Notes under the pieces: generated by a model | The model's database searches: none | Told to the model about the DNA's origin: nothing | What the model saw: the letters and a program-made list of their open reading frames with translations, nothing else | Source: Methanoregulaceae archaeon UXB-2016 | GTDB lineage: Archaea > Halobacteriota > Methanomicrobia > Methanomicrobiales > Methanospirillaceae | Assembly (NCBI GenBank): GCA_004332335.1 | Contig: SISS01000024.1 | Location: forward strand, 1 to 64,000 | Length of the DNA stretch: 64,000 nucleotides | Direction: 5' to 3' | Shown: positions 1 to 64,000 of the stretch, one piece after another | How positions within the stretch are numbered: the stretch's first letter is position 1 | Layout: the number at the start of each line of letters is the position of its first letter | Position numbers and translations under genes: made by a program

Positions 1-256
1 GGGCAGCCTGCATCCTATTTAGATCTGCCGATTCTCTTCTCAAATCAGCCATCTGAACCGCGTCAACACCTTTTCAAAATTAGCGAACTACTGGAGCCCG
101 CGAGAGCTGTGAGTCCTCCCCGGCCCACAATGTATCGCCATGTAAGGGAGGTTTCGGTCTCCGGACTCCACGAATATACTGGACCTCTTGGCCGGACCTG
201 CTACGCTCTAGAGGGACTGTGTTCTCATCTCCGCCTCTCCCGTTTCTGGGGCCGTC

Positions 257-1669
257 TCAGCTCCTGAACAGCACCGTCTTCTCCTCGCTCCAGGCGTCGA
301 GGGCCTGGATGCCGTTCTCTCGCCCGAGCCCGCTCTGCTTGGTACCGCCGAAAGGGACCTCGGGCGGGACCTTCAGGTGAAGGTTGACCCAGACGATGCC
401 GGCCTCGACGCGGCTTGCGGCCTCGCGCTTGTACGCGGGGTTTCGGGTCCAGATCGAAGCTCCGAGTCCGTATGGGCTGCGATTCGCCCGTACAATCGCC
501 TCGTCGAGGTCCCGTACCCGGACGAGCGGCAGGATCGGTCCGAAGACCTCCTCCCTGAGCAGGCGCGAGTCCTCTGCGACGTCTGTGATCACGGTCGGCT
601 CGTAGAAGTGGCCGGCTCCTTCGGGTTCGCCGCCGCCGATCACTATCGTCCCTGTCTCGCCCTCACGTGTCTCGTCGACCAGGCCCCGGATCCTATCGCG
701 GCCCGCGGCCGAGTTGAGCGGCCCCATCCGCGTCTCCGGGGCGAGCCCACTACCGAGGGGGAGCTGTCCGACCGCCGCGGTCAGCCGGCGTGTGAACTCG
801 TCGGCGACAGCCTCGTGCACATAGAGGCGTTTGACCGCCGTGCAGACCTGGCCGCTGTTGTAATACCGGCCAGCAATTGCCCCGGCGACCGCTGCGGCAA
901 GGTCGGCATCCTCGCAGACGATCATCGGGTCCGAACCGCCAAGTTCGAGTGTGACGCGCTTGACGTCCGCCGCGGCGAGCGCCATCACACGCTTTCCGGT
1001 CGCGGTCGAGCCCGTGAACGAGACCTTCCGGACACGCGGCTCGGTGACGAGCGCCTCCCCGACCACTTCGCCCGGACCGGTCACGACGTTCAGCACCCCC
1101 CCTGGCAGCCCGGCCTCGTGAAAGATGCCGGCTAGTGCAAGCGGAGTAAGAGGTGCAGTCGAGGCCGGCTTGACCACGAGGGCGTTGCCGCAGAGGAGGG
1201 CCGGCCCCGCCTTCCAGGCAAAGAGAAGGGCCGGCATGTTCCAGGGGATCACGGCTGCACAGACCCCGATCGGCTGCCGGAGCACCTGCGCGTCGAGGTC
1301 GGGGCCGAGCCGATGGAACTCGTCCCTGAAGGTCGAGCCGAGCCCGGCATAGTACTCGAGGACGTTTGCCGTGCCACGGATCTCGTCGGTCGCCTCGCGG
1401 AGGGGCTTTCCCTGTTCACGGGTCAGCTCCCGGGCGAGGGCCGTCACCCGTTCGCGGACAAGTCGAGCGGCCGTCGCCAGCACGTGCGCACGATCCCTCG
1501 GCGAGACCTTCCCCCAGTCCGGCTGTGCCGCCTCGGCCGCGTCGACGGCCGTACGAGCGTCCTCGATCCCCCCGAGCGAGAGGGATGCGATCGTCTCCCC
1601 CGTTGCCGGGTCCATGACGGCAAAGGTCCTGCCGTCGATCGCCGCGGTTCTCTCTCCGTTGATCAGCAT
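257..1669 (-). CDS. NAD(P)-dependent aldehyde dehydrogenase
   Basis: Aldehyde dehydrogenase superfamily enzyme of 470 residues that oxidises an aldehyde to the acid with NAD(P); cytosolic, substrate unknown. Seen: the IPWNMP cofactor region, the FTGST nucleotide-binding loop, the catalytic-glutamate motif LELGGSDP and the catalytic cysteine in GQVCTA, followed by the late EEVFGPI motif and the C-terminal GLGRENG segment. An in-frame upstream start at 1744 would overlap ahcY by 44 bases; I chose ATG 1669 because GAGGAGAGGAG lies directly before it and the family N-terminus (MLINGE) begins there. It lies 31 bases after ahcY on the same strand and may be cotranscribed. It resembles succinate-semialdehyde or benzaldehyde dehydrogenases; the physiological role is not shown. 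A second, distinct ALDH lies at 61365-62789. Confidence 0.9.
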   Translation of the reverse strand: MLINGERTAAIDGRTFAVMDPATGETIASLSLGGIEDARTAVDAAEAAQPDWGKVSPRDRAHVLATAARLVRERVTALARELTREQGKPLREATDEIRGTANVLEYYAGLGSTFRDEFHRLGPDLDAQVLRQPIGVCAAVIPWNMPALLFAWKAGPALLCGNALVVKPASTAPLTPLALAGIFHEAGLPGGVLNVVTGPGEVVGEALVTEPRVRKVSFTGSTATGKRVMALAAADVKRVTLELGGSDPMIVCEDADLAAAVAGAIAGRYYNSGQVCTAVKRLYVHEAVADEFTRRLTAAVGQLPLGSGLAPETRMGPLNSAAGRDRIRGLVDETREGETGTIVIGGGEPEGAGHFYEPTVITDVAEDSRLLREEVFGPILPLVRVRDLDEAIVRANRSPYGLGASIWTRNPAYKREAASRVEAGIVWVNLHLKVPPEVPFGGTKQSGLGRENGIQALDAWSEEKTVLFRS

Positions 1670-1700
1670 CTCCTCTCCTCGATAAGCGGGACAAGAGCCC

Positions 1701-2927
1701 TTACGTCCCGACGTCCCAGGCCGACATGTACCGGGCCTGCTCATCGGTCAGGGAGTCGATCGCGATCCCCAGTGAGGCCAGCTTCTCGCATGCGACCGTC
1801 TCGTCGATCGCTGCCGGGACCTCGTAGACCCCGCCCGTGAGCTCGCGTCCGTGCTTCGCGATGTACTCGGCCGAGAGGGCCTGGAGCGCGAACGAGAGGT
1901 CCATCACCTCGATCGGATGGCCCATTCCCTTCGGTGTCGCGAGGTTGACGAGCCGCCCTTCGGCAAGGACGTGGACCCGCCGGTCCCCGAGGACAAAGGT
2001 CTCGATCCCGTCGCGCTGCTCGACCGCATCGGCGATCTTATGGAGTCGCTCGAGGTCGATCTCGACGTTGAAGTGCCCGGCGTTCGAGAGGATCGCGCCG
2101 TCCTTCAGGAGTCCGAACTGGCGCTCGCCGATCACGTGCGCGTTTCCGGTGGTGGTGACGAAGAGGTCGCCGATCCGGGCTGCCTCGTCCATGGGCAGCA
2201 CGTCGAAGCCATCCATGTGGGCCTCGAGGGCCCGCCGCGGGTCGACCTCGGTCACGCAGACCCGTGCGCCCATCCCGTGGGCCTTGCGCGCAAGTCCTCG
2301 GCCGCAGTAGCCGTAACCGGCCACGACCAGCCTTTTACCCGCGATCAGCACGTTCGTCGTGATCATCAGCGAGGCGAGAGCCGACTCGCCCGTGCCGTGG
2401 ACGTTGTCGAACGATCGCTTCATGGGCGTGTCGTTCACGGCGATCACGGGAAACTCGAGTTTTCCCTCGGCCGCCATCGCCCTGAGCCGGTGGATCCCGG
2501 TCGTGGTCTCCTCGCACCCGCCGATCACGCCGGACAGGAGCTCGCGCCGGGCTGTGTGGAGCCGGTGGATCAGGTCCATGCCGTCGTCGATCGTGACCGT
2601 CGGCCGGGCGTCGAGCACCCGATCGATCGCCGCGTAATACTCCTCGACCGAGCAGGCATGGCGGGCATAACACCGGATTCCGTCCATCGCGTCGAGCGCG
2701 AGGGCAACATCATCCTGGGTCGAGAGCGGGTTGCATCCCGTGATCTCGACCTCGGCCCCGCCGGCCGCGAGCGTCCGGACGAGGTTCGCGGTCTTGGCCT
2801 CAACGTGCAGGGCCATCGCGATCCGCTGCCCTTCGAGCGGCCGATCCGCCGTAAAGCGCCGTTCGATTGCCCGCAGTACGGGCATGTACTGCGCGGCCCA
2901 GGTGATCTTCCGCATCCCCGAATCCAT
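1701..2927 (-). CDS. ahcY: S-adenosylhomocysteine hydrolase (possibly S-inosylhomocysteine hydrolase)
   Basis: Cleaves S-adenosylhomocysteine, the product of SAM-dependent methylation, to homocysteine and adenosine using tightly bound NAD. The 408-residue length fits archaeal AHCY. Seen: the Rossmann motif GYGYCGRG, a glutamate-containing YGYCG region, NDTPMKRSFDN with a substrate-binding lysine, an SNAGHFNVEID block and the C-terminal HPIEVMDLSF segment. In some methanogens the orthologue prefers S-inosylhomocysteine after deamination of SAH (known for Methanocaldococcus); sequence alone cannot tell which applies here. The start at 2927 is the first ATG; MRKITW four codons later is an alternative. 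A TATA-like ATTAATGTA about 25-35 bases upstream suggests a leaderless or near-leaderless transcript. The gene is divergent from hisF. Confidence 0.93.
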   Translation of the reverse strand: MDSGMRKITWAAQYMPVLRAIERRFTADRPLEGQRIAMALHVEAKTANLVRTLAAGGAEVEITGCNPLSTQDDVALALDAMDGIRCYARHACSVEEYYAAIDRVLDARPTVTIDDGMDLIHRLHTARRELLSGVIGGCEETTTGIHRLRAMAAEGKLEFPVIAVNDTPMKRSFDNVHGTGESALASLMITTNVLIAGKRLVVAGYGYCGRGLARKAHGMGARVCVTEVDPRRALEAHMDGFDVLPMDEAARIGDLFVTTTGNAHVIGERQFGLLKDGAILSNAGHFNVEIDLERLHKIADAVEQRDGIETFVLGDRRVHVLAEGRLVNLATPKGMGHPIEVMDLSFALQALSAEYIAKHGRELTGGVYEVPAAIDETVACEKLASLGIAIDSLTDEQARYMSAWDVGT

Positions 2928-2999
2928 GTCCCTAGTGGTGGGCGGCGGGATACATTAATCCATAACTCTCAATAGGGGCGCCGTCGATCGGTACACACG
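2928..2999. promoter_or_regulatory. Divergent ahcY / hisF promoter region
   Basis: Only 72 bases separate the two start codons. The one AT-rich stretch (about 2951-2976) holds ATTAATGTA on the minus strand, 24-35 bases before ahcY, and AACTCTCAATAGG on the plus strand, 24-35 bases before hisF. Both spacings suit archaeal TATA boxes driving near-leaderless mRNAs. The assignment rests on spacing and composition only. Confidence 0.45.
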
Positions 3000-3806
3000 A
3001 TGGTGCTGACCAGGCGGATCATCCCCTGCCTCGACATCAAGGACGGGCGGGTCGTCAAGGGCACGAACTTCCTCGGGCTCCGAGACGCCGGCGATCCGGT
3101 GGAGCTCGCAGCCCGGTACAACGAGCAGGGGGCCGACGAGGTGGTCTTTCTCGACATCACGGCCTCGAAGGAAGGGCGGGGGACGATGGTGGAGGTGATC
3201 CGCCGGGCCGCCGACGAGCTCTTTCTCCCGCTCACGGTCGGGGGCGGGATCCGGACGCCCGAGGACATCCGGCAGATCCTCCGCGCCGGGGCGGACAAGG
3301 TCAGCATGAATACGAGCGCGGTTGAGAGGCCGGCCCTGATCACCGAGGGTGCGAACGCGTTCGGGACGCAGTGTATCGTTGTTGCGGCCGATGTCCGCCG
3401 TAACTTCGAAACGAACCCGGACGGAACTCCGGTCGTCCTCGCCGACGGACGGACATGCTGGTACGAGGTCGTGACCTACGGCGGACGTCGTCCGACCGGG
3501 CTCGATGCGATCGCCTGGGTCCGCGAGGCCGAGAGCCGTGGCGCGGGCGAGGTGCTGCTCACGAGCATGGAGACCGACGGCACCAAGGACGGCTTCGATC
3601 TCGCGATCACCTCCGCCGTCTCCGAGGCAGTCGGAATCCCGGTGATCGCGAGTGGGGGCGTCGGCCGACTCGAACACTTCTACGACGGTTTTGTGGCCGG
3701 GAAGGTCGACGCGGCCCTCGCGGCCTCGGTCTTCCACTACGGGGAGCTGACCGTTCGGGATGTAAAAGAGTACCTGGCCGGGCGGGGTGTCCCGGTTCGG
3801 CCCTGA
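3000..3806 (+). CDS. hisF: Imidazole glycerol phosphate synthase cyclase subunit HisF
   Basis: Cyclase subunit of histidine biosynthesis: with ammonia from HisH it converts PRFAR to imidazole glycerol phosphate and AICAR. It has 268 residues, the usual length. Seen: the (beta/alpha)8 signature [17 protein letters not shown] with catalytic Asp12, the phosphate-binding VGGGIR loop, the second catalytic Asp in VVAADVRR, and the C-terminal phosphate loop VIASGGVG. Other his genes are not nearby. The gene is convergent with pheT, with a single base between the two stop codons, so its terminator must lie inside pheT. ATG 3000 is the only sensible start, because the conserved N-terminus begins there. 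Confidence 0.97.
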
Positions 3807-3807
3807 A

Positions 3808-5424
3808 TTATTGGAGTTGGGCCGAGAGATCGAGTTCGACTGCGGCAACCGGGTGATCGAGGCCGAACGCACCGAGCACCTCGGGGTGCACCTCGCCGAA
3901 GACCCCCACGGTCACCCCGTCGACGACGAGAGCGCCGCGCCGCCCCTCGATGAAGGCCGGATCGTTCGACTCGACGGCCGTGTATGCAAGCCCCAGCTCC
4001 CGGCAGAGGGCGTCGGCGACCCCGTAGGCCTCGGAGAAGTCGGCCGCACCATGGCAGGAGACCGCGGCCGTGCCGAGCCCCGTCTCAAACCCGGTGATGG
4101 TCTCGCCGACCGCGAAGAGCCTCTGGGGAAGCTCGCGGAAGCGGTTGTACTCGAGGAGCTCCATCAACAGGGGAAGGAGCGAGGTGCGGGCGACGGCCTG
4201 TTCCTCCGAGATCGGGTGGAGGACCCGGAGAGCCCGCGGGTCGGGCTCGCGCCGCATCTGCGAGAAGAGAACAGCCTCGCTCGTCAGCACGAACGGCATT
4301 GTCTCGAGGTGCCCAAGCCCGCAGAGGGCCTCGCGCACTGACCGCTTCAGCCGGCTCTCGGGTCGCTCCTCGGCGATCGTCGCGGTTCTGGAGGGGACGG
4401 CCTCGAACCGTCCGTATCCGTATGCGATCGCTACGTCCTCGAAGACGTCCCAGTCGTGCATGATGTCGGAACGGTAACAGGGCACCTCGACCCGGATGCG
4501 CTCCGCACCCACGGGCTCCGCCCCGAAGCGCATCCGCCTGAGCAGTGCCGCCATGGCCGGGGCGTCGAGCCCGAGGCCGAGAAGCCGGTTGCACTCGTCG
4601 ACCGAGACCTCGCGGAACGAGGGCTCAAGCGAGGGGGATACGACCCCGTCGATCTCGACCGACTCGATCCGTCCGCCGGCCTCGGCGAGCGCGGCGCAGA
4701 GGATCGTCGTGGCGGTCTCGACCGCACGCCGATCAATCCCGGTGCAGTCGAGGAGCACGTCCGTTGTCGCGGTCGAGACCCGGGTCAGTTCGCCATTGAT
4801 GATCGGAGGGAACGAGAGGACCTGGTCATTCGCGTCGACGATCAGGGGGAAGCGCGGCGCGTCCCGGACCAGGTGGGCGAAGGCCCGCCCCTTCGGGTGT
4901 GCCTCGAGCATCGCCTCCATGGTCATCTCCTCCTCGAAGTCGAGGGGGACGAAGCTTCGGTCGCGCGGTGAGGCGAGGTACTGGAACGGCGGCATAATAT
5001 GGGCCAGATCGTGCAGGCCGATCGCGACCTTCTTCCGGCCCCGGCCGACCGCCCAGTGAAGCGACTCCTGCAGGCCCATCAGGGAGACGATCGCCTCCTC
5101 ATCGAGCGCAAGGCCGCGGATGACGGCGGAGCCGAGGTACGGCCGGATCCCTGTGAGACCCGGATCGATCGAGAACGCGATCCCGGACGGCGTGGTCCCG
5201 TACCGGACCGGCCCCTCCTCGAGCCCGAGGAAGCCCCGGAGTGCCCGGGCGGCCCCCTCGGTCGAGAAGAGGTCGGGGCGGTTCGCAAAGAACTCGACGT
5301 CGACATGATCCTCTTCGCGCCGTTCGATATCCGAGCCGAACATGGGTAGCCGATCGACGATCGTCTCGCGGTCCAGGCCCACGAGCCGCTCGAGGTAGCG
5401 GTAGGGCAGGGTGATGACGGGCAT
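3808..5424 (-). CDS. pheT: Phenylalanyl-tRNA synthetase beta subunit
   Basis: Beta subunit (538 residues) of the alpha2beta2 enzyme that charges tRNA-Phe. The archaeal form lacks the long bacterial N-terminal extension. Seen: the N-terminus [16 protein letters not shown], the B1-type [13 protein letters not shown] block, the B5-like segment around [16 protein letters not shown], and the C-terminal core-like domain starting near [33 protein letters not shown] 5424 was chosen over an upstream in-frame ATG because the family N-terminus starts there and it lies one base after the pheS stop. It is the last gene of endA-trpS-pheS-pheT and converges with hisF. Confidence 0.96.
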
Positions 5425-5425
5425 C

Positions 5426-6892
5426 CTAGCGCCCTCCCCCGCCTCGGCGGATGGGAGTTTCGCGGCACCAGTCGATGTCCGAGCGGTAGAGCTGGCGCAG
5501 GTCCTTGAGACCAAGGCGGAGCATTGCGAGGCGCGAGGCCCCGAGACCCCAGGCGAGGACCGGATGCTCGAGGCCGAGCGGCGCCGTCACCTCCTCGCGG
5601 AAGACCCCGGCTCCGCCGAGCTCGACCCATCCGAGCCCCTCGACGAATACCTCGGGCTCGACCGAGGGCTCGGTGTAGGGGAAATAGCCAGGGCGGAACC
5701 TGACCTGCGGAAACCCGAGGCGGCGGTAGAACTCGCGGAGGAAGCCGAGCAGGTGCGAGAAGGTGACCCCTTCGTCCATCACGATCCCCTCGAGCTGCTC
5801 GAACTCAGGCAGGTGCGTCGGGTCGATCGCTTCACGACGGAAGACCCGGCCGATCGCGAAGGCTTTGACCGGCGGGTTCGGATGGGCCGCCAGATGCTGG
5901 ATCGAGAGCGCGGTCGCGTGGGTGCGGAGCACCTGCTGACGGGCCTTCGCCTCCTGCCAGGTGCCGCCCCAGCCGGTCGAGGTGGTCTCACCGCCGTGCT
6001 CGTGCATGGCCCGGACCCGTTCCCAGCCCTCCGGAAGATCGGCCTCGCCACCGAGGTGGAAGGTGTCCTGCATCTCTCGGGCGGGGTGGTCCTGGGGCTG
6101 GAAGAGCGCATCGAAGTTCCAGAAGCCCGACTGGACCAGGCCTCCACCCATCTCGATAAAGCCCATATCGAGGAGAATCTGACGCATCTCGTCGAGGAGC
6201 CGCTGGTACGGGTGCACTTTCCCGGGCACGAGCCGCCGGGGAAGTCGGTCGACCCGGTACTGCCTGAGCAGGGCGTCGCGCCAACTCCCGGTGAGAAGCA
6301 TCTCGTGCGTGAGCTGCCCGAGCTCCTCGCGGAGATCGAGACCGGCCTCGACTAACGCCCGGCCTGCAGGCATGATCGCGATCCGATACCCGACCGACTC
6401 GCGCTCGACGGCGAGCCCGCGCTTGAGGAGTTCGCGAAGGCCGGGGCCGTCGACGAGGGTATCGACGGCGAGCGCCCGTTCGTCTTCGCCCGCTGGGGCC
6501 TCGCCGGCCTTCTCGACCACGCCGTCGCGGATGGCGATCCATCCCTTCCGCCGGAGCCATCCGATCCCGATCGAGGCGAGCGGGTGACTCTTCAGCTCGG
6601 TCATCGAGGCCCTATCGCCGAACGAGGCGAGGAGCTGCCGCTCGGGCAGGCCATCGGCGGCATAGCGCCGTCCCTCGTCGGTCAGGGCGTACGAGGTCTC
6701 GACCTTCCGCTCGACCGCGGCGAGTCCGCCGTTCTGGGCGAGCAGGCTCGCGTACTGGACGACCGCATCGGGCGTCGCGCCGAGGGCGCATCCGAGCGCG
6801 GCCGCACCGGCTTGTCCGAGCGGAGCGAGCGCGGCGAGCAGGCGCCGTTCGTTCAGCGAGAGCGCCTGCGCCTCCCGGTCCGTTCTCTCCAT
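5426..6892 (-). CDS. pheS: Phenylalanyl-tRNA synthetase alpha subunit
   Basis: Catalytic subunit of PheRS (488 residues from ATG 6892). Seen: an N-terminal winged-helix-like tRNA-contact region ([12 protein letters not shown] onward), class II motif 1 near [17 protein letters not shown], the [13 protein letters not shown] segment typical of PheS, motif 2 around [20 protein letters not shown], and motif 3 with [15 protein letters not shown] prefer ATG 6892 because GGAG lies 8 bases upstream and the family N-terminus starts here. The in-frame ATG at 6976 touches the trpS stop, has GAGGT upstream, and would add 28 low-complexity residues encoded partly by a GA repeat. It is translationally linked to pheT. 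Confidence 0.95.
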
Positions 6893-6976
6893 CGTGTCCG
6901 CTCCATTGCTGGCGTCCCCCAGGGGGATGCCGTCCGCCCCGGGGGATCGGCCGGGCTCCGTCTCTCTCTCTCTCAT

Positions 6977-8239
6977 TCAGACCTCTGCTGCCAGGTGCTC
7001 GACCTCGTCCATCCGCTCGCGGAAGTCGGCGAGGAAGGCGAGCACACGCTCGGCCGTCGCCTGCTTGCAGGCCCCGCAGGTCGTCTCGCCTGCAAGGCAG
7101 CGCCTGCGAATCTCTGCGAGCTCAACATCATCGTCGCACATGTGAAACCGGTTCAGCTCAAAGAGGGTGCACCGGTCGGGCTCTCCCCCGAGCCGCTGCT
7201 GCTCCTCGAGCGTGATCCGTCCGCCGGTCACGGCCCTCATCACTTTCTTCCTCACTGCGGCCGCCGGCTCGGTAAAGCCGAACGAGGAGTCGGGGACAGA
7301 GGACGACATCTTGCCTCCGACGAGACCGGGCATGAAGGTATGGTACGTCGCCGAGGGAGGGTGAAACCCGAAGCCGCCGAGCTCGCGTTCGACCCCCCGG
7401 ACGACCTCGCTCACGAGCTCGCACGGCATCCCCCGGACATCGACGTGCCCCTCGTACGCCTTCGATCCCGGGAGTGCCTTCGCGACCGCCCTGACGCCTC
7501 CTTCGGGGGCGTTCTTCGCCCGCACCGAGACATGGTCGCCCCTGTCCTCGACCAGGAAGAAGCGCAGGCTATTGGCCACGTCCCGCGTCAGGCGGATGTG
7601 CGGGTCCTGGTCGAGCCCTACTGGCACGATCGTCGGGGCCGGTTCCCCCGCGACCTGGGGATAGAGGATGTCCGCGACCTGCGTGATCACGCTCATCGCG
7701 TGGGCGAGGGTCGTCTCGGTCGCGAAGCCGTAGATCGCCTGGAGTGCCGAGAAGTTGACCCTCGTCGCCGCCTCGAACGCGAGGTCTTTGAGCGCGTTGT
7801 TGTGCGATTGGAAGTAGGCCTCGCCTCGGTACCCGAGCGCAAAGAGTGCGGTTAGGTATTCGCGCCCGTAGCGATCGCAGTCCTCCCACGAGAGGCCACG
7901 GACCGCGTGCGCCTCGCGATCGGCGATCGTGATCATGCCCTGCCCACCCTGCTCGACATGCCAGACCACCTCCCGCATCACGAGCAGATGGCCCAGGTGC
8001 GGGTGCCCCGAGGGCATGAACCCGGTCAGGACATGGAACGGGCGGCGATCACGGATCGCCAGGGCGATCGGGCGGTAGTCCCGGTGTCCGACGATGATTC
8101 CCCGGCGCATGAACGCGGGCACCTCGGGGAGCAGGTCGAGCAGGGGACCGATCGGCTCGATCCCGAAGTCGTCGAAGAGTCGTCTCGTGTCAATCGCCTG
8201 GCCGCTGGACCAGGGGTTGAGTGCTTCCGGCATGATCAT
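6977..8239 (-). CDS. trpS: Tryptophanyl-tRNA synthetase
   Basis: Class I synthetase charging tRNA-Trp, 420 residues, of the archaeal/eukaryotic type. Seen: the HIGH-equivalent GHPHLGH preceded by FMPS, the LDQDPHIRLTRDVA substrate-pocket block, and the KMSSS ATP-binding loop in GGKMSSSVPDSS. A C-terminal CGACKQATAERV segment with two cysteines resembles that of other methanogen TrpRS. The start at 8239 lies 1 base before the end of endA (stop at 8241-8243); a second ATG at 8233 is possible. The cluster with endA and pheST forms a tRNA-centred operon. Confidence 0.95.
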   Translation of the reverse strand: MIMPEALNPWSSGQAIDTRRLFDDFGIEPIGPLLDLLPEVPAFMRRGIIVGHRDYRPIALAIRDRRPFHVLTGFMPSGHPHLGHLLVMREVVWHVEQGGQGMITIADREAHAVRGLSWEDCDRYGREYLTALFALGYRGEAYFQSHNNALKDLAFEAATRVNFSALQAIYGFATETTLAHAMSVITQVADILYPQVAGEPAPTIVPVGLDQDPHIRLTRDVANSLRFFLVEDRGDHVSVRAKNAPEGGVRAVAKALPGSKAYEGHVDVRGMPCELVSEVVRGVERELGGFGFHPPSATYHTFMPGLVGGKMSSSVPDSSFGFTEPAAAVRKKVMRAVTGGRITLEEQQRLGGEPDRCTLFELNRFHMCDDDVELAEIRRRCLAGETTCGACKQATAERVLAFLADFRERMDEVEHLAAEV

Positions 8240-8240
8240 C

Positions 8241-9242
8241 TCACAGCTTGATGCGGGCAAATTCGACGTAGAAGATGCCTTCACTATGTTGGCAGCCGAA
8301 GAGCATCTTCTTTTTCACCGAATGGGCAAGCCGGACCGAGCGGGAGATCACGGACATGGGCAGGCTCGCTCCTCCCGGAAGGGCGTGGACGAGCATCTCC
8401 GAGTGTGTCCGGCCGAGCACGTACACCCGGTAATGGTGGCCGAACTTGTACCCCGTCCGGGGAACATATCCCCGGTCGCGGAGATGGGCGTAGACCGCGG
8501 TCTTCTCGGGAGCCTCGGCATCGATCGTGTTGACCTCGGTGCGGTAATCCTCGACGGACCCGCCGCCCTCCTCGAGAGAGAGCCGTCCGCCCTCGAGGAG
8601 ATAGAGCGCCTCGACCGGGGCGAGCTTGAGCCGCCGGTCATCGAGCCGGGTTCCGAAACCGGCCTGTTCGAGACCCGAACCGGTTCCGTCGCCCGCAATG
8701 ATCGCCCAGCCGTATCGACGTGCCTGGGCCTCGCCCTCGAGCGGGATCGGTTCCCGTTCGGCGAGGATCGGAAGCTTGACCTCGTAGTAGGTCAGCTCGT
8801 CCTCGTCGTCGACGACCGCGAGCAGGTGCGACTTGCGCATGTTTGCGGTCGAGGTTGCCTCGGCCACCAGCCGGTCGAACTCGATCGGATCCCGCTCGGA
8901 GAGGACCCGGACCATGTACTGCGACTGGCCCGAGCCCGGTTTCTGGCCGCGCCGGAAGACGCGGAAGTCGTGCGGCCCGGTCTGGACCACGTATCCGCGC
9001 TCCCTGAGATCGCGGTACACCAGATAAGTCCGCAGGAAGTGTCCGTCCGCAGAGAATCGCTCGAGCAGGCTCTCAAACGATTGATCGGGGAGCATGATCC
9101 TGCCCCGGTGGACCAGGTAGAGCGCCTCCACCGGCGAGAGCGAGAGCCCGTCCCGCCCGGGCCGGCCGTATCCGCTCTGCTCGTAGAGCTGTAATCCATC
9201 CCGGCCGATCCGGACTCCCCCTTCGTCAAACCTCCCCTTCAC
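8241..9242 (-). CDS. endA: tRNA-splicing endonuclease, two-domain homodimeric type
   Basis: Cuts bulge-helix-bulge introns out of precursor tRNAs. At 333 residues it has two tandem EndA-like halves, as in the known Archaeoglobus-type alpha2 enzymes. Both halves repeat an N-terminal YE(Q)xGYG / LxxAGFGTR block followed by SPVEALYL / APVEALYL. The second half carries the catalytic triad candidates: Tyr in GYKFGHHYRVY, His in SEMLVHALP and Lys in AHSVKKKMLF. The first half has lost them (for example DFRVFRRGQK) and is presumably structural. The start is GTG 9242; a TATA box 25-33 bases upstream leaves almost no leader. It is the first gene of the operon. Confidence 0.95.
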   Translation of the reverse strand: MKGRFDEGGVRIGRDGLQLYEQSGYGRPGRDGLSLSPVEALYLVHRGRIMLPDQSFESLLERFSADGHFLRTYLVYRDLRERGYVVQTGPHDFRVFRRGQKPGSGQSQYMVRVLSERDPIEFDRLVAEATSTANMRKSHLLAVVDDEDELTYYEVKLPILAEREPIPLEGEAQARRYGWAIIAGDGTGSGLEQAGFGTRLDDRRLKLAPVEALYLLEGGRLSLEEGGGSVEDYRTEVNTIDAEAPEKTAVYAHLRDRGYVPRTGYKFGHHYRVYVLGRTHSEMLVHALPGGASLPMSVISRSVRLAHSVKKKMLFGCQHSEGIFYVEFARIKL

Positions 9243-9266
9243 GCCTGATCTAATGGAGGCGAGCGG

Positions 9267-9275
9267 TCTATAAGG
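9267..9275 (-). promoter_or_regulatory. TATA box of the endA-trpS-pheST operon
   Basis: CCTTATAGA on the minus strand, 25-33 bases before the endA GTG. The distance places transcription start at or next to the start codon (leaderless mRNA), consistent with the absence of a clear Shine-Dalgarno sequence. Confidence 0.5.
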
Positions 9276-9391
9276 TGCCGGTGACGCACGCTTCCCCGGG
9301 TGATGAATGCGCCTGTGATATCCGACCTGGATATACTGTTGGCATGGGCGATGCCGGTCCCTGCAGAGAGCCCATCGGGCCGGTATCGGGG

Positions 9392-10177
9392 CTACTGAGA
9401 GAAGAGGCGGCGCTCGGTCGAGCTCATCACGTGAATTACGACGAGGGCTGCGATCACCTCGTCCGTATTGTCCTTGAGGGGCCGCGCCACAAGGGTGATA
9501 TATCGTTTCTTCTGGTCGTTCGTGACCATCGCGAGGTTGTTCTCGATCCCGATCACCATCGACTCTTTGACCACCTCTATGATCGGGTCAGCGAGCTGTT
9601 GACCGGTGCGCACGTCGATCAGGTAGAAGAGGCGGTTGATCGAATGCATGATGGCCGAACGATACGGGACGTTCACGAGCTGTTCGGCGTAGGGATTCAT
9701 GAAGAAGATCCGGCCGTTCATGTCCGTCAGGATCACCGCATCGAGCATCGTGACGATGCTCTTGAGGTTCGTCTCTTTGGACTTGAGCAACCGGCGCATC
9801 ATGGCCGAGTTGTAGAGCGCAATCTCGACCGAGGAGTAGATGTCCTTGTCGTTGAAGGGCTTCGTGATGAACCCGAGCGGCTCGGCCACCTTTGCCCGTT
9901 CAATCGTCTCGTCATCGTAGTGGCCGGTCAGAAAGATGACGGGGATGTTGAAGACCCCACTGATGTATCGGGCCGCGTAAATGCCGTCGATCGCGCCCTT
10001 CAGACCGATGTCCATCAGCACGAGATCTGGCTGAACCTCGGCCGCCCGACGGATCGCATCCTCCCCCGTCGGTACCTTTCCCACAACGACATAGTCCTTC
10101 TTCTGCAGGATCCGCTCGATCAGGCTCGCGATGATCTCGTCGTCCTCCACGACCAGTATCTTTTTGAGCGCTGCCAT
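9392..10177 (-). CDS. Response regulator with receiver and PAS-like domains
   Basis: Two-component receiver protein of 261 residues with no DNA-binding domain. Seen: receiver domain at residues 5-120 with the acidic pair Asp12/Asp13, phosphoacceptor Asp56 (VLMDIG), Thr84 and Lys106 (FITKPF). A short linker is followed by a PAS-like sensor domain (about 135-255, starting TMLDAVILTDMNGRIFFMNP). ATG 10177 (MAALKKILVV) is chosen because the receiver fold begins there; an upstream in-frame start would run far into the intergenic region. It is divergent from a histidine-kinase-like gene at 10293, a likely partner. RR-PAS proteins of this kind are frequent in Methanomicrobiales; output is unknown. 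Confidence 0.87.
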   Translation of the reverse strand: MAALKKILVVEDDEIIASLIERILQKKDYVVVGKVPTGEDAIRRAAEVQPDLVLMDIGLKGAIDGIYAARYISGVFNIPVIFLTGHYDDETIERAKVAEPLGFITKPFNDKDIYSSVEIALYNSAMMRRLLKSKETNLKSIVTMLDAVILTDMNGRIFFMNPYAEQLVNVPYRSAIMHSINRLFYLIDVRTGQQLADPIIEVVKESMVIGIENNLAMVTNDQKKRYITLVARPLKDNTDEVIAALVVIHVMSSTERRLFSQ

Positions 10178-10292
10178 AGGGATGCCGCACCGGAAGTCGG
10201 TGACACAGATATCGGGGTTGCGCTCAGATAATCCTTTTCTATTCCCCGTTGGCCGAAAGGCTTGTCTGGAAGGCGGCCAATCTATCGGCACG

Positions 10293-11345
10293 ATGACCCG
10301 CATTGACGGGGTGCTGTCTACCTGGCTCGAGCTGATCGACCGCCTCCCTGTTCCGGCCTACGCGCTCGACATCAAGGGCACGGTTGTCGTCTGGAACATG
10401 CCCCTCTCACGCCTGTCGGGCATCAACGGGGCGGAGGTGATCGGACGAGCCGGAGGCGCTCACGCGGTCCCGTTCATCGGGACGGCGGGCGCGATGATCG
10501 CGGACCTTGTTCTCGATCCGTCCCGCCCGACTCCGGATCATCTCACTGGTCTCGAGGGGAACGGAGATCGCAGGACGGCCAGGCTCTCGGCCCACGCTCT
10601 TAAAGCGGGGCGGAGGGTGACTGTGATGGCCGCTCCGGTCACTGTCGGCGGTGAACGGGTCGGCGTCGTCGAGATCGTGATCGACCCGGAGTCCCTCGAC
10701 CCACGCATCGGAGAATCTCGCGAGATCATCGACCTCCTACTGAGCACCGTCCGCCACGACATCCTGAATGATCTGACGATCGTGCTCGGGTACATCGAGC
10801 TTGCTCGCGATGCGATCCCGGACCCCGCTGCGAATGCGGACCTGAACCGGGCCGTGGCCGCGGCCGACGCGATCCGTGGTCGGATCGAGTTCACACGGGA
10901 GTTCCAGAGGATCGGATCGCGATCACCGGTCGACCGCATACTCGCGGTCCTGGTCCGCGACGCAGCCGACCGAGTCGATCTGGATGGAATACGCCTGGAG
11001 TGCGCGATCCCCGAGCTTCTTGTGCGGGCCGACCCTCTTCTCCCGCGAGTCCTCGAGCACCTCCTCCGACTCTCGTCCTCCTCGGCCCCCCGTCCGACCG
11101 CGATCCGGATAGAGGCCACGGGTACGGATCCCCTGGTTCTCCGGTACGGCGATGACGGCGGTGGCGGGTGCTGGATGCCGCAGGCGGACGGTTCTCCGCC
11201 GCGAGAGCTGGGCCCGATGCTCCTGCTGATGCGGGACGTGCTCGCGCTCGACGAAATCGAACTCCTATTCAGGGACGATCTCCGGTGGCCGATCGAGCTC
11301 CGGATTCCCGGCTCTCTGCTCCGGCCGGTGAAAAAAGAGGGGTAG
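10293..11345 (+). CDS. PAS domain histidine-kinase-like protein with degenerate ATPase domain
   Basis: Sensor protein of 350 residues. Seen: a PAS domain at about 8-130 (LIDRLPVPAYALDIKGTVVVWN), a dimerisation/phosphoacceptor helix with the H-box VRHDILNDLTIVLGYIEL, then a C-terminal region in the position of the HATPase domain. In that region the usual N-box asparagine is not visible (VLEHLLRLSSSS), the G1 box reads DDGGGG instead of DxGxG, and no G2 GxG loop is apparent. It may therefore be a pseudokinase or accept phosphate from another kinase (inference). It is soluble, with no membrane segment. Start ATG 10293. It is divergent from the response regulator and convergent with fdhB, with 2 bases between. 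Confidence 0.8.
   Translation: MTRIDGVLSTWLELIDRLPVPAYALDIKGTVVVWNMPLSRLSGINGAEVIGRAGGAHAVPFIGTAGAMIADLVLDPSRPTPDHLTGLEGNGDRRTARLSAHALKAGRRVTVMAAPVTVGGERVGVVEIVIDPESLDPRIGESREIIDLLLSTVRHDILNDLTIVLGYIELARDAIPDPAANADLNRAVAAADAIRGRIEFTREFQRIGSRSPVDRILAVLVRDAADRVDLDGIRLECAIPELLVRADPLLPRVLEHLLRLSSSSAPRPTAIRIEATGTDPLVLRYGDDGGGGCWMPQADGSPPRELGPMLLLMRDVLALDEIELLFRDDLRWPIELRIPGSLLRPVKKEG
11331..11336 (-). terminator. Oligo-T terminator of fdhAB inside the convergent gene
   Basis: Reading the minus strand, a TTTTTT tract lies 12 bases past the fdhB stop. On the plus strand the same bases are the Lys347-Lys348 codons (AAA AAA) of the kinase-like protein. Archaeal RNA polymerase terminates at oligo-T tracts, so this is the best terminator candidate for fdhAB. 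Confidence 0.5.
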
Positions 11346-11347
11346 GT

Positions 11348-12607
11348 TCAGGCTTTCTCGTTGAGCGGGTTGAAGACGTTCTTGTAGATCTGGTCGTCAC
11401 CCGTGTTCGAGAGGCGCTTGCGCTCGGTCTTCTCCTCGACGAGGGCCAGGACCGGCAGCGACATGTCGACGCCGGGCTTGTGGCCGAAGAGGCGTTCGAG
11501 TTCAACCTGCTGGGCATGCATGAAGAGCGCGTTCGGGATCTCCGACGGGCAGAGCTCCTCGCACTGGCCGCAGTTCACGCACGAGTCCGCGATATGGGAG
11601 AAGCGGATCAGGTGGAACATGAAGCCGGGCGGGACCTGGCCGGGCTTGACCAGGGACGGGTTCTTGGTCGAACAGTCCACGCAGTAGCAGATCGGGCAGG
11701 CCTCGATACACGAGTAGCACTTGATGCAGCGGCTCGTCTCAGTCAGGATCTTCTTGAGGCGCTCGTCGCCCTCGCCGAGGTCGGCGAAGTCGTGCTCGCG
11801 CCACTTGTTGCCGAGCTTGAGCATCGCGCCCTCGATCTTGGCGCGGATCTCGATCCCCTTCGGGTTTGCAGGCTCGGTAGCGATCACGCCGGCAGCGGCC
11901 GCCTTTGTCAGGAGGTCCGCGCCCTTCTGGCTGCAGACCTCGATGAAGGTCGCTTTGCCGGCCATCGGGCCGATGACGCCCCAGTTGCCTGCGGCGATGT
12001 CGGCCCCGCGCGGGACCTTGAGCAGGCACCGGCGGCAGTTCGTGCGGCGGCCGTAGCCCTCCTCCTCGAGTTCGTCGATGGAGATGCCCTTGTGGGTCCC
12101 ATCCTTCATCATGACGATGAACTGGCCCTTGTCAATCTCCTCCTTGACCACGTCGTTCGGGTCGAGCTCGAACTTCTCGGCGATCATCCTGCGCGCCACC
12201 GTGGGTGACACCGAGCCGCCACAGTTGACGCCGATCATGACGATGTTGTCGAGGTTGATCTGGCCGCGCTTGGCCAGCTCGTACATGGCCATCATGTCGC
12301 AGCCCTTGACCGTGATCCCGATCTTCATGTCCTTTGCACCGTCAAGGTACTTCTTGACGAGCTTCGAGACGAGGAGCGTGCCGCAATGGAGCGAGCCCGC
12401 GGTCTTGTCGAGATCCTTCGGGTCCGTGATCAGGATCGGCTGGGCGTCGTAGATGTCCGCGCCCTTCTGGACAGCGAGCACCGCGTCGACCGTCTTGCTC
12501 TCGAGCGCGTACTTGAGGAGGGCCGTGACCGCTCCTCCGCACTCGGCCTTCTGCTGAAGGTCTGCATCCGTGGTCCAGGCGTAGACCATCTCTCCCTTAG
12601 CTGCCAT
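11348..12607 (-). CDS. fdhB: Formate dehydrogenase beta subunit (F420-reducing)
   Basis: Electron-transfer subunit (419 residues) that takes electrons from FdhA through iron-sulfur clusters to coenzyme F420 on FAD. It belongs to the FrhB/FdhB family. Seen: the N-terminal CGGAVTALLKYALE block, an internal CxxCL segment (NCRRCLLKVPRGADI), then two 4Fe-4S motifs, CIKCYSCIEACP and CVNCGQCEELCPSEIP, and a C-terminal tail. The length is typical. It starts 2 bases after the fdhA stop, so the two are cotranscribed and probably translationally coupled. Reduced F420 produced here feeds the methylene- and methenyl-H4MPT steps of methanogenesis. Confidence 0.96.
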   Translation of the reverse strand: MAAKGEMVYAWTTDADLQQKAECGGAVTALLKYALESKTVDAVLAVQKGADIYDAQPILITDPKDLDKTAGSLHCGTLLVSKLVKKYLDGAKDMKIGITVKGCDMMAMYELAKRGQINLDNIVMIGVNCGGSVSPTVARRMIAEKFELDPNDVVKEEIDKGQFIVMMKDGTHKGISIDELEEEGYGRRTNCRRCLLKVPRGADIAAGNWGVIGPMAGKATFIEVCSQKGADLLTKAAAAGVIATEPANPKGIEIRAKIEGAMLKLGNKWREHDFADLGEGDERLKKILTETSRCIKCYSCIEACPICYCVDCSTKNPSLVKPGQVPPGFMFHLIRFSHIADSCVNCGQCEELCPSEIPNALFMHAQQVELERLFGHKPGVDMSLPVLALVEEKTERKRLSNTGDDQIYKNVFNPLNEKA

Positions 12608-12609
12608 GA

Positions 12610-14670
12610 TTAGGCCTCCGCGATCTTCTCAATCCGAACTGCACACGCCTTGAACTCCGGGATGCTGGCGACCGGGTCGAGCGCGTTGTTCGTCAGGACG
12701 TTGGCCGCGCACTCGATGAAGTGGAACGGCATGAAGACAACGCCCTTCTTGATCTCATCGGTCACGCGGGCCGGCACGTTGATCTGACCGCGGCGGGTCA
12801 GGGCCCGGACCATCTCCTTGTCCTTGATACCGAGTGCTTTCGCGTCCGTGGGGTTGATCTCGATCCAGCCCGTGGGCTCCTCGCGCTCGAGCGACTCGGA
12901 GCGGCGGGTCATGGTGCCCGTGTGCCAGTGCCAGAGGCAGCGGCCCGTGGTCAGGATCAGGGGATATTCTGCGTCGGGGACCTCTGCCGGCGGCTTGAAC
13001 TCGATCGGCGTGAAGATGCCGAGGCCGTCGGGGGTCGCGAACTTCTCCTTGTGGAGGATCGGCGTGCCGGGGTGGTCGACGGTCGGGCAGGGCCAGTGGA
13101 GCCCCTCGCTCCCGAGCCGCTCGTAGGTCATGCCGCCGTAGGACGGAGTGACCTTCGAGACCTCGGTAAAGATCTCCTCGGGTGACGTGTAGGGGAACTG
13201 GGCTGCGTAGCCCATCTTCGCTGCGAGCTCGGAGATGATCCGCCAGTCGGGCTTGGCCTGACCGGGGGCGTCCTGGGCCTTGTGCCAGAGCTGTACGCGC
13301 CGCTCGGTGTTGGTCTGGGTCCCGTCCTTCTCGGCAAAGCACGCAGCCGGAAGCACGACGTCGGCGAGGGCCGCGGTCTCGGTCATGAAAATGTCCTGGA
13401 CGACCATGAACTCGAGGTTCTTGAGGCCCTTCTCCACGTGGTGGAGGTCGGGGTCGGAGAGCATCGGGTTCTCGCCCATGATGTAGAGCGCCTTCAGCTT
13501 GCCGGGTTCGTCGGCGAGGACGTTGATCATCTTGGTGACCGTGAGGCCGACCTTGCCCTCGGCGATGTCTTCGATGCCCCAGGCGTCCTGCATCTTCTTG
13601 CGGTTCTCGGGGACGATGACCGCCTGGTAGCCCGAGTAGACGTTGGGCAGCGCGCCCATGTCGCAGGCGCCCTGGACGTTGTTCTGACCGCGGAGAGCGC
13701 AGACGCCCGTGCCCGGACGACCGAGGTTGCCGGTCAGCATCTGGAGGTTCGCGACCGACTTGACGTTGTCCACGCCGGTCGTGTGCTGGGTGATACCCAT
13801 CGAGTAGAGGATGTTCGCCGCCTTCGCCTTCCCAAAGAGGTCGGCTGCCTGGGCGATCTGCTCGGCCGGGATGCCTGTGATCTTCGAGACGTTCTCAAGC
13901 GAGTAGTCGTCCTTCATCACGACCTCCTTGAGCTTCTCGAAGTCCTTGGTCCGCTTCTCGACGAACTCCTTGTCGTAGAGGTCGTTCTTGATGATGTACT
14001 GCATCATCCCGTTGAGGAGCGCGACGTCCGTGCCCGAGTCGAAGGGCATGTAGATGTCGGCGAGCTTCGCCGTCGGGGTGAACCGCGGGTCGGCTGCGAT
14101 GATCTTGGCACCCTTCTTCTTGGCCTGCATGATCCGCCGGCCGATCAGGGGGTGCTGCTCGACCGTGTTGGAGCCGATAACGAAGATGACCTCTGCGTCG
14201 GCGATGTCCTTGATCGACTGGGTCATCGCACCGGAGCCGAAGGCGCCGGCGAGGCCGACCACGGTCGAGGCGTGGCAGAGGCGGGCGCAGTGGTCCACGT
14301 TCGGGGTCTTCATGACCGCGCGTGCGAACTTCTGCATCAGGTAGTTCTCTTCGTTTGAGACACGGGCCGACGAGAGCGCCATGCTCTCCTCTCCCTGATA
14401 CTGCTTGAACTTCTGAGCGATCAGGTCGTATGCCTCATCCCAGCTCGCCTCGACGAACTTGCCGTCCTTCTTGATCAGCGGAGTCGTGAGCCGGTCTTCG
14501 GCGTTGATAAACTCCCAGGCATAGTTGCCCTTGGGGCAGAGCTTGCCCTCGTTGACCGGGTTCCGGTGCCAGGGTTGGACACCGACGACCTTGCCGTCTT
14601 TGACGACCAGGTTGAACCCGCATCCTGTGCCGCAATACGGGCACGTGGTGGGTACGTAATTCATCTCCAT
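12610..14670 (-). CDS. fdhA: Formate dehydrogenase alpha subunit (molybdopterin, cysteine type)
   Basis: Catalytic subunit (686 residues) oxidising formate to CO2 at a Mo/W bis-pterin site. Seen: the N-terminal 4Fe-4S ligands CPYCGTGC (Cys10, 13, 17) and KLCPKGN. The metal-ligand residue that is selenocysteine in some enzymes is cysteine here ([10 protein letters not shown]), so no SECIS is needed. Pterin-binding blocks follow ([34 protein letters not shown]), then [18 protein letters not shown] and the C-terminal [20 protein letters not shown] 14670 has GAGG 7 bases upstream and [12 protein letters not shown] follows; an upstream in-frame ATG at 14733 lacks this support. It is first in an fdhAB operon. 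No fdhC transporter is seen in the window. Confidence 0.97.
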
Positions 14671-14706
14671 AGAGAGTCCTCGGACAGAAGATCCTCTGAA
14701 AGTTAA

Positions 14707-14715
14707 CCTATTTAA
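14707..14715 (-). promoter_or_regulatory. TATA box of fdhAB
   Basis: TTAAATAGG on the minus strand, 37-45 bases before the fdhA ATG. This predicts a leader of roughly 15 bases, which would contain the GAGG ribosome-binding site. The motif sits among three GGTTAA repeats (TTAACC on the plus strand at 14703, 14712 and 14726). Confidence 0.5.
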
Positions 14716-14736
14716 CCATACTGATTTAACCATGAA

Positions 14737-14764
14737 TTATCGGAAATTATCGGTGGGTTATCGG
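14737..14764. repeat. Three TTATCGG repeats in helical phase between fdhA and the 14839 gene
   Basis: TTATCGG occurs at 14737-14743, 14747-14753 and 14758-14764, start-to-start distances of 10 and 11 bases. The copies therefore lie on the same face of the helix, as expected for a cooperative regulator site. The array is 20-50 bases upstream of the fdhA TATA box and just upstream of the TATA box of the divergent gene. The regulator is unknown. Confidence 0.55.
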
Positions 14765-14790
14765 CACTCTTAGAGGGTCCGGCGCTGTCA

Positions 14791-14800
14791 ATATTTATAT
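14791..14800 (+). promoter_or_regulatory. TATA box of the zinc-ribbon/HTH gene
   Basis: ATATTTATAT followed by AGG, 39-48 bases before ATG 14839. It predicts a transcript start near 14821 and a leader of about 18 bases that begins with AGGAG. Confidence 0.55.
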
Positions 14801-14838
14801 AGGTCGACACATCCACGCTCAGGAGCGCAGAGATCAGT

Positions 14839-15465
14839 ATGACACGCCCGATTCCGATTGCACCGATGATGGTCGATATGGTCCGGGCAGGGATCAGCGC
14901 TCAGGACGGCACGGTCTACACCTTCCTCGACCACTGTCCGGACTGCGGCCGGAACGTCAGGCCGTACGACTTCCGGACGAAGCGCTTTGCAAAGCTCGTC
15001 GACGGCCAGGACGTACGCGAGGTCCGGGTCCGGGTCAAGCGTTTCCGCTGTGCCGGGTGTGGTCGACTCTGCTACGCCGAGTCGCCGTTCTATCCTGAAA
15101 CTCGCCACGGCGCTCCGATCGTCGAACTGGCCGCAGCTCTCTCCGAGCGAATGCCACCCGGTCAGGTCGCGAAGACCCTCGCGCGGCTCGGGATTCTGCT
15201 GGATCGTGCCACGATCCGCGGGTACGCCCGCCTCCCCCTGCCGCCGATAACGACACTGCACCTCTTCGGCCTGCCGATACCTGTCTCGGTCCTCCGGCTA
15301 TCATGTGGTGCCGGCGCCTCGATGCTCTCGGCCTTCGGCCATCCGGGCCTGTTCCGCGGTTCAGGATCGGGAGCGTCGGTCGAGCAGCGGCAGCAGGGGC
15401 AGGAAGAGCACCACGAAAAAGAACGGAAAGCCGAGCAGGAAGAGGACGGCGCTCACCCCGAGTGA
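14839..15465 (+). CDS. Zinc-ribbon plus helix-turn-helix protein (ISL3-transposase-like N-terminus), possible regulator
   Basis: Protein of 208 residues. Seen: a zinc ribbon with CPDCGR and CAGCGR knuckles (about residues 33-76) followed by an HTH-like segment (MPPGQVAKTLARLGILLDRATIRGYARL, about 104-131). This order is that of the N-terminal DNA-binding part of ISL3-family transposases, but no DDE catalytic domain or inverted repeats are present, so it is not an intact transposase. The last 35 codons, very rich in Glu/Gln/Lys, run antisense through the 47-codon gene at 15361-15504; the conserved part probably ends near residue 165. It is divergent from fdhA across the TTATCGG array, which makes it a candidate fdh regulator (inference). 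No close family name is recognised. Confidence 0.7.
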   Translation: MTRPIPIAPMMVDMVRAGISAQDGTVYTFLDHCPDCGRNVRPYDFRTKRFAKLVDGQDVREVRVRVKRFRCAGCGRLCYAESPFYPETRHGAPIVELAAALSERMPPGQVAKTLARLGILLDRATIRGYARLPLPPITTLHLFGLPIPVSVLRLSCGAGASMLSAFGHPGLFRGSGSGASVEQRQQGQEEHHEKERKAEQEEDGAHPE

Positions 15466-15504
15466 GGCCCCAAGCAGGGCCAGTGCCAGGGTCCAGCGGT
15501 TCAT
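15361..15504 (-). CDS. 47-residue membrane peptide, coupled to mfnF
   Basis: A very small gene: MNRWTLALALLGASLG begins a peptide whose residues 5-41 are almost wholly hydrophobic (two short or one bent membrane segment with FLLGFPFFFVVLFLPLL) and which ends in the basic tail DRRSRS. The ATG overlaps the mfnF stop as ATGA, so translation is probably coupled to mfnD-mfnF. The function is unknown. It overlaps the 3' end of the plus-strand gene at 14839 by 105 bases. Codon use and the hydrophobic pattern favour a real gene, but the length makes this uncertain. Confidence 0.6.
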   Translation of the reverse strand: MNRWTLALALLGASLGVSAVLFLLGFPFFFVVLFLPLLPLLDRRSRS

Positions 15505-16427
15505 GGATGCATCCCTTCGAGCGTGAGCTGGCGCACGGCGTGGGCGGGCAAGGCATCGGCCAGCGGGCCCAGGCTGGCCGAGAGATCCTCTGCCCCGAGT
15601 ATCGGGGCGAAGATCGGGGCGCCGATCCCGGCGACCACGACCCTCTGGCATCCGCTTCGCCGAACGGCCGCTCCGACCGCGTCCACGACCTCGTCGCACT
15701 GGACCGTCCAGACCTGGCGTGCGATCGAGAGGACCGTCTTCTCACCGAGCTCCTCCAGGTCGGCGCAGACGATCCGCGCGAGCCGGCGGAGGGCCCCTTC
15801 ATAGGTTGCAGGGCCTCTGTCGGGGGGCTCCGAGGTGTAGTCCCCGGCACGGATGTGGCCGAGCAGCAGGTGAACATCGCCCGACTGCGCGAAATGTTCG
15901 GATGCAACGGGGGTCGGCCACCCGTCGATATCGACGGTGCGAACAATCGCCGGGACGGTCGTCCTGAGCATCCCCGTATACAGCAGGTACCCTCGCTGAA
16001 GCCGAGCGAGGTCGGTCAGGCCCAGAAGCCCTTCAAGGTCCTCGAGCGGGACGATGTCGGCCGTGGTCGAGCCGATGTCGAGAAGGACTGCGTCGGAGTA
16101 CGCCCGCCGGAGCCAGGTCGCGGAGGCGAGCCAGTTCGCGGCGGCCAGCGCCGGCGTGGGGCCGGTATGGAATTGCCCGTCGGTCCCAAAGAAACGGGCC
16201 GCCGGAAAGACGGACCGTACCTGGTCGACGATGAACCGGATCCCCTCGTGCTTCGAGGCAAAGCAGTCGGCGAGCTCGCCCGACATCACGATTGCGGCCT
16301 CTTCCGCCGCATACGGCCTGAGCAGGTCCGCGATCGGTGCCCCGGTCCAGAGTGGGCAGTAGTGGATCGTGCTCCGGGTATCGTCCACGACCTTCAGGTT
16401 CGCTCCGCCCACGTCGATCCCGATCAC
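15501..16427 (-). CDS. mfnF: Methanofuran biosynthesis protein MfnF (ASKHA/hydantoinase-like)
   Basis: Predicted enzyme that joins the furan moiety to gamma-glutamyltyramine in methanofuran synthesis (the established role of MfnF). It has 308 residues with an actin/Hsp70-like ATPase fold: phosphate-1 motif MIGIDVGGANLKVV at the N-terminus and a second loop LLDIGSTTADIVPL. It is often annotated as hydantoinase/oxoprolinase-like. Assignment rests on the fold plus its place directly after the MfnD-type ATP-grasp gene, with which it overlaps by 4 bases (ATGA). A further ATGA joins it to the 47-residue membrane peptide. Start ATG 16427. Confidence 0.82.
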   Translation of the reverse strand: MIGIDVGGANLKVVDDTRSTIHYCPLWTGAPIADLLRPYAAEEAAIVMSGELADCFASKHEGIRFIVDQVRSVFPAARFFGTDGQFHTGPTPALAAANWLASATWLRRAYSDAVLLDIGSTTADIVPLEDLEGLLGLTDLARLQRGYLLYTGMLRTTVPAIVRTVDIDGWPTPVASEHFAQSGDVHLLLGHIRAGDYTSEPPDRGPATYEGALRRLARIVCADLEELGEKTVLSIARQVWTVQCDEVVDAVGAAVRRSGCQRVVVAGIGAPIFAPILGAEDLSASLGPLADALPAHAVRQLTLEGMHP

Positions 16428-17314
16428 AGGCGGGTCACCACGCCATCGGTCCCGTAACGGACGCGGCCTGTGAGGTGGACCTCCTGTGGTCCCTGTCCCT
16501 TCGAGGCGCGGACCAGGACGTCTGCGATCTCCTCCTGCATGACCGCGGCGATCCCGACGACCGAGGTCGTGACCCGGGGGTTGACGTCGACCACGTACGG
16601 CCGATCCCCGAGCACGAGATCGACCCCGACGTACCCCTGGCAGCCCAGCACCTCAACCGCCTTCCGGGCCACCTCGAGGCATTCGTCTCTGCGAGGGTGC
16701 TCGATGGGGCTCTCGCCGCCCCGATAGTGGAAACGTCCGTCACCGTCGATCTCGATCTCCTGTCGGTTCAGTGTGAGGACGAGCGGCCTGTCACCGGACC
16801 AGTACTCGCAAACATCGCCGACGACCCGACTTCCCACGAGCGAGACCGAGAGGTGCTCGCCCTCGATATACGCCTGCCCGAACTCATCCTTGCCGGCCGG
16901 CCCGTCCGAGAGCCGGACCCCGAGCGCCCCGTATCCCCGGATCGGTTTGATCACACGCCGACCATCGGTCTGCTCGGCCGGGACCGACAGATCGTGGCCG
17001 GCGAGGATGGCGGCCGAACGCTGCTTGTTCGCGGCCACAGCCACGTTCATCGCACCGCAGCCGATATTGTGACAGACCTCTTCGAGGGCCAGCGTGAACC
17101 TGGTCAGCAGGTGGTCGGGCGCGATCACGAGCCCGACATCGCAGCCGGGAGCGAGCCGGCGAATCTCCGCCTCCAGATCGGGTGAGCCGGGCAGGACGAC
17201 CTCGTACCCGCATGCCTCGAAGCTCGTCTTCAGCACATCCCGCATCGCGGCCCCCTCGGCCGCAACACCGGAGTCTTCCGCAAGGGACGCGTACTCGGCA
17301 AGGAACGCCTTCAT
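16424..17314 (-). CDS. mfnD: Tyramine-L-glutamate ligase MfnD (ATP-grasp)
   Basis: ATP-grasp ligase (296 residues) that makes gamma-glutamyltyramine, an early methanofuran intermediate. Seen: the N-terminal preATP-grasp part (MKAFLAEYASL), the ATP-binding core with VIKPIRGYGALGVRL, the acidic metal site in GCQGYVGVDLVLGD and YVVDVNPRVTTS near the C-terminus. The start could be ATG 17335, but MKAFLAEYA matches the family better, so 17314 is used; neither has a strong Shine-Dalgarno. It is first in mfnD-mfnF-membrane peptide and divergent from surE. Confidence 0.83.
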   Translation of the reverse strand: MKAFLAEYASLAEDSGVAAEGAAMRDVLKTSFEACGYEVVLPGSPDLEAEIRRLAPGCDVGLVIAPDHLLTRFTLALEEVCHNIGCGAMNVAVAANKQRSAAILAGHDLSVPAEQTDGRRVIKPIRGYGALGVRLSDGPAGKDEFGQAYIEGEHLSVSLVGSRVVGDVCEYWSGDRPLVLTLNRQEIEIDGDGRFHYRGGESPIEHPRRDECLEVARKAVEVLGCQGYVGVDLVLGDRPYVVDVNPRVTTSVVGIAAVMQEEIADVLVRASKGQGPQEVHLTGRVRYGTDGVVTRL

Positions 17315-17401
17315 GCAGCATCCGTGCACGGTCATCGTAGATGAACCCCACGCTCGCGCCCGGCGATCCCTTTTTGCCGTTCCCGTTCCACCACTAGTGC
17401 G

Positions 17402-18184
17402 ATGAGGCCCCGCGTCCTATTGACGAATGATGACGGCGTCAACTCGGTCGGACTCTGGGCTGCGTACGAGGCGCTCGCCCCGATCGCCGAGGTGACCGTG
17501 GTCGCGCCGGCGACCCAGCAGTCGGCCGTCGGTCGTTCGATCTCGATCTTCGAGCCGCTCAGGGTGGACGCGATCGTCCATAACGGGGTGGAGGCGCACG
17601 CGGTCGCCGGCAAGCCGACCGATGCGGTGATTATCGGACTCTTTGCGCTCAAACTCGAACCGGACCTGATCGTCTCCGGGATCAACATCGGCGAGAACCT
17701 CTCGTTCGAATCGGTCATGACCTCGGGGACGGTCGGGGCCGCGCTCGAGGGCGCGAACCAGGGCGTCCCCGGGATCGCCTTCTCCCTCCAGGTCGAGGAC
17801 CAGGGAGACAAGTTCGGCGACCCGCGCCGGAGGTCCCAGTCGTTCGCCGAGGCCGGGCGCGTGGTACGGGACTGCTGCGAACGGATCTTCTCGGAGGGAT
17901 ATCCGGCAGGCGCTCATGTGATCAACGTCAACGTCCCGGCCCGGTGCACTGGGGGGTATGAGATCACGAGGCTGGCACCCAAGCTCTTCGCGACCGGGGT
18001 CGAACGGCGGCTCGATCCGCGTGGCAGGCCCTACTACTGGATCGACGGCCCGATCGTGGACGAGGCCGAACCCGGGACCGATGTCCGTGCAATCCGGGAG
18101 GGGCGGATCTCGGTCACCCCGCTCACCCTCGACTGCACGGCACCTGGGGCCGCGGAAGCCCTCGCCACTCTCTTTCGATGCTGA
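17402..18184 (+). CDS. surE: 5'/3'-nucleotidase SurE
   Basis: Metal-dependent nucleoside monophosphate phosphatase, 260 residues, cytosolic. Seen: N-terminal LLTNDDG with metal ligands Asp10/Asp11, Ser41 in APATQQSAVG, and SGINIGEN with the metal-binding Asn, followed by the TSGTVGAALEG loop. The length and order of motifs are normal for archaeal SurE. ATG 17402 starts the conserved N-terminus directly. It is followed 40 bases later by rpiA on the same strand. The role is nucleotide salvage or housecleaning. Confidence 0.96.
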   Translation: MRPRVLLTNDDGVNSVGLWAAYEALAPIAEVTVVAPATQQSAVGRSISIFEPLRVDAIVHNGVEAHAVAGKPTDAVIIGLFALKLEPDLIVSGINIGENLSFESVMTSGTVGAALEGANQGVPGIAFSLQVEDQGDKFGDPRRRSQSFAEAGRVVRDCCERIFSEGYPAGAHVINVNVPARCTGGYEITRLAPKLFATGVERRLDPRGRPYYWIDGPIVDEAEPGTDVRAIREGRISVTPLTLDCTAPGAAEALATLFRC

Positions 18185-18224
18185 CCGAGAGAGGCTTATC
18201 CCTTGCCGGGGCAAACCTTCGTAC

Positions 18225-18908
18225 ATGGGCGACGAGGCACCCAAACGGGCTGCGGGATATGCGGCGGCCGAGCTGATTGAGGACGGGATGGTGGTCGGGC
18301 TCGGCACGGGTTCGACCGTACGCTTTGCAATGGAGCGACTTGCCGAACAGGTTCGGGCCGGCTTCACCTGCGTGGGAGTGCCCACCTCGCACCAGACGGC
18401 CATGCGCGCCCGTGCTCTCGGCATCCCCCTCGCGTCCCTGAACGACGCCCCGCACCTGGCGATGGCGATCGATGGCGCGGACGAGGTCGATCCCGGCCTC
18501 CGCCTGATCAAAGGGAGGGGAGCGGCTCAGACGCGCGAGAAGTGCGTGGCCGCAGCGGCCGACCGGCTGGTGATCGTGATCGGCGAAGAGAAACTCACGG
18601 ACCGGCTCTCGACCCTGGTCCCGATCGAGGTCCTGCCGTTCGCCTGTGCGACGGTTATGGGGCAGCTGGCCCTGCTGGGGGGAAGCGGTCGCGTACGGGA
18701 AGGCGTGGCCAAGGATGGGCCTGTGCTCACGGACAACGGCGGGCTGGTGGTCGACTGGTCCTTCGGACCCATCCAGGATCCGGCCGGGCTCGAAGAAGCG
18801 ATCGAGCGGATCCCCGGGGTGGTGGCCGCCGGGCTCTTCACCAGATTTACAAAAAAGACGACGGTGATCGTCGGCGATGGCGCGGGTTACCGCGTCATCA
18901 CCCGTTGA
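18225..18908 (+). CDS. rpiA: Ribose-5-phosphate isomerase A
   Basis: Interconverts ribose 5-phosphate and ribulose 5-phosphate; 227 residues, the usual length. Seen: the phosphate loop GLGTGSTV, the catalytic region DGADEVD, and KGRGAAQTREK holding the catalytic Lys and Glu. The usual second glycine of KGGG is Arg here, a modest deviation. A late GGLVVDWSF block completes the family. ATG 18225 follows a TATA-like GCTTATCC at about 25-30 bases, suggesting an almost leaderless mRNA even though surE is just upstream. Its last 11 bases overlap the convergent HTH gene. Confidence 0.95.
   Translation: MGDEAPKRAAGYAAAELIEDGMVVGLGTGSTVRFAMERLAEQVRAGFTCVGVPTSHQTAMRARALGIPLASLNDAPHLAMAIDGADEVDPGLRLIKGRGAAQTREKCVAAAADRLVIVIGEEKLTDRLSTLVPIEVLPFACATVMGQLALLGGSGRVREGVAKDGPVLTDNGGLVVDWSFGPIQDPAGLEEAIERIPGVVAAGLFTRFTKKTTVIVGDGAGYRVITR
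18851..18856 (-). terminator. Oligo-T terminator of the HTH gene inside rpiA
   Basis: On the minus strand a TTTTTT tract lies 42 bases past the stop of the HTH regulator. On the plus strand the same bases are part of the Thr-Lys-Lys codons of rpiA. It is the nearest oligo-T run for that transcript. Confidence 0.42.
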
Positions 18909-19299
18909 CCGTTACGTCCTCGGTCTGGGTGGTGATCGTGCGGAGGCGCTGCATGATATTATGCTGCTTCTCCGCCTCCTGTCGCTTCTCTTCTTCAATC
19001 GCGTCGACAATCTCGCCGACCGGGCGGGAGAGGCGGTAGATCTTTACCGGGCGTCCCTTGGACTCGGCCTTGGACTCCCGGCTCTCGACCCAGTTCTCCT
19101 TGATCAGCCTGTGCATCGCGATCGAGACCTCTGGCTGGCGGAGGTCCGTCCCCCGCTCGATCTCGCGCGACGTCGCCTCCGGGATGGAGGCAAGGTAGAC
19201 AAGCACCTTGGCGATATTACGCTTGATCCCCAGACTGATCAGGAGTCCTGCGAACTCCTCCTCCTTCTGGGTGAAGACCATGATCTTTTCGGGCCGCAT
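18898..19299 (-). CDS. Winged-helix transcriptional regulator (ArsR/TrmB-like)
   Basis: Small DNA-binding protein of 133 residues. Seen: a winged HTH at about 15-95 (LISLGIKRNIAKVLVYLASIPEATSREIERGTDLRQPEVSIAMHRL, wing near GRPVKIYRLS), followed by a charged helix (EEEKRQEAEKQHNIMQRLR) suited to dimerisation. No ligand-binding or metal-binding cysteine cluster is visible. ATG 19299 has GGAG 7 bases upstream and AT-rich TATA candidates beyond it. It stands alone between rpiA (convergent, 11-base overlap) and a deacetylase gene on the same strand. Its targets are unknown. Confidence 0.85.
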   Translation of the reverse strand: MRPEKIMVFTQKEEEFAGLLISLGIKRNIAKVLVYLASIPEATSREIERGTDLRQPEVSIAMHRLIKENWVESRESKAESKGRPVKIYRLSRPVGEIVDAIEEEKRQEAEKQHNIMQRLRTITTQTEDVTVNG

Positions 19300-19365
19300 G
19301 AATAGTCTCCGATATATTATCGTGCTTATTCTTGACTATTCAATAAAATAAATCTATCCCCTCAT

Positions 19366-19977
19366 CTACCATCTGGCGATGTCCTTGATCACCTCGAAGA
19401 CCTCCGCGTACTTGACATTGATCTTGAAGCCATGGTTCATGGCCCGCCCTTTTATCCCTTCGAGCCACCAGGGGCCGTAGGTGTCGAGCTGGGTGCGATG
19501 CTTCATGATCGAGTCGAGCTTCGGGGAGATCGCCTCCGAGATATCGACGTAGTACTGTCCGTGGAACGGGTTCGGTGCGATCCCGCCGGGGATGGTCTGC
19601 TCGTACATGTACACCGAGCAGTCGTTCTTCCGGGTGGTCGCGATCACCGCGTTCGTGACCGCAGCATGATCCTGGTGCGAGTCGTTGTTCGAGTGAGTGT
19701 AGACGACATCGGGGGTGAAACCGTTGAAGAGTTTGTCGAACCGCCGGACAATCTCGCGCGAGAAGACGAGTTCGTCGGGAACGATGTCCATCACGACCAG
19801 GTCTGCGCCGAGAACGGCCGCTGCCTCTTCAGCCTCGTGGATCCGGTTCTCCTTCCTGTTCGGAACGGTCGCGATCACCATCAGAACCTCATGCCCCCGG
19901 CTCGTATACCGGGCGATCGTGCCGCCCATCCCGATCTCAAGGTCGTCGGGGTGTGCGCCGAATGCAAGCACCTTCAT
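19366..19977 (-). CDS. PIG-L/LmbE family deacetylase
   Basis: Zinc-dependent N-deacetylase of 203 residues acting on an N-acetylglucosamine-type substrate. Seen: the metal-binding AHPDDLEIG near the N-terminus and HSNNDSHQDHAAV with the third ligand histidine. A GRAMNHG stretch lies near the C-terminus. ATG 19977 starts the family N-terminus MKVLAFGAHPDD, with GAGGT upstream. It is transcribed away from the acyltransferase/flippase pair and may share their surface-glycan theme, or make a small-molecule thiol or lipid head group. The substrate is not predictable. Confidence 0.9.
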   Translation of the reverse strand: MKVLAFGAHPDDLEIGMGGTIARYTSRGHEVLMVIATVPNRKENRIHEAEEAAAVLGADLVVMDIVPDELVFSREIVRRFDKLFNGFTPDVVYTHSNNDSHQDHAAVTNAVIATTRKNDCSVYMYEQTIPGGIAPNPFHGQYYVDISEAISPKLDSIMKHRTQLDTYGPWWLEGIKGRAMNHGFKINVKYAEVFEVIKDIARW

Positions 19978-20151
19978 GCGGGAAAAACCTCATCGCGGCC
20001 CCGGTACCGTCGCCAGCACCGCACACGCGCGTTCCTCTGATGTTGGGCCGCGGGCGCGATAAAGCTCACCATGGCCGAAATCGGGATGCATATGGCGCTG
20101 GAAGCGTGTGCTTTTATTACTGTTTTTGGCAAATACTGATGAATAGGAGCC

Positions 20152-20766
20152 GTGGAGAACCGGACTGTGGCGATCGGATCACGCAGGGAGTACGAGTTCT
20201 ATCTTGAGGCAGACAGGGTCTCGCTCGAGATCACCCGCCGTCGCCCTCGTCTCTTCGGCGACGAGATCTGGAGGTTTCAGCGGCTGCTCCGCAAGATGGA
20301 GTACACGCGGAATTGTCGACGGTCGGCCCTCTGGCGCCCATACCATAGCCTTCTCTCAATCCGCTTCCACCGCATGAGCACGCGTCTTGGGTTCACGATC
20401 CCCCCGAACGTCTTCGGTCCGGGGCTTGCAATCGCCCATCGGGGCACGATCGTCGTCAACTCGTGGGCACGGGTGGGGGCCAACTGCCGGCTTCATGTCT
20501 GTGTCAATATCGGGAGTGAGGCCGGCACTGACGAGCGTGCTCCGCAGATCGGCGACAACGTCTATATCGGTCCCGGGGCGATCATCTACGGGCCGATCCT
20601 GGTCGCGGACGGGATCGCAATCGGTGCCAACGCGGTTGTGACCCACTCCTTCGAAGAGCCCTGGATCACGATTGCAGGGGCACCGGCGCGCAGGATCGGC
20701 GACCGCGGCACTGAGGGGCTGCTTGTTCGCGGCACCGAGCTGGTGGGGCAGGGCCGTGCCCGGTAA
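20152..20766 (+). CDS. Left-handed beta-helix acyltransferase (serine acetyltransferase-like)
   Basis: Protein of 204 residues. The C-terminal half (about 85-185) is a hexapeptide-repeat acyltransferase: IAHRGTIVVNSWARVGANCRLHVCVNIG, IGDNVYIGPGAIIYGPILVADGIAIGANAVVT and AGAPARRIG. The N-terminal part is helical and basic (FQRLLRKMEYTRNC). The arrangement resembles serine acetyltransferases and the acetyltransferases of polysaccharide clusters; its linkage to a flippase gene favours the latter. The start is GTG 20152 with AGGAG very close (2 bases). The 3' end overlaps the flippase gene by 11 bases. Confidence 0.84.
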   Translation: MENRTVAIGSRREYEFYLEADRVSLEITRRRPRLFGDEIWRFQRLLRKMEYTRNCRRSALWRPYHSLLSIRFHRMSTRLGFTIPPNVFGPGLAIAHRGTIVVNSWARVGANCRLHVCVNIGSEAGTDERAPQIGDNVYIGPGAIIYGPILVADGIAIGANAVVTHSFEEPWITIAGAPARRIGDRGTEGLLVRGTELVGQGRAR

Positions 20767-22282
20767 CGAGGCAGTCCCCACGCCGGAAGCATCAACGCCC
20801 CCCGCAGCCCCCACGGCAGGCGGAGGGCGCCGTGGCTTCTCGAGCGATGTGCTGAAACTCGTGACCGGGACGACCTTCGCGCAGGTCCTGGTGATCCTCG
20901 CCTCGCCAGTCCTGACCCGCCTCTTCTCTCCGGCGGACTTCGGCCTGCTGGCGATCTTTACCTCCATCACCAAGGTACTCGGCGTGGTTGCCTGCCTTCG
21001 GTACGAGTTCGCGATCATGCTCCCGGACGAGGAGAAGGACGCCGTCAACCTGCTCGCACTCTGCATCGCCATTGTGACGGGGATCTCGCTCCTCTGCCTG
21101 CCTCTCTTCATCATCTTCGAACCCGCGATCGTCCGGGCTCTGAACGCGCCCGACCTCGCCGGCCACCTCTGGCTCATCTCACCCTTTGTCTTTGTCTCGG
21201 GTCTTTGTGTCGCGCTCAACTACTGGAACTCCCGGTCACGCCAGTACGGGCGGCTCTCGGTGGCGCGTATCGTCTCGGCCGTCGCCACCACGGGCGGTCA
21301 GGTCGGCGCGGGGTTCGGGGGAATCGCGACCGGTGGCGCCCTGATCGGAGCAAATGCCCTCGGGCAGGGGGTCGCCACCGGGATCCTCGCGGCCCAGATC
21401 CTTCGGGACGACCACCGGCGCCTCACCCGTCACGTCTCGGTCCACCGGATGCGGGCCGTGCTTGTCCGGTACAAGAAGTTCCCGCTCTACGAGTCCTGGT
21501 CGGGACTCCTCAACGTCTCGTCCTGGCAGCTTCCTTCCCTGCTCCTTCCGATCTACTTCTCTCCGGCTCAGGCCGGGTACTACGCGCTCGCATTCCGCCT
21601 GATCATGCTGCCTATGGACCTCGTGGGCAGCGCGATCCAGCAGGTCTTCTTTCAGCGCGCTTCAGATGCAAAACGAGACGGGCAGCTGGCCGGCCTGACC
21701 GAGTCGGTCTTCACGGTCCTCCTCCGCATCGGTCTCTTCCCGATGCTGACCATCTCGCTGATCGGTGAGGAGCTCTTCGCTCTCGTCTTCGGGTCGGCCT
21801 GGGGCGAGGCCGGTATCTATACCCAGCTTCTGGCCGTCTGGGCCGTGCTCTGGTTCATCTCATCACCGCTCTCCACGATCTACATGATCCAGGAGAACCA
21901 GGGCTTCGGTCTCCGAATCAACATCGTGAACTTCGTAAGCCGCCTGGCGGCGCTCGTCGCGGGAGGGATGCTCGGCTCGGCCCGGCTTGCGATCCTGTTC
22001 TTTGCCATCTCGGGGATCGGGGTCTACGGCTACCTCTGCGTCCGCCTGCTGATGTTCTCGGGGATCCCGGCCCGCCGGACTGCACGGATCATCGCCGATG
22101 CGCTCCTTCCGTTTCTACCGGTCGGCGCAGTCCTGCTCGGTCTCAAGTTCGTCGGTACGCCGGTCCTCGTCCACCTGTCGCTCGGCATCGGAGCCTGTGC
22201 GCTCTACTTCGTCTATCTGCTCCGTTCGGACCAGCAGTTCCGCGAGGTGCTCGGCGGTCTGGGCGTGCCCGGTATGCGCTGA
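20756..22282 (+). CDS. Polysaccharide flippase (Wzx/RfbX-like, MATE superfamily fold)
   Basis: Integral membrane protein of 508 residues with about 12 hydrophobic segments, the first near VLKLVTGTTFAQVLVILASPVLTRLFSPADFGLLAIF, which is the typical start of polysaccharide exporters. It is expected to flip lipid-linked oligosaccharides across the membrane. The start is taken as GTG 20756 (VPGNEAVPTPEAS), preceded by GGTGGGGCAGGG and overlapping the acyltransferase by 11 bases; an earlier in-frame start would lie deep in that gene. The N-terminal 25 residues are Pro/Ala-rich and cytoplasmic. Confidence 0.9.
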   Translation: MPGNEAVPTPEASTPPAAPTAGGGRRGFSSDVLKLVTGTTFAQVLVILASPVLTRLFSPADFGLLAIFTSITKVLGVVACLRYEFAIMLPDEEKDAVNLLALCIAIVTGISLLCLPLFIIFEPAIVRALNAPDLAGHLWLISPFVFVSGLCVALNYWNSRSRQYGRLSVARIVSAVATTGGQVGAGFGGIATGGALIGANALGQGVATGILAAQILRDDHRRLTRHVSVHRMRAVLVRYKKFPLYESWSGLLNVSSWQLPSLLLPIYFSPAQAGYYALAFRLIMLPMDLVGSAIQQVFFQRASDAKRDGQLAGLTESVFTVLLRIGLFPMLTISLIGEELFALVFGSAWGEAGIYTQLLAVWAVLWFISSPLSTIYMIQENQGFGLRINIVNFVSRLAALVAGGMLGSARLAILFFAISGIGVYGYLCVRLLMFSGIPARRTARIIADALLPFLPVGAVLLGLKFVGTPVLVHLSLGIGACALYFVYLLRSDQQFREVLGGLGVPGMR

Positions 22283-22533
22283 ACTCGCCTCTTCCCGAAC
22301 GCCGACCCCCTTCTTCTGGTCGCTCCTGCTACTTCCTCAGGCGGAGTGCGACCGTACCCCTGGCGATCACGGCGCTCTTCATGAGAATAAACGTCTGCTC
22401 TTGGAAGACGCAGTCCGCACGCTGTGGGTTGCAGACCGTCGACAGAAATGGCAGCTTGGGGAGCATGCGTGGCCCGGCCTGTTCGGAAGAGTCGAACGCA
22501 TACCGTCTCGGGCGACGAACTTCAAAAGGAAAA

Positions 22534-22608
22534 TAGCGAGGGATGGATTTGAACCATCGATCTACGGGTTATGAGCCCGTCGGGATCTCCTGACTACCCT
22601 ACCTCGCT
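22534..22608 (-). tRNA. Initiator tRNA-Met (CAT)
   Basis: The minus strand folds as a 75-nt cloverleaf without encoded CCA. Acceptor AGCGAGG pairs with CCTCGCT (A1:U72, an archaeal/eukaryotic initiator mark); anticodon stem ACGGG/CCCGT carries the run of G:C pairs typical of initiators with loop CTCATAA (anticodon CAT); T arm is GATGG-TTCAAAT-CCATC; discriminator is A. No intron. Confidence 0.95.
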
Positions 22609-22636
22609 TCGGGGACTAACATAATACGCCATTCAA

Positions 22637-22646
22637 CTTTATATAG
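22637..22646 (-). promoter_or_regulatory. TATA box of the initiator tRNA gene
   Basis: CTATATAAAG on the minus strand, 29-38 bases before the tRNA 5' end. This is close to the consensus for archaeal stable-RNA promoters. Confidence 0.65.
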
Positions 22647-22720
22647 GTATCTCAGGTCCGGCCGGTCCTGTCCGGCAGCCGTCCAGCAGCCATAAATAGC
22701 ACGGCCGCGAGCCTCACCCC

Positions 22721-23131
22721 ATGGACGACGAACTGGCCCGGCTGCGCGAGCGGCGGCTGCAGGAACTGGTGGCCGCGCAAGACGCACCATCCGGGGCCGA
22801 AGTGCTGATCGCGACAGCCGCGAACCTCGAGGCACTGGCCCGGACATGGCCGTACCTCGTGGTCGACTGCTGGGCTCCCTGGTGCGGGCCGTGCCGCCGT
22901 GTCGGTCCCGTGGTCGAGGCTCTCGCCGCCGAGTTCTCCGGGAAGGTCGCATTTGCAAAGCTGAACACGGATGAGCACCCGCAGGCTGCGGGCCGCTATG
23001 GGATCTCGGCCATTCCGACACTCCTGCTCTTCCGTTCGGGTGCGCTCGCCGGGCAGATCACGGGTGCGTATCCGATCGACCCGATGCGGGCTGAGATCGT
23101 GCGGATCTTTCAGCTGAAAAGGGAGGGTTAG
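22721..23131 (+). CDS. trxA: Thioredoxin
   Basis: Disulfide reductase of 136 residues. Seen: the active site WAPWCGPC (Cys55/Cys58), the cis-proline segment AIPTLLLF and the glycine-rich end ITGAYP. An N-terminal extension of about 30 residues (RLRERRLQELVAAQ) is longer than in E. coli thioredoxin. ATG 22721 lies 22-31 bases after CATAAATAGC, so the transcript is probably leaderless. It is convergent with the symporter gene, overlapping it by 4 bases (TTAG). Confidence 0.93.
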   Translation: MDDELARLRERRLQELVAAQDAPSGAEVLIATAANLEALARTWPYLVVDCWAPWCGPCRRVGPVVEALAAEFSGKVAFAKLNTDEHPQAAGRYGISAIPTLLLFRSGALAGQITGAYPIDPMRAEIVRIFQLKREG

Positions 23132-24714
23132 GGGCCGGGCTCGGCCTCCGGGGCCGGCACACGGCTTGAGAGGCGGACCGCCTGGACGCCGAGGATCACG
23201 AGACTCGAGAGCGGGAGCGCGAGCACGAGCGGGTCGATCACGGTCCAGGGTGTCCCGAGCACGGTCGGGGTGCCGAAGAGGGCCTGGGAAAGGCCGATCG
23301 GCTTCGCCTCGGCCGCATGGACGAAGACTGTCCAGAGGAGCCAGGCCGCGGTGCCGGCCACGAAACTCGCCTTGGCCGCGACGGGGTCGGGACGCTTCGA
23401 GATGACCGCGACCGCGAAGATCGGCAGGAAGGCCGAGGCGCAGAGGCCCATGAACATCGCGGTCGCCCGGGCGATGATCGACTCGGGCATCAGGAGCGCG
23501 AGCCCGACCGAGGCGACCATCATGATCACGCAGCCCACCTGGTTGGACCGGACCGAGTGAGCGCACGTCCGCCCCCGGCTCCAGACATCACAGATCAGGG
23601 CCGAGCCCATCGCATGGTAAAGGGAGGCGAGCGTCGACATCGCTGCAGAGAGGAGGGTGAGCATGAAGACCACGATGAAGAGATCGGGCATGGCCTGGTT
23701 GATGAAGAGCGGAATTATCGCGTCGACGTTCCCCCCGGCAGCCGCGACTGCGGTCTGACCCGAGGTCTTCTGGAACCAGACATTCGTGAGTGCGCCGACC
23801 GTGAACGCGACCCCGGTCATCATCAGCAGGAACGGTCCACCCATAGCCACGGCGCGGTTGAGGGTCCGGTCGTTCTTGGCGCACATGAACCGGACGACGA
23901 GCTGGGGCTGGGCCAGGACGCCGATCCCGACGCCGAGCACGAGGGTCGTGACGAGCGTGAACCAGATCGGTGAGCCGAGCGAGGGCATTGAGGTCCACCC
24001 GAGATGGCCCTGCGCAACCAGGTTCTCCGGGACGAGCGTTGTCATTGCCTCGAGCGCCCGATGGGCCGCACCCACGCCGCCGAGGTAGGTGTAGGTCAGG
24101 ACGAGGAGTGCCGACATTCCGACCAGCATGATCAGCCCCTGGAACGCGTCCGTGTACATCACGGCGATCAGACCGCCGTAGACGACGTAGAACGCGACGA
24201 TCAGGGCGAAGCCGAGGAGGGCGGTCGTGTACGGGACGCCGAGCGTCGTCTCGATGAAACGGGCTCCGCCGATCAGGATCGCGGCCGTGTAGAGCGGCAT
24301 CCCCGCGAGGATCACGAGGCCGGTCCCGTACTGCATGAACGGCGAACGGTAGCACTTTCCCATCAGATCGGGGAAGGTGACTGCACCGAGCCGCTGGCCG
24401 ATGGTCCGCGTCCTCCGGCCGAAGACCACGAACGCGATCAGGACGCCCGCCCCGATGTTGAAGACGGTCAGCCAGATCAGGCCCATGCCGAGGTTCGCGG
24501 CCACGCCGCCGAAGCCGATGATGGCCGAGGTCGAGATGAAGGTCGCGCCGTACGACAGTGCGATGATGACGGGGTGGCTGTCCCGTCCGGCGAGCAGGTA
24601 GTCCTCGGCCGTCTTCGTCCGGCGGTACCCGACGTATCCGAGTACTATCGTGACCGCGATGTAGAGTGCCGTCGCGGCCCCGAGGGTCAGTGTGTCAACT
24701 GTCAACGCCGTCAC
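23128..24714 (-). CDS. Sodium:solute symporter (SSS family)
   Basis: Membrane transporter of 528 residues with about 13 hydrophobic segments, driven by a sodium gradient. Seen: an SSS-type first helix (ALYIAVTIVLGYVGYRRT followed by DYLLAGR), the signature region GGLIAVMYTDAFQGLIMLVGM, and GVGIGVLAQPQLVVRFM. The substrate is unknown; acetate, amino acids or pantothenate are typical for the family. The start is taken as GTG 24714, inside the end of the accessory peptide gene (20-base overlap); TTG 24702 with GGTGA just upstream is an alternative. Coupling to the upstream small gene is likely. Confidence 0.88.
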   Translation of the reverse strand: MTALTVDTLTLGAATALYIAVTIVLGYVGYRRTKTAEDYLLAGRDSHPVIIALSYGATFISTSAIIGFGGVAANLGMGLIWLTVFNIGAGVLIAFVVFGRRTRTIGQRLGAVTFPDLMGKCYRSPFMQYGTGLVILAGMPLYTAAILIGGARFIETTLGVPYTTALLGFALIVAFYVVYGGLIAVMYTDAFQGLIMLVGMSALLVLTYTYLGGVGAAHRALEAMTTLVPENLVAQGHLGWTSMPSLGSPIWFTLVTTLVLGVGIGVLAQPQLVVRFMCAKNDRTLNRAVAMGGPFLLMMTGVAFTVGALTNVWFQKTSGQTAVAAAGGNVDAIIPLFINQAMPDLFIVVFMLTLLSAAMSTLASLYHAMGSALICDVWSRGRTCAHSVRSNQVGCVIMMVASVGLALLMPESIIARATAMFMGLCASAFLPIFAVAVISKRPDPVAAKASFVAGTAAWLLWTVFVHAAEAKPIGLSQALFGTPTVLGTPWTVIDPLVLALPLSSLVILGVQAVRLSSRVPAPEAEPGP

Positions 24715-24814
24715 CAGCGTTCCGGTAGAGGAGGCCGTAGACAAGACACGCAAGCGTAAAGACGATGGCAAGGCCGTAGCCAAGCACGATCTGGATGTCA
24801 CTGATACCGAACAT
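24695..24814 (-). CDS. Symporter small accessory protein (39 residues)
   Basis: The minus strand encodes a 39-residue peptide beginning MFGISDIQIVLGYGLAIVFT, with one transmembrane helix and a short cytoplasmic end (LLYRNAGDGVDS). Tiny proteins of this design directly upstream of SSS transporters are known in archaea and bacteria as symporter small accessory proteins. The stop TGA (24695-24697) lies inside the symporter start region, so the two are translationally linked. The start is ATG 24814. Confidence 0.82.
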   Translation of the reverse strand: MFGISDIQIVLGYGLAIVFTLACLVYGLLYRNAGDGVDS

Positions 24815-25124
24815 GATCAGATCACCGATTGCGGTGGAGAAGGATACCCGGAGGTGTCGTGGAGACGATACGGGGGAGCGGCTAATCCGCAGCTCCCCTA
24901 TCTAAACGTAAAGAAGACAGAAACGGTGGCAAAGGTTGAGCAGTGGAGAAGTCTCATGCACACCATCCTGGTACCCTGTTCTGATTCTCTGTTGCGAGGG
25001 TACATAAATATTCGCCACTCGAGCAGGATCTCCCCATCCTGCCAGGTCCGTATCATAACCTCCTGGGTGCAGGTGGCCCGGCGGCGGCACATCCTCATCT
25101 GGGATCATCGCCAACTCTCTCTCG
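24815..25124. promoter_or_regulatory. Intergenic region with symporter leader hairpin and a TATA element
   Basis: No gene is supported in these 310 bases. AATATTTATGT (minus strand, about 25001-25011) could drive the accessory peptide/symporter unit with a leader of about 165 bases; the same AT-rich patch is the only TATA candidate for the helicase on the plus strand. In the leader, GGGGAGC (24873-24879) pairs perfectly with GCTCCCC (24892-24898) around a 12-base loop, a possible regulatory hairpin. Confidence 0.4.
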
Positions 25125-27413
25125 ATGCCCGGCGCCTATGACGATCTCCACGGCACTCTTCAGCTGACCCTGCTCCAACGGCTCGGATGGCGGGCGCTCC
25201 GCCCTCTGCAGGAGGAGACGTATGCCGCCGCCGCGACCGGAGCGGACCTGCTCGTGATCGCACCGACCGCGGGCGGCAAGACCGAGGCGGCCCTGCTCCC
25301 AGTCGTGGATCGGGCGCTCAAGGATGGGGTCCGCGGGGTCTACTGTATCTACCTCTCGCCTCTCAAGGCCCTGATCAACGACCAGCTCGGCCGGATATCG
25401 GGGCTCTGCGCACCGGGCCGGCTCACGGCCGCCGCGTTCCACGGCGACGTACCCCTCTCGGAGCGGCGGTGCGACCCCGACGATGAGCCGCATGTTCTTC
25501 TCATCACCCCCGAGTCGCTCGAGGTCCTGCTCCACGACCCGAACGCGTCGATCCGCTTCGGCCCGCTGCAATATGTCGTGATCGACGAGGTCCACGCCTT
25601 CGTCGGGACCGATCGCGGTGTCCAGGTCCGGGCTCTCCTCGACCGGCTCGACCGGGCTGCGGGCCGGGCCGTGCAGCGGATCGGACTCTCGGCGACGGTC
25701 GGGAACCCCGGTGACGTCCTGACCTGGCTCTCCGGGCCGGGTCGGACGCAGCAGCTCGTCCGTATCCCGGCCCCCCCGGCGCCCCGGCGGTTCTCGTTCT
25801 CGCTCGAGCCCGAGGAGGGCGGGCGGGCCGATGCTCTCGTCCGGCTTGTCCGGGGCCGGCGGGCCCTCGTCTTCGCCCGGTCCCGCGGCGAGGTCGAACG
25901 GCTCTCAAGCCTCCTGGACGGGCGGCTTCCCGGACTCTACTGTCATCACTCGTCGGTCTCGCCAGCGACACGCGAGACGGCCGAGCGGGCTGCGAAGGCC
26001 GGCGAGTCGTTCTGCATCGTCTGCACATCGACCCTTGAGCTCGGGATCGACATCGGCGACCTCGACCTGGTGATCCAGCGCGGCCCGCCAGCCTCGATCG
26101 CCTCGTTTCTCCAACGGCTCGGGCGGACCGGCCGGCGGGACCGGCCAGCCAGATTCGCCTTTCTCCTCTCGCGGCCGTGTGAACTCGTGCTCGCGCTTGG
26201 GGCGGTCGAGGCGGCTGCACGGGGCGAAGCCGAGCCGATCGAGCCCCCGATGCGCCCGTACCACGTGCTGGCCCAGCAGCTCCTGCTCCATCTCCTTCGC
26301 GTCCGGAGAGTCCGGCGATCGATGCTCGCGGACGAGGTCCGGAACCTCGGGCCGTTCCGGGCGATCCTGCCGGAGGAGGTCGAGCAGGTCCTCGATCATC
26401 TCCTTACCGGGGAGTTCATCGCGGCCGACGGCGACCTGCTGATGATCGGGCCGGCGACCGAGACTGTCTTCTCGGGCGCCCACCGGCAGGAGCTCTTCTC
26501 CGTGCTTCGCAGCGGACGCGACTACCGCGCCGTCACGTCCGACGGCGAGGAGGTCGGCAGGCTCGACGCCCGCTTTGCCCGATCGGACGACCAGGGGGCC
26601 TTCTCGCTCGGTGGACGCGGGTGGACCGTGATCGGACGGGATGACGCTCACGGTCTCCTGATCGTCGAGCCCGGGACCGCAGGCCTTCGCAAGGCCTTCT
26701 GGTCGGGTGAACGGGGCGGGTCGAGCCCGCTCGTCGCGGCCTCGGCACTCAGGGTTCTTGCTGCGAGGACGAGCGATCTGCCCCTCGACGAGCCGACATG
26801 GGAGGTGCTCGGGGATGCGCTCGGCGCCGTGCCTGGCCGGGTCGATCCGAACGGTATCACAGTCCTGGAGCGCTGGAACGGGCCGGCGGTCGAGGTGCTC
26901 GTGCTGACCCCATTCGGCGGAGCTGGGAACCGGGTGGTGGCATCGTTCGTGCATGCGCAGCTCGGGCCGCGACCGACGGTCCGGCCGACCGACTTCGGGC
27001 TCGTGATCCGGAAGGCCGGGAAACCCGGCATGGCCGGGACGCGGGTCCACGCGGCGCTCGAGGCGATGCGATCGGCTCCGGCGGACGAGATCGCCCGGAC
27101 GCTCCCTCCCGTGCCTGCTTCGGGCCGGGCCTTCGGCCCGCTGGTCCCGCCGGATCTCTATGCCCGGATGGTGACCGACGATCACTATCGTCTCCCGGCC
27201 CTTCTCGCATCACTGGTGCGGTGTGCGCTTGTCTGGGATCGCCCTGATGATGGCGACACACCCGCCGAGTGCCGCGAGCCCGAGCAGGATGTTGTCACCC
27301 GGGCTGGCAAGGTGAGTGAACGCACCCGGGAGGCCGAGCACGGCCGTGACCAGGGCGGAGAACCCCAGGAGCCCGACGAGGACGGCGAGGGGCGGCAGCA
27401 AGCAGTCGGCTGA
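25125..27413 (+). CDS. Lhr-type DEAD/DEAH-box helicase (Lhr-core)
   Basis: ATP-dependent 3'-5' nucleic-acid helicase of the Lhr family, 762 residues. Seen: motif I APTAGGKT (46-53), motif II DEVH (154-157), motif III SAT (189-191), motif VI QRLGRTGRR (330-338), the Lhr-specific TLELGIDIGDLDLVIQRGPP block, then a winged-helix region and the C-terminal Lhr domain. The family usually ends soon after a PPDLYARMV-like segment, here around residue 690. The last 68 codons run antisense through the convergent membrane-hydrolase gene and encode a very charged tail (EAEHGRDQGGEPQEPDEDGEG) unlike the family. A lost stop or a sequencing frameshift near 27200-27250 is possible. It acts in DNA repair or recombination. 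Confidence 0.9.
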   Translation: MPGAYDDLHGTLQLTLLQRLGWRALRPLQEETYAAAATGADLLVIAPTAGGKTEAALLPVVDRALKDGVRGVYCIYLSPLKALINDQLGRISGLCAPGRLTAAAFHGDVPLSERRCDPDDEPHVLLITPESLEVLLHDPNASIRFGPLQYVVIDEVHAFVGTDRGVQVRALLDRLDRAAGRAVQRIGLSATVGNPGDVLTWLSGPGRTQQLVRIPAPPAPRRFSFSLEPEEGGRADALVRLVRGRRALVFARSRGEVERLSSLLDGRLPGLYCHHSSVSPATRETAERAAKAGESFCIVCTSTLELGIDIGDLDLVIQRGPPASIASFLQRLGRTGRRDRPARFAFLLSRPCELVLALGAVEAAARGEAEPIEPPMRPYHVLAQQLLLHLLRVRRVRRSMLADEVRNLGPFRAILPEEVEQVLDHLLTGEFIAADGDLLMIGPATETVFSGAHRQELFSVLRSGRDYRAVTSDGEEVGRLDARFARSDDQGAFSLGGRGWTVIGRDDAHGLLIVEPGTAGLRKAFWSGERGGSSPLVAASALRVLAARTSDLPLDEPTWEVLGDALGAVPGRVDPNGITVLERWNGPAVEVLVLTPFGGAGNRVVASFVHAQLGPRPTVRPTDFGLVIRKAGKPGMAGTRVHAALEAMRSAPADEIARTLPPVPASGRAFGPLVPPDLYARMVTDDHYRLPALLASLVRCALVWDRPDDGDTPAECREPEQDVVTRAGKVSERTREAEHGRDQGGEPQEPDEDGEGRQQAVG

Positions 27414-27905
27414 AGCCCGGATCACAGCAGGGGCGAAAGCCGGCCTGTACGCGGCGATGAGCAGGGCGAGCACCGTGGCACCAAAGATCCACTCGGCCGG
27501 CGATGAGATCTCGGCCAGGAGCCCGTGGCGGAAGTAGTCGGGATACCGTCCGGGCACGAACGGTCCCAGGAGGGGGTAGAGCCAACCTTCTGAATCGCGC
27601 CACATCGCGTCCAGCAGCTGGTGCGACAGGATCCCAAGCGCAAGTATCGGTCCGAGGAGGGGGTGGCGTCGATGGAGAATGAGGGTACCTGCGACGAGCA
27701 CCACGAGGAAGAACCCGAGCGAGTGCGAGACGATCCGACCGTTGTCGAGCGTCCCGGCAAGTAGGATGTGCCCGATCGGCTTGTCGATCAAGTCGGGCAG
27801 GACCGCGCCGAGCATCCCGGCCACGAGCAGGAGTCGAGCCGCTCCCTTGCGGGCGCCGAGAAGGCCGCAGGCAGCCCCGGCCATCAGGTGGCAGAAGACG
27901 AGCAT
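27210..27905 (-). CDS. Membrane-bound metal-dependent hydrolase (YdjM/DUF457-like)
   Basis: Integral membrane protein of 231 residues with about six hydrophobic helices. Seen: the N-terminal HLMAGAACGL, LPDLIDKPIGH, SHSLGF and SHQLLDAMW motifs, whose His and Asp residues form the presumed metal site of the YdjM/LexA-regulated hydrolase family. The substrate is unknown. The protein ends with the basic tail AIPDKRTPHQ. Its 3' 204 bases overlap the helicase gene tail to tail. It lies 8 bases after the M20 peptidase gene on the same strand, so it probably ends a three-gene operon (29592 to 27210). Confidence 0.86.
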   Translation of the reverse strand: MLVFCHLMAGAACGLLGARKGAARLLLVAGMLGAVLPDLIDKPIGHILLAGTLDNGRIVSHSLGFFLVVLVAGTLILHRRHPLLGPILALGILSHQLLDAMWRDSEGWLYPLLGPFVPGRYPDYFRHGLLAEISSPAEWIFGATVLALLIAAYRPAFAPAVIRASADCLLPPLAVLVGLLGFSALVTAVLGLPGAFTHLASPGDNILLGLAALGGCVAIIRAIPDKRTPHQ

Positions 27906-27913
27906 GGGCCGGA

Positions 27914-29083
27914 TCAGGTGTACGCAGTGATCAGGCGGCCGTAGATCGCCACGGCCTCCTCGAGCGCGCGGATGGGGACTCGCTCATTCACGCCGTGGAT
28001 GCAGCTGAGGTCCCCTGGGCCGTACTCGATCGTCGGAAATCCGGCGAGACGGAGCGCCCGGGCGTCCGAGGCGGCCCACTGGACGATCGGGGTCGCAGGC
28101 CGTTTCCGGACCGCTTCGATCGCGGCACAGGTCCGTCCCACGATGCGGGCGGTGGGGGCGGTGAAACTCGGTGCCGAGCCGCTCATGCATTCCATGGTTG
28201 CCCGGGGCGCATGCGCCCGGAGATCGGCCGCGAGCCGATCGGGATCGCAGCCCCAGGGAAGGCGGAGGTCGAGCTCCAGCTCGCACTGCTCGGCCACAAT
28301 GTTCGCTTTCTCGCCGCCCTCGATCCGCCCGGGGTTGTACGTGAGCCGGCGGAGGATGGAGCTGGACCCGGGCACGCCGAGGGTTGCCTCGAGCACCTGC
28401 TCGGACATGGCGATGACCGGGCCGAGCACGGGCCCGGGGTCGAATTCGAGTTCGTGGAGTCGCCGCACGTGCTCAATCAGGCAGACCGCCTCCATCACGG
28501 CCGAGACCCCTCTGACCGGGTAAAGGGAGGCATGCCCGGGCTCGCCGGCGAATCGGAATCGGGCCCGGACCAGTCCTTTCTGCCCCAGGCAGGGTGCCCC
28601 CTCGGGCGTCGGTTCGGCGATCAGGCAGTCGCAGGGAGCGAGGTGCCCCGAATCGAGCAGGTGGCGGATGCCGGCGCCGCCGGTCTCCTCATCCGCGACG
28701 AACGCAAGCCCGATCTGCGGGAGTTCGAGCCCCCGGTCGACCGACTCCGCACAGGCGGTGATCAGGGCCGCACATCCCCCCTTCATATCGGTCGCGCCGC
28801 GCCCCCAGACGTACTCGTCGCGGACCTCGCCGCCGCAGGGGTCGCACGACCAGGTCTCGCACCGCGCGGGGACGACGTCGAGGTGGCCGCAGAGGAGGAG
28901 CTCGGCCGTCGCTCCGTTCGCGACCACGTTCGCCCGCTCGGGTGTCTCACCCGTGATGCAGGGCTCGAAGCCGATTGCGGAGAGGCGGTCGCGAACGAAC
29001 TCGGCGCAGTCGCGGGTGTCGCCGGGCGGGTTCTCGGAGCGGATCGCTATGAGCTCGGACGTCAGGCGAGCGACGTCGGTCAT
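27914..29083 (-). CDS. M20 family metallopeptidase (ArgE/DapE/ACY1-like)
   Basis: Zinc-dependent deacylase or peptidase of 389 residues. Seen: metal ligands in LLCGHLDVVP, GRGATDMKGG, the catalytic glutamate pair VADEETGG, IAEPTPEG and the C-terminal SCIHGVNE. The order fits acetylornithine deacetylase/succinyl-diaminopimelate desuccinylase homologues; which substrate applies cannot be said, and many archaeal members are carboxypeptidase-like. The ATG overlaps the preceding stop as ATGA (29080-29083), so it is coupled to the unknown gene upstream. Confidence 0.9.
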   Translation of the reverse strand: MTDVARLTSELIAIRSENPPGDTRDCAEFVRDRLSAIGFEPCITGETPERANVVANGATAELLLCGHLDVVPARCETWSCDPCGGEVRDEYVWGRGATDMKGGCAALITACAESVDRGLELPQIGLAFVADEETGGAGIRHLLDSGHLAPCDCLIAEPTPEGAPCLGQKGLVRARFRFAGEPGHASLYPVRGVSAVMEAVCLIEHVRRLHELEFDPGPVLGPVIAMSEQVLEATLGVPGSSSILRRLTYNPGRIEGGEKANIVAEQCELELDLRLPWGCDPDRLAADLRAHAPRATMECMSGSAPSFTAPTARIVGRTCAAIEAVRKRPATPIVQWAASDARALRLAGFPTIEYGPGDLSCIHGVNERVPIRALEEAVAIYGRLITAYT

Positions 29084-29592
29084 GCGGGACGGCCGGCGCG
29101 GAACTCCTCGAAGAGTCGTGAGAGCGAGCCCCCGTCCTGATACAGCGACTTCAGGAACTCGTTCTCGAAGAGCTCGTCGATCGCCATCGTGAAGAATCCG
29201 AGTGGGATCGCGGTCCGGCTGTCCGGGTTGAGCACCAGTCGGAACGAACGGTATCCGGCCGGGCTCTCACGGTCGTAGACGGCGCGCCAGACCGTCGGAA
29301 GGCGCTCGAACCGCTCGGGGTTCGTCTCCCTGAGCCAGTTGACGAACTCGCCGAAGAGCGGGCGGTCGCCCTTCTTCTCCTCGTCGACACGCCAGCGGAG
29401 GTACTCCATGGCCATGATGTTCTTGGGCGAGGCGTAGTTGTACGAGAGGAGCCCGAGCGTGTAGTCGAGATGCGCGCAGGCGTCGATGAAGTAGAACTTC
29501 AGCACCGGGTGAAAGAGCGAAGTGTCGTGGAGCATCAGTGACTTCTCGTAGAGTCCGAGCAGCGCGCGGAGGTACTCATTGTTCTCCCTCAT
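29080..29592 (-). CDS. Conserved hypothetical protein (170 residues)
   Basis: I do not recognise this family. The protein is soluble, mostly helical and rich in aromatic residues (LHDTSLFHPVLKFYFIDACAHLDYTLGLL), with no signal peptide or membrane segment. No metal or nucleotide motif is evident, although several His and Asp residues lie in the first 45 positions. It is first in a unit with the M20 peptidase (4-base ATGA overlap) and the membrane hydrolase, which suggests a shared process. Codon use matches the neighbours. Start ATG 29592 without a clear Shine-Dalgarno. Confidence 0.75.
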   Translation of the reverse strand: MRENNEYLRALLGLYEKSLMLHDTSLFHPVLKFYFIDACAHLDYTLGLLSYNYASPKNIMAMEYLRWRVDEEKKGDRPLFGEFVNWLRETNPERFERLPTVWRAVYDRESPAGYRSFRLVLNPDSRTAIPLGFFTMAIDELFENEFLKSLYQDGGSLSRLFEEFRAGRPA

Positions 29593-29800
29593 GCCGTCAG
29601 GGTGGGGGAAGGGATTGGAAATACCTTCTTGTGGTGGCAGGGTGGTCGCGGGGGCACGCGTCTATTATCTCTCGGAGTGCGTTCCTTGCGTGGCGTGTAC
29701 GCCCGTCCCGACCGCCTCAGGGACGGGGAGTTGGAGGCCCGTGGAGCATGTGGGGCTCATGCTGTCGCGATTACTGGGTTTTCAGAAAGAGAGAGAAAGA

Positions 29801-29874
29801 TGGGCTCGCGGAGATTCGAACTCCGGACCTCCGCCGTGTGAAGGCGACGTCATAACCAGCTAGACCACAAGCCC
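29801..29874 (-). tRNA. tRNA-Val (CAC)
   Basis: 74-nt cloverleaf on the minus strand: acceptor GGGCTTG/CGAGCCC with one G:U pair, anticodon stem TCGCC/GGCGG around loop TTCACAC (anticodon CAC), T arm CGGAG-TTCGAAT-CTCCG, discriminator A. No intron. Its 5' end is only 2 bases from the 3' end of tRNA-Gly, so the two come from one transcript. Confidence 0.95.
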
Positions 29875-29876
29875 GA

Positions 29877-29947
29877 TGCATCGACCGGGAATTGAACCCG
29901 GGCTATTGGCTTGGAAGGCCAAAGTCATACCACTAGACCATCGATGC
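29877..29947 (-). tRNA. tRNA-Gly (TCC)
   Basis: 71-nt cloverleaf on the minus strand: acceptor GCATCGA/TCGATGC, anticodon stem TTGGC/GCCAA around loop CTTCCAA (anticodon TCC), T arm CCGGG-TTCAATT-CCCGG, discriminator A. No intron. First of a Gly-Val tandem. Confidence 0.95.
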
Positions 29948-29977
29948 GAACTGCCTTAATCGGTTCGCACTCCGGTC

Positions 29978-29987
29978 TATTATAATT
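29978..29987 (-). promoter_or_regulatory. TATA box of the tRNA-Gly/tRNA-Val unit
   Basis: ATTATAATAG on the minus strand, 31-40 bases before the tRNA-Gly 5' end, in an AT-rich island within GC-rich DNA. Confidence 0.6.
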
Positions 29988-30287
29988 TCTCGTCTCCCCA
30001 TTTTATCGTTTCTATCCCCGATACGGGAATGCGGAGTTCTTCTCCCCGTCGAATGCCCGGTGCGCACGGCCCCGCGCCGTGTCATCGCCCCTGCTTCGAC
30101 CCTGAGAGCGTCCCGTATTGGTGCGGACGGCCTCCCTCGGCGAGCGTCGGGCTGAACGCATCGGCAGGAGGGAGGGGGTGAGGCCTGATTCTCACGGTCC
30201 CTCCGCTCCGCGGTGTCATGATCGGGATGAAGCGATGAGATCTCCGGCGGGGCAGGGAATCCGGCTTTCCTGATGCGAGAAGCGGAG

Positions 30288-30293
30288 AAAAAA
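30288..30293 (-). terminator. Oligo-T terminator of htpX
   Basis: TTTTTT on the minus strand, 17 bases past the htpX stop codon; the expected archaeal intrinsic terminator. Confidence 0.55.
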
Positions 30294-30309
30294 GGATACT
30301 GTCGGCTTT

Positions 30310-31194
30310 TCAGCGGACGAGCCCGCCCTGGCCGAGCTCCATCCTGATCCGCTCGAGGGCCTCGATCCGTTTCTCGAGCGGGGGATGGGTCGCAAAGAGC
30401 TCGGCGAGGGTCGAGCCCGTGACGGGCAGGATGTAGAACGCGCTCGCGCCCTCTGCCTGCCGGCGCCGCTCCTCGGGAGCGGCCGAGATCTTGCCGTTGA
30501 TCTTGAGCAGGGCCGAGATCAGGGCCTCAGGGTCCCGGGTGATCAGGGCGCTGCCCCGGTCCGCGGCGAACTCGCGGTAGCGCGAGAGGGTTCGCAGGAG
30601 CAGGCTTGAGACGACCCAGACCACGATCGCGGCGATCCAGGCGATGAGCCAGGGGCTCCCCTCCCGGCGGTCGCCGAACGAGAGGAAGAGCGCGTTGTTC
30701 ATGATCAGGGAGGCGATCATCGCGACGAACGAGGCGATCGTCATGGTCAGGATGTCCCGGTTCTTCACGTGCGCAAGCTCATGCGCGAGCACCGCCTCGA
30801 GCTCGCGGGGAGTGAGAAGCCGGTGGATCGAGTCCGTGACCGCGACCACGGCGTGCGAGGGCGACCGTCCGGTCGCGAACGCGTTCGGGATCGGGGAGGG
30901 CATGATCGCGAGGCGGGGCATCGGAATGCCGGCCTCGGTCGCGAGCCGCCCGACCGTCTCGTGAAGCTGCGGGTACTCATCCGGCCCCACGATCCGGGCC
31001 CCGGTCGAGAGAAGGACTAGGCGATCGGAGAAGAAGTACTGGACGAAGGCGAGCCCGACCGAGATCAGGACAAGCCAGCCCAGCCCCACGCCGAGCGAGC
31101 GCAGCACCGTGAGGAATGCGAGGTAGACGAGGAGCAGAAGCCCCATCGTCAGCCACATCCGCATCGAGAGACCGTAGTCACGCGGCCATTTCAT
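30310..31194 (-). CDS. htpX: Zinc metalloprotease HtpX (M48)
   Basis: Membrane-bound protease for quality control of membrane proteins, 294 residues. Seen: two N-terminal membrane helices (WLTMGLLLLVYLAFLTVL and LGWLVLISVGLAFVQYF), then the zinc motif HELAHVKNRD, two more helices (TIASFVAMIASLIMNNALFL and LIAWIAAIVVWVVSSLLL) and the third ligand in EFAADRGS. The FATHPPLEKRIEAL end is typical. ATG 31194 is chosen because MKWPRDYGLSMRMW begins the family N-terminus; an upstream in-frame ATG would add 54 unrelated residues. A TATA-like GTATAAACG lies upstream. It is divergent from the Bles03-like gene. Confidence 0.94.
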   Translation of the reverse strand: MKWPRDYGLSMRMWLTMGLLLLVYLAFLTVLRSLGVGLGWLVLISVGLAFVQYFFSDRLVLLSTGARIVGPDEYPQLHETVGRLATEAGIPMPRLAIMPSPIPNAFATGRSPSHAVVAVTDSIHRLLTPRELEAVLAHELAHVKNRDILTMTIASFVAMIASLIMNNALFLSFGDRREGSPWLIAWIAAIVVWVVSSLLLRTLSRYREFAADRGSALITRDPEALISALLKINGKISAAPEERRRQAEGASAFYILPVTGSTLAELFATHPPLEKRIEALERIRMELGQGGLVR

Positions 31195-31354
31195 GGTAAC
31201 TAGGATGATGATCGGACCCATAAACTGATCGTTTATACGCCATTTTCCCGGTCGCCTCCGGCCGTTTCGGTCCGATCTCGTGGTCGTTCTGTACACGTAT
31301 GCGCACGGACGCCGACATAAACCATTTCTGTCCTCCCCTGCATATCCAGTACAC

Positions 31355-32005
31355 ATGGACGAGGTCGATCCCGCGGCCCTCGGTGATGTGGCCTACGGCA
31401 TCTTCGAGCATCTGTTGCACCGGGAGCTCCGGGCGAAGGGGCAGTCGCTCCACGTGCTGGTCGAACAGGGCACGGGCTTTGCCGACGACCTAGCACGGGT
31501 CTTTGACGCCTTCAGCGCTGATTACCCCCAGCTCGCCGACGCTCTCCTCTCCCGGTTCGGGTCGGTCGCGGCGATCCACGACCTTCTGCATGCGGGGGAG
31601 GGCGTCGTGCCGACCCGGACGACGCAGATGTACTGGATCGTCGAAGACGCCCCGGCAATCCGGCCGAAAGCGGTCGACGACGAGCTCGCGGGCAAGTGGC
31701 TCGTCTTCCTCTCGCCCGACGAGGTCGACACGGCCTGGCGCCGGGTCAGGGACGCGACGGCGGCAGACGAGCTCGGGATCTCGGCCAAGGTCTCCACCGC
31801 GAAGCCGAACCCGGACTCGCGCGATACGCGGTACGTGATCTACGTCTACACGGCCGATTGGCGGGACGAGGACGAGGTGATGCGGGTGCGCGAGGCGCTC
31901 CGGGCGCTCGGCGTCGAGGACCGGATCGGATACAAGCGAAACCTCGAGACGTTCCGCGGCGAGTACAGCAAAAAAGGAAAGCGGGTTACATACTACAGCG
32001 CATGA
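31355..32005 (+). CDS. DUF1917/Bles03-like protein
   Basis: Protein of 216 residues related to the family known in animals as Bles03 (C11orf68) and labelled in archaea as a putative phosphothreonine-lyase-domain protein; the function is not established. Seen: the conserved C-terminal block with GKWLVFLSPDEVDTAWRRV, LGISAKVSTAKPNP, VIYVYTADWRDEDEVMRVREALRALG and YKRNLETFRGEYS. The N-terminal 110 residues are more variable. The start is ATG 31355; an in-frame upstream start would cross the divergent htpX promoter. It is convergent with rpl40e, 19 bases apart. Confidence 0.75.
   Translation: MDEVDPAALGDVAYGIFEHLLHRELRAKGQSLHVLVEQGTGFADDLARVFDAFSADYPQLADALLSRFGSVAAIHDLLHAGEGVVPTRTTQMYWIVEDAPAIRPKAVDDELAGKWLVFLSPDEVDTAWRRVRDATAADELGISAKVSTAKPNPDSRDTRYVIYVYTADWRDEDEVMRVREALRALGVEDRIGYKRNLETFRGEYSKKGKRVTYYSA
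31970..31975 (-). terminator. Oligo-T terminator of rpl40e inside the Bles03-like gene
   Basis: TTTTTT on the minus strand, 49 bases past the L40e stop. On the plus strand the same bases are two consecutive AAA lysine codons (206-207) of the convergent gene. Confidence 0.42.
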
Positions 32006-32024
32006 CCTCGCGGCACGGGGCCGC

Positions 32025-32171
32025 TCAGGCCTTGCGCTCCTTGTTCTTCGGCCGGAGGTTCTGGTACCCGCACTTGCGGCAGGAGGTTGCGCGTACTGCG
32101 TTCCGCGCGTTGCAGCGCATGCAGATCTTGACATTGAGGAGTCGTTCTTCGGCTTCAGGGAAACGTGCCAT
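32025..32171 (-). CDS. rpl40e: 50S ribosomal protein L40e
   Basis: 48-residue ribosomal protein beginning [20 protein letters not shown], with a four-cysteine zinc site (CMRC and CRKC) and the basic end [11 protein letters not shown]. Its length and sequence are those of archaeal L40e. GGTGA lies 6 bases before ATG 32171. It is 49 bases after the XTP/dITPase gene and may have its own promoter (TGTATTATAG about 30 bases upstream). Confidence 0.95.
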
Positions 32172-32220
32172 GCTCGGTCACCACGTGGTATGAGTCTATA
32201 ATACAGGGATCCAGGGCAAC

Positions 32221-32781
32221 TTAACGGTTTTCACCGTGGCGCATGCCCGTATACCACTCGCGAAACGCAGCGAGGGCGCGCGCCCGGTGCGAAAACCGGT
32301 TCTTCTCGGCAAGGGGCAGTTCGGCCAAGGTCCGGTTGCCGACCGCGAAGATCGGGTCGTACCCGAAGCCCGCGTCACCGCGCGGCGCGGTCGTGATGGT
32401 CCCGTCGAGCCGCCCTTCGAAGAGCCGGATCCCGTCCTCGTCCGCGTATGCAATCACCGTGATGAAGTGGGCCGAACGGTCCGCCGCGCCCTCGAGCAGG
32501 CGCAGGATCCCGTCATTACCGAGGGTCCGATAGACATATGCTGCGTAGGGCCCGGGGAAGCCGGCGAGCGCGCTGACCATGAATCCCGTATCGTCGACGA
32601 TCAGGGGCCGGCCCAGAAAATCGTAGGCGTACCGGCCCTTTTCACGCGCAATCGGGCCGACCTCGTCGTCGCGGTACTCCGGGATCTCGAGGGATATGTG
32701 TTCGACCTCGACCGTCCCCATGAAGAATGCGGCCATTTCGGTCGCTTTGTGAGGATTGCCGGTCACGACCGCGAGCCTCAC
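32221..32781 (-). CDS. rdgB: XTP/dITP diphosphatase (RdgB/HAM1 family)
   Basis: House-cleaning pyrophosphatase of 186 residues that hydrolyses XTP, ITP and dITP. Seen: VVTGNPHKATEM (the SGNxxK-like phosphate loop), VDDTGFMVSALAGFPGPYAAYV, GFGYDPIF and the SHRARAL end. The ATG overlaps the Kae1-Bud32 stop as ATGA. This coupling of ITPase with kae1-bud32 and the S24e/S27ae genes is a conserved archaeal arrangement. Confidence 0.95.
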   Translation of the reverse strand: MRLAVVTGNPHKATEMAAFFMGTVEVEHISLEIPEYRDDEVGPIAREKGRYAYDFLGRPLIVDDTGFMVSALAGFPGPYAAYVYRTLGNDGILRLLEGAADRSAHFITVIAYADEDGIRLFEGRLDGTITTAPRGDAGFGYDPIFAVGNRTLAELPLAEKNRFSHRARALAAFREWYTGMRHGENR

Positions 32782-34334
32782 AGATATCGCCCCCGCCGCC
32801 GTATCTCCTCTTCGCGTGCGAGTGCTGCGTCCGCCCCGGAGAAGACCGCCCGATACCCCTTCACGAACGCCTCTGTCAGGGGAGTGGCCTCGGGGACGGC
32901 CGAAGCGAGGGTCTGGAGGAAGACGTGGAGGTCCACGCCCCGCGCCTCGAGCTCTTCGGTCGCCTGGGCGAGGCCGAAGTCGATCACGACGACCTGGTCG
33001 CCGCGCACGATCATGTTCGAGCTCGTCAGGTCGCCGTGGACGATCCCAGCGCCGTGGAGGCGTCCGACGGCCTCGCCCGCAGCCCGGAGCCGGTCGGGGG
33101 CGAGCGCGGCCTTGAGAACTTCCCCCTGCACCCGCTCCATCACGATCGTCGTGCCGTCGATATCGCGGATGATCGGGGTGGGGACCCCGGCCCGACGCGC
33201 CGCGGCCAGAAGGCGCGCCTCAGAACGCGTTCGCTCATGGCGGAGCCGCCGGTCGAGCTCGGGCGCGCGGTAGCGTTTCTCAACCCGACGCTTGGTTGCA
33301 TCGATCGTGCCGAGCTCGATCACGGCCTCGGCTCCGCGCGGCTCGACCCGGAAGAAGGTCTCGGGGCGGTCCTCCCGCCACGGGCAGGGAACCTGGTCGA
33401 TCCGGTAGTTCGGGTCAACCCGGGACTCGGATACGGGGACGGTCATGCCGTGGGCGAGCTGGAGCCGGCCCGTATACGCGATCATGGCTCCGTTGTCGCC
33501 GAGGTAGACCGGTTCGGGCACAAAGAACCCGGCGCCACGGTCCTCGCACATCTCGGCGAGCATCTGCTGGAGCCGACGGTTTGCACCGACTCCGCCGACG
33601 AGCAGGACCTCCTCCTTTCCGGCGTGCGCGAGCGCTCGCTCGGTCACCTCGACGCACATTGCGAACCCGGTCTCCTGGAGGCTGTGGCAGACGTCCTCGA
33701 GGGGGGCCTGTGAGGCCGATGCTGCGGTCACGAGCCCAGAGAATGCGAGGTCCATGCCCTTGACCGTGTACGGCAGGTCGATAAGGCCACCATCGCGCGC
33801 CAGATGCTCTATTTGGGGGCCGCCGGGGTGAGGGAGTCCCCGGCTCCGGGCGAACTTGTCGAGCGCGTTACCGAGCCCGACATCGAGGGTCTCGCCAAAG
33901 ACCCGGTACCTTCCGGCAAGAAAGCCGATCACCTGGGTGTTCGCGCCCGAGGCGTAGAGCACAATCGGGTCCTCGCAGCCGGTTGCGAACCGTCCGATCT
34001 CCACGTGGGCCAGGCAGTGGTTCACCCCGACGAGCGGCACCTCCAGTGCGAGCGCAAGTGCTCGGGCTGCGGTCGCGACCGTTCGGAGACACGGGCCGAG
34101 CCCGGGCCCCTGCGAGAACGCGACCGCGGCCGGTCGCCCGGCAGTTGCAAGGATCGGGGCGAGCACCTCCCGCATACGGGCCGCATGGTGCTGGGCCGCT
34201 TCGCGCGGATGAATCCCACCTGTCGGTGGGCGGTAGGGATCCGAACGGAGGGCGATCAGGTCGTCGTGAAAAAGAGCGGCACTGAGGTTCCACGCAGTGC
34301 CTTCGAGGCCGAGTACCTTCCCGGTCGCCGACAT
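32778..34334 (-). CDS. Kae1-Bud32 fusion (KEOPS; t6A37 tRNA modification)
   Basis: Bifunctional 518-residue protein of the KEOPS complex that makes N6-threonylcarbamoyladenosine at position 37 of ANN-decoding tRNAs. The Kae1 part (about 1-325) shows LGLEGTAWNLSAAL, the metal-binding NHCLAHVEIGRF (HxxxH) and YLGDNGAMIAYTG. The Bud32 atypical kinase part (about 335-518) shows EKRYRAPELD, IVHGDLTSSNMIV and VIDFGLA. The fusion is as in Methanocaldococcus. ATG 34334 (MSATGKVLGLEGTA) is preferred over an upstream in-frame ATG inside the S27ae gene. It is 8 bases after rps27ae. Confidence 0.96.
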   Translation of the reverse strand: MSATGKVLGLEGTAWNLSAALFHDDLIALRSDPYRPPTGGIHPREAAQHHAARMREVLAPILATAGRPAAVAFSQGPGLGPCLRTVATAARALALALEVPLVGVNHCLAHVEIGRFATGCEDPIVLYASGANTQVIGFLAGRYRVFGETLDVGLGNALDKFARSRGLPHPGGPQIEHLARDGGLIDLPYTVKGMDLAFSGLVTAASASQAPLEDVCHSLQETGFAMCVEVTERALAHAGKEEVLLVGGVGANRRLQQMLAEMCEDRGAGFFVPEPVYLGDNGAMIAYTGRLQLAHGMTVPVSESRVDPNYRIDQVPCPWREDRPETFFRVEPRGAEAVIELGTIDATKRRVEKRYRAPELDRRLRHERTRSEARLLAAARRAGVPTPIIRDIDGTTIVMERVQGEVLKAALAPDRLRAAGEAVGRLHGAGIVHGDLTSSNMIVRGDQVVVIDFGLAQATEELEARGVDLHVFLQTLASAVPEATPLTEAFVKGYRAVFSGADAALAREEEIRRRGRYL

Positions 34335-34342
34335 CGATGGGA

Positions 34343-34534
34343 CTACTTTTTGAACTCGGTGTAGCCGCAGCGGCCGCACGCGGCCCGGTCCTCGTGCTCG
34401 GCCAGGACCACGCCTGTGCCGCAGCGCGGGCAGTAGCGCCGCTTGAGCGTCGCCTTCTCCCCCTCGACCGTGAAGTATGCCGAGCGCTTGATCGCGACGC
34501 TCGCGGCCTTCTTGCCCTTTGCCGGTGCGGCCAT
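34343..34534 (-). CDS. rps27ae: 30S ribosomal protein S27ae
   Basis: 63-residue zinc-ribbon ribosomal protein with CPRCGTG and CGRCGYTEF knuckles (residues 35-60) and a basic N-terminus ([14 protein letters not shown]). It starts 2 bases after rps24e; the archaeal gene pair S24e-S27ae is conserved. Confidence 0.96.
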
Positions 34535-34536
34535 GC

Positions 34537-34830
34537 TCAGGCCTCCTCTGCCGGCTTCGGCTGGCCGCGGGAGATCAGGTACGCCGGCTCGGCACGGTTG
34601 CGTGCCTCCTCGGTGTCGTAGACCCGGATCATCCCCTCGGCCTGCATCATTCCATATCGGGTCGAAAGCGTGTCGAGCACGGCGAGGTGCTCCCCGACGT
34701 TCTTCATGGCGCAGAGTCGCCCGATAATCTCTTTTCGTGAAGGCGTCGGCCCGTCGTGCGTGAGGACGAACCGCAGCTCCCGCCGGCTCAGAAGCTCATT
34801 GCGGGTGTCCTGTATGATCTCAAACTCCAT
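34537..34830 (-). CDS. rps24e: 30S ribosomal protein S24e
   Basis: 97-residue ribosomal protein: [40 protein letters not shown], and the end [19 protein letters not shown] are typical. ATG 34830 has GAGG 6 bases upstream. A TATA box at 34860-34870 suggests it starts its own transcript (S24e-S27ae-Kae1/Bud32-ITPase, perhaps L40e) next to the Spt4/Rpo7 unit. Confidence 0.96.
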
Positions 34831-34859
34831 CGATATCCTCTAGCTATAAGGGAACTGGT

Positions 34860-34870
34860 CTTATAAAATA
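34860..34870 (-). promoter_or_regulatory. TATA box of the S24e unit
   Basis: TATTTTATAAG on the minus strand, 30-40 bases before ATG 34830, in the only gap (48 bases) of this gene block. It supports an internal transcript start. Confidence 0.5.
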
Positions 34871-34878
34871 TGGCCTGA

Positions 34879-35367
34879 TCACGCCTCGACAAAGAGGTCG
34901 AAGAGTGCGGCGGCTCGGCGGCGCTGTTCATCGTCGATCAGAGAGATGACGACGCCCTCGCCGGGCTGGCCGTAGACAAGGATCGAGCCGTCGGGGGCGG
35001 CGAGTGCAAGCGGGACCACGGCAAGATCCTCCTCGCCTTCGACCACGATCAGGGCTGGGGGCGAGGCCAGCCCGTCCCTGACGGCCAAGGCCAGCTCGTC
35101 GGTCAGGTATCCCGCCGGGTTCTTGACCCGGATGACCCGGGCCCCGGGGATCCTGACCGGCGGGACCGGGACGTCCCTGGCTGTGAACCCGTCCACGACC
35201 GCAACAGTGGGAAAGAGTCCCTCTGCCACCAGCCCCGCGGTGACCACGTCCCCGACCGAGAGGATGGTCCGCCCCTCGAGCACGGGTCGAGCCGCGCCGA
35301 TCGAGGGGTGGAGCCGTCCGTAGGGCGCGCGAAAGGCGTCCCGGTGCTGGTCGGGGAGGCGGTGCAT
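34879..35367 (-). CDS. GTP-dependent dephospho-CoA kinase (DUF359)
   Basis: Final step of archaeal coenzyme A synthesis: phosphorylates dephospho-CoA with GTP. It has 162 residues, the usual size of the DUF359 family. Seen: LSVGDVVTAGLVAEG, VAVVDGFTARD, RVIRVKNPAGYLTDEL, LIVVEGEEDLAVVPLALAAPDGSILVYGQPGEG. ATG 35367 shares one base with the preceding stop (TGATG). It sits at the end of the aIF2-gamma/Rpo7/Spt4 block, where DUF359 is commonly found in archaea. Confidence 0.92.
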   Translation of the reverse strand: MHRLPDQHRDAFRAPYGRLHPSIGAARPVLEGRTILSVGDVVTAGLVAEGLFPTVAVVDGFTARDVPVPPVRIPGARVIRVKNPAGYLTDELALAVRDGLASPPALIVVEGEEDLAVVPLALAAPDGSILVYGQPGEGVVISLIDDEQRRRAAALFDLFVEA

Positions 35368-35576
35368 CACCGGACCTTCAGGGCGTACCGGCCCGGAAGG
35401 GTGATGTTGATCTTCTTGGCGACCTCGGAGTGACGAGGGTCGATCACGACGAGATACCCCGACCAGTCGGTCGAGAGGTTCGCCGTGCTGCAGATCACGC
35501 AGGACTCGCCTTCGACCACCCGGTGGCACTCGCGGCAGACCTTGGGGAGCAGTTTCTCACGGCGACGAACGACCAT
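35367..35576 (-). CDS. spt4: Transcription elongation factor Spt4 (RNA polymerase subunit E'')
   Basis: 69-residue zinc protein that pairs with Spt5 to keep RNA polymerase processive. Seen: CRECHRVVEGESCVIC (four zinc ligands), then LSTDWSGYLVVIDPRHSEVAKKI. It is flanked by TGATG one-base overlaps with rpo7 upstream and the DUF359 gene downstream, so the three are translated in series. Confidence 0.96.
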   Translation of the reverse strand: MVVRRREKLLPKVCRECHRVVEGESCVICSTANLSTDWSGYLVVIDPRHSEVAKKINITLPGRYALKVR

Positions 35577-36157
35577 CAGCGACCACCCCGCTTCTCCTTC
35601 TCTTCGCGCTCGCTTCGGAGTTCGTCCTCAAGCCAGAGGTCGGTTCCAAGGCCGGTCTGGCGCATGGTCAGCCCGATCTTCGAGTCGCGGGGCTCACGCT
35701 CGTTCAGGGAGAGGGTGACGACCCGGACCCGGACTCGTTCGCCGACGGCGATGTACCGCCCGGAGTCCTTGCAGATCAGGCGGCCGTTCATCTCGTCGTA
35801 GGTGATGAACTCGTCCGAGATTTGGCTGACATGGAGCATCGCATCGATGGGTCCGAGGCTGATAAAGGAGCCGAAACTCGTGGTCTCGACCACGATCCCC
35901 TCGAGCACCTCCTGCAGGGACAGGCGGAGGGAGAGCGCCTCGAAGAGGACGTCGTAGTAGATGGCACCGTCTCCGGGAACCAGCTCTCCCTCGCCCACCT
36001 TGAGCACTCTCGTCACCGCGATAAAGATCCCGATCTCCTTGTCAATGCTTCCTTCGAGCTGCTCCTGCAGCACGTCCAGGATCACGAGCTCCAGGTTCTC
36101 GCCCAGTCGATGGGGGGGCACCCGGACTTTGTCCTCGAGCTTCAATCGATAATACAT
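35576..36157 (-). CDS. rpo7: RNA polymerase subunit Rpo7 (RpoE')
   Basis: 193-residue stalk subunit of archaeal RNA polymerase (Rpb7 homologue). Seen: the N-terminal RNP-like MYYRLKLEDKVRVPPHRLGENL domain and the C-terminal S1 domain (EGIVVETTSFGSFISLGPIDAMLHVSQI), ending in an acidic/basic tail. ATG 36157 has GGAG 5 bases upstream, which decides the start over an upstream in-frame ATG. Its stop overlaps the Spt4 start. Confidence 0.96.
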   Translation of the reverse strand: MYYRLKLEDKVRVPPHRLGENLELVILDVLQEQLEGSIDKEIGIFIAVTRVLKVGEGELVPGDGAIYYDVLFEALSLRLSLQEVLEGIVVETTSFGSFISLGPIDAMLHVSQISDEFITYDEMNGRLICKDSGRYIAVGERVRVRVVTLSLNEREPRDSKIGLTMRQTGLGTDLWLEDELRSEREEKEKRGGR

Positions 36158-36176
36158 GGCATCTCCTCTCTTCCGC

Positions 36177-36560
36177 TCATCGTCTCTCCAGGGTGATCCG
36201 GCGCGGTCCACGCAGTGCAAGCACCGGTACGCCGTCGTCGAGCAGGGCTCGCCTGAGCTCCCGGTCGCTCGTCACCACCATGCAGTCGTGAGATCGCGCG
36301 TACCGGGCAATCCGGCCATCGACCGTTCCGTCCTCCGCAGGGCCGAGGGACTCCTCGGCGCAGCGGCGGGCGAGTGCGAGGCCAAAACGAGCCGCAGCCC
36401 CCCGGCGTCCCCGTTGCCGGGCGAGGCCGGAGAGCTCGGCGCGGACCTCGGTCGGGACCATCGGGTCGAACGCCCCGATCAGGGCCTGCACCTCGGAGAA
36501 GAGGTCCACTCCGTGCTCCAGCGGGGTCATCAGTGCGTTCGCATCAAAGAGCACCCTCAC
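36177..36560 (-). CDS. PIN-domain protein (Fcf1-like ribonuclease)
   Basis: Small predicted metal-dependent RNase of 127 residues. Seen: the N-terminal acidic motif [13 protein letters not shown], Glu in [11 protein letters not shown], and the C-terminal acidic cluster [29 protein letters not shown], as in PIN domains of the Fcf1/Utp24 type. The start is GTG 36560, overlapping the aIF2-gamma stop as GTGA. Its fixed place between aIF2-gamma and Rpo7 in archaea suggests rRNA processing (inference) rather than a toxin; no antitoxin is adjacent. Confidence 0.87.
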
Positions 36561-37792
36561 TCGGTGAGGACGCCCATCCCGATCAGTCGCCACCGGGCTC
36601 CGACCTGTCGGCTGATGGCGATCCGGGCGCCGATTGCGGCGCAGACCGGACGCTTCAGCTGCATCTCAACAGTCTCTTTCTTCGATCCCGTAACGACCCC
36701 GACCGTGACTGCGGTCCCGACCGAGAGCATGAGGGGCTCGTTGTGTTTCAGCGGCTCGATCTTGAGCTCACTCGTGGCGCCGACAACCCGCTCCATCAGG
36801 GTGACCCGGAACCGGAGGCGCTCCCAGACTGGGGGGAGCGAGCCCGGGTAGCCCGCGATCTGGCCGGCCACGGCGTCCGACTTCGTTAGGGCCGGGTCGA
36901 GCTTGGTCGCGACACCGAGCAGCCCGCCCGGCGTCGCGTCCAGGATCTTCTTATGGCCCATGTTGATCGAGGTGATCTTGGTCGTGATCGGCTCCCACCG
37001 GGTTCGGCCCTCGGTATGGGTCTGCCGGCCCGGCCGGATCTCGATCTCGTCTCCCTCGTGGAGGACTCCCTGGATCAGGGAGCCGCCGATCACGCCGCCC
37101 TTGATGTCCTTCCAGGACGCGCCGGGCTTGTTGATATCAAACGAGCGGGCGACGAGCATGATCGGAGCCGCCTCCGGATCCCGCACCGGGATCGGGATCG
37201 TCTGGTCCAGGGCTGCGATCAGGGAGCCAATATTGATCCCTTTCTGCGCTGAGAGCGGAATGATCGGTGCGCCCTCGGCGATCGTGCCCTTGATGAACTC
37301 CTTGATCTTACCGTAGTGCTCGATCGCAACCTTCTGCGAGACCACATCGATCTTGTTCTGTACAATCACGATCCGCCGGATCCCGACGAGCTGGAGCGCC
37401 ATCAGGTGCTCCTTCGTCTGGGGTTGCGGACACTGCTCGTTCGCCGAGATCACGAGCATGGCTCCGTCCATCAGGGCCGAGCCCGAAAGCATCGTCGCCA
37501 TCAGGGTCTCGTGCCCGGGGGCGTCAACAAATGAGACCGAGCGGAACGGAACCGCTTCGCCCCCGCAGACCGGACAGGTCTCCGAGGTGGTCAGAGCATC
37601 GCTCCCCTCGCACTGCTGGCAGCGATAGAAGGTTGCATCGGCATACCCGAGTCGGATCGAGATCCCCCGTTTGATCTCTTCCGAGTGGCGATCGGTCCAC
37701 GTGCCCGTCAGCGAATTGACGAGCGTGGTCTTTCCGTGGTCTACATGCCCCACGACTCCGATATTCACGCTCGGGATGGTCACGTCATCCAA
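36557..37792 (-). CDS. eif2g: Translation initiation factor aIF2 gamma subunit
   Basis: GTPase subunit of aIF2, which carries initiator Met-tRNA to the ribosome; 411 residues. Seen: G1 VGHVDHGKT, zinc ribbon CQQCEG...CPVCGG, G3 DAPGHE, G4 NKID, and the two beta-barrel domains. The start codon is TTG at 37792 with GAGG 4 bases upstream; the ATG overlapping it runs at once into a stop. A GTG three codons downstream (37783) is an alternative. It is the first gene of a block with PIN, rpo7, spt4 and DUF359. Confidence 0.96.
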
Positions 37793-37833
37793 AAGTCCTC
37801 GAACCTCCCTACTGTATATATGGCGATCCTACT

Positions 37834-37841
37834 TATACGTG
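37834..37841 (-). promoter_or_regulatory. TATA box of the aIF2-gamma operon
   Basis: CGTATAAG on the minus strand, 42-49 bases upstream of the TTG start, allows a leader of about 20 bases containing GAGG. A second AT-rich element, CCATATATACAG (37812-37823), is nearer, but would place the transcript start at the codon itself. Confidence 0.45.
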
Positions 37842-37972
37842 TGGTGTCATGCAAAATGGGGGCCGGTTCCTGCGGAAAATCCAGTACAAACCGGTCCTCT
37901 GTCATACGAAGTGCTACTTTTTTGCAGTGAATTTCGCAATATTTAATACTGCCATCCAATAAACCGGTGAAT

Positions 37973-38389
37973 ATGGAGACCGAGCTCTCACGAATCGGCA
38001 TCTCGCTGCCGAAGAACCTTCTCGATCGATTCGACGAGATCATCACGGCTCGCGGGTACTCGTCCCGATCCGAGGGGATTCGTGACGCAATCCGGAACTA
38101 CATCACGTATTACCGATGGATGTCCGATGTCAAGGGAGAGCGGCAGGGCGTGATAACGATGATCTACGACCATGATCAACGCGGGCTTCTCCCGACTCTG
38201 ACCGACATCCAGCACGAGTTCCGCGAGACGATCCAGGCGACGCTCCATTCGCACGTTACCCACAATCGCTGTCTTGAGGTCGTGCTCGTTCACGGCGATG
38301 GCACCGAGCTCAAGGCGCTGGCCGAGCGGCTGATGTCACAGAAGGGAGTCGAGTCGGTCAAGCTGACGACGATCCCCATTGACGAGTAG
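37973..38389 (+). CDS. nikR: Nickel-responsive transcriptional regulator NikR
   Basis: Ribbon-helix-helix repressor with a C-terminal ACT-like nickel-binding domain; it represses nickel uptake when Ni is abundant. 138 residues from ATG 37973 (a GTG two codons upstream is possible; GGTGA precedes the ATG). Seen: RHH part LSRIGISLPKNLLDRFDEIITARGYSSRSEGIRDAIR and the full set of known Ni ligands at His81, His92, His94 and Cys100 (spacing identical to E. coli NikR). A TATA-like AATATTTAATAC lies 24-35 bases upstream. Methanogens need nickel for F430, hydrogenases and CODH; no nickel transporter is in the window. Confidence 0.95.
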   Translation: METELSRIGISLPKNLLDRFDEIITARGYSSRSEGIRDAIRNYITYYRWMSDVKGERQGVITMIYDHDQRGLLPTLTDIQHEFRETIQATLHSHVTHNRCLEVVLVHGDGTELKALAERLMSQKGVESVKLTTIPIDE

Positions 38390-38397
38390 AACCGGCC

Positions 38398-38685
38398 TCA
38401 TCCCCCTCCTTCGCAGCTGTTGTCGAGTTCGAACTGCGAGCCGTCGGCCCGGTAGAGCCCCTCACGTTCCCGTTCCAGCTGTGTCGTGAGATCCTCGACC
38501 TGCCCTTCACGCCGCTCACGAACCGTGCCGGCCCGCACCAGCTGGTCGAGCCGATAGAGGAGCCCGGTGGCGTCGAGCACGGCAAAGGTCTCTCCGTCCA
38601 CGGCCTGAAGTGCCGTGACGGTCCCGACCGTACCGGTCCGGGTATAGCGGACCCGTGTTCCGACCGCGCACTCTTCCATCTGCAT
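38398..38685 (-). CDS. DUF2098 family protein
   Basis: 95-residue methanogen-conserved protein of unknown function, recognised as DUF2098. Seen: an SH3-like barrel beginning EECAVGTRVRYTRTGTVGTV and continuing FAVLDATGLLYRLDQLV, then a charged helix. Start ATG 38685; ATG 38679 has the better spacing from GGGGGTG. It converges with nikR (8 bases apart) and lies 31 bases from the HDAC-like gene on the same strand. Confidence 0.8.
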   Translation of the reverse strand: MQMEECAVGTRVRYTRTGTVGTVTALQAVDGETFAVLDATGLLYRLDQLVRAGTVRERREGQVEDLTTQLEREREGLYRADGSQFELDNSCEGGG

Positions 38686-38716
38686 GCACCCCCGTGGACC
38701 GGTCCGGGGCATAAAT

Positions 38717-39697
38717 CTATCCTGTCAGCAGGCGGAGGGCCCGGACCACGCCCTCTGTCGACGGGCGGGGAGGTGTCAGGTGCGGAAGAGGAGCATCCCC
38801 AAGCAGGTCCTCGAAGATCGCATGCACCGCCTCCCCCTGCGATGGGCCGTATCCCCCTTCGAGGACGAGCGCGATCGGCCTGTCCAGGATCCCGGCAGCA
38901 GCCCCGGTCAGCACGCCGTAGTCCCCCGGCACGAGGGCCATGCCCGCCTTCGGGTCGTCGGCCAGCCCGTCCTGACCCGCCGAGACGATCAGCAGGTCGG
39001 GGTCGAAGTCCATGATCGCAGGGGCGAAGGCCTCGGAGATCACGTATGCGAGGTCGGCAAGGGTTGCGCCCGAGCCGAGGGGCGCGTTCAGAGTGAAGCC
39101 CCGCCCCTCTCCTTCACCGATCTCGTCGACCCAGCCGCTCCCCGGAAAGGCCCCCTGCTGGTGGACGGAGCAGAAGAGTACCCGGTCCGATGCGTAGAAG
39201 ATCTCCTGGGTGCCATTGCCGTGATGGAGGTCCCAGTCGAGGATGGCGATCCGGTCGGCCCCGTCATCGAGCAGGCTTGCGGCCGCCACGGCCGCGTTGT
39301 TGAAGATGCAGTAGCCCATGGCCCGGTTCCGCGTCGCATGGTGCCCCGGCGGACGGACGAGCGCAAAGGAGTGCTCCCCTGCACATGCCCGCCGTGCCGC
39401 CTCGATCGCCGAGCCGGCCGCATAGGCTGCGGTTTCGTAACTGCCGGGCGCAAGGTAGGTGTCCGGGGTCAGAAACGCGACCTCGGCCCCCGAGGCCGAG
39501 AGGCCGGCGATCCGGTCGACGTACTCCTCGTCGTGGACGCGCAGGAGATCGGCGACGGTTGCCCGGACCGGCGGGCGGCGCAGCACCCCTGTCGGGATGC
39601 GACGGTCGATCAGCTCGAGCCGTTCGCGGGACTCGGTATGGGCCGCGAGGTGATGGCACGAGAAGATCGGACCCGTGATCGCGGAGACCTTCGGCAC
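38717..39697 (-). CDS. Histone deacetylase superfamily protein
   Basis: Zinc-dependent deacetylase of the HDAC/acetylpolyamine amidohydrolase/AcuC superfamily, 326 residues. Seen: RPPGHHATRNRAMGYCIFNN with the catalytic His pair, DWDLHHGNGTQ with two zinc ligands, SAGQDGLADDP with the third, and the glycine-rich LEGGYG loop. The substrate may be acetyl-lysine in chromatin proteins, acetylpolyamine or a small metabolite. The start is ATG 39697, 6 bases after the glycosyltransferase stop, so the two may be cotranscribed. Confidence 0.94.
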   Translation of the reverse strand: MPKVSAITGPIFSCHHLAAHTESRERLELIDRRIPTGVLRRPPVRATVADLLRVHDEEYVDRIAGLSASGAEVAFLTPDTYLAPGSYETAAYAAGSAIEAARRACAGEHSFALVRPPGHHATRNRAMGYCIFNNAAVAAASLLDDGADRIAILDWDLHHGNGTQEIFYASDRVLFCSVHQQGAFPGSGWVDEIGEGEGRGFTLNAPLGSGATLADLAYVISEAFAPAIMDFDPDLLIVSAGQDGLADDPKAGMALVPGDYGVLTGAAAGILDRPIALVLEGGYGPSQGEAVHAIFEDLLGDAPLPHLTPPRPSTEGVVRALRLLTG

Positions 39698-39703
39698 GAC
39701 GCT

Positions 39704-40843
39704 CTACTCCTGGAGCATCTCCTCGAAGCACGCCTCGAACGCGGCGGCTTTGGTTCGCCAGTCGTACGCCGACATATCGATTTCGTACTCGGGGCGATCG
39801 CGGGCGAGTGTGAGTGCCTGGTCGACGAACTCGTCGTAGTCGCGGTAGATATGGAGGTGCTCGCCCCCGATCCGCTGCATATCTGGGATCGGGGTCGAGA
39901 GGATCGGCTTCGAGCAGGCCGAGTACTCGAAGAACTTGTTCGGAAGCGCGATGTCGATCCATTGGGGGGGCGAGAGGGGGATGGTGCAGACATCCATGGC
40001 CGCGATATAGGCGGGGAGCGAGGCGTAGGGCTGGGTCCCGGCGAACCGGACCCTGTCGGCCACCCCGAGCCGCTCGGCAAGCGCCCGGAGCTCGGGGAGA
40101 TATCCCGTGAAGAGCGAGCCGCCGACGACGAAGAGGAGCGCGCGCGGTTCCTTCTCAAGGATCCGAGGCAGGGCCTCGATCATCCGGTCGATCGCGTACC
40201 AGCGCTCGACCGAGCCGGAGAACCCGATCACGAAGTCGTCGGAGGCGATCCCGTACTCTTCGCGGATCGGCGCACCGTCCATGGGCCGGAAGATAGTCGT
40301 GTCGACTCCGTTCGTGATCAGGCCCGCCTGGTACCCGTATCCGGCGAGCTTGTCCACGAGTCCGGGCGAGACCGTCGTGATGCGATCCGAACGGTCCAGA
40401 TTGTGCTGGACGATCTTGAGGACCGACCGGCGGATCGTCTCCTTCAGCACGGGATTGTCGTAGTAGGCGGCGGCCGAATCGGGGAACCAGTCCTTGAGGT
40501 CGAAGAGGACCGGGATTTTGCGCCGGCGCGCGGCGTGGATCACGGCCGTCCCCGCGAGGACGTGGGCCGCGACCACGAGCTCGATCTTCTCCTCGCGGAT
40601 CACGCGCGAGAGGACCCGGTAGTGCTCGGGGGCGTTGAGGGTGTAATGAAAGAGCGGACTCTCGATCGCGAAACGGGTCGCCTCGTGGACGTGGAGCCGG
40701 GTCTCGCGTTCGGGTGCGCGGCTCACGTGGAAATGAGGGACATGGACCTCGTGGCGCCGCGCGAGCTCCTCGAAGATATAGTGGTGGCGAGATGGGACCG
40801 GATGGTGGATGTAGTCCTGAGTCGAGACGAGCAGGATCCGCAT
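39704..40843 (-). CDS. Glycosyltransferase family 4-type (GT-B)
   Basis: Sugar-nucleotide-dependent glycosyltransferase of 379 residues, probably cytosolic or membrane-associated. Seen: the N-terminal Rossmann domain (MRILLVSTQDYIHHPVPSRHH), the hinge and C-terminal domain with TTVSPGLVDKLA, NGVDTTIFRP, VIGFSGSVERWYAIDRMIEAL, and the donor-binding E in PNKFFEYSACSKPILSTPIPDM. No membrane helix. The acceptor is unknown; S-layer or lipid glycosylation is plausible. Confidence 0.9.
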   Translation of the reverse strand: MRILLVSTQDYIHHPVPSRHHYIFEELARRHEVHVPHFHVSRAPERETRLHVHEATRFAIESPLFHYTLNAPEHYRVLSRVIREEKIELVVAAHVLAGTAVIHAARRRKIPVLFDLKDWFPDSAAAYYDNPVLKETIRRSVLKIVQHNLDRSDRITTVSPGLVDKLAGYGYQAGLITNGVDTTIFRPMDGAPIREEYGIASDDFVIGFSGSVERWYAIDRMIEALPRILEKEPRALLFVVGGSLFTGYLPELRALAERLGVADRVRFAGTQPYASLPAYIAAMDVCTIPLSPPQWIDIALPNKFFEYSACSKPILSTPIPDMQRIGGEHLHIYRDYDEFVDQALTLARDRPEYEIDMSAYDWRTKAAAFEACFEEMLQE

Positions 40844-40942
40844 GATCGGAAGAGATCGGCCCCCATCCGCAATGAACCTCTCGATGGAGAGGAGGGCCGA
40901 GTTCGGCCCCCTTTCGGGGTGGAAATGTCACCTTTGAGGCGG

Positions 40943-42142
40943 TCAGGCCGGCTCGATGTAGTCCGTGGTTGCGGCCGCATGGCGGTCGCGGATCGTGTCG
41001 GCGAGCACCCGGATCGCCTCCTGCGCCTCGGGCGACGGGTATCCCTTGGCCTCGATCGGCTCGAGGAACTCGACCTTGAGATGGTTGAGCATGCCCTTGA
41101 GGGTCTCGACGGTCTTGCCGCCCCAGCCGTAACTCGCGATGACCGTGGCGAACTTCGCCTTCGGCTTGAGGGCGTTTATAAGGTATGCGGCCGTCACCGT
41201 CGTCGGATGCGGCCCGAAGAGCACGGTCGGGGCCGCGATCACGATCGTGGCCGGATCCACGAGCGCCATCGCGAGGTCGCCGAGGTCGGTCGACGGGAGG
41301 TGGAACTGCCGGACCCGGACCCCGCGGTCGATCAGCGAGTTCACCAGGAGGTCGACCATGGCCCGGGTCGATCCGTGCATGGAGGCGTAGGCGATCACGA
41401 CCTCGTTCTTCACCTCGTCCGAGACCCAGTCGTCGTATACTGTGAGCACGACCGAGGGATCGTCGTAGAGCGGGCCGTGGCTCGGGCAGATCAGGCGTGG
41501 TTCGAGCCCTCGGACCTTCTCGAGGTATCCCTTGATGCTGTTCCGAAACGGCATCATGATCTCGGCGTAGTATCGCTTGGCTGCCCGGTGCCACTCGACC
41601 TGATCGCGGAGGAAGAGGTCGCTCGTCGCGAGATGCGAGCCGAAGAGGTCGCACGAGAAGAGAACTCGCTCCTCGCGGAGAAATGTCAGCATGGTGTCCG
41701 GCCAGTGGACCCAGGGGGTGATCAGGAACTCGAGGGTCCGGTCGCCGAGCGAGAGCGTGTCGTGGTCTCCGACCACCTGGATTCGTTCCTCGGGGATCCC
41801 GTGGAAGCTGATCAGGAGATCCTTACAGGTCTTGTTCGTGATCACGACCGCGCTGCCGTACATCTCGAGCAGGAGCGGCAGGAGGCCGGAGTGGTCCTGC
41901 TCAGCGTGGTTGACCACGATATAATCGATCTGATCGGCCTCGGCTCGGATGAGGTTGGTCATGAAGGCCATCTCCATCGTTGTGTCGACTGCGTCGATCA
42001 GGGCGACCTTCTCCGACCCCCGTACCAGGAACGCATTGTACGTCGTTCCCTCAGGGAGCGGGATCAGGTCGTCGAAGAGCCGCCGGTCCCAGTCGATTGC
42101 ACCGACCGAGAGAACTCCCGGGGCGACGTTCCGCACACTCAT
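40943..42142 (-). CDS. fprA: F420H2 oxidase (A-type flavodiiron protein FprA)
   Basis: Flavodiiron protein of 399 residues that reduces O2 to water with reduced F420 in methanogens, an oxygen-protection enzyme. Seen: a metallo-beta-lactamase-like domain with the diiron ligands NHAEQDHSG, the CDLFGSHL segment and CPSHGPLYDD, then the C-terminal flavodoxin domain (VIAYASMHGSTRAMVDLL and AAPTVLFGPHPT). It is preceded by rubredoxin 12 bases upstream on the same strand, a common oxidative-stress pairing. Start ATG 42142. Confidence 0.95.
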   Translation of the reverse strand: MSVRNVAPGVLSVGAIDWDRRLFDDLIPLPEGTTYNAFLVRGSEKVALIDAVDTTMEMAFMTNLIRAEADQIDYIVVNHAEQDHSGLLPLLLEMYGSAVVITNKTCKDLLISFHGIPEERIQVVGDHDTLSLGDRTLEFLITPWVHWPDTMLTFLREERVLFSCDLFGSHLATSDLFLRDQVEWHRAAKRYYAEIMMPFRNSIKGYLEKVRGLEPRLICPSHGPLYDDPSVVLTVYDDWVSDEVKNEVVIAYASMHGSTRAMVDLLVNSLIDRGVRVRQFHLPSTDLGDLAMALVDPATIVIAAPTVLFGPHPTTVTAAYLINALKPKAKFATVIASYGWGGKTVETLKGMLNHLKVEFLEPIEAKGYPSPEAQEAIRVLADTIRDRHAAATTDYIEPA

Positions 42143-42154
42143 AGGTCCGAGACC

Positions 42155-42331
42155 TCAGAGCTCGCGGAATAAAGACTTTCCGGCGCCGCAGACCGGGCAG
42201 ACCCAGTCGTCGGGGAGGTCCGCGAACGCGACGCCGGGCTCGATTCCGTTGCCGGGGTCGCCAAAGGCCGGGTCGTAGATATGGCCGCAGATCGTGCAGA
42301 TGTAGCGCTTCTGAGCAGTCCCGTTTGCCAT
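42155..42331 (-). CDS. rub: Rubredoxin
   Basis: 58-residue iron-sulfur-free electron carrier with a single Fe(Cys)4 site: residues [12 protein letters not shown] and [13 protein letters not shown] give the two CxxC pairs, with the usual EPG and DLPDDW between. It is cotranscribed with fprA (12-base gap). The start at 42331 lies 20-29 bases after a TATA box, so the mRNA is probably leaderless. It probably donates electrons to oxygen- or peroxide-reducing enzymes. Confidence 0.96.
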
Positions 42332-42350
42332 GCCGGATCGTCGACCCTTG

Positions 42351-42360
42351 CCTATTTATG
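42351..42360 (-). promoter_or_regulatory. TATA box of rubredoxin-fprA
   Basis: CATAAATAGG on the minus strand, 20-29 bases before ATG 42331. It overlaps the last codons of the TOPRIM gene, so the oxygen-defence pair has its own promoter inside that gene. Confidence 0.55.
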
Positions 42361-42888
42361 GGTTGTTGCGACCTCGGGCGCATACCGGTGCAGGAAGAAT
42401 CCGAGCGATCGGTTCCGGTCGGCACCGCGTTCGAGCGAGTACGCCTCGAGCAGGTCGAGCATGAACTCGACCCGGGAGATGTACCGGCGTGGAATCAGGG
42501 CGTTGAACTCCTCCTTTGTCAGGCGATCGGTCGAACCGGGCGGAAGACCGCACTCGCGGAGAAATCCGTCGTCGGCCCCGGCCACGTACCAGGACTCGAT
42601 CTCCATGACCACGACCGCGATCCTCCCCGGCTCGGCCCGATCGAAGTGGCGGAGGATCACGCCCTTCTTCGCCCGGACCGAGGGCTCGGCATCGATGTCC
42701 GCGACGATCACGTACTCGTCGCCCAGGCGTTCGATCCCGCGGATCAGACGGTCGACCGCGATCCGTCGGAGCGAGGCGTACGGGATCAGCCGTACCTCGT
42801 CGTATCGGGTCCTGAGAGCGGGAGTCAGAGTCCGCTCGAAGAAACGGACGTCGTCGGAGCCCTCGACAAAGATGTTCAGCCGCGGCAT
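42352..42888 (-). CDS. TOPRIM-like protein (DUF4276/DUF4435-like), partner of AAA ATPase
   Basis: 178-residue predicted nuclease. Seen: a TOPRIM-type layout with Glu9 in [15 protein letters not shown], the DxD pair Asp64/Asp66 in [12 protein letters not shown], and [10 protein letters not shown] at about 95-102, reminiscent of the conserved glutamate/tryptophan segment of DUF4276. These fit Mg-dependent cleavage (inference). The start is ATG 42888, 4 bases after the AAA ATPase stop on the same strand; together they form a two-gene unit like known anti-phage AAA/TOPRIM systems (OLD-related, PARIS). I am unsure of the exact family. Confidence 0.75.
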
Positions 42889-42892
42889 GAGA

Positions 42893-44101
42893 TCAGAGGA
42901 GGTCGGCCAGAAAGAGGTCGTCGAGCCCGACCTCCTCCTCGAGGAAGGTTCGGACCTCGGGCCGGTCCGCCGGCCGGGAGAGGACCGAGAAGCCGGCATC
43001 GTCCCGCGACACGAGACAGACCACGTCGACGGGGGTATGCCGGAGGATGGCCGGATGCTGAGTCGAGACGAGCATGGGCTGATGTGCGGCCGCCTCCAGC
43101 ATCAGCCCGGTGAGCCGTTCGATCACGCCTGGATGGAGCCGTCCCACCGGCTCCTCGAAGAGCGCCAGCTCTCGCGGCGAGAAGAAGAGCGCGACGAGCA
43201 GGGCGAAGAGCTCGACCGTGCCGCTCGAGAGAGCTTCGGCCGGGAGGTAACGGCCGGGTGTATAGACCTCGGCCACGCGGATCTCGGAAGCCTCTCCAGG
43301 GCCGTCGCCGACCACGACGTCATCGATGAACGGGAGGAGGTCGCGGACCAGAGCCAGGAACTGGCGGCGCGACTCGGGGTGCGCGAGGACGCGGCCGAGC
43401 GCAATCGCGGCGTTCGACCCGTCCTCGGCGAGCTCGGCCGCCCCTGTGCGTCTGTCGAGGCGCCCGGAGAGACGGGGGCCGAACTCGTAACAACTGATCA
43501 GGGCGAGCGACCGGCGAACGAGCCCCATTGGGTAGAGCGTGGGCGACTCGAGAAGAAGCGTGTTCGGTGTAGTGGCGCCCTCGCGGAGGGCCGGAGGGAA
43601 GACCGTGTCCTCATCGACGCCGGGCGGCAGTTCGAACAGAAACCGGACCTCACCGCCCTCGTTCACGATCTCCATCGATCCCGGGAAGGCCTCTCCGTTC
43701 GGCGGGGTGAGGGTGAACTGCATGCTGAAGCGGTCCGAACGAATCTCGGGGCGGTCCCCGCACGCGAGTGCGAACGCGTAGGTGCAGGCTCCCGGAGCAA
43801 AGGCAAGCCTCCTGCCGTCCGACAGGGTGCGGAGCGACTCCCCGGTCGGCAGGGTCAGCTCGACGCGGACGGTGAGCTCGCGCCCGCAGGCCAGACCGGC
43901 ATTCTGAAGAAAGGGGAGGCCGCCCTGGAGCGAGATCGCGTTCGCCAGCCCCGACCGAGCGATATCACGAAGGAAGAGGAACCCCTGGATCAGGTTCGTC
44001 TTGCCGGCCGCATTCCGCCCGATCAGGAGCACGAACGGCTGGAGCCGGAGTTCGGCCCGGCGAAAGGAGCGGAAGTTCTCGAGGGAGAGGGCTGTGATCA
44101 C
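42893..44101 (-). CDS. AAA/ABC-like ATPase (AAA_15/AAA_21, RecF/OLD type)
   Basis: 402-residue ATPase of the RecF/SMC-like group. Seen: N-terminal ITALSLENFRSFRRAEL, Walker A GRNAAGKT (28-35), an ABC-type signature EALSSGTVELFALL, an atypical Walker B ELALFEEP (Glu316-Glu317) followed by VGRLHP, and a D-loop/H-switch STQHPAIL. The middle carries an insertion of beta-rich sequence. The start is GTG 44101 with GGTGA four bases before it; the open frame continues upstream into the methyltransferase gene without family-like sequence. It pairs with the TOPRIM gene 4 bases downstream, suggesting a nuclease-ATPase complex. Confidence 0.83.
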   Translation of the reverse strand: MITALSLENFRSFRRAELRLQPFVLLIGRNAAGKTNLIQGFLFLRDIARSGLANAISLQGGLPFLQNAGLACGRELTVRVELTLPTGESLRTLSDGRRLAFAPGACTYAFALACGDRPEIRSDRFSMQFTLTPPNGEAFPGSMEIVNEGGEVRFLFELPPGVDEDTVFPPALREGATTPNTLLLESPTLYPMGLVRRSLALISCYEFGPRLSGRLDRRTGAAELAEDGSNAAIALGRVLAHPESRRQFLALVRDLLPFIDDVVVGDGPGEASEIRVAEVYTPGRYLPAEALSSGTVELFALLVALFFSPRELALFEEPVGRLHPGVIERLTGLMLEAAAHQPMLVSTQHPAILRHTPVDVVCLVSRDDAGFSVLSRPADRPEVRTFLEEEVGLDDLFLADLL

Positions 44102-44148
44102 GGTCTCACCATCGAGACGGAGCTTGGCGTACCACGACTTGAGGGTTC

Positions 44149-45453
44149 CTATCGTCCGCAGGGCTCGACCCGCGAGACCCGGCTGACGAGGAGGTTGAAG
44201 GCCCGGGTCTTCGGGTTCTCGCGGACCAGCACATCGCGGAGGAGGACGGCCTCGCCGTACGGCCGGTCGAGGAGGGCGCGGTTGCCCGGCGTGACGTGGT
44301 ACGATGGCAGGACCGCGTATACCGCGCGCTGGGCCGTGCCGTCGCAGACCTTGAAGAGGTGGGTCTTCGGGCTCCCGAGGTCGTTCGACATCAGGGCCGC
44401 CGTGCATGAGATCCGTCGGCCGACGTGCCGGTGGAGCTGCGAGAGCGGAGCGAGTCGCCGCCGGTCGATCCCGGGGCACTCGATCCGTGGCGGCCGGTGT
44501 CGGCGGAGGAGTGCGGCCGAGAACTTGATGTCAGTGTTCCGGTAGCGGTACGCCTCCTTCGTGCCGGCTCCGAGCGTCTCCTGAAGGCGCGTCGGCTGGA
44601 TCGGCGGCCGCTCCTCGAAGGACCAGCACGGCACCGGGCCGCAGCTGCTCCCCCAGAGGAAACGGCAGGGGTGGTGGAGGTGGAGCCCGGCGCCGATCAG
44701 CTCGCGCTGCACCTCCCGGAGGCCGGTCGCATTCGCGAGGTCGGCCGGCTCCACGATGAGGACCGAGCCGTGCTCGCTGAGATGGTCGGCCCAGCGCATG
44801 ACGGTCGCGGCCCGCTGGCGCGCGTCGCCGGGCAGCTCGTTGACCAGGTTCGAGAGGACCAGGAGGTCGATCTCGTTCGGCACGGCTCCGTCGTCGACCG
44901 CGTCCGCATCGACCCGCAGGGCCGGCAGGACGCGGACCCGGTCCTCGGGCCTTCGGAATCCCTTCACAAGGTGGCGGCAGGCCTCGCGATGCTCGTCCGA
45001 CGGTTCGACCGGCAGGATCTCGCCTGAGAGCCCCGGGAGATATCGCCCGAGGGTCAGGAGCGCGAGTGGGACCACGCCCGGGCCCGTGCCGAGGTCGACG
45101 ACGCGCATCTCGTGTGCGAGCAGCCCCTCGGTCGCGAGCCAGGCGAGGAGATGGCAGGACTGGAAGTAGTAGACCGGGAACTGGTAGGCGAGGTATGCGA
45201 GGACCGAGTACCCGGCCTTGTAGGAGATCCGGCGGCGTTCCCCCTCCTTCCAGTAGCCGCTCTTCTGTGCCACGACTGCGCGACGGAGTCGGTCCAGGAT
45301 CACCGGGTCGCCGATAGGCCGGCCTGTCTTTGCGGCAAGGTGCTCCTCGATCAGCCCCTCAAGCGGCTCGGGGAGCCGGCCTGCGGTGAGGAACGAGTGG
45401 AAGGCGGCGAGCTCCTGGGGCGCGGCGGCGAAGGGTGTTCCGCGGTCGGTCAT
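44149..45453 (-). CDS. Rsm22-like SAM-dependent methyltransferase
   Basis: 434-residue protein of the Rsm22 family, known in mitochondria and predicted in archaea to act on small-subunit rRNA. Seen: the SAM motif VDLGTGPGVVPLALL, motif IV-like LLVLSNLVNELP, a cysteine cluster HPCRFLWGSSCGPVPCWSFEE (probably an iron-sulfur or zinc site), and a C-terminal domain with FLHRHVGRR-like sequence. Start ATG 45453. It is 11 bases after the glycosyltransferase gene on the same strand. rRNA target unknown. Confidence 0.85.
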   Translation of the reverse strand: MTDRGTPFAAAPQELAAFHSFLTAGRLPEPLEGLIEEHLAAKTGRPIGDPVILDRLRRAVVAQKSGYWKEGERRRISYKAGYSVLAYLAYQFPVYYFQSCHLLAWLATEGLLAHEMRVVDLGTGPGVVPLALLTLGRYLPGLSGEILPVEPSDEHREACRHLVKGFRRPEDRVRVLPALRVDADAVDDGAVPNEIDLLVLSNLVNELPGDARQRAATVMRWADHLSEHGSVLIVEPADLANATGLREVQRELIGAGLHLHHPCRFLWGSSCGPVPCWSFEERPPIQPTRLQETLGAGTKEAYRYRNTDIKFSAALLRRHRPPRIECPGIDRRRLAPLSQLHRHVGRRISCTAALMSNDLGSPKTHLFKVCDGTAQRAVYAVLPSYHVTPGNRALLDRPYGEAVLLRDVLVRENPKTRAFNLLVSRVSRVEPCGR

Positions 45454-45464
45454 CCCGGTCCCTC

Positions 45465-46403
45465 CTAGAGCGGGCCTGCGTCCCGGGGAAGGTAGAGCCC
45501 CATGATGCCGCGGAACGGGGTCTCACCGAGGGCCGAGGCAGCGGCCGCAAACCGGTACTTCCAGTTTCCGGGCTGAAGCGTCGCGCCTTTCCTGAGGTAG
45601 TCGCGCCCCTTCTCGAACTCACCGGCCAGAGCGAACTGGAGCCCGAGCCGGACGTAGTGCTCGGCAAGGATCGACGGTCGGCGGGCGAAGTCGTCGTGAT
45701 GGAGCTCGAGGATTCGCTCCATCGAGCGGTAGATTCCCATGCGATTGTTTGAGATCCCGCCCTCCGTAAAGCGCGAGTTCAGAAGCGGCTCGTCGATGTA
45801 CTTGAACTGGTAGTCCCTCGAGATCCGGAGAAAGAGCTCCCACTCCTGTTTGCCGGGAAGTCCCTCGAGCCAGTACCCCGAACGGTCGAAGCACTCGCGC
45901 CGGACGACGGCGGCTTGGGTCGTGACGAAGTTGTTCCTGAGGAGCTCGTCGTGGACCCAGCCCTCGCGCTGCTTGACCCACTCGAAGGGGATGTACATCC
46001 GGTTGTCGTCCGCGTCCATGTACTTCCAGTACCCCGAGTAGACCACCCCGACCTCGGGGCCGGCGTCGGCCCACGCGGCCATGCACCGTTCGAGCTTCTC
46101 GGGGAACCAGTCATCATCCGAGTCCTGGAATGCGATATAGGGAGCCCGGGCAGCGCGGATGCCGACATTCCTGGCCGCGTTCGCACCCCGGTTCGGCTCG
46201 TACCGGATGTACCGGACCCGCTCGTCCATGTAGCCCTCCATGACCCGGGGTGTGTCGTCTGTCGAGCTGTCGTCGACCACGATCAGCTCGAAGTCGGTGT
46301 AGGTCTGGTCGAGGACGCTCTGGATCGCCCGCGGCAGGAGGTGGGCGCGGTTGTACGTCGGGAGCACGACGCTGACCGTCGGTGTGCCTGTCGCCGATGG
46401 CAT
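45465..46403 (-). CDS. Glycosyltransferase family 2
   Basis: 312-residue GT-A glycosyltransferase. Seen: VSVVLPTYNRAHLLPRAIQSVLDQTYTDFELIVVDDSSTDDT, the DxD-like QDSDDDWFPEKLERC, then an acceptor region and a helical TPR-like end (LAEHYVRLGLQFALAGEFEKGRDYLRKGA). It lacks membrane helices. ATG 46403 begins the GT2 core; the open frame upstream has no matching sequence. It may be linked to glycan assembly with the GT-B gene at 39704. Confidence 0.88.
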   Translation of the reverse strand: MPSATGTPTVSVVLPTYNRAHLLPRAIQSVLDQTYTDFELIVVDDSSTDDTPRVMEGYMDERVRYIRYEPNRGANAARNVGIRAARAPYIAFQDSDDDWFPEKLERCMAAWADAGPEVGVVYSGYWKYMDADDNRMYIPFEWVKQREGWVHDELLRNNFVTTQAAVVRRECFDRSGYWLEGLPGKQEWELFLRISRDYQFKYIDEPLLNSRFTEGGISNNRMGIYRSMERILELHHDDFARRPSILAEHYVRLGLQFALAGEFEKGRDYLRKGATLQPGNWKYRFAAAASALGETPFRGIMGLYLPRDAGPL

Positions 46404-46459
46404 GATTCGTTGATATTGGTCCCGGAGCCTCAAGAAGGTGATGCCGGTACCGCCTGGGC

Positions 46460-46466
46460 AAAAAAA
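46460..46466 (-). terminator. Oligo-T terminator of the glutamate-synthase-like gene
   Basis: TTTTTTT on the minus strand, 20 bases past the stop of the FMN enzyme (46487), in an otherwise GC-rich gap of 83 bases before the next gene. Confidence 0.6.
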
Positions 46467-46486
46467 GAGTTTGTCGGTCGAACTGC

Positions 46487-48076
46487 TCAGTCGAGCAGGA
46501 TGCCGAGGGCCTCGTCCTTGTACGCGTCCATCACGTACGGCAGGCCCGAGACCTTTGCAGCCTCTTCCGAGAGTGCGAAGACGTCGTTCCTCGAGACCGT
46601 CTTGAGCGAGAAGTTCCTGCTGCCGGCCATCAGCTGCTGCAGCCCGGTCTTGAAGCGCTGGGCGTAGGTGTAGATGCCGATCGCGCCGAGCGGGATCTCG
46701 CCGATCCGTTCGCCGTACTTCTCCTTGAGCTCCTCGTAGGAGACGAAGATCTCGTTGACGGTCGAGCCGTACTTCGCGACGCCCTTGGGCAGGTCGCCGC
46801 TCTCGAGCCACTTCCCGATGTTCTTACCGACCATGCCGGGGATCATCAGGCCGCGACCCATGCAGACCGCCTTGACGTAGGGTGCGCCCATCGCGATGGA
46901 CTTGAACGCATTTGCCTCGTCGCCGAAGCCACCGCCGATCGCGATATCCGGGACCCGCATTCCCTTCTTCGTGAGCATCTCGCAGTACTGGTTCGCCAGC
47001 GACTGCAGGTAGAAGGTCGGGATGCCCCACTCGTTCATCATCGGCCAGGGGCTCATGCCCGTGCCGCCCGAGGCACCGTCGATGGTCAGGAGGTCGACGT
47101 GAGCCTCGGCTCCGAACCTGATAGCCATGGCGAGCTCCTTCGCGGAGTACGCGCCGGTCTTGAGCGTGATCCGCTTGAAGCCGATGTCACGGAGCCGGTC
47201 GATCTCCTCGAGGAAGCCCTCTTTCGAGACGAATCCGAGGCGCGAGTGGCGCTCGAACTCTTTGATTCCACCGGCCGCGAACGACTTCTCGTTCTCGCTT
47301 GCGGTCGGGTCCGGCAGGACGATGTAGCCGCGGCGCTTGAGCTCACGGGCCCGCTCGATATCACGGACCTTGATCTCGCCGCCGATGCACTTGGCACCCT
47401 GCCCCCACTTCAGTTCGATCGTGTCCAGATTGTGTTTTGAGGCGACATATTCCGCGGTTCCAAGCCGGGTGTCCTCCACATTCATCTGGACGAGGATCTC
47501 GCCATAGCCCTCGTGGAACTTCCGGTAGATCTCGATCCGGCGGTCGAGCTCGGGCGACTTCGTGACCTTTCCGTTCGAGTCGCAGACCAGGCCGGGATCG
47601 ATCCCGCCGACGTTCTCACCGCAGACGAGCGTAATGCCCGATATGGCGGCGCCGATCGCAAAGTGCTCCCAGTTGACCCGGGCGATCTCGGTCGATCCCA
47701 GCGCGCCGGTGAAGATGGGAAGGCGCATGCGGACCTTCTGGTCCCAGCCGTACTCGGTCTCGGTATCGACCTCGGAGAAGACCGCGGTGTCGGGCGAGGC
47801 CTCGACGCCCTCGGGAAGGCCCCGGGCGCCGACCGCGTACCCCTGGATGTTCACGTGCGAGTAGTCGACCGGGAACTGCTTGTCGGACCCGGCCGTGATC
47901 TCGCCGAACGGGCCGGGGTAGAGGACCTCGCGCCCGCGGAACGATGAGAGCCAGATCTCACACGCCCCGCGGCATCCGTCGACGCAGCGCGTGCAGATCC
48001 CGGACGTCGGTGAGACGTCGCGGGACCGGTTGGCGGTTCCAACCGCTTCATTGGCATTCGGCATTCGAAGATTCAT
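46487..48076 (-). CDS. FMN-binding glutamate synthase family protein
   Basis: 529-residue protein with the FMN/alpha-barrel domain of glutamate synthase and an N-terminal cysteine motif (CTRCVDGCRGACEIW) seen in the archaeal branch. Seen: GALGSTEIARVNWEHF, VCGENVGG, ELKWGQGAKCIGGEI, LTIDGASGGTGMSPWPMMNEWGIPT, and GGGFGDEANAFKSIAMGA. It lacks the amidotransferase domain, so it is not a complete classical GOGAT large subunit; electron donor and exact reaction are unknown. The start is ATG 48076 with AGGTGA three bases upstream; ATG 48064 is less likely. Confidence 0.9.
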   Translation of the reverse strand: MNLRMPNANEAVGTANRSRDVSPTSGICTRCVDGCRGACEIWLSSFRGREVLYPGPFGEITAGSDKQFPVDYSHVNIQGYAVGARGLPEGVEASPDTAVFSEVDTETEYGWDQKVRMRLPIFTGALGSTEIARVNWEHFAIGAAISGITLVCGENVGGIDPGLVCDSNGKVTKSPELDRRIEIYRKFHEGYGEILVQMNVEDTRLGTAEYVASKHNLDTIELKWGQGAKCIGGEIKVRDIERARELKRRGYIVLPDPTASENEKSFAAGGIKEFERHSRLGFVSKEGFLEEIDRLRDIGFKRITLKTGAYSAKELAMAIRFGAEAHVDLLTIDGASGGTGMSPWPMMNEWGIPTFYLQSLANQYCEMLTKKGMRVPDIAIGGGFGDEANAFKSIAMGAPYVKAVCMGRGLMIPGMVGKNIGKWLESGDLPKGVAKYGSTVNEIFVSYEELKEKYGERIGEIPLGAIGIYTYAQRFKTGLQQLMAGSRNFSLKTVSRNDVFALSEEAAKVSGLPYVMDAYKDEALGILLD

Positions 48077-48456
48077 GAGTCACCTGTTGACGATCTGGAC
48101 GGAGATCGCGCTGGAGCTGCCCGAAGGGGTTCTATGGCACCGCATGGGGGCGGCGCAGGTGCCTCCGGACCTGCCCTGGGACGATTCCGCTGATGGAACT
48201 TCGCTGTTGGTGTATTTAAAAAAACCGCTCTGGAATATTGATAATCCGGGCTGCAATTTGGCTTAGGGGCGATTAAATCAAATATCTCATGCGTCTGGAA
48301 TACCAATTCTTTCAGGTGTTATTTATAAAATGTGGTTCTTTCGGCACAGGCAACCGGGGTCAGAAGCAACCGGGTGGGTGCGACAGGAACTTCGCCCGAC
48401 CTGCTCGGAAAAATGAAGGTGTACGGGTAGCGAGAGGCCTCAAACGCGAACCGCGT
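48077..48456. promoter_or_regulatory. Intergenic region: leader of the glutamate-synthase-like gene with two TATA candidates
   Basis: No gene is supported in these 380 bases. On the minus strand TTTTATAAAT (48321-48330) and TTTAAATACA (48211-48220) are TATA candidates. The nearer one predicts a leader of about 110 bases, long for this genome. A TTTTTTT tract (48218-48224) directly before it could terminate the Mrp transcript, so terminator and promoter abut. Confidence 0.4.
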
Positions 48457-49356
48457 TCAGGACTCGACCCGCTTGACCAGAGCTTCCATGACCTCGTTGA
48501 CCGCCTTCCAGGTCGGGTTCTCGCCCCGCTTGATCACGAAGGGCCGCCCCTCGTCGGCGGCCATGCGCATGTCGATGTCGAGAGGGATCGCGCCGAGGAA
48601 CGGGACCCCGAGGTCATCGGCCATCTTCTTACCGCCGCCCTTACCGAAGACGTCGACCTCCGTGTGGCAGTGCGGACAGATCATCCCGCTCATGTTCTCG
48701 ACCACCCCGATCACGGGGATCTCGAGCTTCTCAACGAACTTGACCGCCTTCGAGGTCTCGAGCGTCGCGACCTCCTGCGGCGTGGTGACGATCACCGCCC
48801 CCCGGAGGTTCGGTGCGAGCTGGGCGATGGTCAGGGCCTCGTCTCCAGTCCCCGGTGGGAGGTCGACCACGAGGAAGTCGAGCGAGCCCCAGTTCACGTC
48901 CGTGAGGAACTGGCTGATCGCCGACATCTTCATGGGCCCGCGCCAGATGATCGGGGTCGAGGCATCGGGGAGCAGGAAGGCCATGGAGACGACAGCCAGC
49001 GTACCGGTCACCCGAACGGGCTCGATCTTGTTGTCGATCGTCTGGAGCCGGAAGTCCTGCACCCCAAGCATCTTCGGGATAGTCGGACCGTGGAGATCGA
49101 GGTCGAGGAGACCCGTATTGTACCCATGGCTTGAGAGTGCGTAGGCGAGGTTCACGGCCACCGTGGACTTGCCCACGCCTCCCTTGCCTGAGAGGACCAG
49201 GATGACGTGTCTGACATCGACCGCGGCCCGATCGGGCAGCCCGCCGCCACCCATGCCATGCTCCTTCGCACTCGGACAGCTCTCGCACTCGCCGCTGCAG
49301 GACTTCTTCATCTCGGGATCGGTACAGACATCGGGCTCGGTCACATTCTCAGCCAT
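48457..49356 (-). CDS. Mrp/NBP35 family iron-sulfur carrier ATPase (ApbC)
   Basis: 299-residue P-loop ATPase that assembles or carries Fe-S clusters. Seen: an N-terminal cysteine cluster (CTDPEMKKSCSGECESCPS) as in NBP35-type proteins, deviant Walker A SGKGGVGKST, LDLDLHGPTIPKMLG, VDLPPGTGDEALT, and CPHC near the C-terminus, which binds the bridging cluster. ATG 49356 has GGGAG 6 bases upstream. It is divergent from the large glucan synthase-like gene. Iron-sulfur demand of methanogens fits. Confidence 0.94.
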   Translation of the reverse strand: MAENVTEPDVCTDPEMKKSCSGECESCPSAKEHGMGGGGLPDRAAVDVRHVILVLSGKGGVGKSTVAVNLAYALSSHGYNTGLLDLDLHGPTIPKMLGVQDFRLQTIDNKIEPVRVTGTLAVVSMAFLLPDASTPIIWRGPMKMSAISQFLTDVNWGSLDFLVVDLPPGTGDEALTIAQLAPNLRGAVIVTTPQEVATLETSKAVKFVEKLEIPVIGVVENMSGMICPHCHTEVDVFGKGGGKKMADDLGVPFLGAIPLDIDMRMAADEGRPFVIKRGENPTWKAVNEVMEALVKRVES

Positions 49357-49384
49357 AAGGTACTCCCTTCACGATGCATCCGAA

Positions 49385-49396
49385 GCTATATTAAAG
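49385..49396 (-). promoter_or_regulatory. TATA box of the Mrp/NBP35 gene
   Basis: CTTTAATATAGC on the minus strand, 29-40 bases before the ATG, predicting a leader of about 10 bases that carries GGGAG. Confidence 0.5.
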
Positions 49397-49460
49397 TTGA
49401 TACCTTCCTCTTCGCAGGGGCCCGCATCGGACCAGAGAGGGCTGCATAACAAGGCAAAGG

Positions 49461-49470
49461 AAATTATAAC
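49461..49470 (+). promoter_or_regulatory. TATA box of the glucan-synthase-like gene
   Basis: AAATTATAAC, 49-58 bases before the TTG start, predicting a leader of about 28 bases with GGAGG (49505-49509) nine bases before the start codon. Confidence 0.45.
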
Positions 49471-49518
49471 CTGAGGGGACACTATGTGCAGGACCCGCGG
49501 TGAAGGAGGACGAACACA

Positions 49519-52500
49519 TTGGGAGGACTTGAACTGCTGCGGCGGGATATGGCCCGGATCCGGGACCAGGTAACCGAAGGTGCGGCAACCGGTCCCCACT
49601 GTTCGGATACGCAGCCACTCCGTGCCGAGCTTCTCTCGGCCGATCAGCTCTCGATCCATGCGCGGGAGATGACGGGCTGGTACGGTGTCGACATGCGCGG
49701 CGGCGAGGATCGCCTCCTTCCGCGCCTGGCCGAGAACGAGGTCCTGCTGCTCGAGACCTTCACCCTTATCACGGCGGCCCTCGAGATGAACCGCCGGATC
49801 GCCCCTGCCGGCGAATGGCTTCTCGACAACTTCTACCTGGTCGAGGAGCAGATCCGGACGGCACGCCGCCACCTCCCGCTCGGATACAGCCGTCGCCTGC
49901 CGCGCCTCGAGAACGGCCCCCTCGCCGGCTATCCCCGCGTCTACTTCATCGCCCGCGAGCTGATCGCCCACAACGACGGGCGCGTCGACCTCGAGGTCCT
50001 CAGTGCCTTCGTCAGCGCTTACCAGTCGGTCACGCCGCTGCGGCTCGGCGAACTCTGGGCGATCCCGATCATGCTCCGCCTCGCCCTGATCGAGAACCTG
50101 CGCCGGGTCTCGGCCCAGATCGGAGCGAACAGGGTCGACTCGGACAGTGCCTCGGTCTGGGCTGACCGGATGATCGAGGTCGCTGAACGCGATCCGAAGA
50201 GCATGATCCTGGTCGTGGCCGAGATGGCCCGGTCGGACCCGCCCATGACGAGCGCGTTCGTGGCCGAGCTGGCCCGCCAGCTCAGGGGCCGTTCACCCGT
50301 TCTCACGATCGCCCTGACCTGGATCGAGCAGCGGCTCTCGGAGATGAGCCTGACCATAGAGCAGATGATCCAGCTCGAGACCCGGGCCCAAGCGGCGGAC
50401 CAGGTCTCGATCGGCAACTCGATCACATCGCTCCGGACCCTCGACGGGATCGACTGGCGCGAATTCGTCGAGCGGTTGTCGGTCGTGGAACTGGTGCTCA
50501 GGGAGAACCCGCAGGATCCCTACGCCGCAATGGATTTTGCGACCCGCGACCGGTACAGGCACGTGGTCGAGCGGCTCGCCCGCCACTCGCCCCTCAGCGA
50601 GGAAGAGGTCGCCCGCCGGGCGATGGCGCTCGCGGTCGATCGTCGCATCCGGCTGGGGGGGGCCGATCGATCGGCCCATGTCGGCTACTTTCTGATCGAT
50701 CAGGGCCTCCCAGAACTGGAACGGGCGATCGACCACCAGCCCTCGATCGCCGAGCAGCTCCGACGCATCGGGCGGCAGTCTCCCCTGCCCCTGTACCTCG
50801 GCGGGATCATGTTGGGTTCGGGTCTGCTTACGGCCCTCGGTGCGATTCAGGCCGGCCTCTCGGGCACGTCGCTGCTGGTACTGAGCCTGCTGGTCCCGGT
50901 GTTACTGGTGGCCGCAAGCCAGACCGCAGTCTCGCTCGTGAACTGGGCGTCGATGCTCATGGCCAAGCCCAAGATCCTGCCGCGGCTCGACTTCGATAAC
51001 GGGATCCCGATCGAGTCCCGAACCATCGTCGTGGTGCCGACCGTCATCTCCCGCTTCGATGATGTCGACCGGCTGCTCGAGGGGTTCGAGGTCCGCTACC
51101 TCGGCAACCGCGATCCGCAGCTCTCTTTCGTGCTCCTGACCGACCTGCCGGCAGCCGACAGTGAAGCGATGCCTGAGGACGCGGCTCTTGTCGAGTATGC
51201 CGTGAGCGGGATTGAGGAGCTCAACTCCCGGTACGCGGACGAGGGGCGATCGCCCTTCCTGATGCTGCATCGGCCCCGGCAATGGAACGCCCGGGAAGGG
51301 CGGTTCATGGGATACGAGCGCAAGCGCGGCGCGATCGAGGCGCTGAACAGGCTGCTGATAGAGGGTGACCGGGAAGCCTTTGCCGTGATTGCAGGCGAGC
51401 TCGGCGAACTCGACGGAACCCGATACGTGCTGACGCTTGATGCCGACACCGAGCTGCCGCGCGACGCGGCCCGCCGACTGGTCGGGACCGCTGCCCACCC
51501 CCTCAACCAGCCCGTGGTGGACCCGGTTCTCGGTCGCGTGATCGCCGGGTACGGTGTCTTCCAGCCACGGATCGGGCTCTCGCTGACCGGCTCGGCCCTC
51601 TCGCGGTATGTTCGGATCTTCGGAGGTGAACCGGGGATCGATCCCTATACCCGTGCCGTCTCCGACGTCTACCAGGACCTCTTTCGCGAGGCTTCCTTCA
51701 TCGGCAAGGGCTGCTACGACCTCGCGGCCTTCGGCACGACCCTCGGTGCGCGATTTCCCGAGAACCGGATCCTCTCGCACGATCTGATCGAAGGATCGTA
51801 TGCCCGGACCGCGCTCGTGACCGATGTGGTCCTCTTCGAGGACTATCCGCCCCGGTACCTGACCGACGTCTCCCGCCGTCAACGCTGGACCCGTGGGGAC
51901 TGGCAGATCGGTGCCTGGGCCCTTCCAATCGTCCCCGCTCCCGAGGGCGGCCACCGGGCCAATACGCTATCGATCCTCTCGCGCTGGAAGATCGTCGACA
52001 ATATGCGGCGCAGTCTGGTCGCACCGGCCGAGCTCCTCCTGCTCTTCATGGGATGGCTGCTCCTCCCGAACCCGGTCCTCTGGACCGTCGCGGCCGCAGC
52101 TCTGATCTTTGCACCCCCAATAATCACGTTCCTCTTTCAGGTCCTCCAGAAGCCGCGGGATCAGAGCCTCCTCCTCCACCTCCAGGATGCAGCCCGGTCG
52201 GCACCGCGGTACTTCGTCCAGCCCGTCCTCTCTCTGGTCCTCCTTCCGTTCGAGGCGGCCTTCGGACTCGATGCGATTCTGCGGACGCTCGGTCGGCTCC
52301 TCGTGACCGGCCGGCGACTTCTTGAATGGACCACTTCGCGCGATGCCGGGCGGACCGCCTCCGACCTCCCCGGGCACTATCGGCGGATGTGGCCGGCGGT
52401 TGCAGCGGGGCTCGGGGCAGTTCTGCTGACGGGTTTCATCCGGCCCGAAGCCCTGCCTCCGGCCCTTCCGCTTGTCGGACTCTGGTTCGCCTCTCCGGCC

Positions 52501-55500
52501 GTGGCATGGTACCTCAGCCAGCCCCTTGCCGTCCCTGCCCCTACCCTTGATCCGAAGCAGGTGCAGTTCCTCCGCTCGGTCTCGCGGCGGACCTGGCGGT
52601 TCTTCGAGGTCTTCGTCGGGCCGGAGGAGAACTGGCTTCCGCCCGACAACTACCAGGAATATCCGGTCGAGCGGATCGCGCACCGGACCTCGCCCACCGA
52701 TATCGGTCTCGCCCTCCTCTCGACACTCGCGGCGCTGGACCTCGGGTACCTCTCGCCGGCACAGCTCGTCGAGCGGCTTGAGCACTCCTTTGAGACTTTG
52801 GGCCTGCTCGAGCGGTTCCGGGGTCACCTCTACAACTGGTACGATACGATCACGCTAGACCCGCTTCCCCCGCGCTACGTCTCGACCGTCGACTCGGGGA
52901 ATTTCGTCAGCCACCTGCTCACGCTTCGCGCCGGGCTCGCCGAGCTCGGTGAGGTCCCCCTGCTCTCGCAGGCGGCTCTCGATGGGGTCGTCGACACCGT
53001 CCGGGAGCTCCAGGCTGCAGTCCGGGAGACCGTACGCGACCGTGATGAGCTGACCTTTGTCTCCCCGGTGAACACAGGGCGAATCGACCGCGTAGAAGAA
53101 CTCCTGACCACAGCGGGCCCGTCCTTTGCCGATCGATACGCGGCTCTGGCCCGGTGTGCCGATGAGGTCCTGCAGATCGCCGGGGATCTCAAGACGAACG
53201 CGGACGAGGAGGTCCGCTGGTGGATTGGAGCCCTCGAGCTGCAGGTCCACGGTCTCCGGCAGTACGTCGACGACCTTCTCGGGTGGTGGGCCGTCGCCCC
53301 TCGCGACCAGGCCTTCTGGGATCGGATCGTGGTCGCCGGCCCCGAGGAGGTCGGTAAGGTCGTGGCGGCGCTCGCAGCGTGCGATAGCGAGGCCCCGGGC
53401 CTGGTCGGCCTGCGGCAGCTGGAGGCCGACCTTCTGCCCGCAGTCGATCTGCTTCTGACCCGGATGCTGGCCACCCGGGGTCCCTCCCGTCCCGATCAGG
53501 CGGATTCAGGCACGACGCTGATGGCTCTCCGGGAACGGCTCCACAGTGCCGGAGGCCTGGCAGGGGTGCTGCTCGACCGCCTCGAGCGGCTGGGCGCTCG
53601 AAGCGCCGAGCTCGTGGAGATCGAGACGGCCTTCCTCTTCGACCCGACCCGAGACCTGCTCGCGATCGGCTATAATGTCGCCGAGCTCCGCCGCGACCCC
53701 TCGTTCTACGATCTCCTCGCCTCCGAAGCGCGCCTTGCCTCGTTTATCGGCATCTCGAACGGGGAGCTGCCTCAGGCCCACTGGTTTGCGCTCGGTCGCA
53801 TGCTCACCTCGAGCACGGGCGGCCCGCTCCTTCTCTCCTGGTCGGGGTCGATGTTCGAGTACCTGATGCCGCTCCTCGTCATGCCGAGTTATCCTGAGAC
53901 CCTGCTGGACCAGACTTGCATCGCCGCAGTCCGCCGGCAGATCGAGTACGGGCGGCAGCGGGGAGTGCCGTGGGGTGTCTCAGAGTCCGGGTACAACCTG
54001 ACCGATGCGAACATGAACTACCAGTACCGGGCTTTCGGCGTGCCGGGGCTCGGGTTCAAGCGAGGGCTGGGCGAGGATCTGGTGATCGCTCCGTACGCAA
54101 CCGCGCTCGCGCTCATGGTCCTCCCGACCGAGGCGACGGAAAACCTCGAGGCGATGGCGTCCGCCGGCTTCTACGGGCGGTACGGGTTCTACGAGGCGGT
54201 CGACTACACCCCCTCCCGGGTCTCCCACGGCCAGTCGTTTGCAGTCGTCCGATCGTTCATGGTCCATCACGCGGGGATGTCACTGCTGGCACTCGTTTCG
54301 ATGCTCCTCGACCGGCCCATGCAGCGCCGCTTCCTGGCCGTCCCCGAGATCCGGGCGACCGATCTCCTGCTCCAGGAGCGAGTGCCGAAGGTAACTCCTT
54401 TCTATCCGCACGCGATCCGCCGTGACGGGTTGGTCCGGCGAGGCGCCGAGGGAGAGGCACTGATCCGGGTCTTCACGACCCCCGACACCCCGCGTCCCGA
54501 GGTCCATCTTCTCTCGAACGGGCGGTACCACGTGATGGTTACGAACGCCGGCGCGGGATACTCCCGCTGGCGCGATTTCGAGCTGACCCGCTGGCGCGAG
54601 GACCCGATCGCCGATGAGCACGGCTTCTTCTGTTACGTGCGCGACGTCGAGAGCGGCCGGTTCTGGTCGACCTGCAACCAGCCGTCCCTAGAGCCGGCCG
54701 AGCACTACGAGGCGATCTTCCAGCAGGCCCGGGCCGAGTTCCGCAGGCGCGACGACGAGCTCGATGTCCATACGGACGTCATGGTATCGCCCGAGGATGA
54801 CATCGAGCTCCGCCGGGTCCGGATCACCAATCGTTCGTGGCACCGACGGACGGTGGAGTTGACGAGTTATGCCGAGGTCGTTCTCGCTCCTCAGGGCCAG
54901 GACGTCTCCCACCCCGCCTTCTCGAACCTCTTTGTGACGACCGAGCTCATCCCGGAGCGGAACGCCATCCTGGCCACGCGCCGGCCCCGGTCTTCGAGCG
55001 AGCATCCTCCCTGGCTCGTGCACATGATGGTCGTCGATGGAATAACCGTACGCGCCACTTCGTTCGAGACCGACCGGGCCCGTTTCATCGGGCGCGGCCA
55101 CACGCTCGCGGATCCGGTCGCGATGACCGACTCGTCGGTCCTCTCCGGAACAGCCGGCTCGGTCCTTGATCCGATCATGGCCATGCGCCGCACGGTCTCC
55201 GTCGAGCCCCAGGAGACCGTGACCATCCACCTCTATCTCGGCCTTGGCGAGAATCGGGAACGTGCTCTCGAACTTGTGGAAAAGTACCAGGATGTTCACA
55301 TGGGCGAACGGGTGACCGAACTGGCCTGGACGCACACCCAGGTGATGCTCCGCCAGCTCAACGCGACTGAGGCCGACGCCCAGCTCTTCGCCCGCCTTGC
55401 CTCGGCGATCATCTACCCGAACCCCGCACGCCGTGCCCCCGCAGATATCCTTGTGCGGAACCGGCGGGGCCAGAGCGGGCTCTGGGGATACGGCATCTCG

Positions 55501-58323
55501 GGGGATCATCCGCTCGTGCTCGTCCGTATCGAGAGCACGGCCCGTATCGGGCTGGCCCGACAGATGATCCAGGCCCATGCCTACTGGCTCCGCAAGGGGC
55601 TCGTCGCGGACCTGCTGATCTGGAACGAAGACGTGACCGGCTATCGCCAGAACCTGAACGATGAGATCCTGCGACAGGCGGCTCTCGGCCCGGACCCGCA
55701 TCTGCTGGACCGACCCGGGGGCATCTTCGTCCGCCGGCTCGATCAGATCCCCGAGGAGGACCGCTTCCTCATGCAATCGCTCGCCCGCGTCATCGTGAGC
55801 GACCAGGACGGCTCACTGGCCGAGCAGGTCGAACGAACGCGCTGGACCGAGCCTCAGGTTCCGCAGCTCCTGCCCGCCCGCCCGCAGGCCGCGCCGTCGA
55901 AGGAGACTCCACCAGTCGGAGAGACCCTCGAGTTCTACAACGGCTATGGCGGCTTCTCTCCCGACGGGCGGGAGTATGTGATCGAGAGCCGCCCCGGGCA
56001 GGTCACGCCGGCGCCCTGGGTGAACGTGCTCGCCAACCCGCAGTTCGGCTCGGTCGTCTCGGAGAGCGGCTCGTCCTATACCTGGGCCGAGAATGCCCAC
56101 GAGTTCCGGCTCACCCCCTGGTGGAACGATCCGGTCACGGACCGGACGGGCGAGGCCTTCTACATGCGGGATGAGGAGACCGGGGCGTTCTGGTCGCTCT
56201 CGCCCCTGCCTGCCCGGGGCGAGGGGTCCTACGTGACCCGCCACGGGTTCGGGTATTCGGTCTTCGAGCATGTCGAGGGCGGACTCTCGTCGACCATGAC
56301 CGTCCACGTCGCGGTCGATGCCCCGGTCAAATTCTGGCACGTTCGCGTACGCAACCGCTCGGGCCGCGCCCGTACGGTCACCGTCACCGGGTACCTCGAA
56401 TGGATCCTCGGCGATCTTCGAGCCTCGACGGCGATGCATGTCATGACCGAGATCGACCCCCTTACGGGGGCTCTCTTCGCACGGAACGCCTACAACACCG
56501 AGTTTCCCGCCCGGGTCGCGTTCTTCGACGTGAACGAGTTGAACCGGAGCGTCACGGGCGACCGGCACGAGTTCCTCGGCCGGAATGGGCGTCTGATCCA
56601 TCCGGCGGCCCTCGGCCGGGTCCGCCTCTCCGGAAGGGTGGGAGCGGGTCTCGACCCGTGCGGCGCCCTCCAGGCCGTCCTGGAACTCGCCGACGGCCAG
56701 ACCCTCGACCTGGTCTTCATCCTCGGCGTCGGCCGCGACCTCGACGAGGCGCGTTCGCTCGTGCAGCGGCACCGCGGGCTCGGACAGGCCCGGACCTCGC
56801 TCGACTCGGTCCGTCAGTACTGGGACTGGACACTCTCGGCCGTCACGGTCGAGTCCCCCGACCGGTCGATCGACCTGCTCCTGAACGGCTGGCTCCTCTA
56901 CCAGGTCATTTCGGCCCGGCTCTGGGGCCGATCCGGGTACTATCAGTCCGGCGGCGCCTTCGGCTTCAGGGACCAGCTCCAGGACGTGATGGCGCTGCTT
57001 CATGCCGAGCCGCGTATGATCCGGAAACACCTGCTCGTGGCTGCAGGGCACCAGTTTGTCCAGGGAGATGTTCAGCACTGGTGGCATCCCCCGACCGATC
57101 GGGGGGTGCGGACCCGCTGTTCGGACGACTATCTCTGGCTTCCGTACGTGGCCTGCCGCTACGTCCTCTCCACTCGCGATACGGGGATCCTCTCGGAGCG
57201 CGTTCGGTACCTCGAGGGGCGTCTGCTCATGCCCGATGAGGAGGCTTACTACGACCTCCCGACGATCTCGGATCAGCAGGGGACGCTCTACGAGCACTGC
57301 GTCAGGGCGATCGAGTACGGCCTCCGTTTCGGTGCGCATGGACTGCCTCTGATCGGCTCGGGCGACTGGAATGACGGCATGAACCGGGTCGGCGAGAAGG
57401 GACAGGGCGAGTCCGTCTGGCTCGGTTTCTTCCTCTACACAGTCCTGCTCCAGTTCTCGGGGATCGCGCGGGGACGGGGCGACGATGCCTTCGCCGATCG
57501 GTGCGTGACCGAGGCCGTCCGCCTCTCCACGAACCTGGAGAAGGCCGGCTGGGACGGCGAATGGTACCGCCGGGCCTACTTCGACGACGGGACCCCTCTC
57601 GGCTCGGCTGAGAACGAGGAGTGCCGTATCGACTCGATCGCCCAGTCCTGGGCGGTGCTCTCGGGGGCTGTGGATCAGAATCGGGCGCGCAGGGCAATGG
57701 ACGCCCTCGACAGGTTCCTGGTCCGGCGTGACGATGGTCTGATCGCCCTCCTCACCCCGCCCTTCGACCATGCGGAGCCCTCGCCGGGATATATTCGCGG
57801 GTATGTTCCGGGCGTTCGAGAGAACGGCGGCCAGTACACCCATGCGGCCATCTGGGCTGTCATGGCCTTCGCCGCGCTCGGCGAACCGCATAAGGCCTGG
57901 GAACTCTTCGACCTGATCAACCCGGTCCGGCACGGCCAGACCCGTGCCGAAATCGAGCGGTACCGCGTCGAGCCGTACGTGGTTTCGGCAGACGTCTACG
58001 CCATCCCGCCCCACACCGGGCGGGGCGGGTGGACCTGGTACACGGGGTCGGCAGGCTGGATGTACCAGCTCCTGATCGAGTCGCTGATCGGCCTCCGTTT
58101 CGACGTGGACCTGCTCCGGTTCTCCCCCTGCCTTCCCGCAGGTTGGGAGCGGTTCGTGATCCGCTACCGTTTCCGCGAGACTGTCTATCTGTGCACCATC
58201 CGGGCAACCGGGACGGCGTGCGGTATCCGCTCGGTCAGGGTCGACGGTGTCGAGCAGCCCGATCGCACTGTCCGGCTGGTCAACGATCACCAGCCTCACG
58301 CGGTCGAGGTCGAGATCGGCTGA
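49519..58323 (+). CDS. Cyclic beta-1,2-glucan synthase-like protein (GT84-GH94, NdvB/ChvB type)
   Basis: A 2934-residue membrane enzyme, the size of bacterial Cgs/NdvB (about 2800-2900), predicted to make beta-1,2-linked glucan from UDP-glucose. Domains in order: N-terminal helical region; membrane segments near 422-490; GT-A/GT84 core with catalytic DADTELPRD (Asp641/Asp643) and [10 protein letters not shown] (QRW at 788-790); more membrane segments near 834-875, 898-920 and 957-997; a glycoamylase-like domain from about 1015 ([23 protein letters not shown]) to about 1590 ([13 protein letters not shown] region); two beta-sandwich modules (about 1665 and 2140); and the GH94 phosphorylase-like catalytic domain with [10 protein letters not shown] (2614-2622). 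The start is TTG 49519, with GGAGG nine bases upstream. It stands alone, with no ndvA-type exporter nearby. Confidence 0.93.
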
Positions 58324-58522
58324 GCGGGCGAGACTGTCCCGCAGGCTGATTCCCGGACCACCCTGCCGGGGCGCGAGGCGCCGTTCGGGCGCGCCTGAGT
58401 GGGGCGGTCAGTCCGCTTTTCCGGTGATGGTATTGTGCCTGTACCCTGAAGCAGAAGCGCTGCCGGAACACGAATGCCCGTCAGGGGGCTGGTGCGCGGC
58501 GAGAGGAGACCTTCGGCACGTT

Positions 58523-58528
58523 AAAAAA
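58523..58528 (-). terminator. Oligo-T terminator of the Thr-rich protein gene
   Basis: TTTTTT on the minus strand, 10 bases past the stop at 58539, in the 215-base gap between it and the glucan-synthase-like gene. Confidence 0.55.
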
Positions 58529-58538
58529 GAGGAGGTGA

Positions 58539-59078
58539 TCAGGACCGGCGGGCAGCCAGCAGGGCGACGATTGCGAGCGCGAGGATCGAGAGGGCGGTGA
58601 AAGGCAGACCTGCCCGGGTCGTCGAGCTCGTGGGCGTTGCAGTCTTCAGGGCGACGCCTGTCGTCGTCTCCGCCGCCATCGTGGTGTTCGGAGTCACGTT
58701 CTCCGTCGGGGAAGCCTTTGGCGTCGTCGTGACCGTCACCGCACCGGTGTACTCGTCCGATCCCGAGACGACGGCAGACGAGACCGACGGGAACGGGGTC
58801 ACGGTCGTGATGGATGTCTGGGTGACCGTCGGCACGAGGGTCATGGTCTCGTTGCCTGTTGGGGTGACTGTCGGTTCGAGTGTGAATGTCTCGTTACCCG
58901 TGGGCGTGACCGTCGGTTCGAGGGTGGTGGTCTCGTTGGCGGTCGGTGTGAGTGTCGGCGTCGTGGTATTGGCGGCGTCGGAGGTGGCGATCTCGGCTGC
59001 AACCGGGGAGATCCCAATGGCCAGGAACCCCAGGACGAGTCCGAAGATGAGAATCGTCGTCTTTACGTGGAGTTTCAT
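58539..59078 (-). CDS. Secreted Thr-rich surface protein with C-terminal membrane anchor
   Basis: 179-residue predicted exported protein. Seen: a signal peptide (ILIFGLVLGFLAIGISPVAA, cleavage near residue 28), then a Thr/Pro-rich stalk with three tandem 14-residue units beginning NET (48-61, 62-75, 76-89), each with an N-glycosylation sequon, and further Thr/Val-rich sequence. The end is a membrane helix with a basic tail (LPFTALSILALAIVALLAARRS), like archaeosortase-type or stop-transfer anchors. ATG 59078 has AGGA nearby. It is likely glycosylated and cell-surface exposed; function unknown. Confidence 0.82.
   Translation of the reverse strand: MKLHVKTTILIFGLVLGFLAIGISPVAAEIATSDAANTTTPTLTPTANETTTLEPTVTPTGNETFTLEPTVTPTGNETMTLVPTVTQTSITTVTPFPSVSSAVVSGSDEYTGAVTVTTTPKASPTENVTPNTTMAAETTTGVALKTATPTSSTTRAGLPFTALSILALAIVALLAARRS
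58812..58937 (-). repeat. Three tandem 42-base repeats in the Thr-rich gene
   Basis: The 126 bases encode NETTTLEPTVTPTG, NETFTLEPTVTPTG and NETMTLVPTVTQTS. The first two units are nearly identical, so expansion was probably recent; copy number may vary between strains. Confidence 0.75.
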
Positions 59079-59651
59079 GGTCCTAAACGTACACGGGTTT
59101 CCGGTATGAAGATTTCGAACGCTATTGCCCTGAACCTCAATATCCCGGATGGGAAATAGATACCTGGATCGGAAACTATTGTGATCCGGCACCGACCCGG
59201 TCGCCCGCCCGGGAATATGCCGTGCCTCTTCTCCCTGGATCGAACTGGGACACCAACCGGCTCTACTCCTCCGGGAGCTGGCAGGTACCTCCGGTCCAGG
59301 GACCCTGATCTATCTTCTGGAGCCGTTGAGTTTCGCCACCCCCCTTATCGAGAGGTTCTCGGACGGAATACCGTCTTCGGACCGGCAGCCTGCGCGTCCG
59401 CTCAGGCTGCGCGTTCCGTCGGAGCGTCTCCGGACAAGTGAACACCGTCAGCCCGCAAAGAGGCCGCACGCCTCACTTCGCAGGTTCCCCCACGGCTCGC
59501 GCCGGACCCGTGGCGAGTCACCACCATGCAGGTCGTTGCGGACCCGGTTGAAAAAGATAGATGCGATCGGTGATGCGGTCACGAACAGCCAGACACCTTC
59601 CCCGGGGCTTGCCACGCGCCGGGCATCGGCTCCCGGGTCTCCTGATCTCCG
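59079..59651. other. 573-base region without a supported gene
   Basis: Reading frames here lack ribosome-binding sites and family-like sequence. The left end must hold the promoter of the Thr-rich gene. CTGCGCG occurs twice near 59390-59415. I see no tRNA or clear terminator. A degraded gene cannot be excluded. Confidence 0.45.
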
Positions 59652-61181
59652 CTACCGGGTCTGTTCGCGGAGGCTTCGCCGGAGAAGTTTCCACCCGTGG
59701 ACACGGGGAAGGCTCTCGACCAGCTCGAGCCTTCGCGGGATCTTGTACCCGGCAAGACGGGATTCACAGAACCCGCGGAGTTCGTCGAGCGTGAGCGAGC
59801 GGCCCGGAGCGGGCACGACGGCCGCGACCGGGATCTCGCCCCGGCGCTCGTCGGGCAGGCCGTAGACCGCGACGTCGATGATCGCCTCGTGTCCGATCAG
59901 AACGTCCTCGACCTCGGTCGGGTAGATCTTCCAGCCCGACATGATGATCATGTCCTTCTTCCGATCCGTAATGAAGAGGATGCCGTCGTTGTCGAGGATG
60001 CCGATGTCCCCGGTCAGGAACCAGCCGTCCTCGCGAAAGACTGCGGCCGTCGCTTCGGGCTGGCCCCAGTACCCGCAGGCGACGGAGGGGCCGCGCAGCG
60101 CGATCTCCCCGGCCGTCCCCGGCGGGAGCTCGCGGTCGGAGTCCTCCGCGTCGACGATCCGCACCTCGGTGTACCCGACTGCGACGCCGACCGAGCGATA
60201 GTCCCGGGTGAGGGCCGGATAGGCCGGCAGGGTCACGGTCCCGGACCCGATCACGATCGTCTCGGAGAGGCCGTAGGCGTTCGCGACCGGGATCCCAAAC
60301 CGCTTATCGAAGGCCTCCCAGACGGTGGGGAGGAGCGAGCCGCCCCCCGAGATGATGACCCGTGCCGAGGCGAGGGCCGCGTCGGCCTCTCGTCCGGCAT
60401 GGACCAGGGCGTGAATGACGGGGGGCATACCGGCGAGGACCGTCGGCCGGAACTCCTGCGCGAGCGCAAGGTAGGAGTCCAGGTCGAAGCGGCCCATCGC
60501 GACCCAGGTGCCCCCGGCGCGAAGGGTGGCAAGCCCCCACGAGCACCCGACATGCCCCATCGGGTAGATTCCGAGGTAGATATCCCCGGGGCCGAGCGAG
60601 AGCGCCTCGCGTTCGGCGTCGAGCGCGGACATCCAGGCACCATGGGTGAGCATGGCCCCCTTGGGGCGCCCCGTCGTCCCGGCCGTATACTGGATGTGGC
60701 AGAGATCGTCGAACGAACAGTGGACTGGCCGCATCCCGGCGTCTCCCGACTGGAGATCATCCCATCCGACCTCGTCCGCCTCCCCTCCGCCGACCACGAT
60801 CCGACGCAGCAGGGTCGGGCAGTCCCCGGCGATCGCCCTTGTCATCGGCCCCCCTGATCCGTCCGTGATCACGGCCACTGCGCCGGCATCGTTGATCGCA
60901 TGGGCGAGCTCGCGCTCGCGATATGCGATGTTCGTCGGGACGGCGACAGCCCCCATGCGCCAACAGGCGAGGTATCCGATCAGGTACTCGGCCGAGGAGT
61001 CGAGGTAGATGCAGACCCGGTTCCCGCGGTCGACCCCGAGTTCGATGAGACCGCGCGCAAGCCGGTTCGTCATGGCCCGGAGTTCGCGATAACTGAGCGA
61101 CACCCCGCGGTCCGGCTGGACGAACGCGGTCTTGGCCTCGGGGACGAGACGGGCATCGAGGAGCGTGGTGACGTTCGGCAT
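59652..61181 (-). CDS. AMP-forming acyl-CoA synthetase (ANL superfamily)
   Basis: 509-residue ligase that activates a carboxylic acid with ATP to acyl-AMP and then acyl-CoA. Seen: the P-loop-like YTAGTTGRPKGAMLTHG, NAYGLSETIVIGSG, GWFLTGDIGILDNDGILFITDRKKDMIIMSGWKIYP and the C-terminal catalytic Lys in VHGWKLLRRSLR. The substrate could be a medium- or long-chain fatty acid, aryl acid or other carboxylate. ATG 61181 follows a TATA box by about 29-37 bases, so the mRNA is almost leaderless; the open frame continues upstream without family sequence. Confidence 0.93.
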   Translation of the reverse strand: MPNVTTLLDARLVPEAKTAFVQPDRGVSLSYRELRAMTNRLARGLIELGVDRGNRVCIYLDSSAEYLIGYLACWRMGAVAVPTNIAYRERELAHAINDAGAVAVITDGSGGPMTRAIAGDCPTLLRRIVVGGGEADEVGWDDLQSGDAGMRPVHCSFDDLCHIQYTAGTTGRPKGAMLTHGAWMSALDAEREALSLGPGDIYLGIYPMGHVGCSWGLATLRAGGTWVAMGRFDLDSYLALAQEFRPTVLAGMPPVIHALVHAGREADAALASARVIISGGGSLLPTVWEAFDKRFGIPVANAYGLSETIVIGSGTVTLPAYPALTRDYRSVGVAVGYTEVRIVDAEDSDRELPPGTAGEIALRGPSVACGYWGQPEATAAVFREDGWFLTGDIGILDNDGILFITDRKKDMIIMSGWKIYPTEVEDVLIGHEAIIDVAVYGLPDERRGEIPVAAVVPAPGRSLTLDELRGFCESRLAGYKIPRRLELVESLPRVHGWKLLRRSLREQTR

Positions 61182-61209
61182 GCGTTGCGATAGAGTTTTG
61201 TGGAGCGGG

Positions 61210-61218
61210 CTATATAGG
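61210..61218 (-). promoter_or_regulatory. TATA box of the acyl-CoA synthetase gene
   Basis: CCTATATAG on the minus strand, 29-37 bases before ATG 61181; predicts a leader of only a few bases and fits the lack of a Shine-Dalgarno. Confidence 0.6.
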
Positions 61219-61364
61219 CGTGGCGTTATCCGGGCCGCTGCTCCGGTGCCGACAGGCGGCACTTCGGTTGCGAATGCCAGGGAGACGCGTGAGGGGAGGT
61301 GCGCAATGAAGACGCCGGACCTGCATGAGGAAAAAGAATAACAGTGGCGATTCCATCTGATCCC

Positions 61365-62789
61365 ATGGACTCCCCTCATCCCTTCCTGATCGACGGTGTC
61401 TGGCGGCGGTCGGGGCTGACAACCGACGTCGTCTTTCCCTACGACGGATCGACCATCGGATCGATCGCGCTCGCCGAACCCCCGGATCTCGAGGATGCGA
61501 TCGCGACGGCCCGGCGGGGAGCCCCTACCATGCGCAGTCTGCCCGTCCACCGTCGCTCGGCGATCCTGGGAGAGATGGCCGCACTCGTCGAGGCGGAAGC
61601 GGACACGCTTGCAGCGACCATCGTGCTCGAGGCCGGCAAGACCATCGCCCTCGCACGGACTGAGATCGAGAGAGCCGCTGCGACTCTCCGCATCTCGGCC
61701 GACGAGGCACGCCGGATCGGCGGGGAGCGGATCGACCTCGACTGGACACCGGCCGGAGATGGATGCACGGGATATCTTCGCCGCGTCCCGGTGGGCGTTG
61801 TCCTTGCGATCACTCCGTTCAACTTTCCGCTTAACCTCGTCTGTCACAAGCTCGGCCCGGCCCTGGCTGCCGGCAACGCCGTGATCCTCCGGCCGTCGAC
61901 AAAAACTCCCCTATCGGCCCTCGCACTGGGCCGCCTCGCCCTTGCAGCCGGGTGCCCGCCGGAGGGGATCGCGGTCGTGCCGTGCCGCACTGTCGACGCC
62001 GAACGCCTCGCCGGCCATCCCGGGATCGACTTCCTCTCGTTCACGGGCAGTCCCGCCGTCGGCTGGAGGCTCAGGGCCCTGGCGGGTCGAAAACGGGTCG
62101 CGCTCGAGCTCGGCGGAAACGCTGCCGTGATCGTAGAGGCCGACGCGGACCTCGCCGCGGCGGTCTCGAAGATCGTCAGTGGGGGATGCGCGAACGCGGG
62201 ACAGGTCTGTATCGCGGTCCAGCGAGTCTATCTCCATCGCTCGCAGTATGACGAAGGTCTTGCCCGGATTGTCGAGGGTATGAGAGCCCTCCGGATCGGC
62301 GATCCCCGGAATGCGGCGACCATGATCGGTCCGATGGTCTCGGAGGCGGCGGCGAACGGGGCTGAAGAAAAGGTCCGCGAAGCGCTCGCGGGCGGCGCCA
62401 GGTGCGAGATCGGCGGAACCCGACACGGCTCCCTCTTCTCTCCGACCGTCCTGACCGGGACGACCCCGGAGATGCGGGTGAACGCGACCGAGATCTTTGC
62501 TCCCATCATCACGGTCACACCGTACGACCAGCTCGAGGAGGCGCTGGAATCCGCAAACGACACGGAATTCGGCCTCCAACAGGGGATCTTCACGCACGAT
62601 ATCCGGGGGATTGCGCTCGCTTTCGAACGCTGTCGGGCCGGGGCCCTGATCGTGAACGACGTGCCGACCTTCCGGATGGATCATATGCCCTACGGCGGTA
62701 TGGGAGGCTCGGGGTTCGGGAGGGAGGGACCTCGATACGCGATTCAGGAGATGACCGAACCCCAGCTCATCGTGGTTCGGGGCTGCTGA
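61365..62789 (+). CDS. Aldehyde dehydrogenase (CofA-like, possibly lactaldehyde dehydrogenase)
   Basis: 474-residue ALDH from ATG 61365 (a GTG seven codons upstream would give 481). Seen: ITPFNFPLNLVCHKLGPALAAGN, FTGSPAVGWRLRAL, catalytic LELGGN and NAGQVCIAVQ, ATEIFAPI and the end MPYGGMGGSGFGREGPRYAIQEM. Motif order and several blocks resemble the methanogen lactaldehyde dehydrogenase CofA used in F420 synthesis and related non-phosphorylating glyceraldehyde-3-phosphate dehydrogenases; the substrate remains inferred. It is divergent from the acyl-CoA synthetase across 183 bases. It is only distantly similar to the ALDH at 257-1669. Confidence 0.9.
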   Translation: MDSPHPFLIDGVWRRSGLTTDVVFPYDGSTIGSIALAEPPDLEDAIATARRGAPTMRSLPVHRRSAILGEMAALVEAEADTLAATIVLEAGKTIALARTEIERAAATLRISADEARRIGGERIDLDWTPAGDGCTGYLRRVPVGVVLAITPFNFPLNLVCHKLGPALAAGNAVILRPSTKTPLSALALGRLALAAGCPPEGIAVVPCRTVDAERLAGHPGIDFLSFTGSPAVGWRLRALAGRKRVALELGGNAAVIVEADADLAAAVSKIVSGGCANAGQVCIAVQRVYLHRSQYDEGLARIVEGMRALRIGDPRNAATMIGPMVSEAAANGAEEKVREALAGGARCEIGGTRHGSLFSPTVLTGTTPEMRVNATEIFAPIITVTPYDQLEEALESANDTEFGLQQGIFTHDIRGIALAFERCRAGALIVNDVPTFRMDHMPYGGMGGSGFGREGPRYAIQEMTEPQLIVVRGC

Positions 62790-62999
62790 AGGATCCGTCC
62801 GCTCAAGGGTGTTCAAGCCGAACGGGTCTAGTCGCACCGATCCATAACGATCCCACTTGACGGTGCCAAGGAGGGCGAAGAGCGCGGCCGATCGATATCC
62901 AACACCCTCGGAAGCCGGCCGGTCTTCCAGAGCTCAGGGACGTGCTCGATCTGGGTCTATTTTGAGAAAGCGCTGACCGAGGGTCGTCCATACCCCCGA

Positions 63000-64000
63000 T
63001 CACGTCCTCCCCGGGGCGTGCCGAAATCTCTGTATCGGGACCAGCAGTTCGAAGCGTGCTCCTGTCTCCGCCCCGCCGGCTTCTCGGATCTCGATTCCGG
63101 TGATCGAGAGGATATCCCGGCAGAGACAGAGTCCCCACCCGGTGCCGTTCGCGCGGCGTTTGAAGCAGCCGCTCCGCGCCGCCTCATTCAATCCCGGGCC
63201 GTCGTCCTCGCAGGCGATCACGAGGCCGTCCCCGTTCTCATCTGCCCTGACACGCAGGTGCGAAGCCGTCGGGGCATGCACCGCAGTGTTTCCGGCGAGC
63301 TGCGTGAAGACCCTCGCGAAGAGAGGATCGGCATAGACCTCGTACGGCATCGGCTCGCACTCGAGTGTGAATCGAACCTGCCCGGCCATCCGGAACCCCT
63401 GGCGAACGGCCGTCTCAAGGAGCTGCCAGACCGGGGGCTGGGCGCCGAGATCCTGATAGTCCTTCGTGAACGAGATCAGGCGCTGGATATTTCGGGTCAG
63501 AAAGAGTTCTTTTTCCACATACGAGCTCAGGACCGGGTCTGTCGTGTCCTCGGAGGAGAGCTCGAGGTAGAGGAGGAGGGCCGTGACCTGGTTCAGGATG
63601 TCGTGCCGGGTGATCGATGAGAGGAGGCTCAGCTTCTCGTTGGCTCGCTTGGCCGCCTCCTCGGCCATGCGCCGGTCGGTCACGTCCCGAATGAAGGCGA
63701 GGGCATGCCGGGCCCCCCCGTATTCGATCAGTCCCATCGAGTAATCGACCGGAAAGCGCGTCCCATCCCGGCGCAGGTGGTCGGTCGCGCCCTTCTGCCA
63801 TGCCCCATCCTCGAGGGTCGCCAGATGATGGACGAGGGAGGTGGACCCGATATCGGCCTCGAGCGCATCGAGACCGAGGCCGACGAGCTCCGCCGCGGAC
63901 CGTCCGTAACAGGCGGCCGCCGCCCGATTCGCCGCGATCACATGCCCGATGTCGCGTTCTCCGACCGTCAGGATCAGAATTCCTTCCCCGGCCCGCTCGA
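63000..64000 (-). CDS. PAS domain sensor histidine kinase (5' end beyond the window)
   Basis: C-terminal 330-odd residues of a kinase whose N-terminus lies past 64000; the frame is open at the edge (GILILTVGERDIGHVIAANRA). Seen: PAS domain with PAC-like FPVDYSMGLIEYGGARHALAFIRDVTDRR, phosphoacceptor His in ITRHDILNQVTALLLYLEL, N-box LAGNTAVHA, DDGPGL and the G2-like GTGWGLCLCRDIL. All ATPase motifs look intact, unlike the kinase-like protein at 10293. No partner regulator is visible in the window. Confidence 0.88.
   Translation of the reverse strand, partial: ERAGEGILILTVGERDIGHVIAANRAAAACYGRSAAELVGLGLDALEADIGSTSLVHHLATLEDGAWQKGATDHLRRDGTRFPVDYSMGLIEYGGARHALAFIRDVTDRRMAEEAAKRANEKLSLLSSITRHDILNQVTALLLYLELSSEDTTDPVLSSYVEKELFLTRNIQRLISFTKDYQDLGAQPPVWQLLETAVRQGFRMAGQVRFTLECEPMPYEVYADPLFARVFTQLAGNTAVHAPTASHLRVRADENGDGLVIACEDDGPGLNEAARSGCFKRRANGTGWGLCLCRDILSITGIEIREAGGAETGARFELLVPIQRFRHAPGRT

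Follow-up and report, generated by a model that had tools for sequence, protein, structure and literature searches.

The formate dehydrogenase genes fdhAB and a divergent gene for a small zinc-ribbon/HTH protein (P0002, encoded from position 14839) share an intergenic region that carries a single asymmetric 23-bp element, which is probably the operator of formate dehydrogenase, with the 14839 product as its cognate regulator and probably an activator. Judged from sequence, this element recurs across many genera of the Methanomicrobiales (an order), where it stands almost exclusively before fdhA homologues and keeps a similar distance and orientation. The gene neighborhoods of the regulator family link it to these sites as well as to genes of formate metabolism, namely fdhA, its paralogues and the transporter gene fdhC. 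The window analyzed here is the whole stretch of 64,000 nucleotides, from a 2.37-Mb archaeal assembly made up of 45 contigs, and the features discussed are collected in Table 1.

Table 1. Features of the fdhAB control region and its neighboring genes (window coordinates).
Feature	Position	Strand	Evidence or remark
fdhB, F420-linked beta subunit	11348..12607	-	Pfam FrhB_FdhB_N and FrhB_FdhB_C
fdhA, formate dehydrogenase alpha subunit, 686 aa	12610..14670	-	NCBIfam TIGR01591, 914 bits (cut-off 666.25)
Three GGTTAA hexamers around the TATA box	14703..14731	-	by eye, retained in part among congeners
TATA-like box of fdhA, TTAAATA	14709..14715	-	orthologues have a similar spacing to the element
Conserved element (ACCCACCGATAATTTCCGATAAT), candidate operator shared by fdhAB and the divergent gene	14736..14758	-	R1 match, alignment A1, information profile
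TTATCGG copy 1	14737..14743	+	overlaps second half of the 23-bp element; not conserved in congeners
TTATCGG copy 2	14747..14753	+	part of the conserved core CCACCGATAA
TTATCGG copy 3	14758..14764	+	one base inside the element, remainder outside; not conserved
TATA-like box of the divergent gene, TTTATATA	14794..14801	+	35 bp from the element edge; putative assignment
P0002, divergent zinc-ribbon/HTH protein, 208 aa, proposed cognate regulator	14839..15465	+	family resembling the N-terminus of ISL3 transposases

The element was delineated in an alignment (A1) of 33 fdhA promoters, taken from the 43 regions, among 71 fdhA upstream regions of ~300 bp each, that match CC(A/C)C and a TATA box at a set distance. 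The set of 71 was assembled without L001-L003, L036, L037 and L039-L043, yielded no fdhA start in L047 and L081, and counts one place twice (L038, L080), while L072 and L073 are identical over their last 200 bases. Weighted by genus, A1 contains a 23-column block, then a poorly conserved stretch, then a weaker block and the TATA box, where the CC(A/C)C and TATA columns and their spacing are selected for because this pattern chose the regions. The block has the majority consensus ACCCACCAnTATTCATCAnTTTT, read on the minus strand from 14758 to 14736, and in the window lies 43 bp (start) to 21 bp (end) upstream of the TATA box of fdhA (the fdhA start follows the orthologue alignment; a longer ORF begins at 14733). 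Of three TTATCGG heptamers highlighted in the initial annotation, the middle one falls within the first half of the element, and the copy at 14737 occupies the place of the second half, which reads TCATCAnTTTT in other genera; the second half of the window's own element departs from the consensus. A sequence-only profile built from the 33 promoters (R1) matches the window at 14706-14760 (minus strand) with 37.3 bits (E-value 7.6e-9, the window's sequence being among the 33 in the model).

Since the pattern used to select A1 included the TATA box, we repeated the test without the TATA box and with the tested genus left out. The TATA-free motif exceeded the 99.9% level of mononucleotide shuffles in 47 of the 71 fdhA upstream regions and in 14 of 15 genera, and at the window element its score was reached by none of 500 shuffles. 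Of these 47 regions, 45 have the motif in the same orientation, and in 35 an exact TATA-like box follows at 41-43 nt from the start of the motif. A conserved site at a fixed distance upstream of BRE/TATA, as in archaeal upstream activator sites, is thus found here. Among the 24 regions below the threshold are paralogues whose upstream region differs and loci that carry a CCCCC variant.

The site is also close to specific for fdhA. R1 finds one site in the window's own genome, even at E-value ≤ 10, so that the hydrogenase genes, considered here as further targets, have none that this profile sees. Among 59 genomes of the same taxonomic family (≥90% complete), 57 gave a match at E-value ≤ 0.1 and 50 at E-value ≤ 0.001, and fdhA lies directly downstream of all 30 best sites. 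Extending the search to 159 genomes of the order (≥85% complete) recovered 111 sites at E-value ≤ 0.001 in 88 genomes and 20 of 33 genera, training promoters included, and 106 of these stand directly before an fdhA homologue (53 assigned by coordinates, 53 by tblastn or ORF translation in fetched loci; in G091 and G104 the assignment uses the 12 codons present before the contig end, with E-values of 0.002 and 0.024). This includes all 31 sites, from 30 genomes, in families f2-f5, which contributed no training sequence. The remaining five sites comprise four without fdhA downstream (L127-L130, E-values 1.2e-5 to 9.9e-4) and one at a contig end (G068). Outside the order, none of 19 genomes has a site at E-value ≤ 0.001 and five have one at E-value ≤ 0.1 (0.002-0.1), a level that the non-fdhA matches L132-L139 (0.005-0.012) share. 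At E-value ≤ 0.001 no site was found in 71 of the 159 order genomes, 68 of which have the regulator. In family f5 the core can still be recognized in the expected position, with weak scores, and in f6 it is partial in L190 and L251 and not seen in L186. Some sites serve divergent fdhA paralogues, either ~53-57% identical or of a ~617-aa form (~45% identical).

Several observations were made alongside these counts. The shorter fdhA paralogue (~617 aa) has its own divergent regulator copy in L125, L126, L193, L195, L233 and L241. Similar intergenic regions with a good first half of the element occur at L128:2001-2028 and L130:1001-1026 (G031, G051), with no fdhA seen downstream. Finally, L136, L137 and L139 (G087, G085) share a dispersed intergenic repeat with an ACCCAC-like start followed by the hairpin-like CGCCCCAAT...ATTGGGGCG and GCATATAATGCCCTCCGGA.

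We propose that this region is a shared, divergent control region of fdhAB and the 14839 gene, in which the 14839 protein would bind the single asymmetric element and activate fdhAB, because binding upstream of BRE/TATA would recruit the basal machinery. From the same site, 35 bp from its own TATA-like box, the protein may also control its own gene. The signal could be formate or hydrogen supply, a natural guess from the targets, and the gene context makes formate-dependent control plausible. An alternative, possible but doubtful, is that the site is a repressor operator from which the protein would block both fdhAB and its own gene when formate is absent. Divergent repressor genes are indeed common, and by eye the motif directly adjoins the TATA-like box of the regulator gene in several loci without an adjacent fdhA, but the site stops ~20 bp short of the fdhA TATA box on its upstream side, a position that in archaea suits an activator more than a repressor. 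From this arrangement, activation of fdhAB appears more likely than repression.

The assignment of the 14839 product as cognate regulator draws on gene linkage across the order. A divergent P0002-family gene lies within 1 kb of at least 62 of the 111 sites (at 51-120 bp for at least 52 of them) and, in the same divergent sense, within 8 kb of at least 13 more; 35 have no family gene within 8 kb among the matches listed. Starting from the regulator gene, 20 loci of the order showed a divergent fdhA or fdhA-like gene within ~500 bp in 13 cases and none in seven. A further 20 loci, chosen mostly because no fdhA was seen beside the gene, held fdhC nearby in eight (L242, L244-L249, L251), fdhA or an fdhA-like gene in four (L233, L236, L238, L241), and neither in eight, three of which have little upstream sequence (L237, L240, L243). 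As fdhC also adjoins the regulator gene in M. hungatei (L227) and in L197, it is near this gene in 10 loci without an adjacent fdhA, and four of these 10 fdhC genes were confirmed as formate/nitrite transporters (Form_Nir_trans).

The motif itself stays with the regulator gene in eight of 19 loci without an adjacent fdhA (at most 3 of 200 dinucleotide shuffles), six times at 76-97 bp and pointing away from the gene and twice, in family f3, adjoining its start and pointing towards it; no significant motif was found in the other 11 with the same 200 shuffles. When the 1,300 bp preceding fdhC were searched with a strict pattern (the eight loci above with fdhC, together with L227 and L197), the motif appeared in L248 and L249 only, ~1 kb off and beside the regulator gene. 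Where the regulator is multiplied, its copies stand beside several fdhA genes: G027 has three copies and three fdhA, and regulator gene and fdhA paralogue recur together in G027, G083, G035 and G072, mostly accompanied by the site. The P0002 family is absent from four order genomes, and three of these also lack the site (G016, G084, G167), a joint absence that is weak evidence because 71 of the 159 genomes have no detected site anyway; the fourth, G094 (90% complete, ~810 contigs), has the site and no regulator was found in it.

These distributions bear on a second alternative, which we regard as unlikely, namely that another transcription factor binds the fdhAB operator and the divergent gene is a passenger or is itself regulated from the site. 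The site without a detected regulator in G094, the 35 sites far from any listed regulator gene and the 68 genomes with a regulator and no detected site would all agree with this. Against it stand the repeated pairing of the regulator gene with fdhA paralogues, mostly with the site, and the motif kept beside this gene at eight of 19 loci that lack an adjacent fdhA.

Two neighborhoods recur around the regulator gene. In five genomes of genus g5 (L242, L244, L246, L248, L249), the regulator gene and fdhC are separated by an ORF of ~150-160 codons (MDKKSQIVLVLGIA-like). In the window, the regulator gene is flanked at 15501-18908 by genes for Hydantoinase_A-like, ATP-grasp, SurE and ribose-5-phosphate isomerase A proteins, a group that recurs by eye, whole or in part, in L184, L187, L191, L194 and L197, where fdhA is not adjacent; this may therefore be the ancestral place of the regulator gene.

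The initial annotation had instead suggested an operator in the three TTATCGG copies, a reading that it tied to conservation of the array upstream of fdhA orthologues. These copies are present as claimed at 10/11-bp spacing, between fdhA and the divergent gene (start-to-start gap 168 bp), and the second repeat set it described, GGTTAA on the minus strand, is also real: it reads TTAACC on the plus strand, with copies starting at 14703, 14712 and 14726, of which the second overlaps the TTAAATA at 14715-14709. In the 64-kb window TTATCGG is the sole 7-mer occurring three times at 10/11-bp spacing (the scan found three further non-overlapping 7-mer triples within 50 bp), and locally the triple is beyond chance, being absent from 20,000 dinucleotide shuffles of the 168-bp intergenic region, with any 7-mer occurring at least three times in 43 of them. 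The 5' end of an orthologous fdhA is present in five of the seven genomes of the genus, i.e., the window and four congeners, and the congeners have 1, 1, 1 and 0 exact copies in otherwise similar promoters, the fourth having CCGATAT. Across all 71 fdhA upstream regions, the window's alone has more than one copy, and six have one. Conservation of the array is thus not found, since the congeners have one copy or none and 70 of 71 regions have no multiple copies. The array was likewise rejected as a genome-wide regulon mark: the sole other TTATCGG pair with 2-15 bases between copies in the whole genome is located in a 481-codon ORF.

What stands from the earlier operator reading is hence a control region of fdhAB above the TATA box, with the 14839 product as the best candidate to act on it, and what falls is the triple heptamer as the operator itself. 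It is quite unlikely that the three in-phase copies are nevertheless the true operator, as a lineage-specific cooperative array of which the conserved element is just the core: they are beyond chance locally, lie on one DNA face and have two of three copies inside the element, but the congeners' similar promoters do without the array and the genome contains no other. Most of the triple is probably a quirk of one genome, in which the middle copy marks a probable DNA switch, and copies 1 and 3 may be products of local drift or offer the protein an additional, optional contact in this species. Very improbable is an extended core-promoter feature without a dedicated factor, which would account for the similar TATA spacing in most loci but not for a near-specificity to fdhA promoters (a single site in the window's genome and, across the order, 106 of 111 before fdhA homologues) nor for the 0 of 19 genomes outside the order at E-value ≤ 0.001.

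The proposed regulator belongs to a family resembling the DNA-binding end of ISL3 transposases. P0002 itself has no Pfam match at E-value ≤ 0.001, with weak ones to DUF6431 and to zinc ribbons of transposases, and its residues 31-90 match NCBIfam NF033550 (E-value 2.2e-6), although over profile positions 11-71 of 370 only and with 27 bits against a cut-off of 180. The N-terminal zinc ribbon of ISL3-family transposases is recognizable from these profile matches and from Cys33, 36, 71 and 74, invariant in all 41 family members, 25 of which match Pfam Zn_ribbon_ISL3 at E-value ≤ 1 (best 3.8e-7). All 41 also match DUF6431 (PF20020) at E-value ≤ 1 (best 2.3e-6), whereas P0002 itself reaches 18.8 bits for a cut-off of 26.6. 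The DDE catalytic domain of ISL3 transposases is not found in the 208-aa P0002, given the limited profile match, and complete members of 161-218 aa leave no room for it. An AlphaFold2 model (mean pLDDT 86) predicts a helix, a long beta hairpin and three helices at 92-130 (92-102, 107-116 and 123-130, pLDDT > 90). Compared with solved structures, Foldseek returned nothing at E-value ≤ 0.001 and VIA-align only weak matches to HTH parts (Z 4.0 or less); the weak alignment to the ISCth4 transposase (Z 3.5, 41 residues, 1.3 Å) is within the range of common arrangements.

Unlike ISL3 transposases, the P0002 family occurs in 155 of 159 order genomes and in all 33 genera, mostly as a single copy each. 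In a phylum sample of 391 genomes, 97 match the family at E-value ≤ 1e-10, all inside the order; among the 20 listed of the 294 without a match, G016 belongs to the window's taxonomic family and 19 lie outside the order, and the remaining non-matching genomes were placed outside the order by kinship ordering. P0002 probably derives from an ISL3-type transposase, of which it would keep the DNA-binding end without the catalytic part. It is tempting to speculate further, at what we consider even chances, that this domain became a dedicated formate-dehydrogenase regulator of the Methanomicrobiales, near-universal there and unseen outside, multiplied with fdh paralogues and sites, and acting on a gene-specific site conserved across families.

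A divergent regulator with its own operator is in itself an ordinary arrangement. Formate is, with hydrogen, a main electron donor of these methanogens. In M. hungatei alone, five fdh clusters are present (PMC4704411). A literature search in one paper collection returned no description of this regulator or site, nor of any factor controlling fdh in Methanomicrobiales (the consulted portions of PMC2686161, PMC4704411 and PMC3600222 name no fdh regulator for this group), and no paper on the domestication of ISL3 transposases or on archaeal zinc-ribbon factors derived from transposases; DUF6431 is named in one paper of the collection. The reach across the order and the probable transposase origin make this pair of regulator and site worth a test. 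If the reading is true, the switch of these methanogens between hydrogen and formate could be approached through one gene and one short site, with simple tests, and a lineage-specific regulator would be seen to have arisen from the end of a transposase.

Two known systems offer a comparison. Ptr2 of Methanocaldococcus is an example of an archaeal activator with a site upstream of BRE/TATA, and the element described here resembles such sites in being conserved, at a similar TATA distance and in one orientation relative to its target, but its presumed partner is a zinc ribbon plus HTH protein rather than an Lrp-type one, with a putative role in activation. In bacteria, formate-responsive control of formate enzymes is exemplified by E. 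coli FhlA, a sigma-54 activator. The system proposed here differs in being archaeal, with a TATA promoter and an unrelated protein, and, if the present reading is right, would share with FhlA a dedicated regulator of formate-metabolism genes.

Follow-up and report, generated by a model that had tools for sequence, protein, structure and literature searches.

A split OLD-type ATPase and TOPRIM gene pair, inherited essentially vertically and repeatedly lost in Methanomicrobiales

An ATPase and a small TOPRIM protein form a two-gene unit

On the minus strand of the window, by which we mean the whole 64,000-nucleotide stretch of methanogen DNA that was analysed, lie two genes 4 bases apart (42889-42892), the first encoding an ABC-type ATPase and the second a small TOPRIM nuclease-like protein (Table 1). 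The original prediction had described exactly this arrangement of an ATPase and a 178-residue TOPRIM reading frame, and it was also right in assigning the two to AAA ATPases and TOPRIM nucleases of the OLD kind, as profile, fold and catalytic motifs agree. Both genes are carried by all 80 named-genome loci, and they are matched side by side in all 40 methanogen loci fetched, one decayed remnant among them. Of 96 pairs, 92 have an intergenic distance from -11 to +11 nt, the commonest value being -4 (an ATGA overlap). The ATPase and the TOPRIM protein are an obligate two-gene unit, and purifying selection acts on both genes, with dN/dS of about 0.07-0.28 in each (14 species pairs).

Table 1. Features of the gene pair, its immediate neighbours and its remnants in other genomes
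Feature	Position	Strand	Remarks
ABC/AAA_21 ATPase, first gene of pair	44101-42893	(-)	402 aa, GTG start
Walker A G28-R-N-A-A-G-K34-T35	43997..44020	(-)	G28, N30, an Ala, G33 and K34 invariant in 24 aligned members
ABC signature-like S292-x-G294-T295	43217..43228	(-)	Invariant in 24 members
Walker B glutamates E316-E317	43151..43156	(-)	Invariant in 24 members
H-loop position Q348	43058..43060	(-)	His in 91/96 family ATPases, Gln in 5/5 from window's genus
TOPRIM nuclease-like protein, second gene of pair	42888-42352	(-)	178 aa, ATG start
E9, TOPRIM glutamate	42862..42864	(-)	Invariant in intact members; matches role of Bp OLD E400 (PMC6755086)
D64-I-D66, DxD motif	42691..42699	(-)	D64 and D66 invariant
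E96-I-E98 in MEIESW, candidate metal-B ligands like Bp OLD T506/E508	42595..42603	(-)	Invariant; equivalence from motif order
Rubredoxin	42331-42155	(-)	Pfam Rubredoxin 2e-22; co-directional, 20 nt past TOPRIM gene
Flavodiiron F420H2 oxidase (FprA/FpaA-like)	42142-40943	(-)	Pfam ODP 2.5e-24 and weak Flavodoxin_1; co-directional, 12 nt past rubredoxin
Pair remnants	L062 ~10048-11147; L185:7440-7718; L199:930-1028		Conserved rubredoxin-FprA locus

The ATPase matches Pfam AAA_21 (4.6e-19, 70 bits, cut-off 27), and a fold search of its predicted structure (pLDDT 85.8) gave as its closest matches PtuA of Septu, the retron PtuA, and the heads of RecN, SMC and Rad50, with E of about 1e-11. Its Walker A (G28xNxAGK34), signature (S292xGT295) and Walker B (E316-E317) motifs are invariant in 24 of 24 aligned ATPases. 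The window's genus, in which the H-loop His of the ATPase is replaced by Gln, also sits on a long stem branch of the tree.

The TOPRIM protein has an OLD-like fold and active site

The AlphaFold2 model of the TOPRIM protein is confident (pLDDT 93.2), and its six best matches in the PDB are all OLD proteins (E 5e-4 to 9e-3, probability 0.97-0.99), at a modest TM-score of about 0.4. Only this fold search gave matches; sequence searches of the PDB with the protein or its profile gave nothing credible. E9, D64 and D66 lie at the positions where the original prediction had placed them, and they are invariant in intact relatives. Their loss in orthologues had been named as something that would count against the assignment; they are kept in all intact orthologues, and one or other is missing in just 1 of 41 loci, the decayed remnant L062. 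Among 25 aligned members the invariant residues are E9, G10, D12, D13, R15, F16, F17, D64, D66, E96, E98, W100, T120, K125, E126, F128, P133, N159 and S161. Since the catalytic residues are invariant across the aligned members, E9, D64 and D66 fail only in a remnant, and dN/dS is low in both genes, the TOPRIM motif is not a chance match. In Bp OLD, metal A is held by E400, D455 and D457 and metal B by E404, T506 and E508, with K562 near the phosphate (PMC6755086). Judged from motif order, E9-x3-D13, D64-x-D66, E96-x-E98 and the later invariant K125 would fit this two-metal plan. The pair thus has the features of the OLD family, namely a TOPRIM fold with invariant Glu and DxD and an ATPase with ABC motifs of the SMC/RecF type.

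Placement among named TOPRIM families is less direct. A Pfam scan of the window's TOPRIM protein gave no match below E 0.1 and none above cut-off. The MEIESW segment (residues 95-100) had been called DUF4276-like, which survives as a lead only: individually tested members score 14.7-21.1 bits against a DUF4276 cut-off of 30.2, and a literature search for the word DUF4276 gave no match. OLD-like_TOPRIM is absent from the window protein's matches, and an individually scanned member reaches 21.5 bits against 23.2; the best E for this profile in the family, 1.9e-4, belongs to another member. Since no individually scanned member reaches the gathering score of DUF4276, DUF4435, DUF3226 or OLD-like_TOPRIM, the protein belongs to a separate TOPRIM group that lies between these families.

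Comparison with known defence systems

The best defence profiles for the ATPase are HEC-01A (1.4e-33), MAD3 (1.6e-23) and AriA (1.1e-18), and within the TOPRIM family they are HEC-01B (6.9e-8), mad4 (2.4e-6) and AriB (8.3e-6). That the closest profiles on both sides are those of defence ATPases and defence TOPRIMs favours a reading in which the pair serves antiviral abortive infection of the PARIS, MADS or HEC-01 kind, with the ATPase sensing an infection signal and freeing the TOPRIM nuclease, and in which it merely has a stable place in Methanomicrobiales. We consider this possible but somewhat doubtful, for reasons of inheritance and neighbourhood given below.

The original prediction had noted a layout recalling PARIS and OLD-derived systems; the OLD kinship is borne out by motifs and fold, and membership of PARIS is not. 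Like PARIS (AriA/AriB; 'Class 4' OLD), the pair has separate ABC ATPase and TOPRIM genes, with the ATPase first, and a putative two-metal TOPRIM effector. Unlike PARIS, its TOPRIM protein has only 178 aa, and it is resident in an archaeal order, whereas PARIS lies in phage and satellite hotspots. In PARIS, AriB is released on a phage trigger and then cleaves tRNA. The detection rule for that system combines an AAA_15 (32 bits) or AAA_21 (27 bits) ATPase with a DUF4435 partner of at least 27 bits (PMC9122126); the ATPase clears this threshold with its 70 bits for AAA_21, but the window's TOPRIM protein has no match to DUF4435 and the best family member reaches 24 bits. The pair resembles MAD3/MAD4 of MADS in its AAA_21 ATPase and related TOPRIM profile, but it scores 83.5 bits against the MAD3 equivalog, for which the cut-off is 420, and no MADS methylase or kinase genes were noticed beside it in the window's list of open reading frames, few of the neighbours having been scanned with Pfam. 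HEC-01, a PADLOC candidate defence system, is the best match in PADLOC for the ATPase and, taken over all its members, for the TOPRIM family; on the window proteins its A and B profiles, shown without curated cut-off, give 1.4e-33 and 0.0031, respectively. HEC-01 is itself a sequence-profile candidate only, and no paper describing it in the defence sense turned up among those searched.

With the OLD nucleases (Class 1/2, and GajA of Gabija) the pair shares the TOPRIM fold, the succession of E, E-x3-D, DxD and later glutamates, and an SMC-like ATPase; it differs in being two proteins instead of one, in having no helicase partner and in its short TOPRIM protein. OLD Classes 1-3 and 5 are single polypeptides, and the intact loci examined all have two genes. 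The UvrD-like GajB of Gabija is not found beside the pair; the adjoining genes encode rubredoxin/FprA and a weakly matching Rsm22-like methyltransferase. Membership of PARIS, MADS and Gabija, and of the archaeal Cran1 group discussed below, was rejected, each failing at least one tested defining feature.

Vertical inheritance within the order and scatter outside it

The pair is present in 98 of 232 Methanomicrobiales genomes (61 of 135 high-quality ones) and in 19 of 40 genera, always as one match per genome, two of the 98 being fragments. For 30 genomes, a tree of the concatenated pair was compared with one of aIF2-gamma. The two agree in 17 of 27 splits, whereas none of 2000 label shuffles gave more than 3, and thus inheritance within Methanomicrobiales is essentially vertical; three conflicts reach 95% support, all of them local. 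The pair tree is about three times as long as that of aIF2-gamma.

Outside Methanomicrobiales the pair is sporadic and horizontally scattered. It occurs in 6 of 53 genomes of another order of the same phylum, mostly in one genome per genus, and a single clade of pairs joins Syntrophales, Planctomycetota, Chloroflexota, Atribacterota, Bacteroidota, Spirochaetota, Thermoplasmatota and others, some of whose contigs may be misbinned. A homologous ATPase-TOPRIM pair also lies on a phage contig (L151, IMGVR_UViG_3300011829_000020) at 6736-8528, together with a single-strand-binding-like gene upstream of it and a terminase-like gene, both named by eye. The phage-borne homologue and the sporadic occurrence in other orders and phyla are what an antiviral role would lead one to expect. 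Against such a role stand the vertical, single-copy inheritance at a conserved locus in Methanomicrobiales and the plasmid and INPHARED phage collections, which gave no match to the window protein or to its phage-borne relative; viral relatives of the L151 pair beyond L151 itself were not found. The defence function put forward in the original prediction fits the family outside the order, where it is horizontally scattered and once phage-borne, and fits it less well within Methanomicrobiales, where it is single-copy, vertical and locus-stable among ordinary neighbours. A mobile element at the window locus was rejected, as the plasmid and INPHARED collections gave no match. In two Syntrophales (L115 and L144) an NAD(P)H-hydrate epimerase-like gene, identified by eye and the same in both, lies a short way from the pair, so locus conservation may extend to bacteria.

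Repeated loss in place

Where the pair is missing, the FprA locus often remains intact, and three genomes, G197 (L062), G135 (L185) and G137 (L199), retain decayed pieces of the pair at their rubredoxin-FprA locus. We take G197 to be Methanosphaerula palustris and G158 to be Methanoregula boonei. Mapped on the FprA tree, presence and absence require at least 8 changes, or about 7 when the absence in G178, which reflects a contig end, is not counted; because the remnants sit at the conserved locus, losses are likelier than gains. This amounts to about seven or more losses in place, of which three left remnants, and the pair is thus not essential. Repeated loss fits a costly module, as an antiviral one might be.

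The original prediction had offered a housekeeping repair pair as its alternative, with universal presence and strict synteny as the signs of one. Synteny is indeed strict within lineages, but presence is far from universal; a universal or essential housekeeping gene was rejected on absence from more than half of the genomes and repeated loss in place. A narrower form of the idea is that the pair maintains the genome, like a RecF-like repair factor or the archaeal OLD protein Cran1 ('Class 5'), which its authors report to be apparently not antiviral and essential for the cell cycle, and to be encoded by a gene that could not be deleted (PMC12796447). Cran1 is vertical in one archaeal order and is reported to co-purify with a histone deacetylase homologue (PMC12796447); the pair is likewise OLD-type and vertical within one order, its ATPase has an SMC/RecN-like fold, and the window has a histone-deacetylase-family gene close to the pair. 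Unlike Cran1, which is one polypeptide, the pair is split and often lost, and the order-wide conservation and essentiality of cran1 contrast with presence in 98 of 232 genomes. Given these losses and a tree length about three times that of aIF2-gamma, we regard genome maintenance as quite improbable.

Linkage to rubredoxin and an F420H2 oxidase

The order pair, rubredoxin, FprA is kept in the window's genus (g1), in g8, in g12 (inferred to be Methanoregula) and in two Methanocalculus genomes. Of 16 window genes, only rubredoxin and FprA, besides the pair itself, lie within about 10 kb of it in g8, g12 and Methanocalculus, so this linkage has outlived the scrambling of the other neighbours. In several loci TspO/MBR lies upstream of the pair and desulfoferrodoxin downstream. 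The neighbourhood comparison across Methanomicrobiales that the original prediction proposed thus finds the rubredoxin-FprA adjacency in several lineages and ordinary neighbours elsewhere: in the Methanolinea-type clade and in families f2, f5 and f6 the pair lies among unrelated ordinary genes and the oxygen link is absent. In the archaeal loci the neighbours are not defence genes, which is a further point against an antiviral role.

Since F420H2 oxidase reduces oxygen in methanogens (PMC3729527), the neighbourhood suggests oxygen stress. An MsvR redox-regulator box at the pair was rejected: the window has 5 MsvR-like boxes where 7.6 are expected, all of them away from the pair, and beside the pair in relatives there is none with 2 or fewer mismatches. 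The adjacency might also be inherited gene order with no functional link, and the pair a slowly eroding relic, as there are several lineages in which the pair, or its adjacency, was lost with no evident effect; with both genes under purifying selection, catalytic residues invariant, and the linkage maintained while other neighbours were scrambled, we find this scarcely credible.

Locus L073 has a tandem second rubredoxin-FprA copy 38-1953 bp downstream of the TOPRIM match, and on L135, a Planctomycetota contig, a distant FprA homologue (35% identity) lies at 2413-3627, about 1.1 kb upstream of the ATPase gene on the same strand.

A defence-type module that may have become resident

Our preferred reading, which we hold tentatively and rate at a little under an even chance, is that a defence-type split OLD module turned resident and acts as a conditional, ATPase-gated nuclease, possibly tied to oxygen stress. 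It builds on what we observe: the architecture, two genes that always occur together, conserved active sites, purifying selection on both genes, vertical inheritance, repeated loss and a conserved linkage. Judged from the two protein families, the biochemistry is likely that of an ATPase-controlled two-metal nuclease: a head-type ABC ATPase would oligomerise and control a small two-metal TOPRIM nuclease whose gene directly follows its own. The parent family would be travelling defence cargo which, in Methanomicrobiales, became a set of resident, vertical and dispensable chromosomal genes, kept in several lineages, the window's included, at the head of a rubredoxin-F420H2 oxidase gene set. The ATPase would hold the TOPRIM protein inactive and release it under cellular stress (oxygen damage, a comparable insult or possibly infection), and the freed protein might then nick DNA or cleave RNA.

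Against a resident stress-responsive module stand the absence of the oxygen link in the Methanolinea-type clade and in f2, f5 and f6, and of an MsvR-like box by the pair; moreover, a stable locus can hold a defence gene too. A more specific version, in which the split OLD module was domesticated into the oxygen-stress response and the ATPase frees the nuclease on oxygen, alongside rubredoxin, F420H2 oxidase and superoxide reductase, we consider unlikely.

The Cran1 paper links the bacterial OLD-type ATPase-nucleases that have been characterised to antiviral defence and presents Cran1, whose role differs, as the first OLD protein characterised from archaea (PMC12796447). The pair would add to the archaeal examples of an OLD-type system passed on vertically, here with the ATPase and the nuclease made as two proteins and with mobile relatives to compare it with. 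Through it, how defence modules turn into resident host genes can be tested in methanogens that grow in culture (Methanoregula, Methanocalculus).

Two further genes of the window may be recorded. A few genes downstream of the pair, 38717-39697 (-) encodes the histone-deacetylase-family protein (Hist_deacetyl 9.7e-79), relatives of which occur in the vicinity of the pair in L031 and of the remnant in L062. A reading frame of 2934 aa at 49519-58323 (+) looks by eye like a cyclic beta-glucan synthase.
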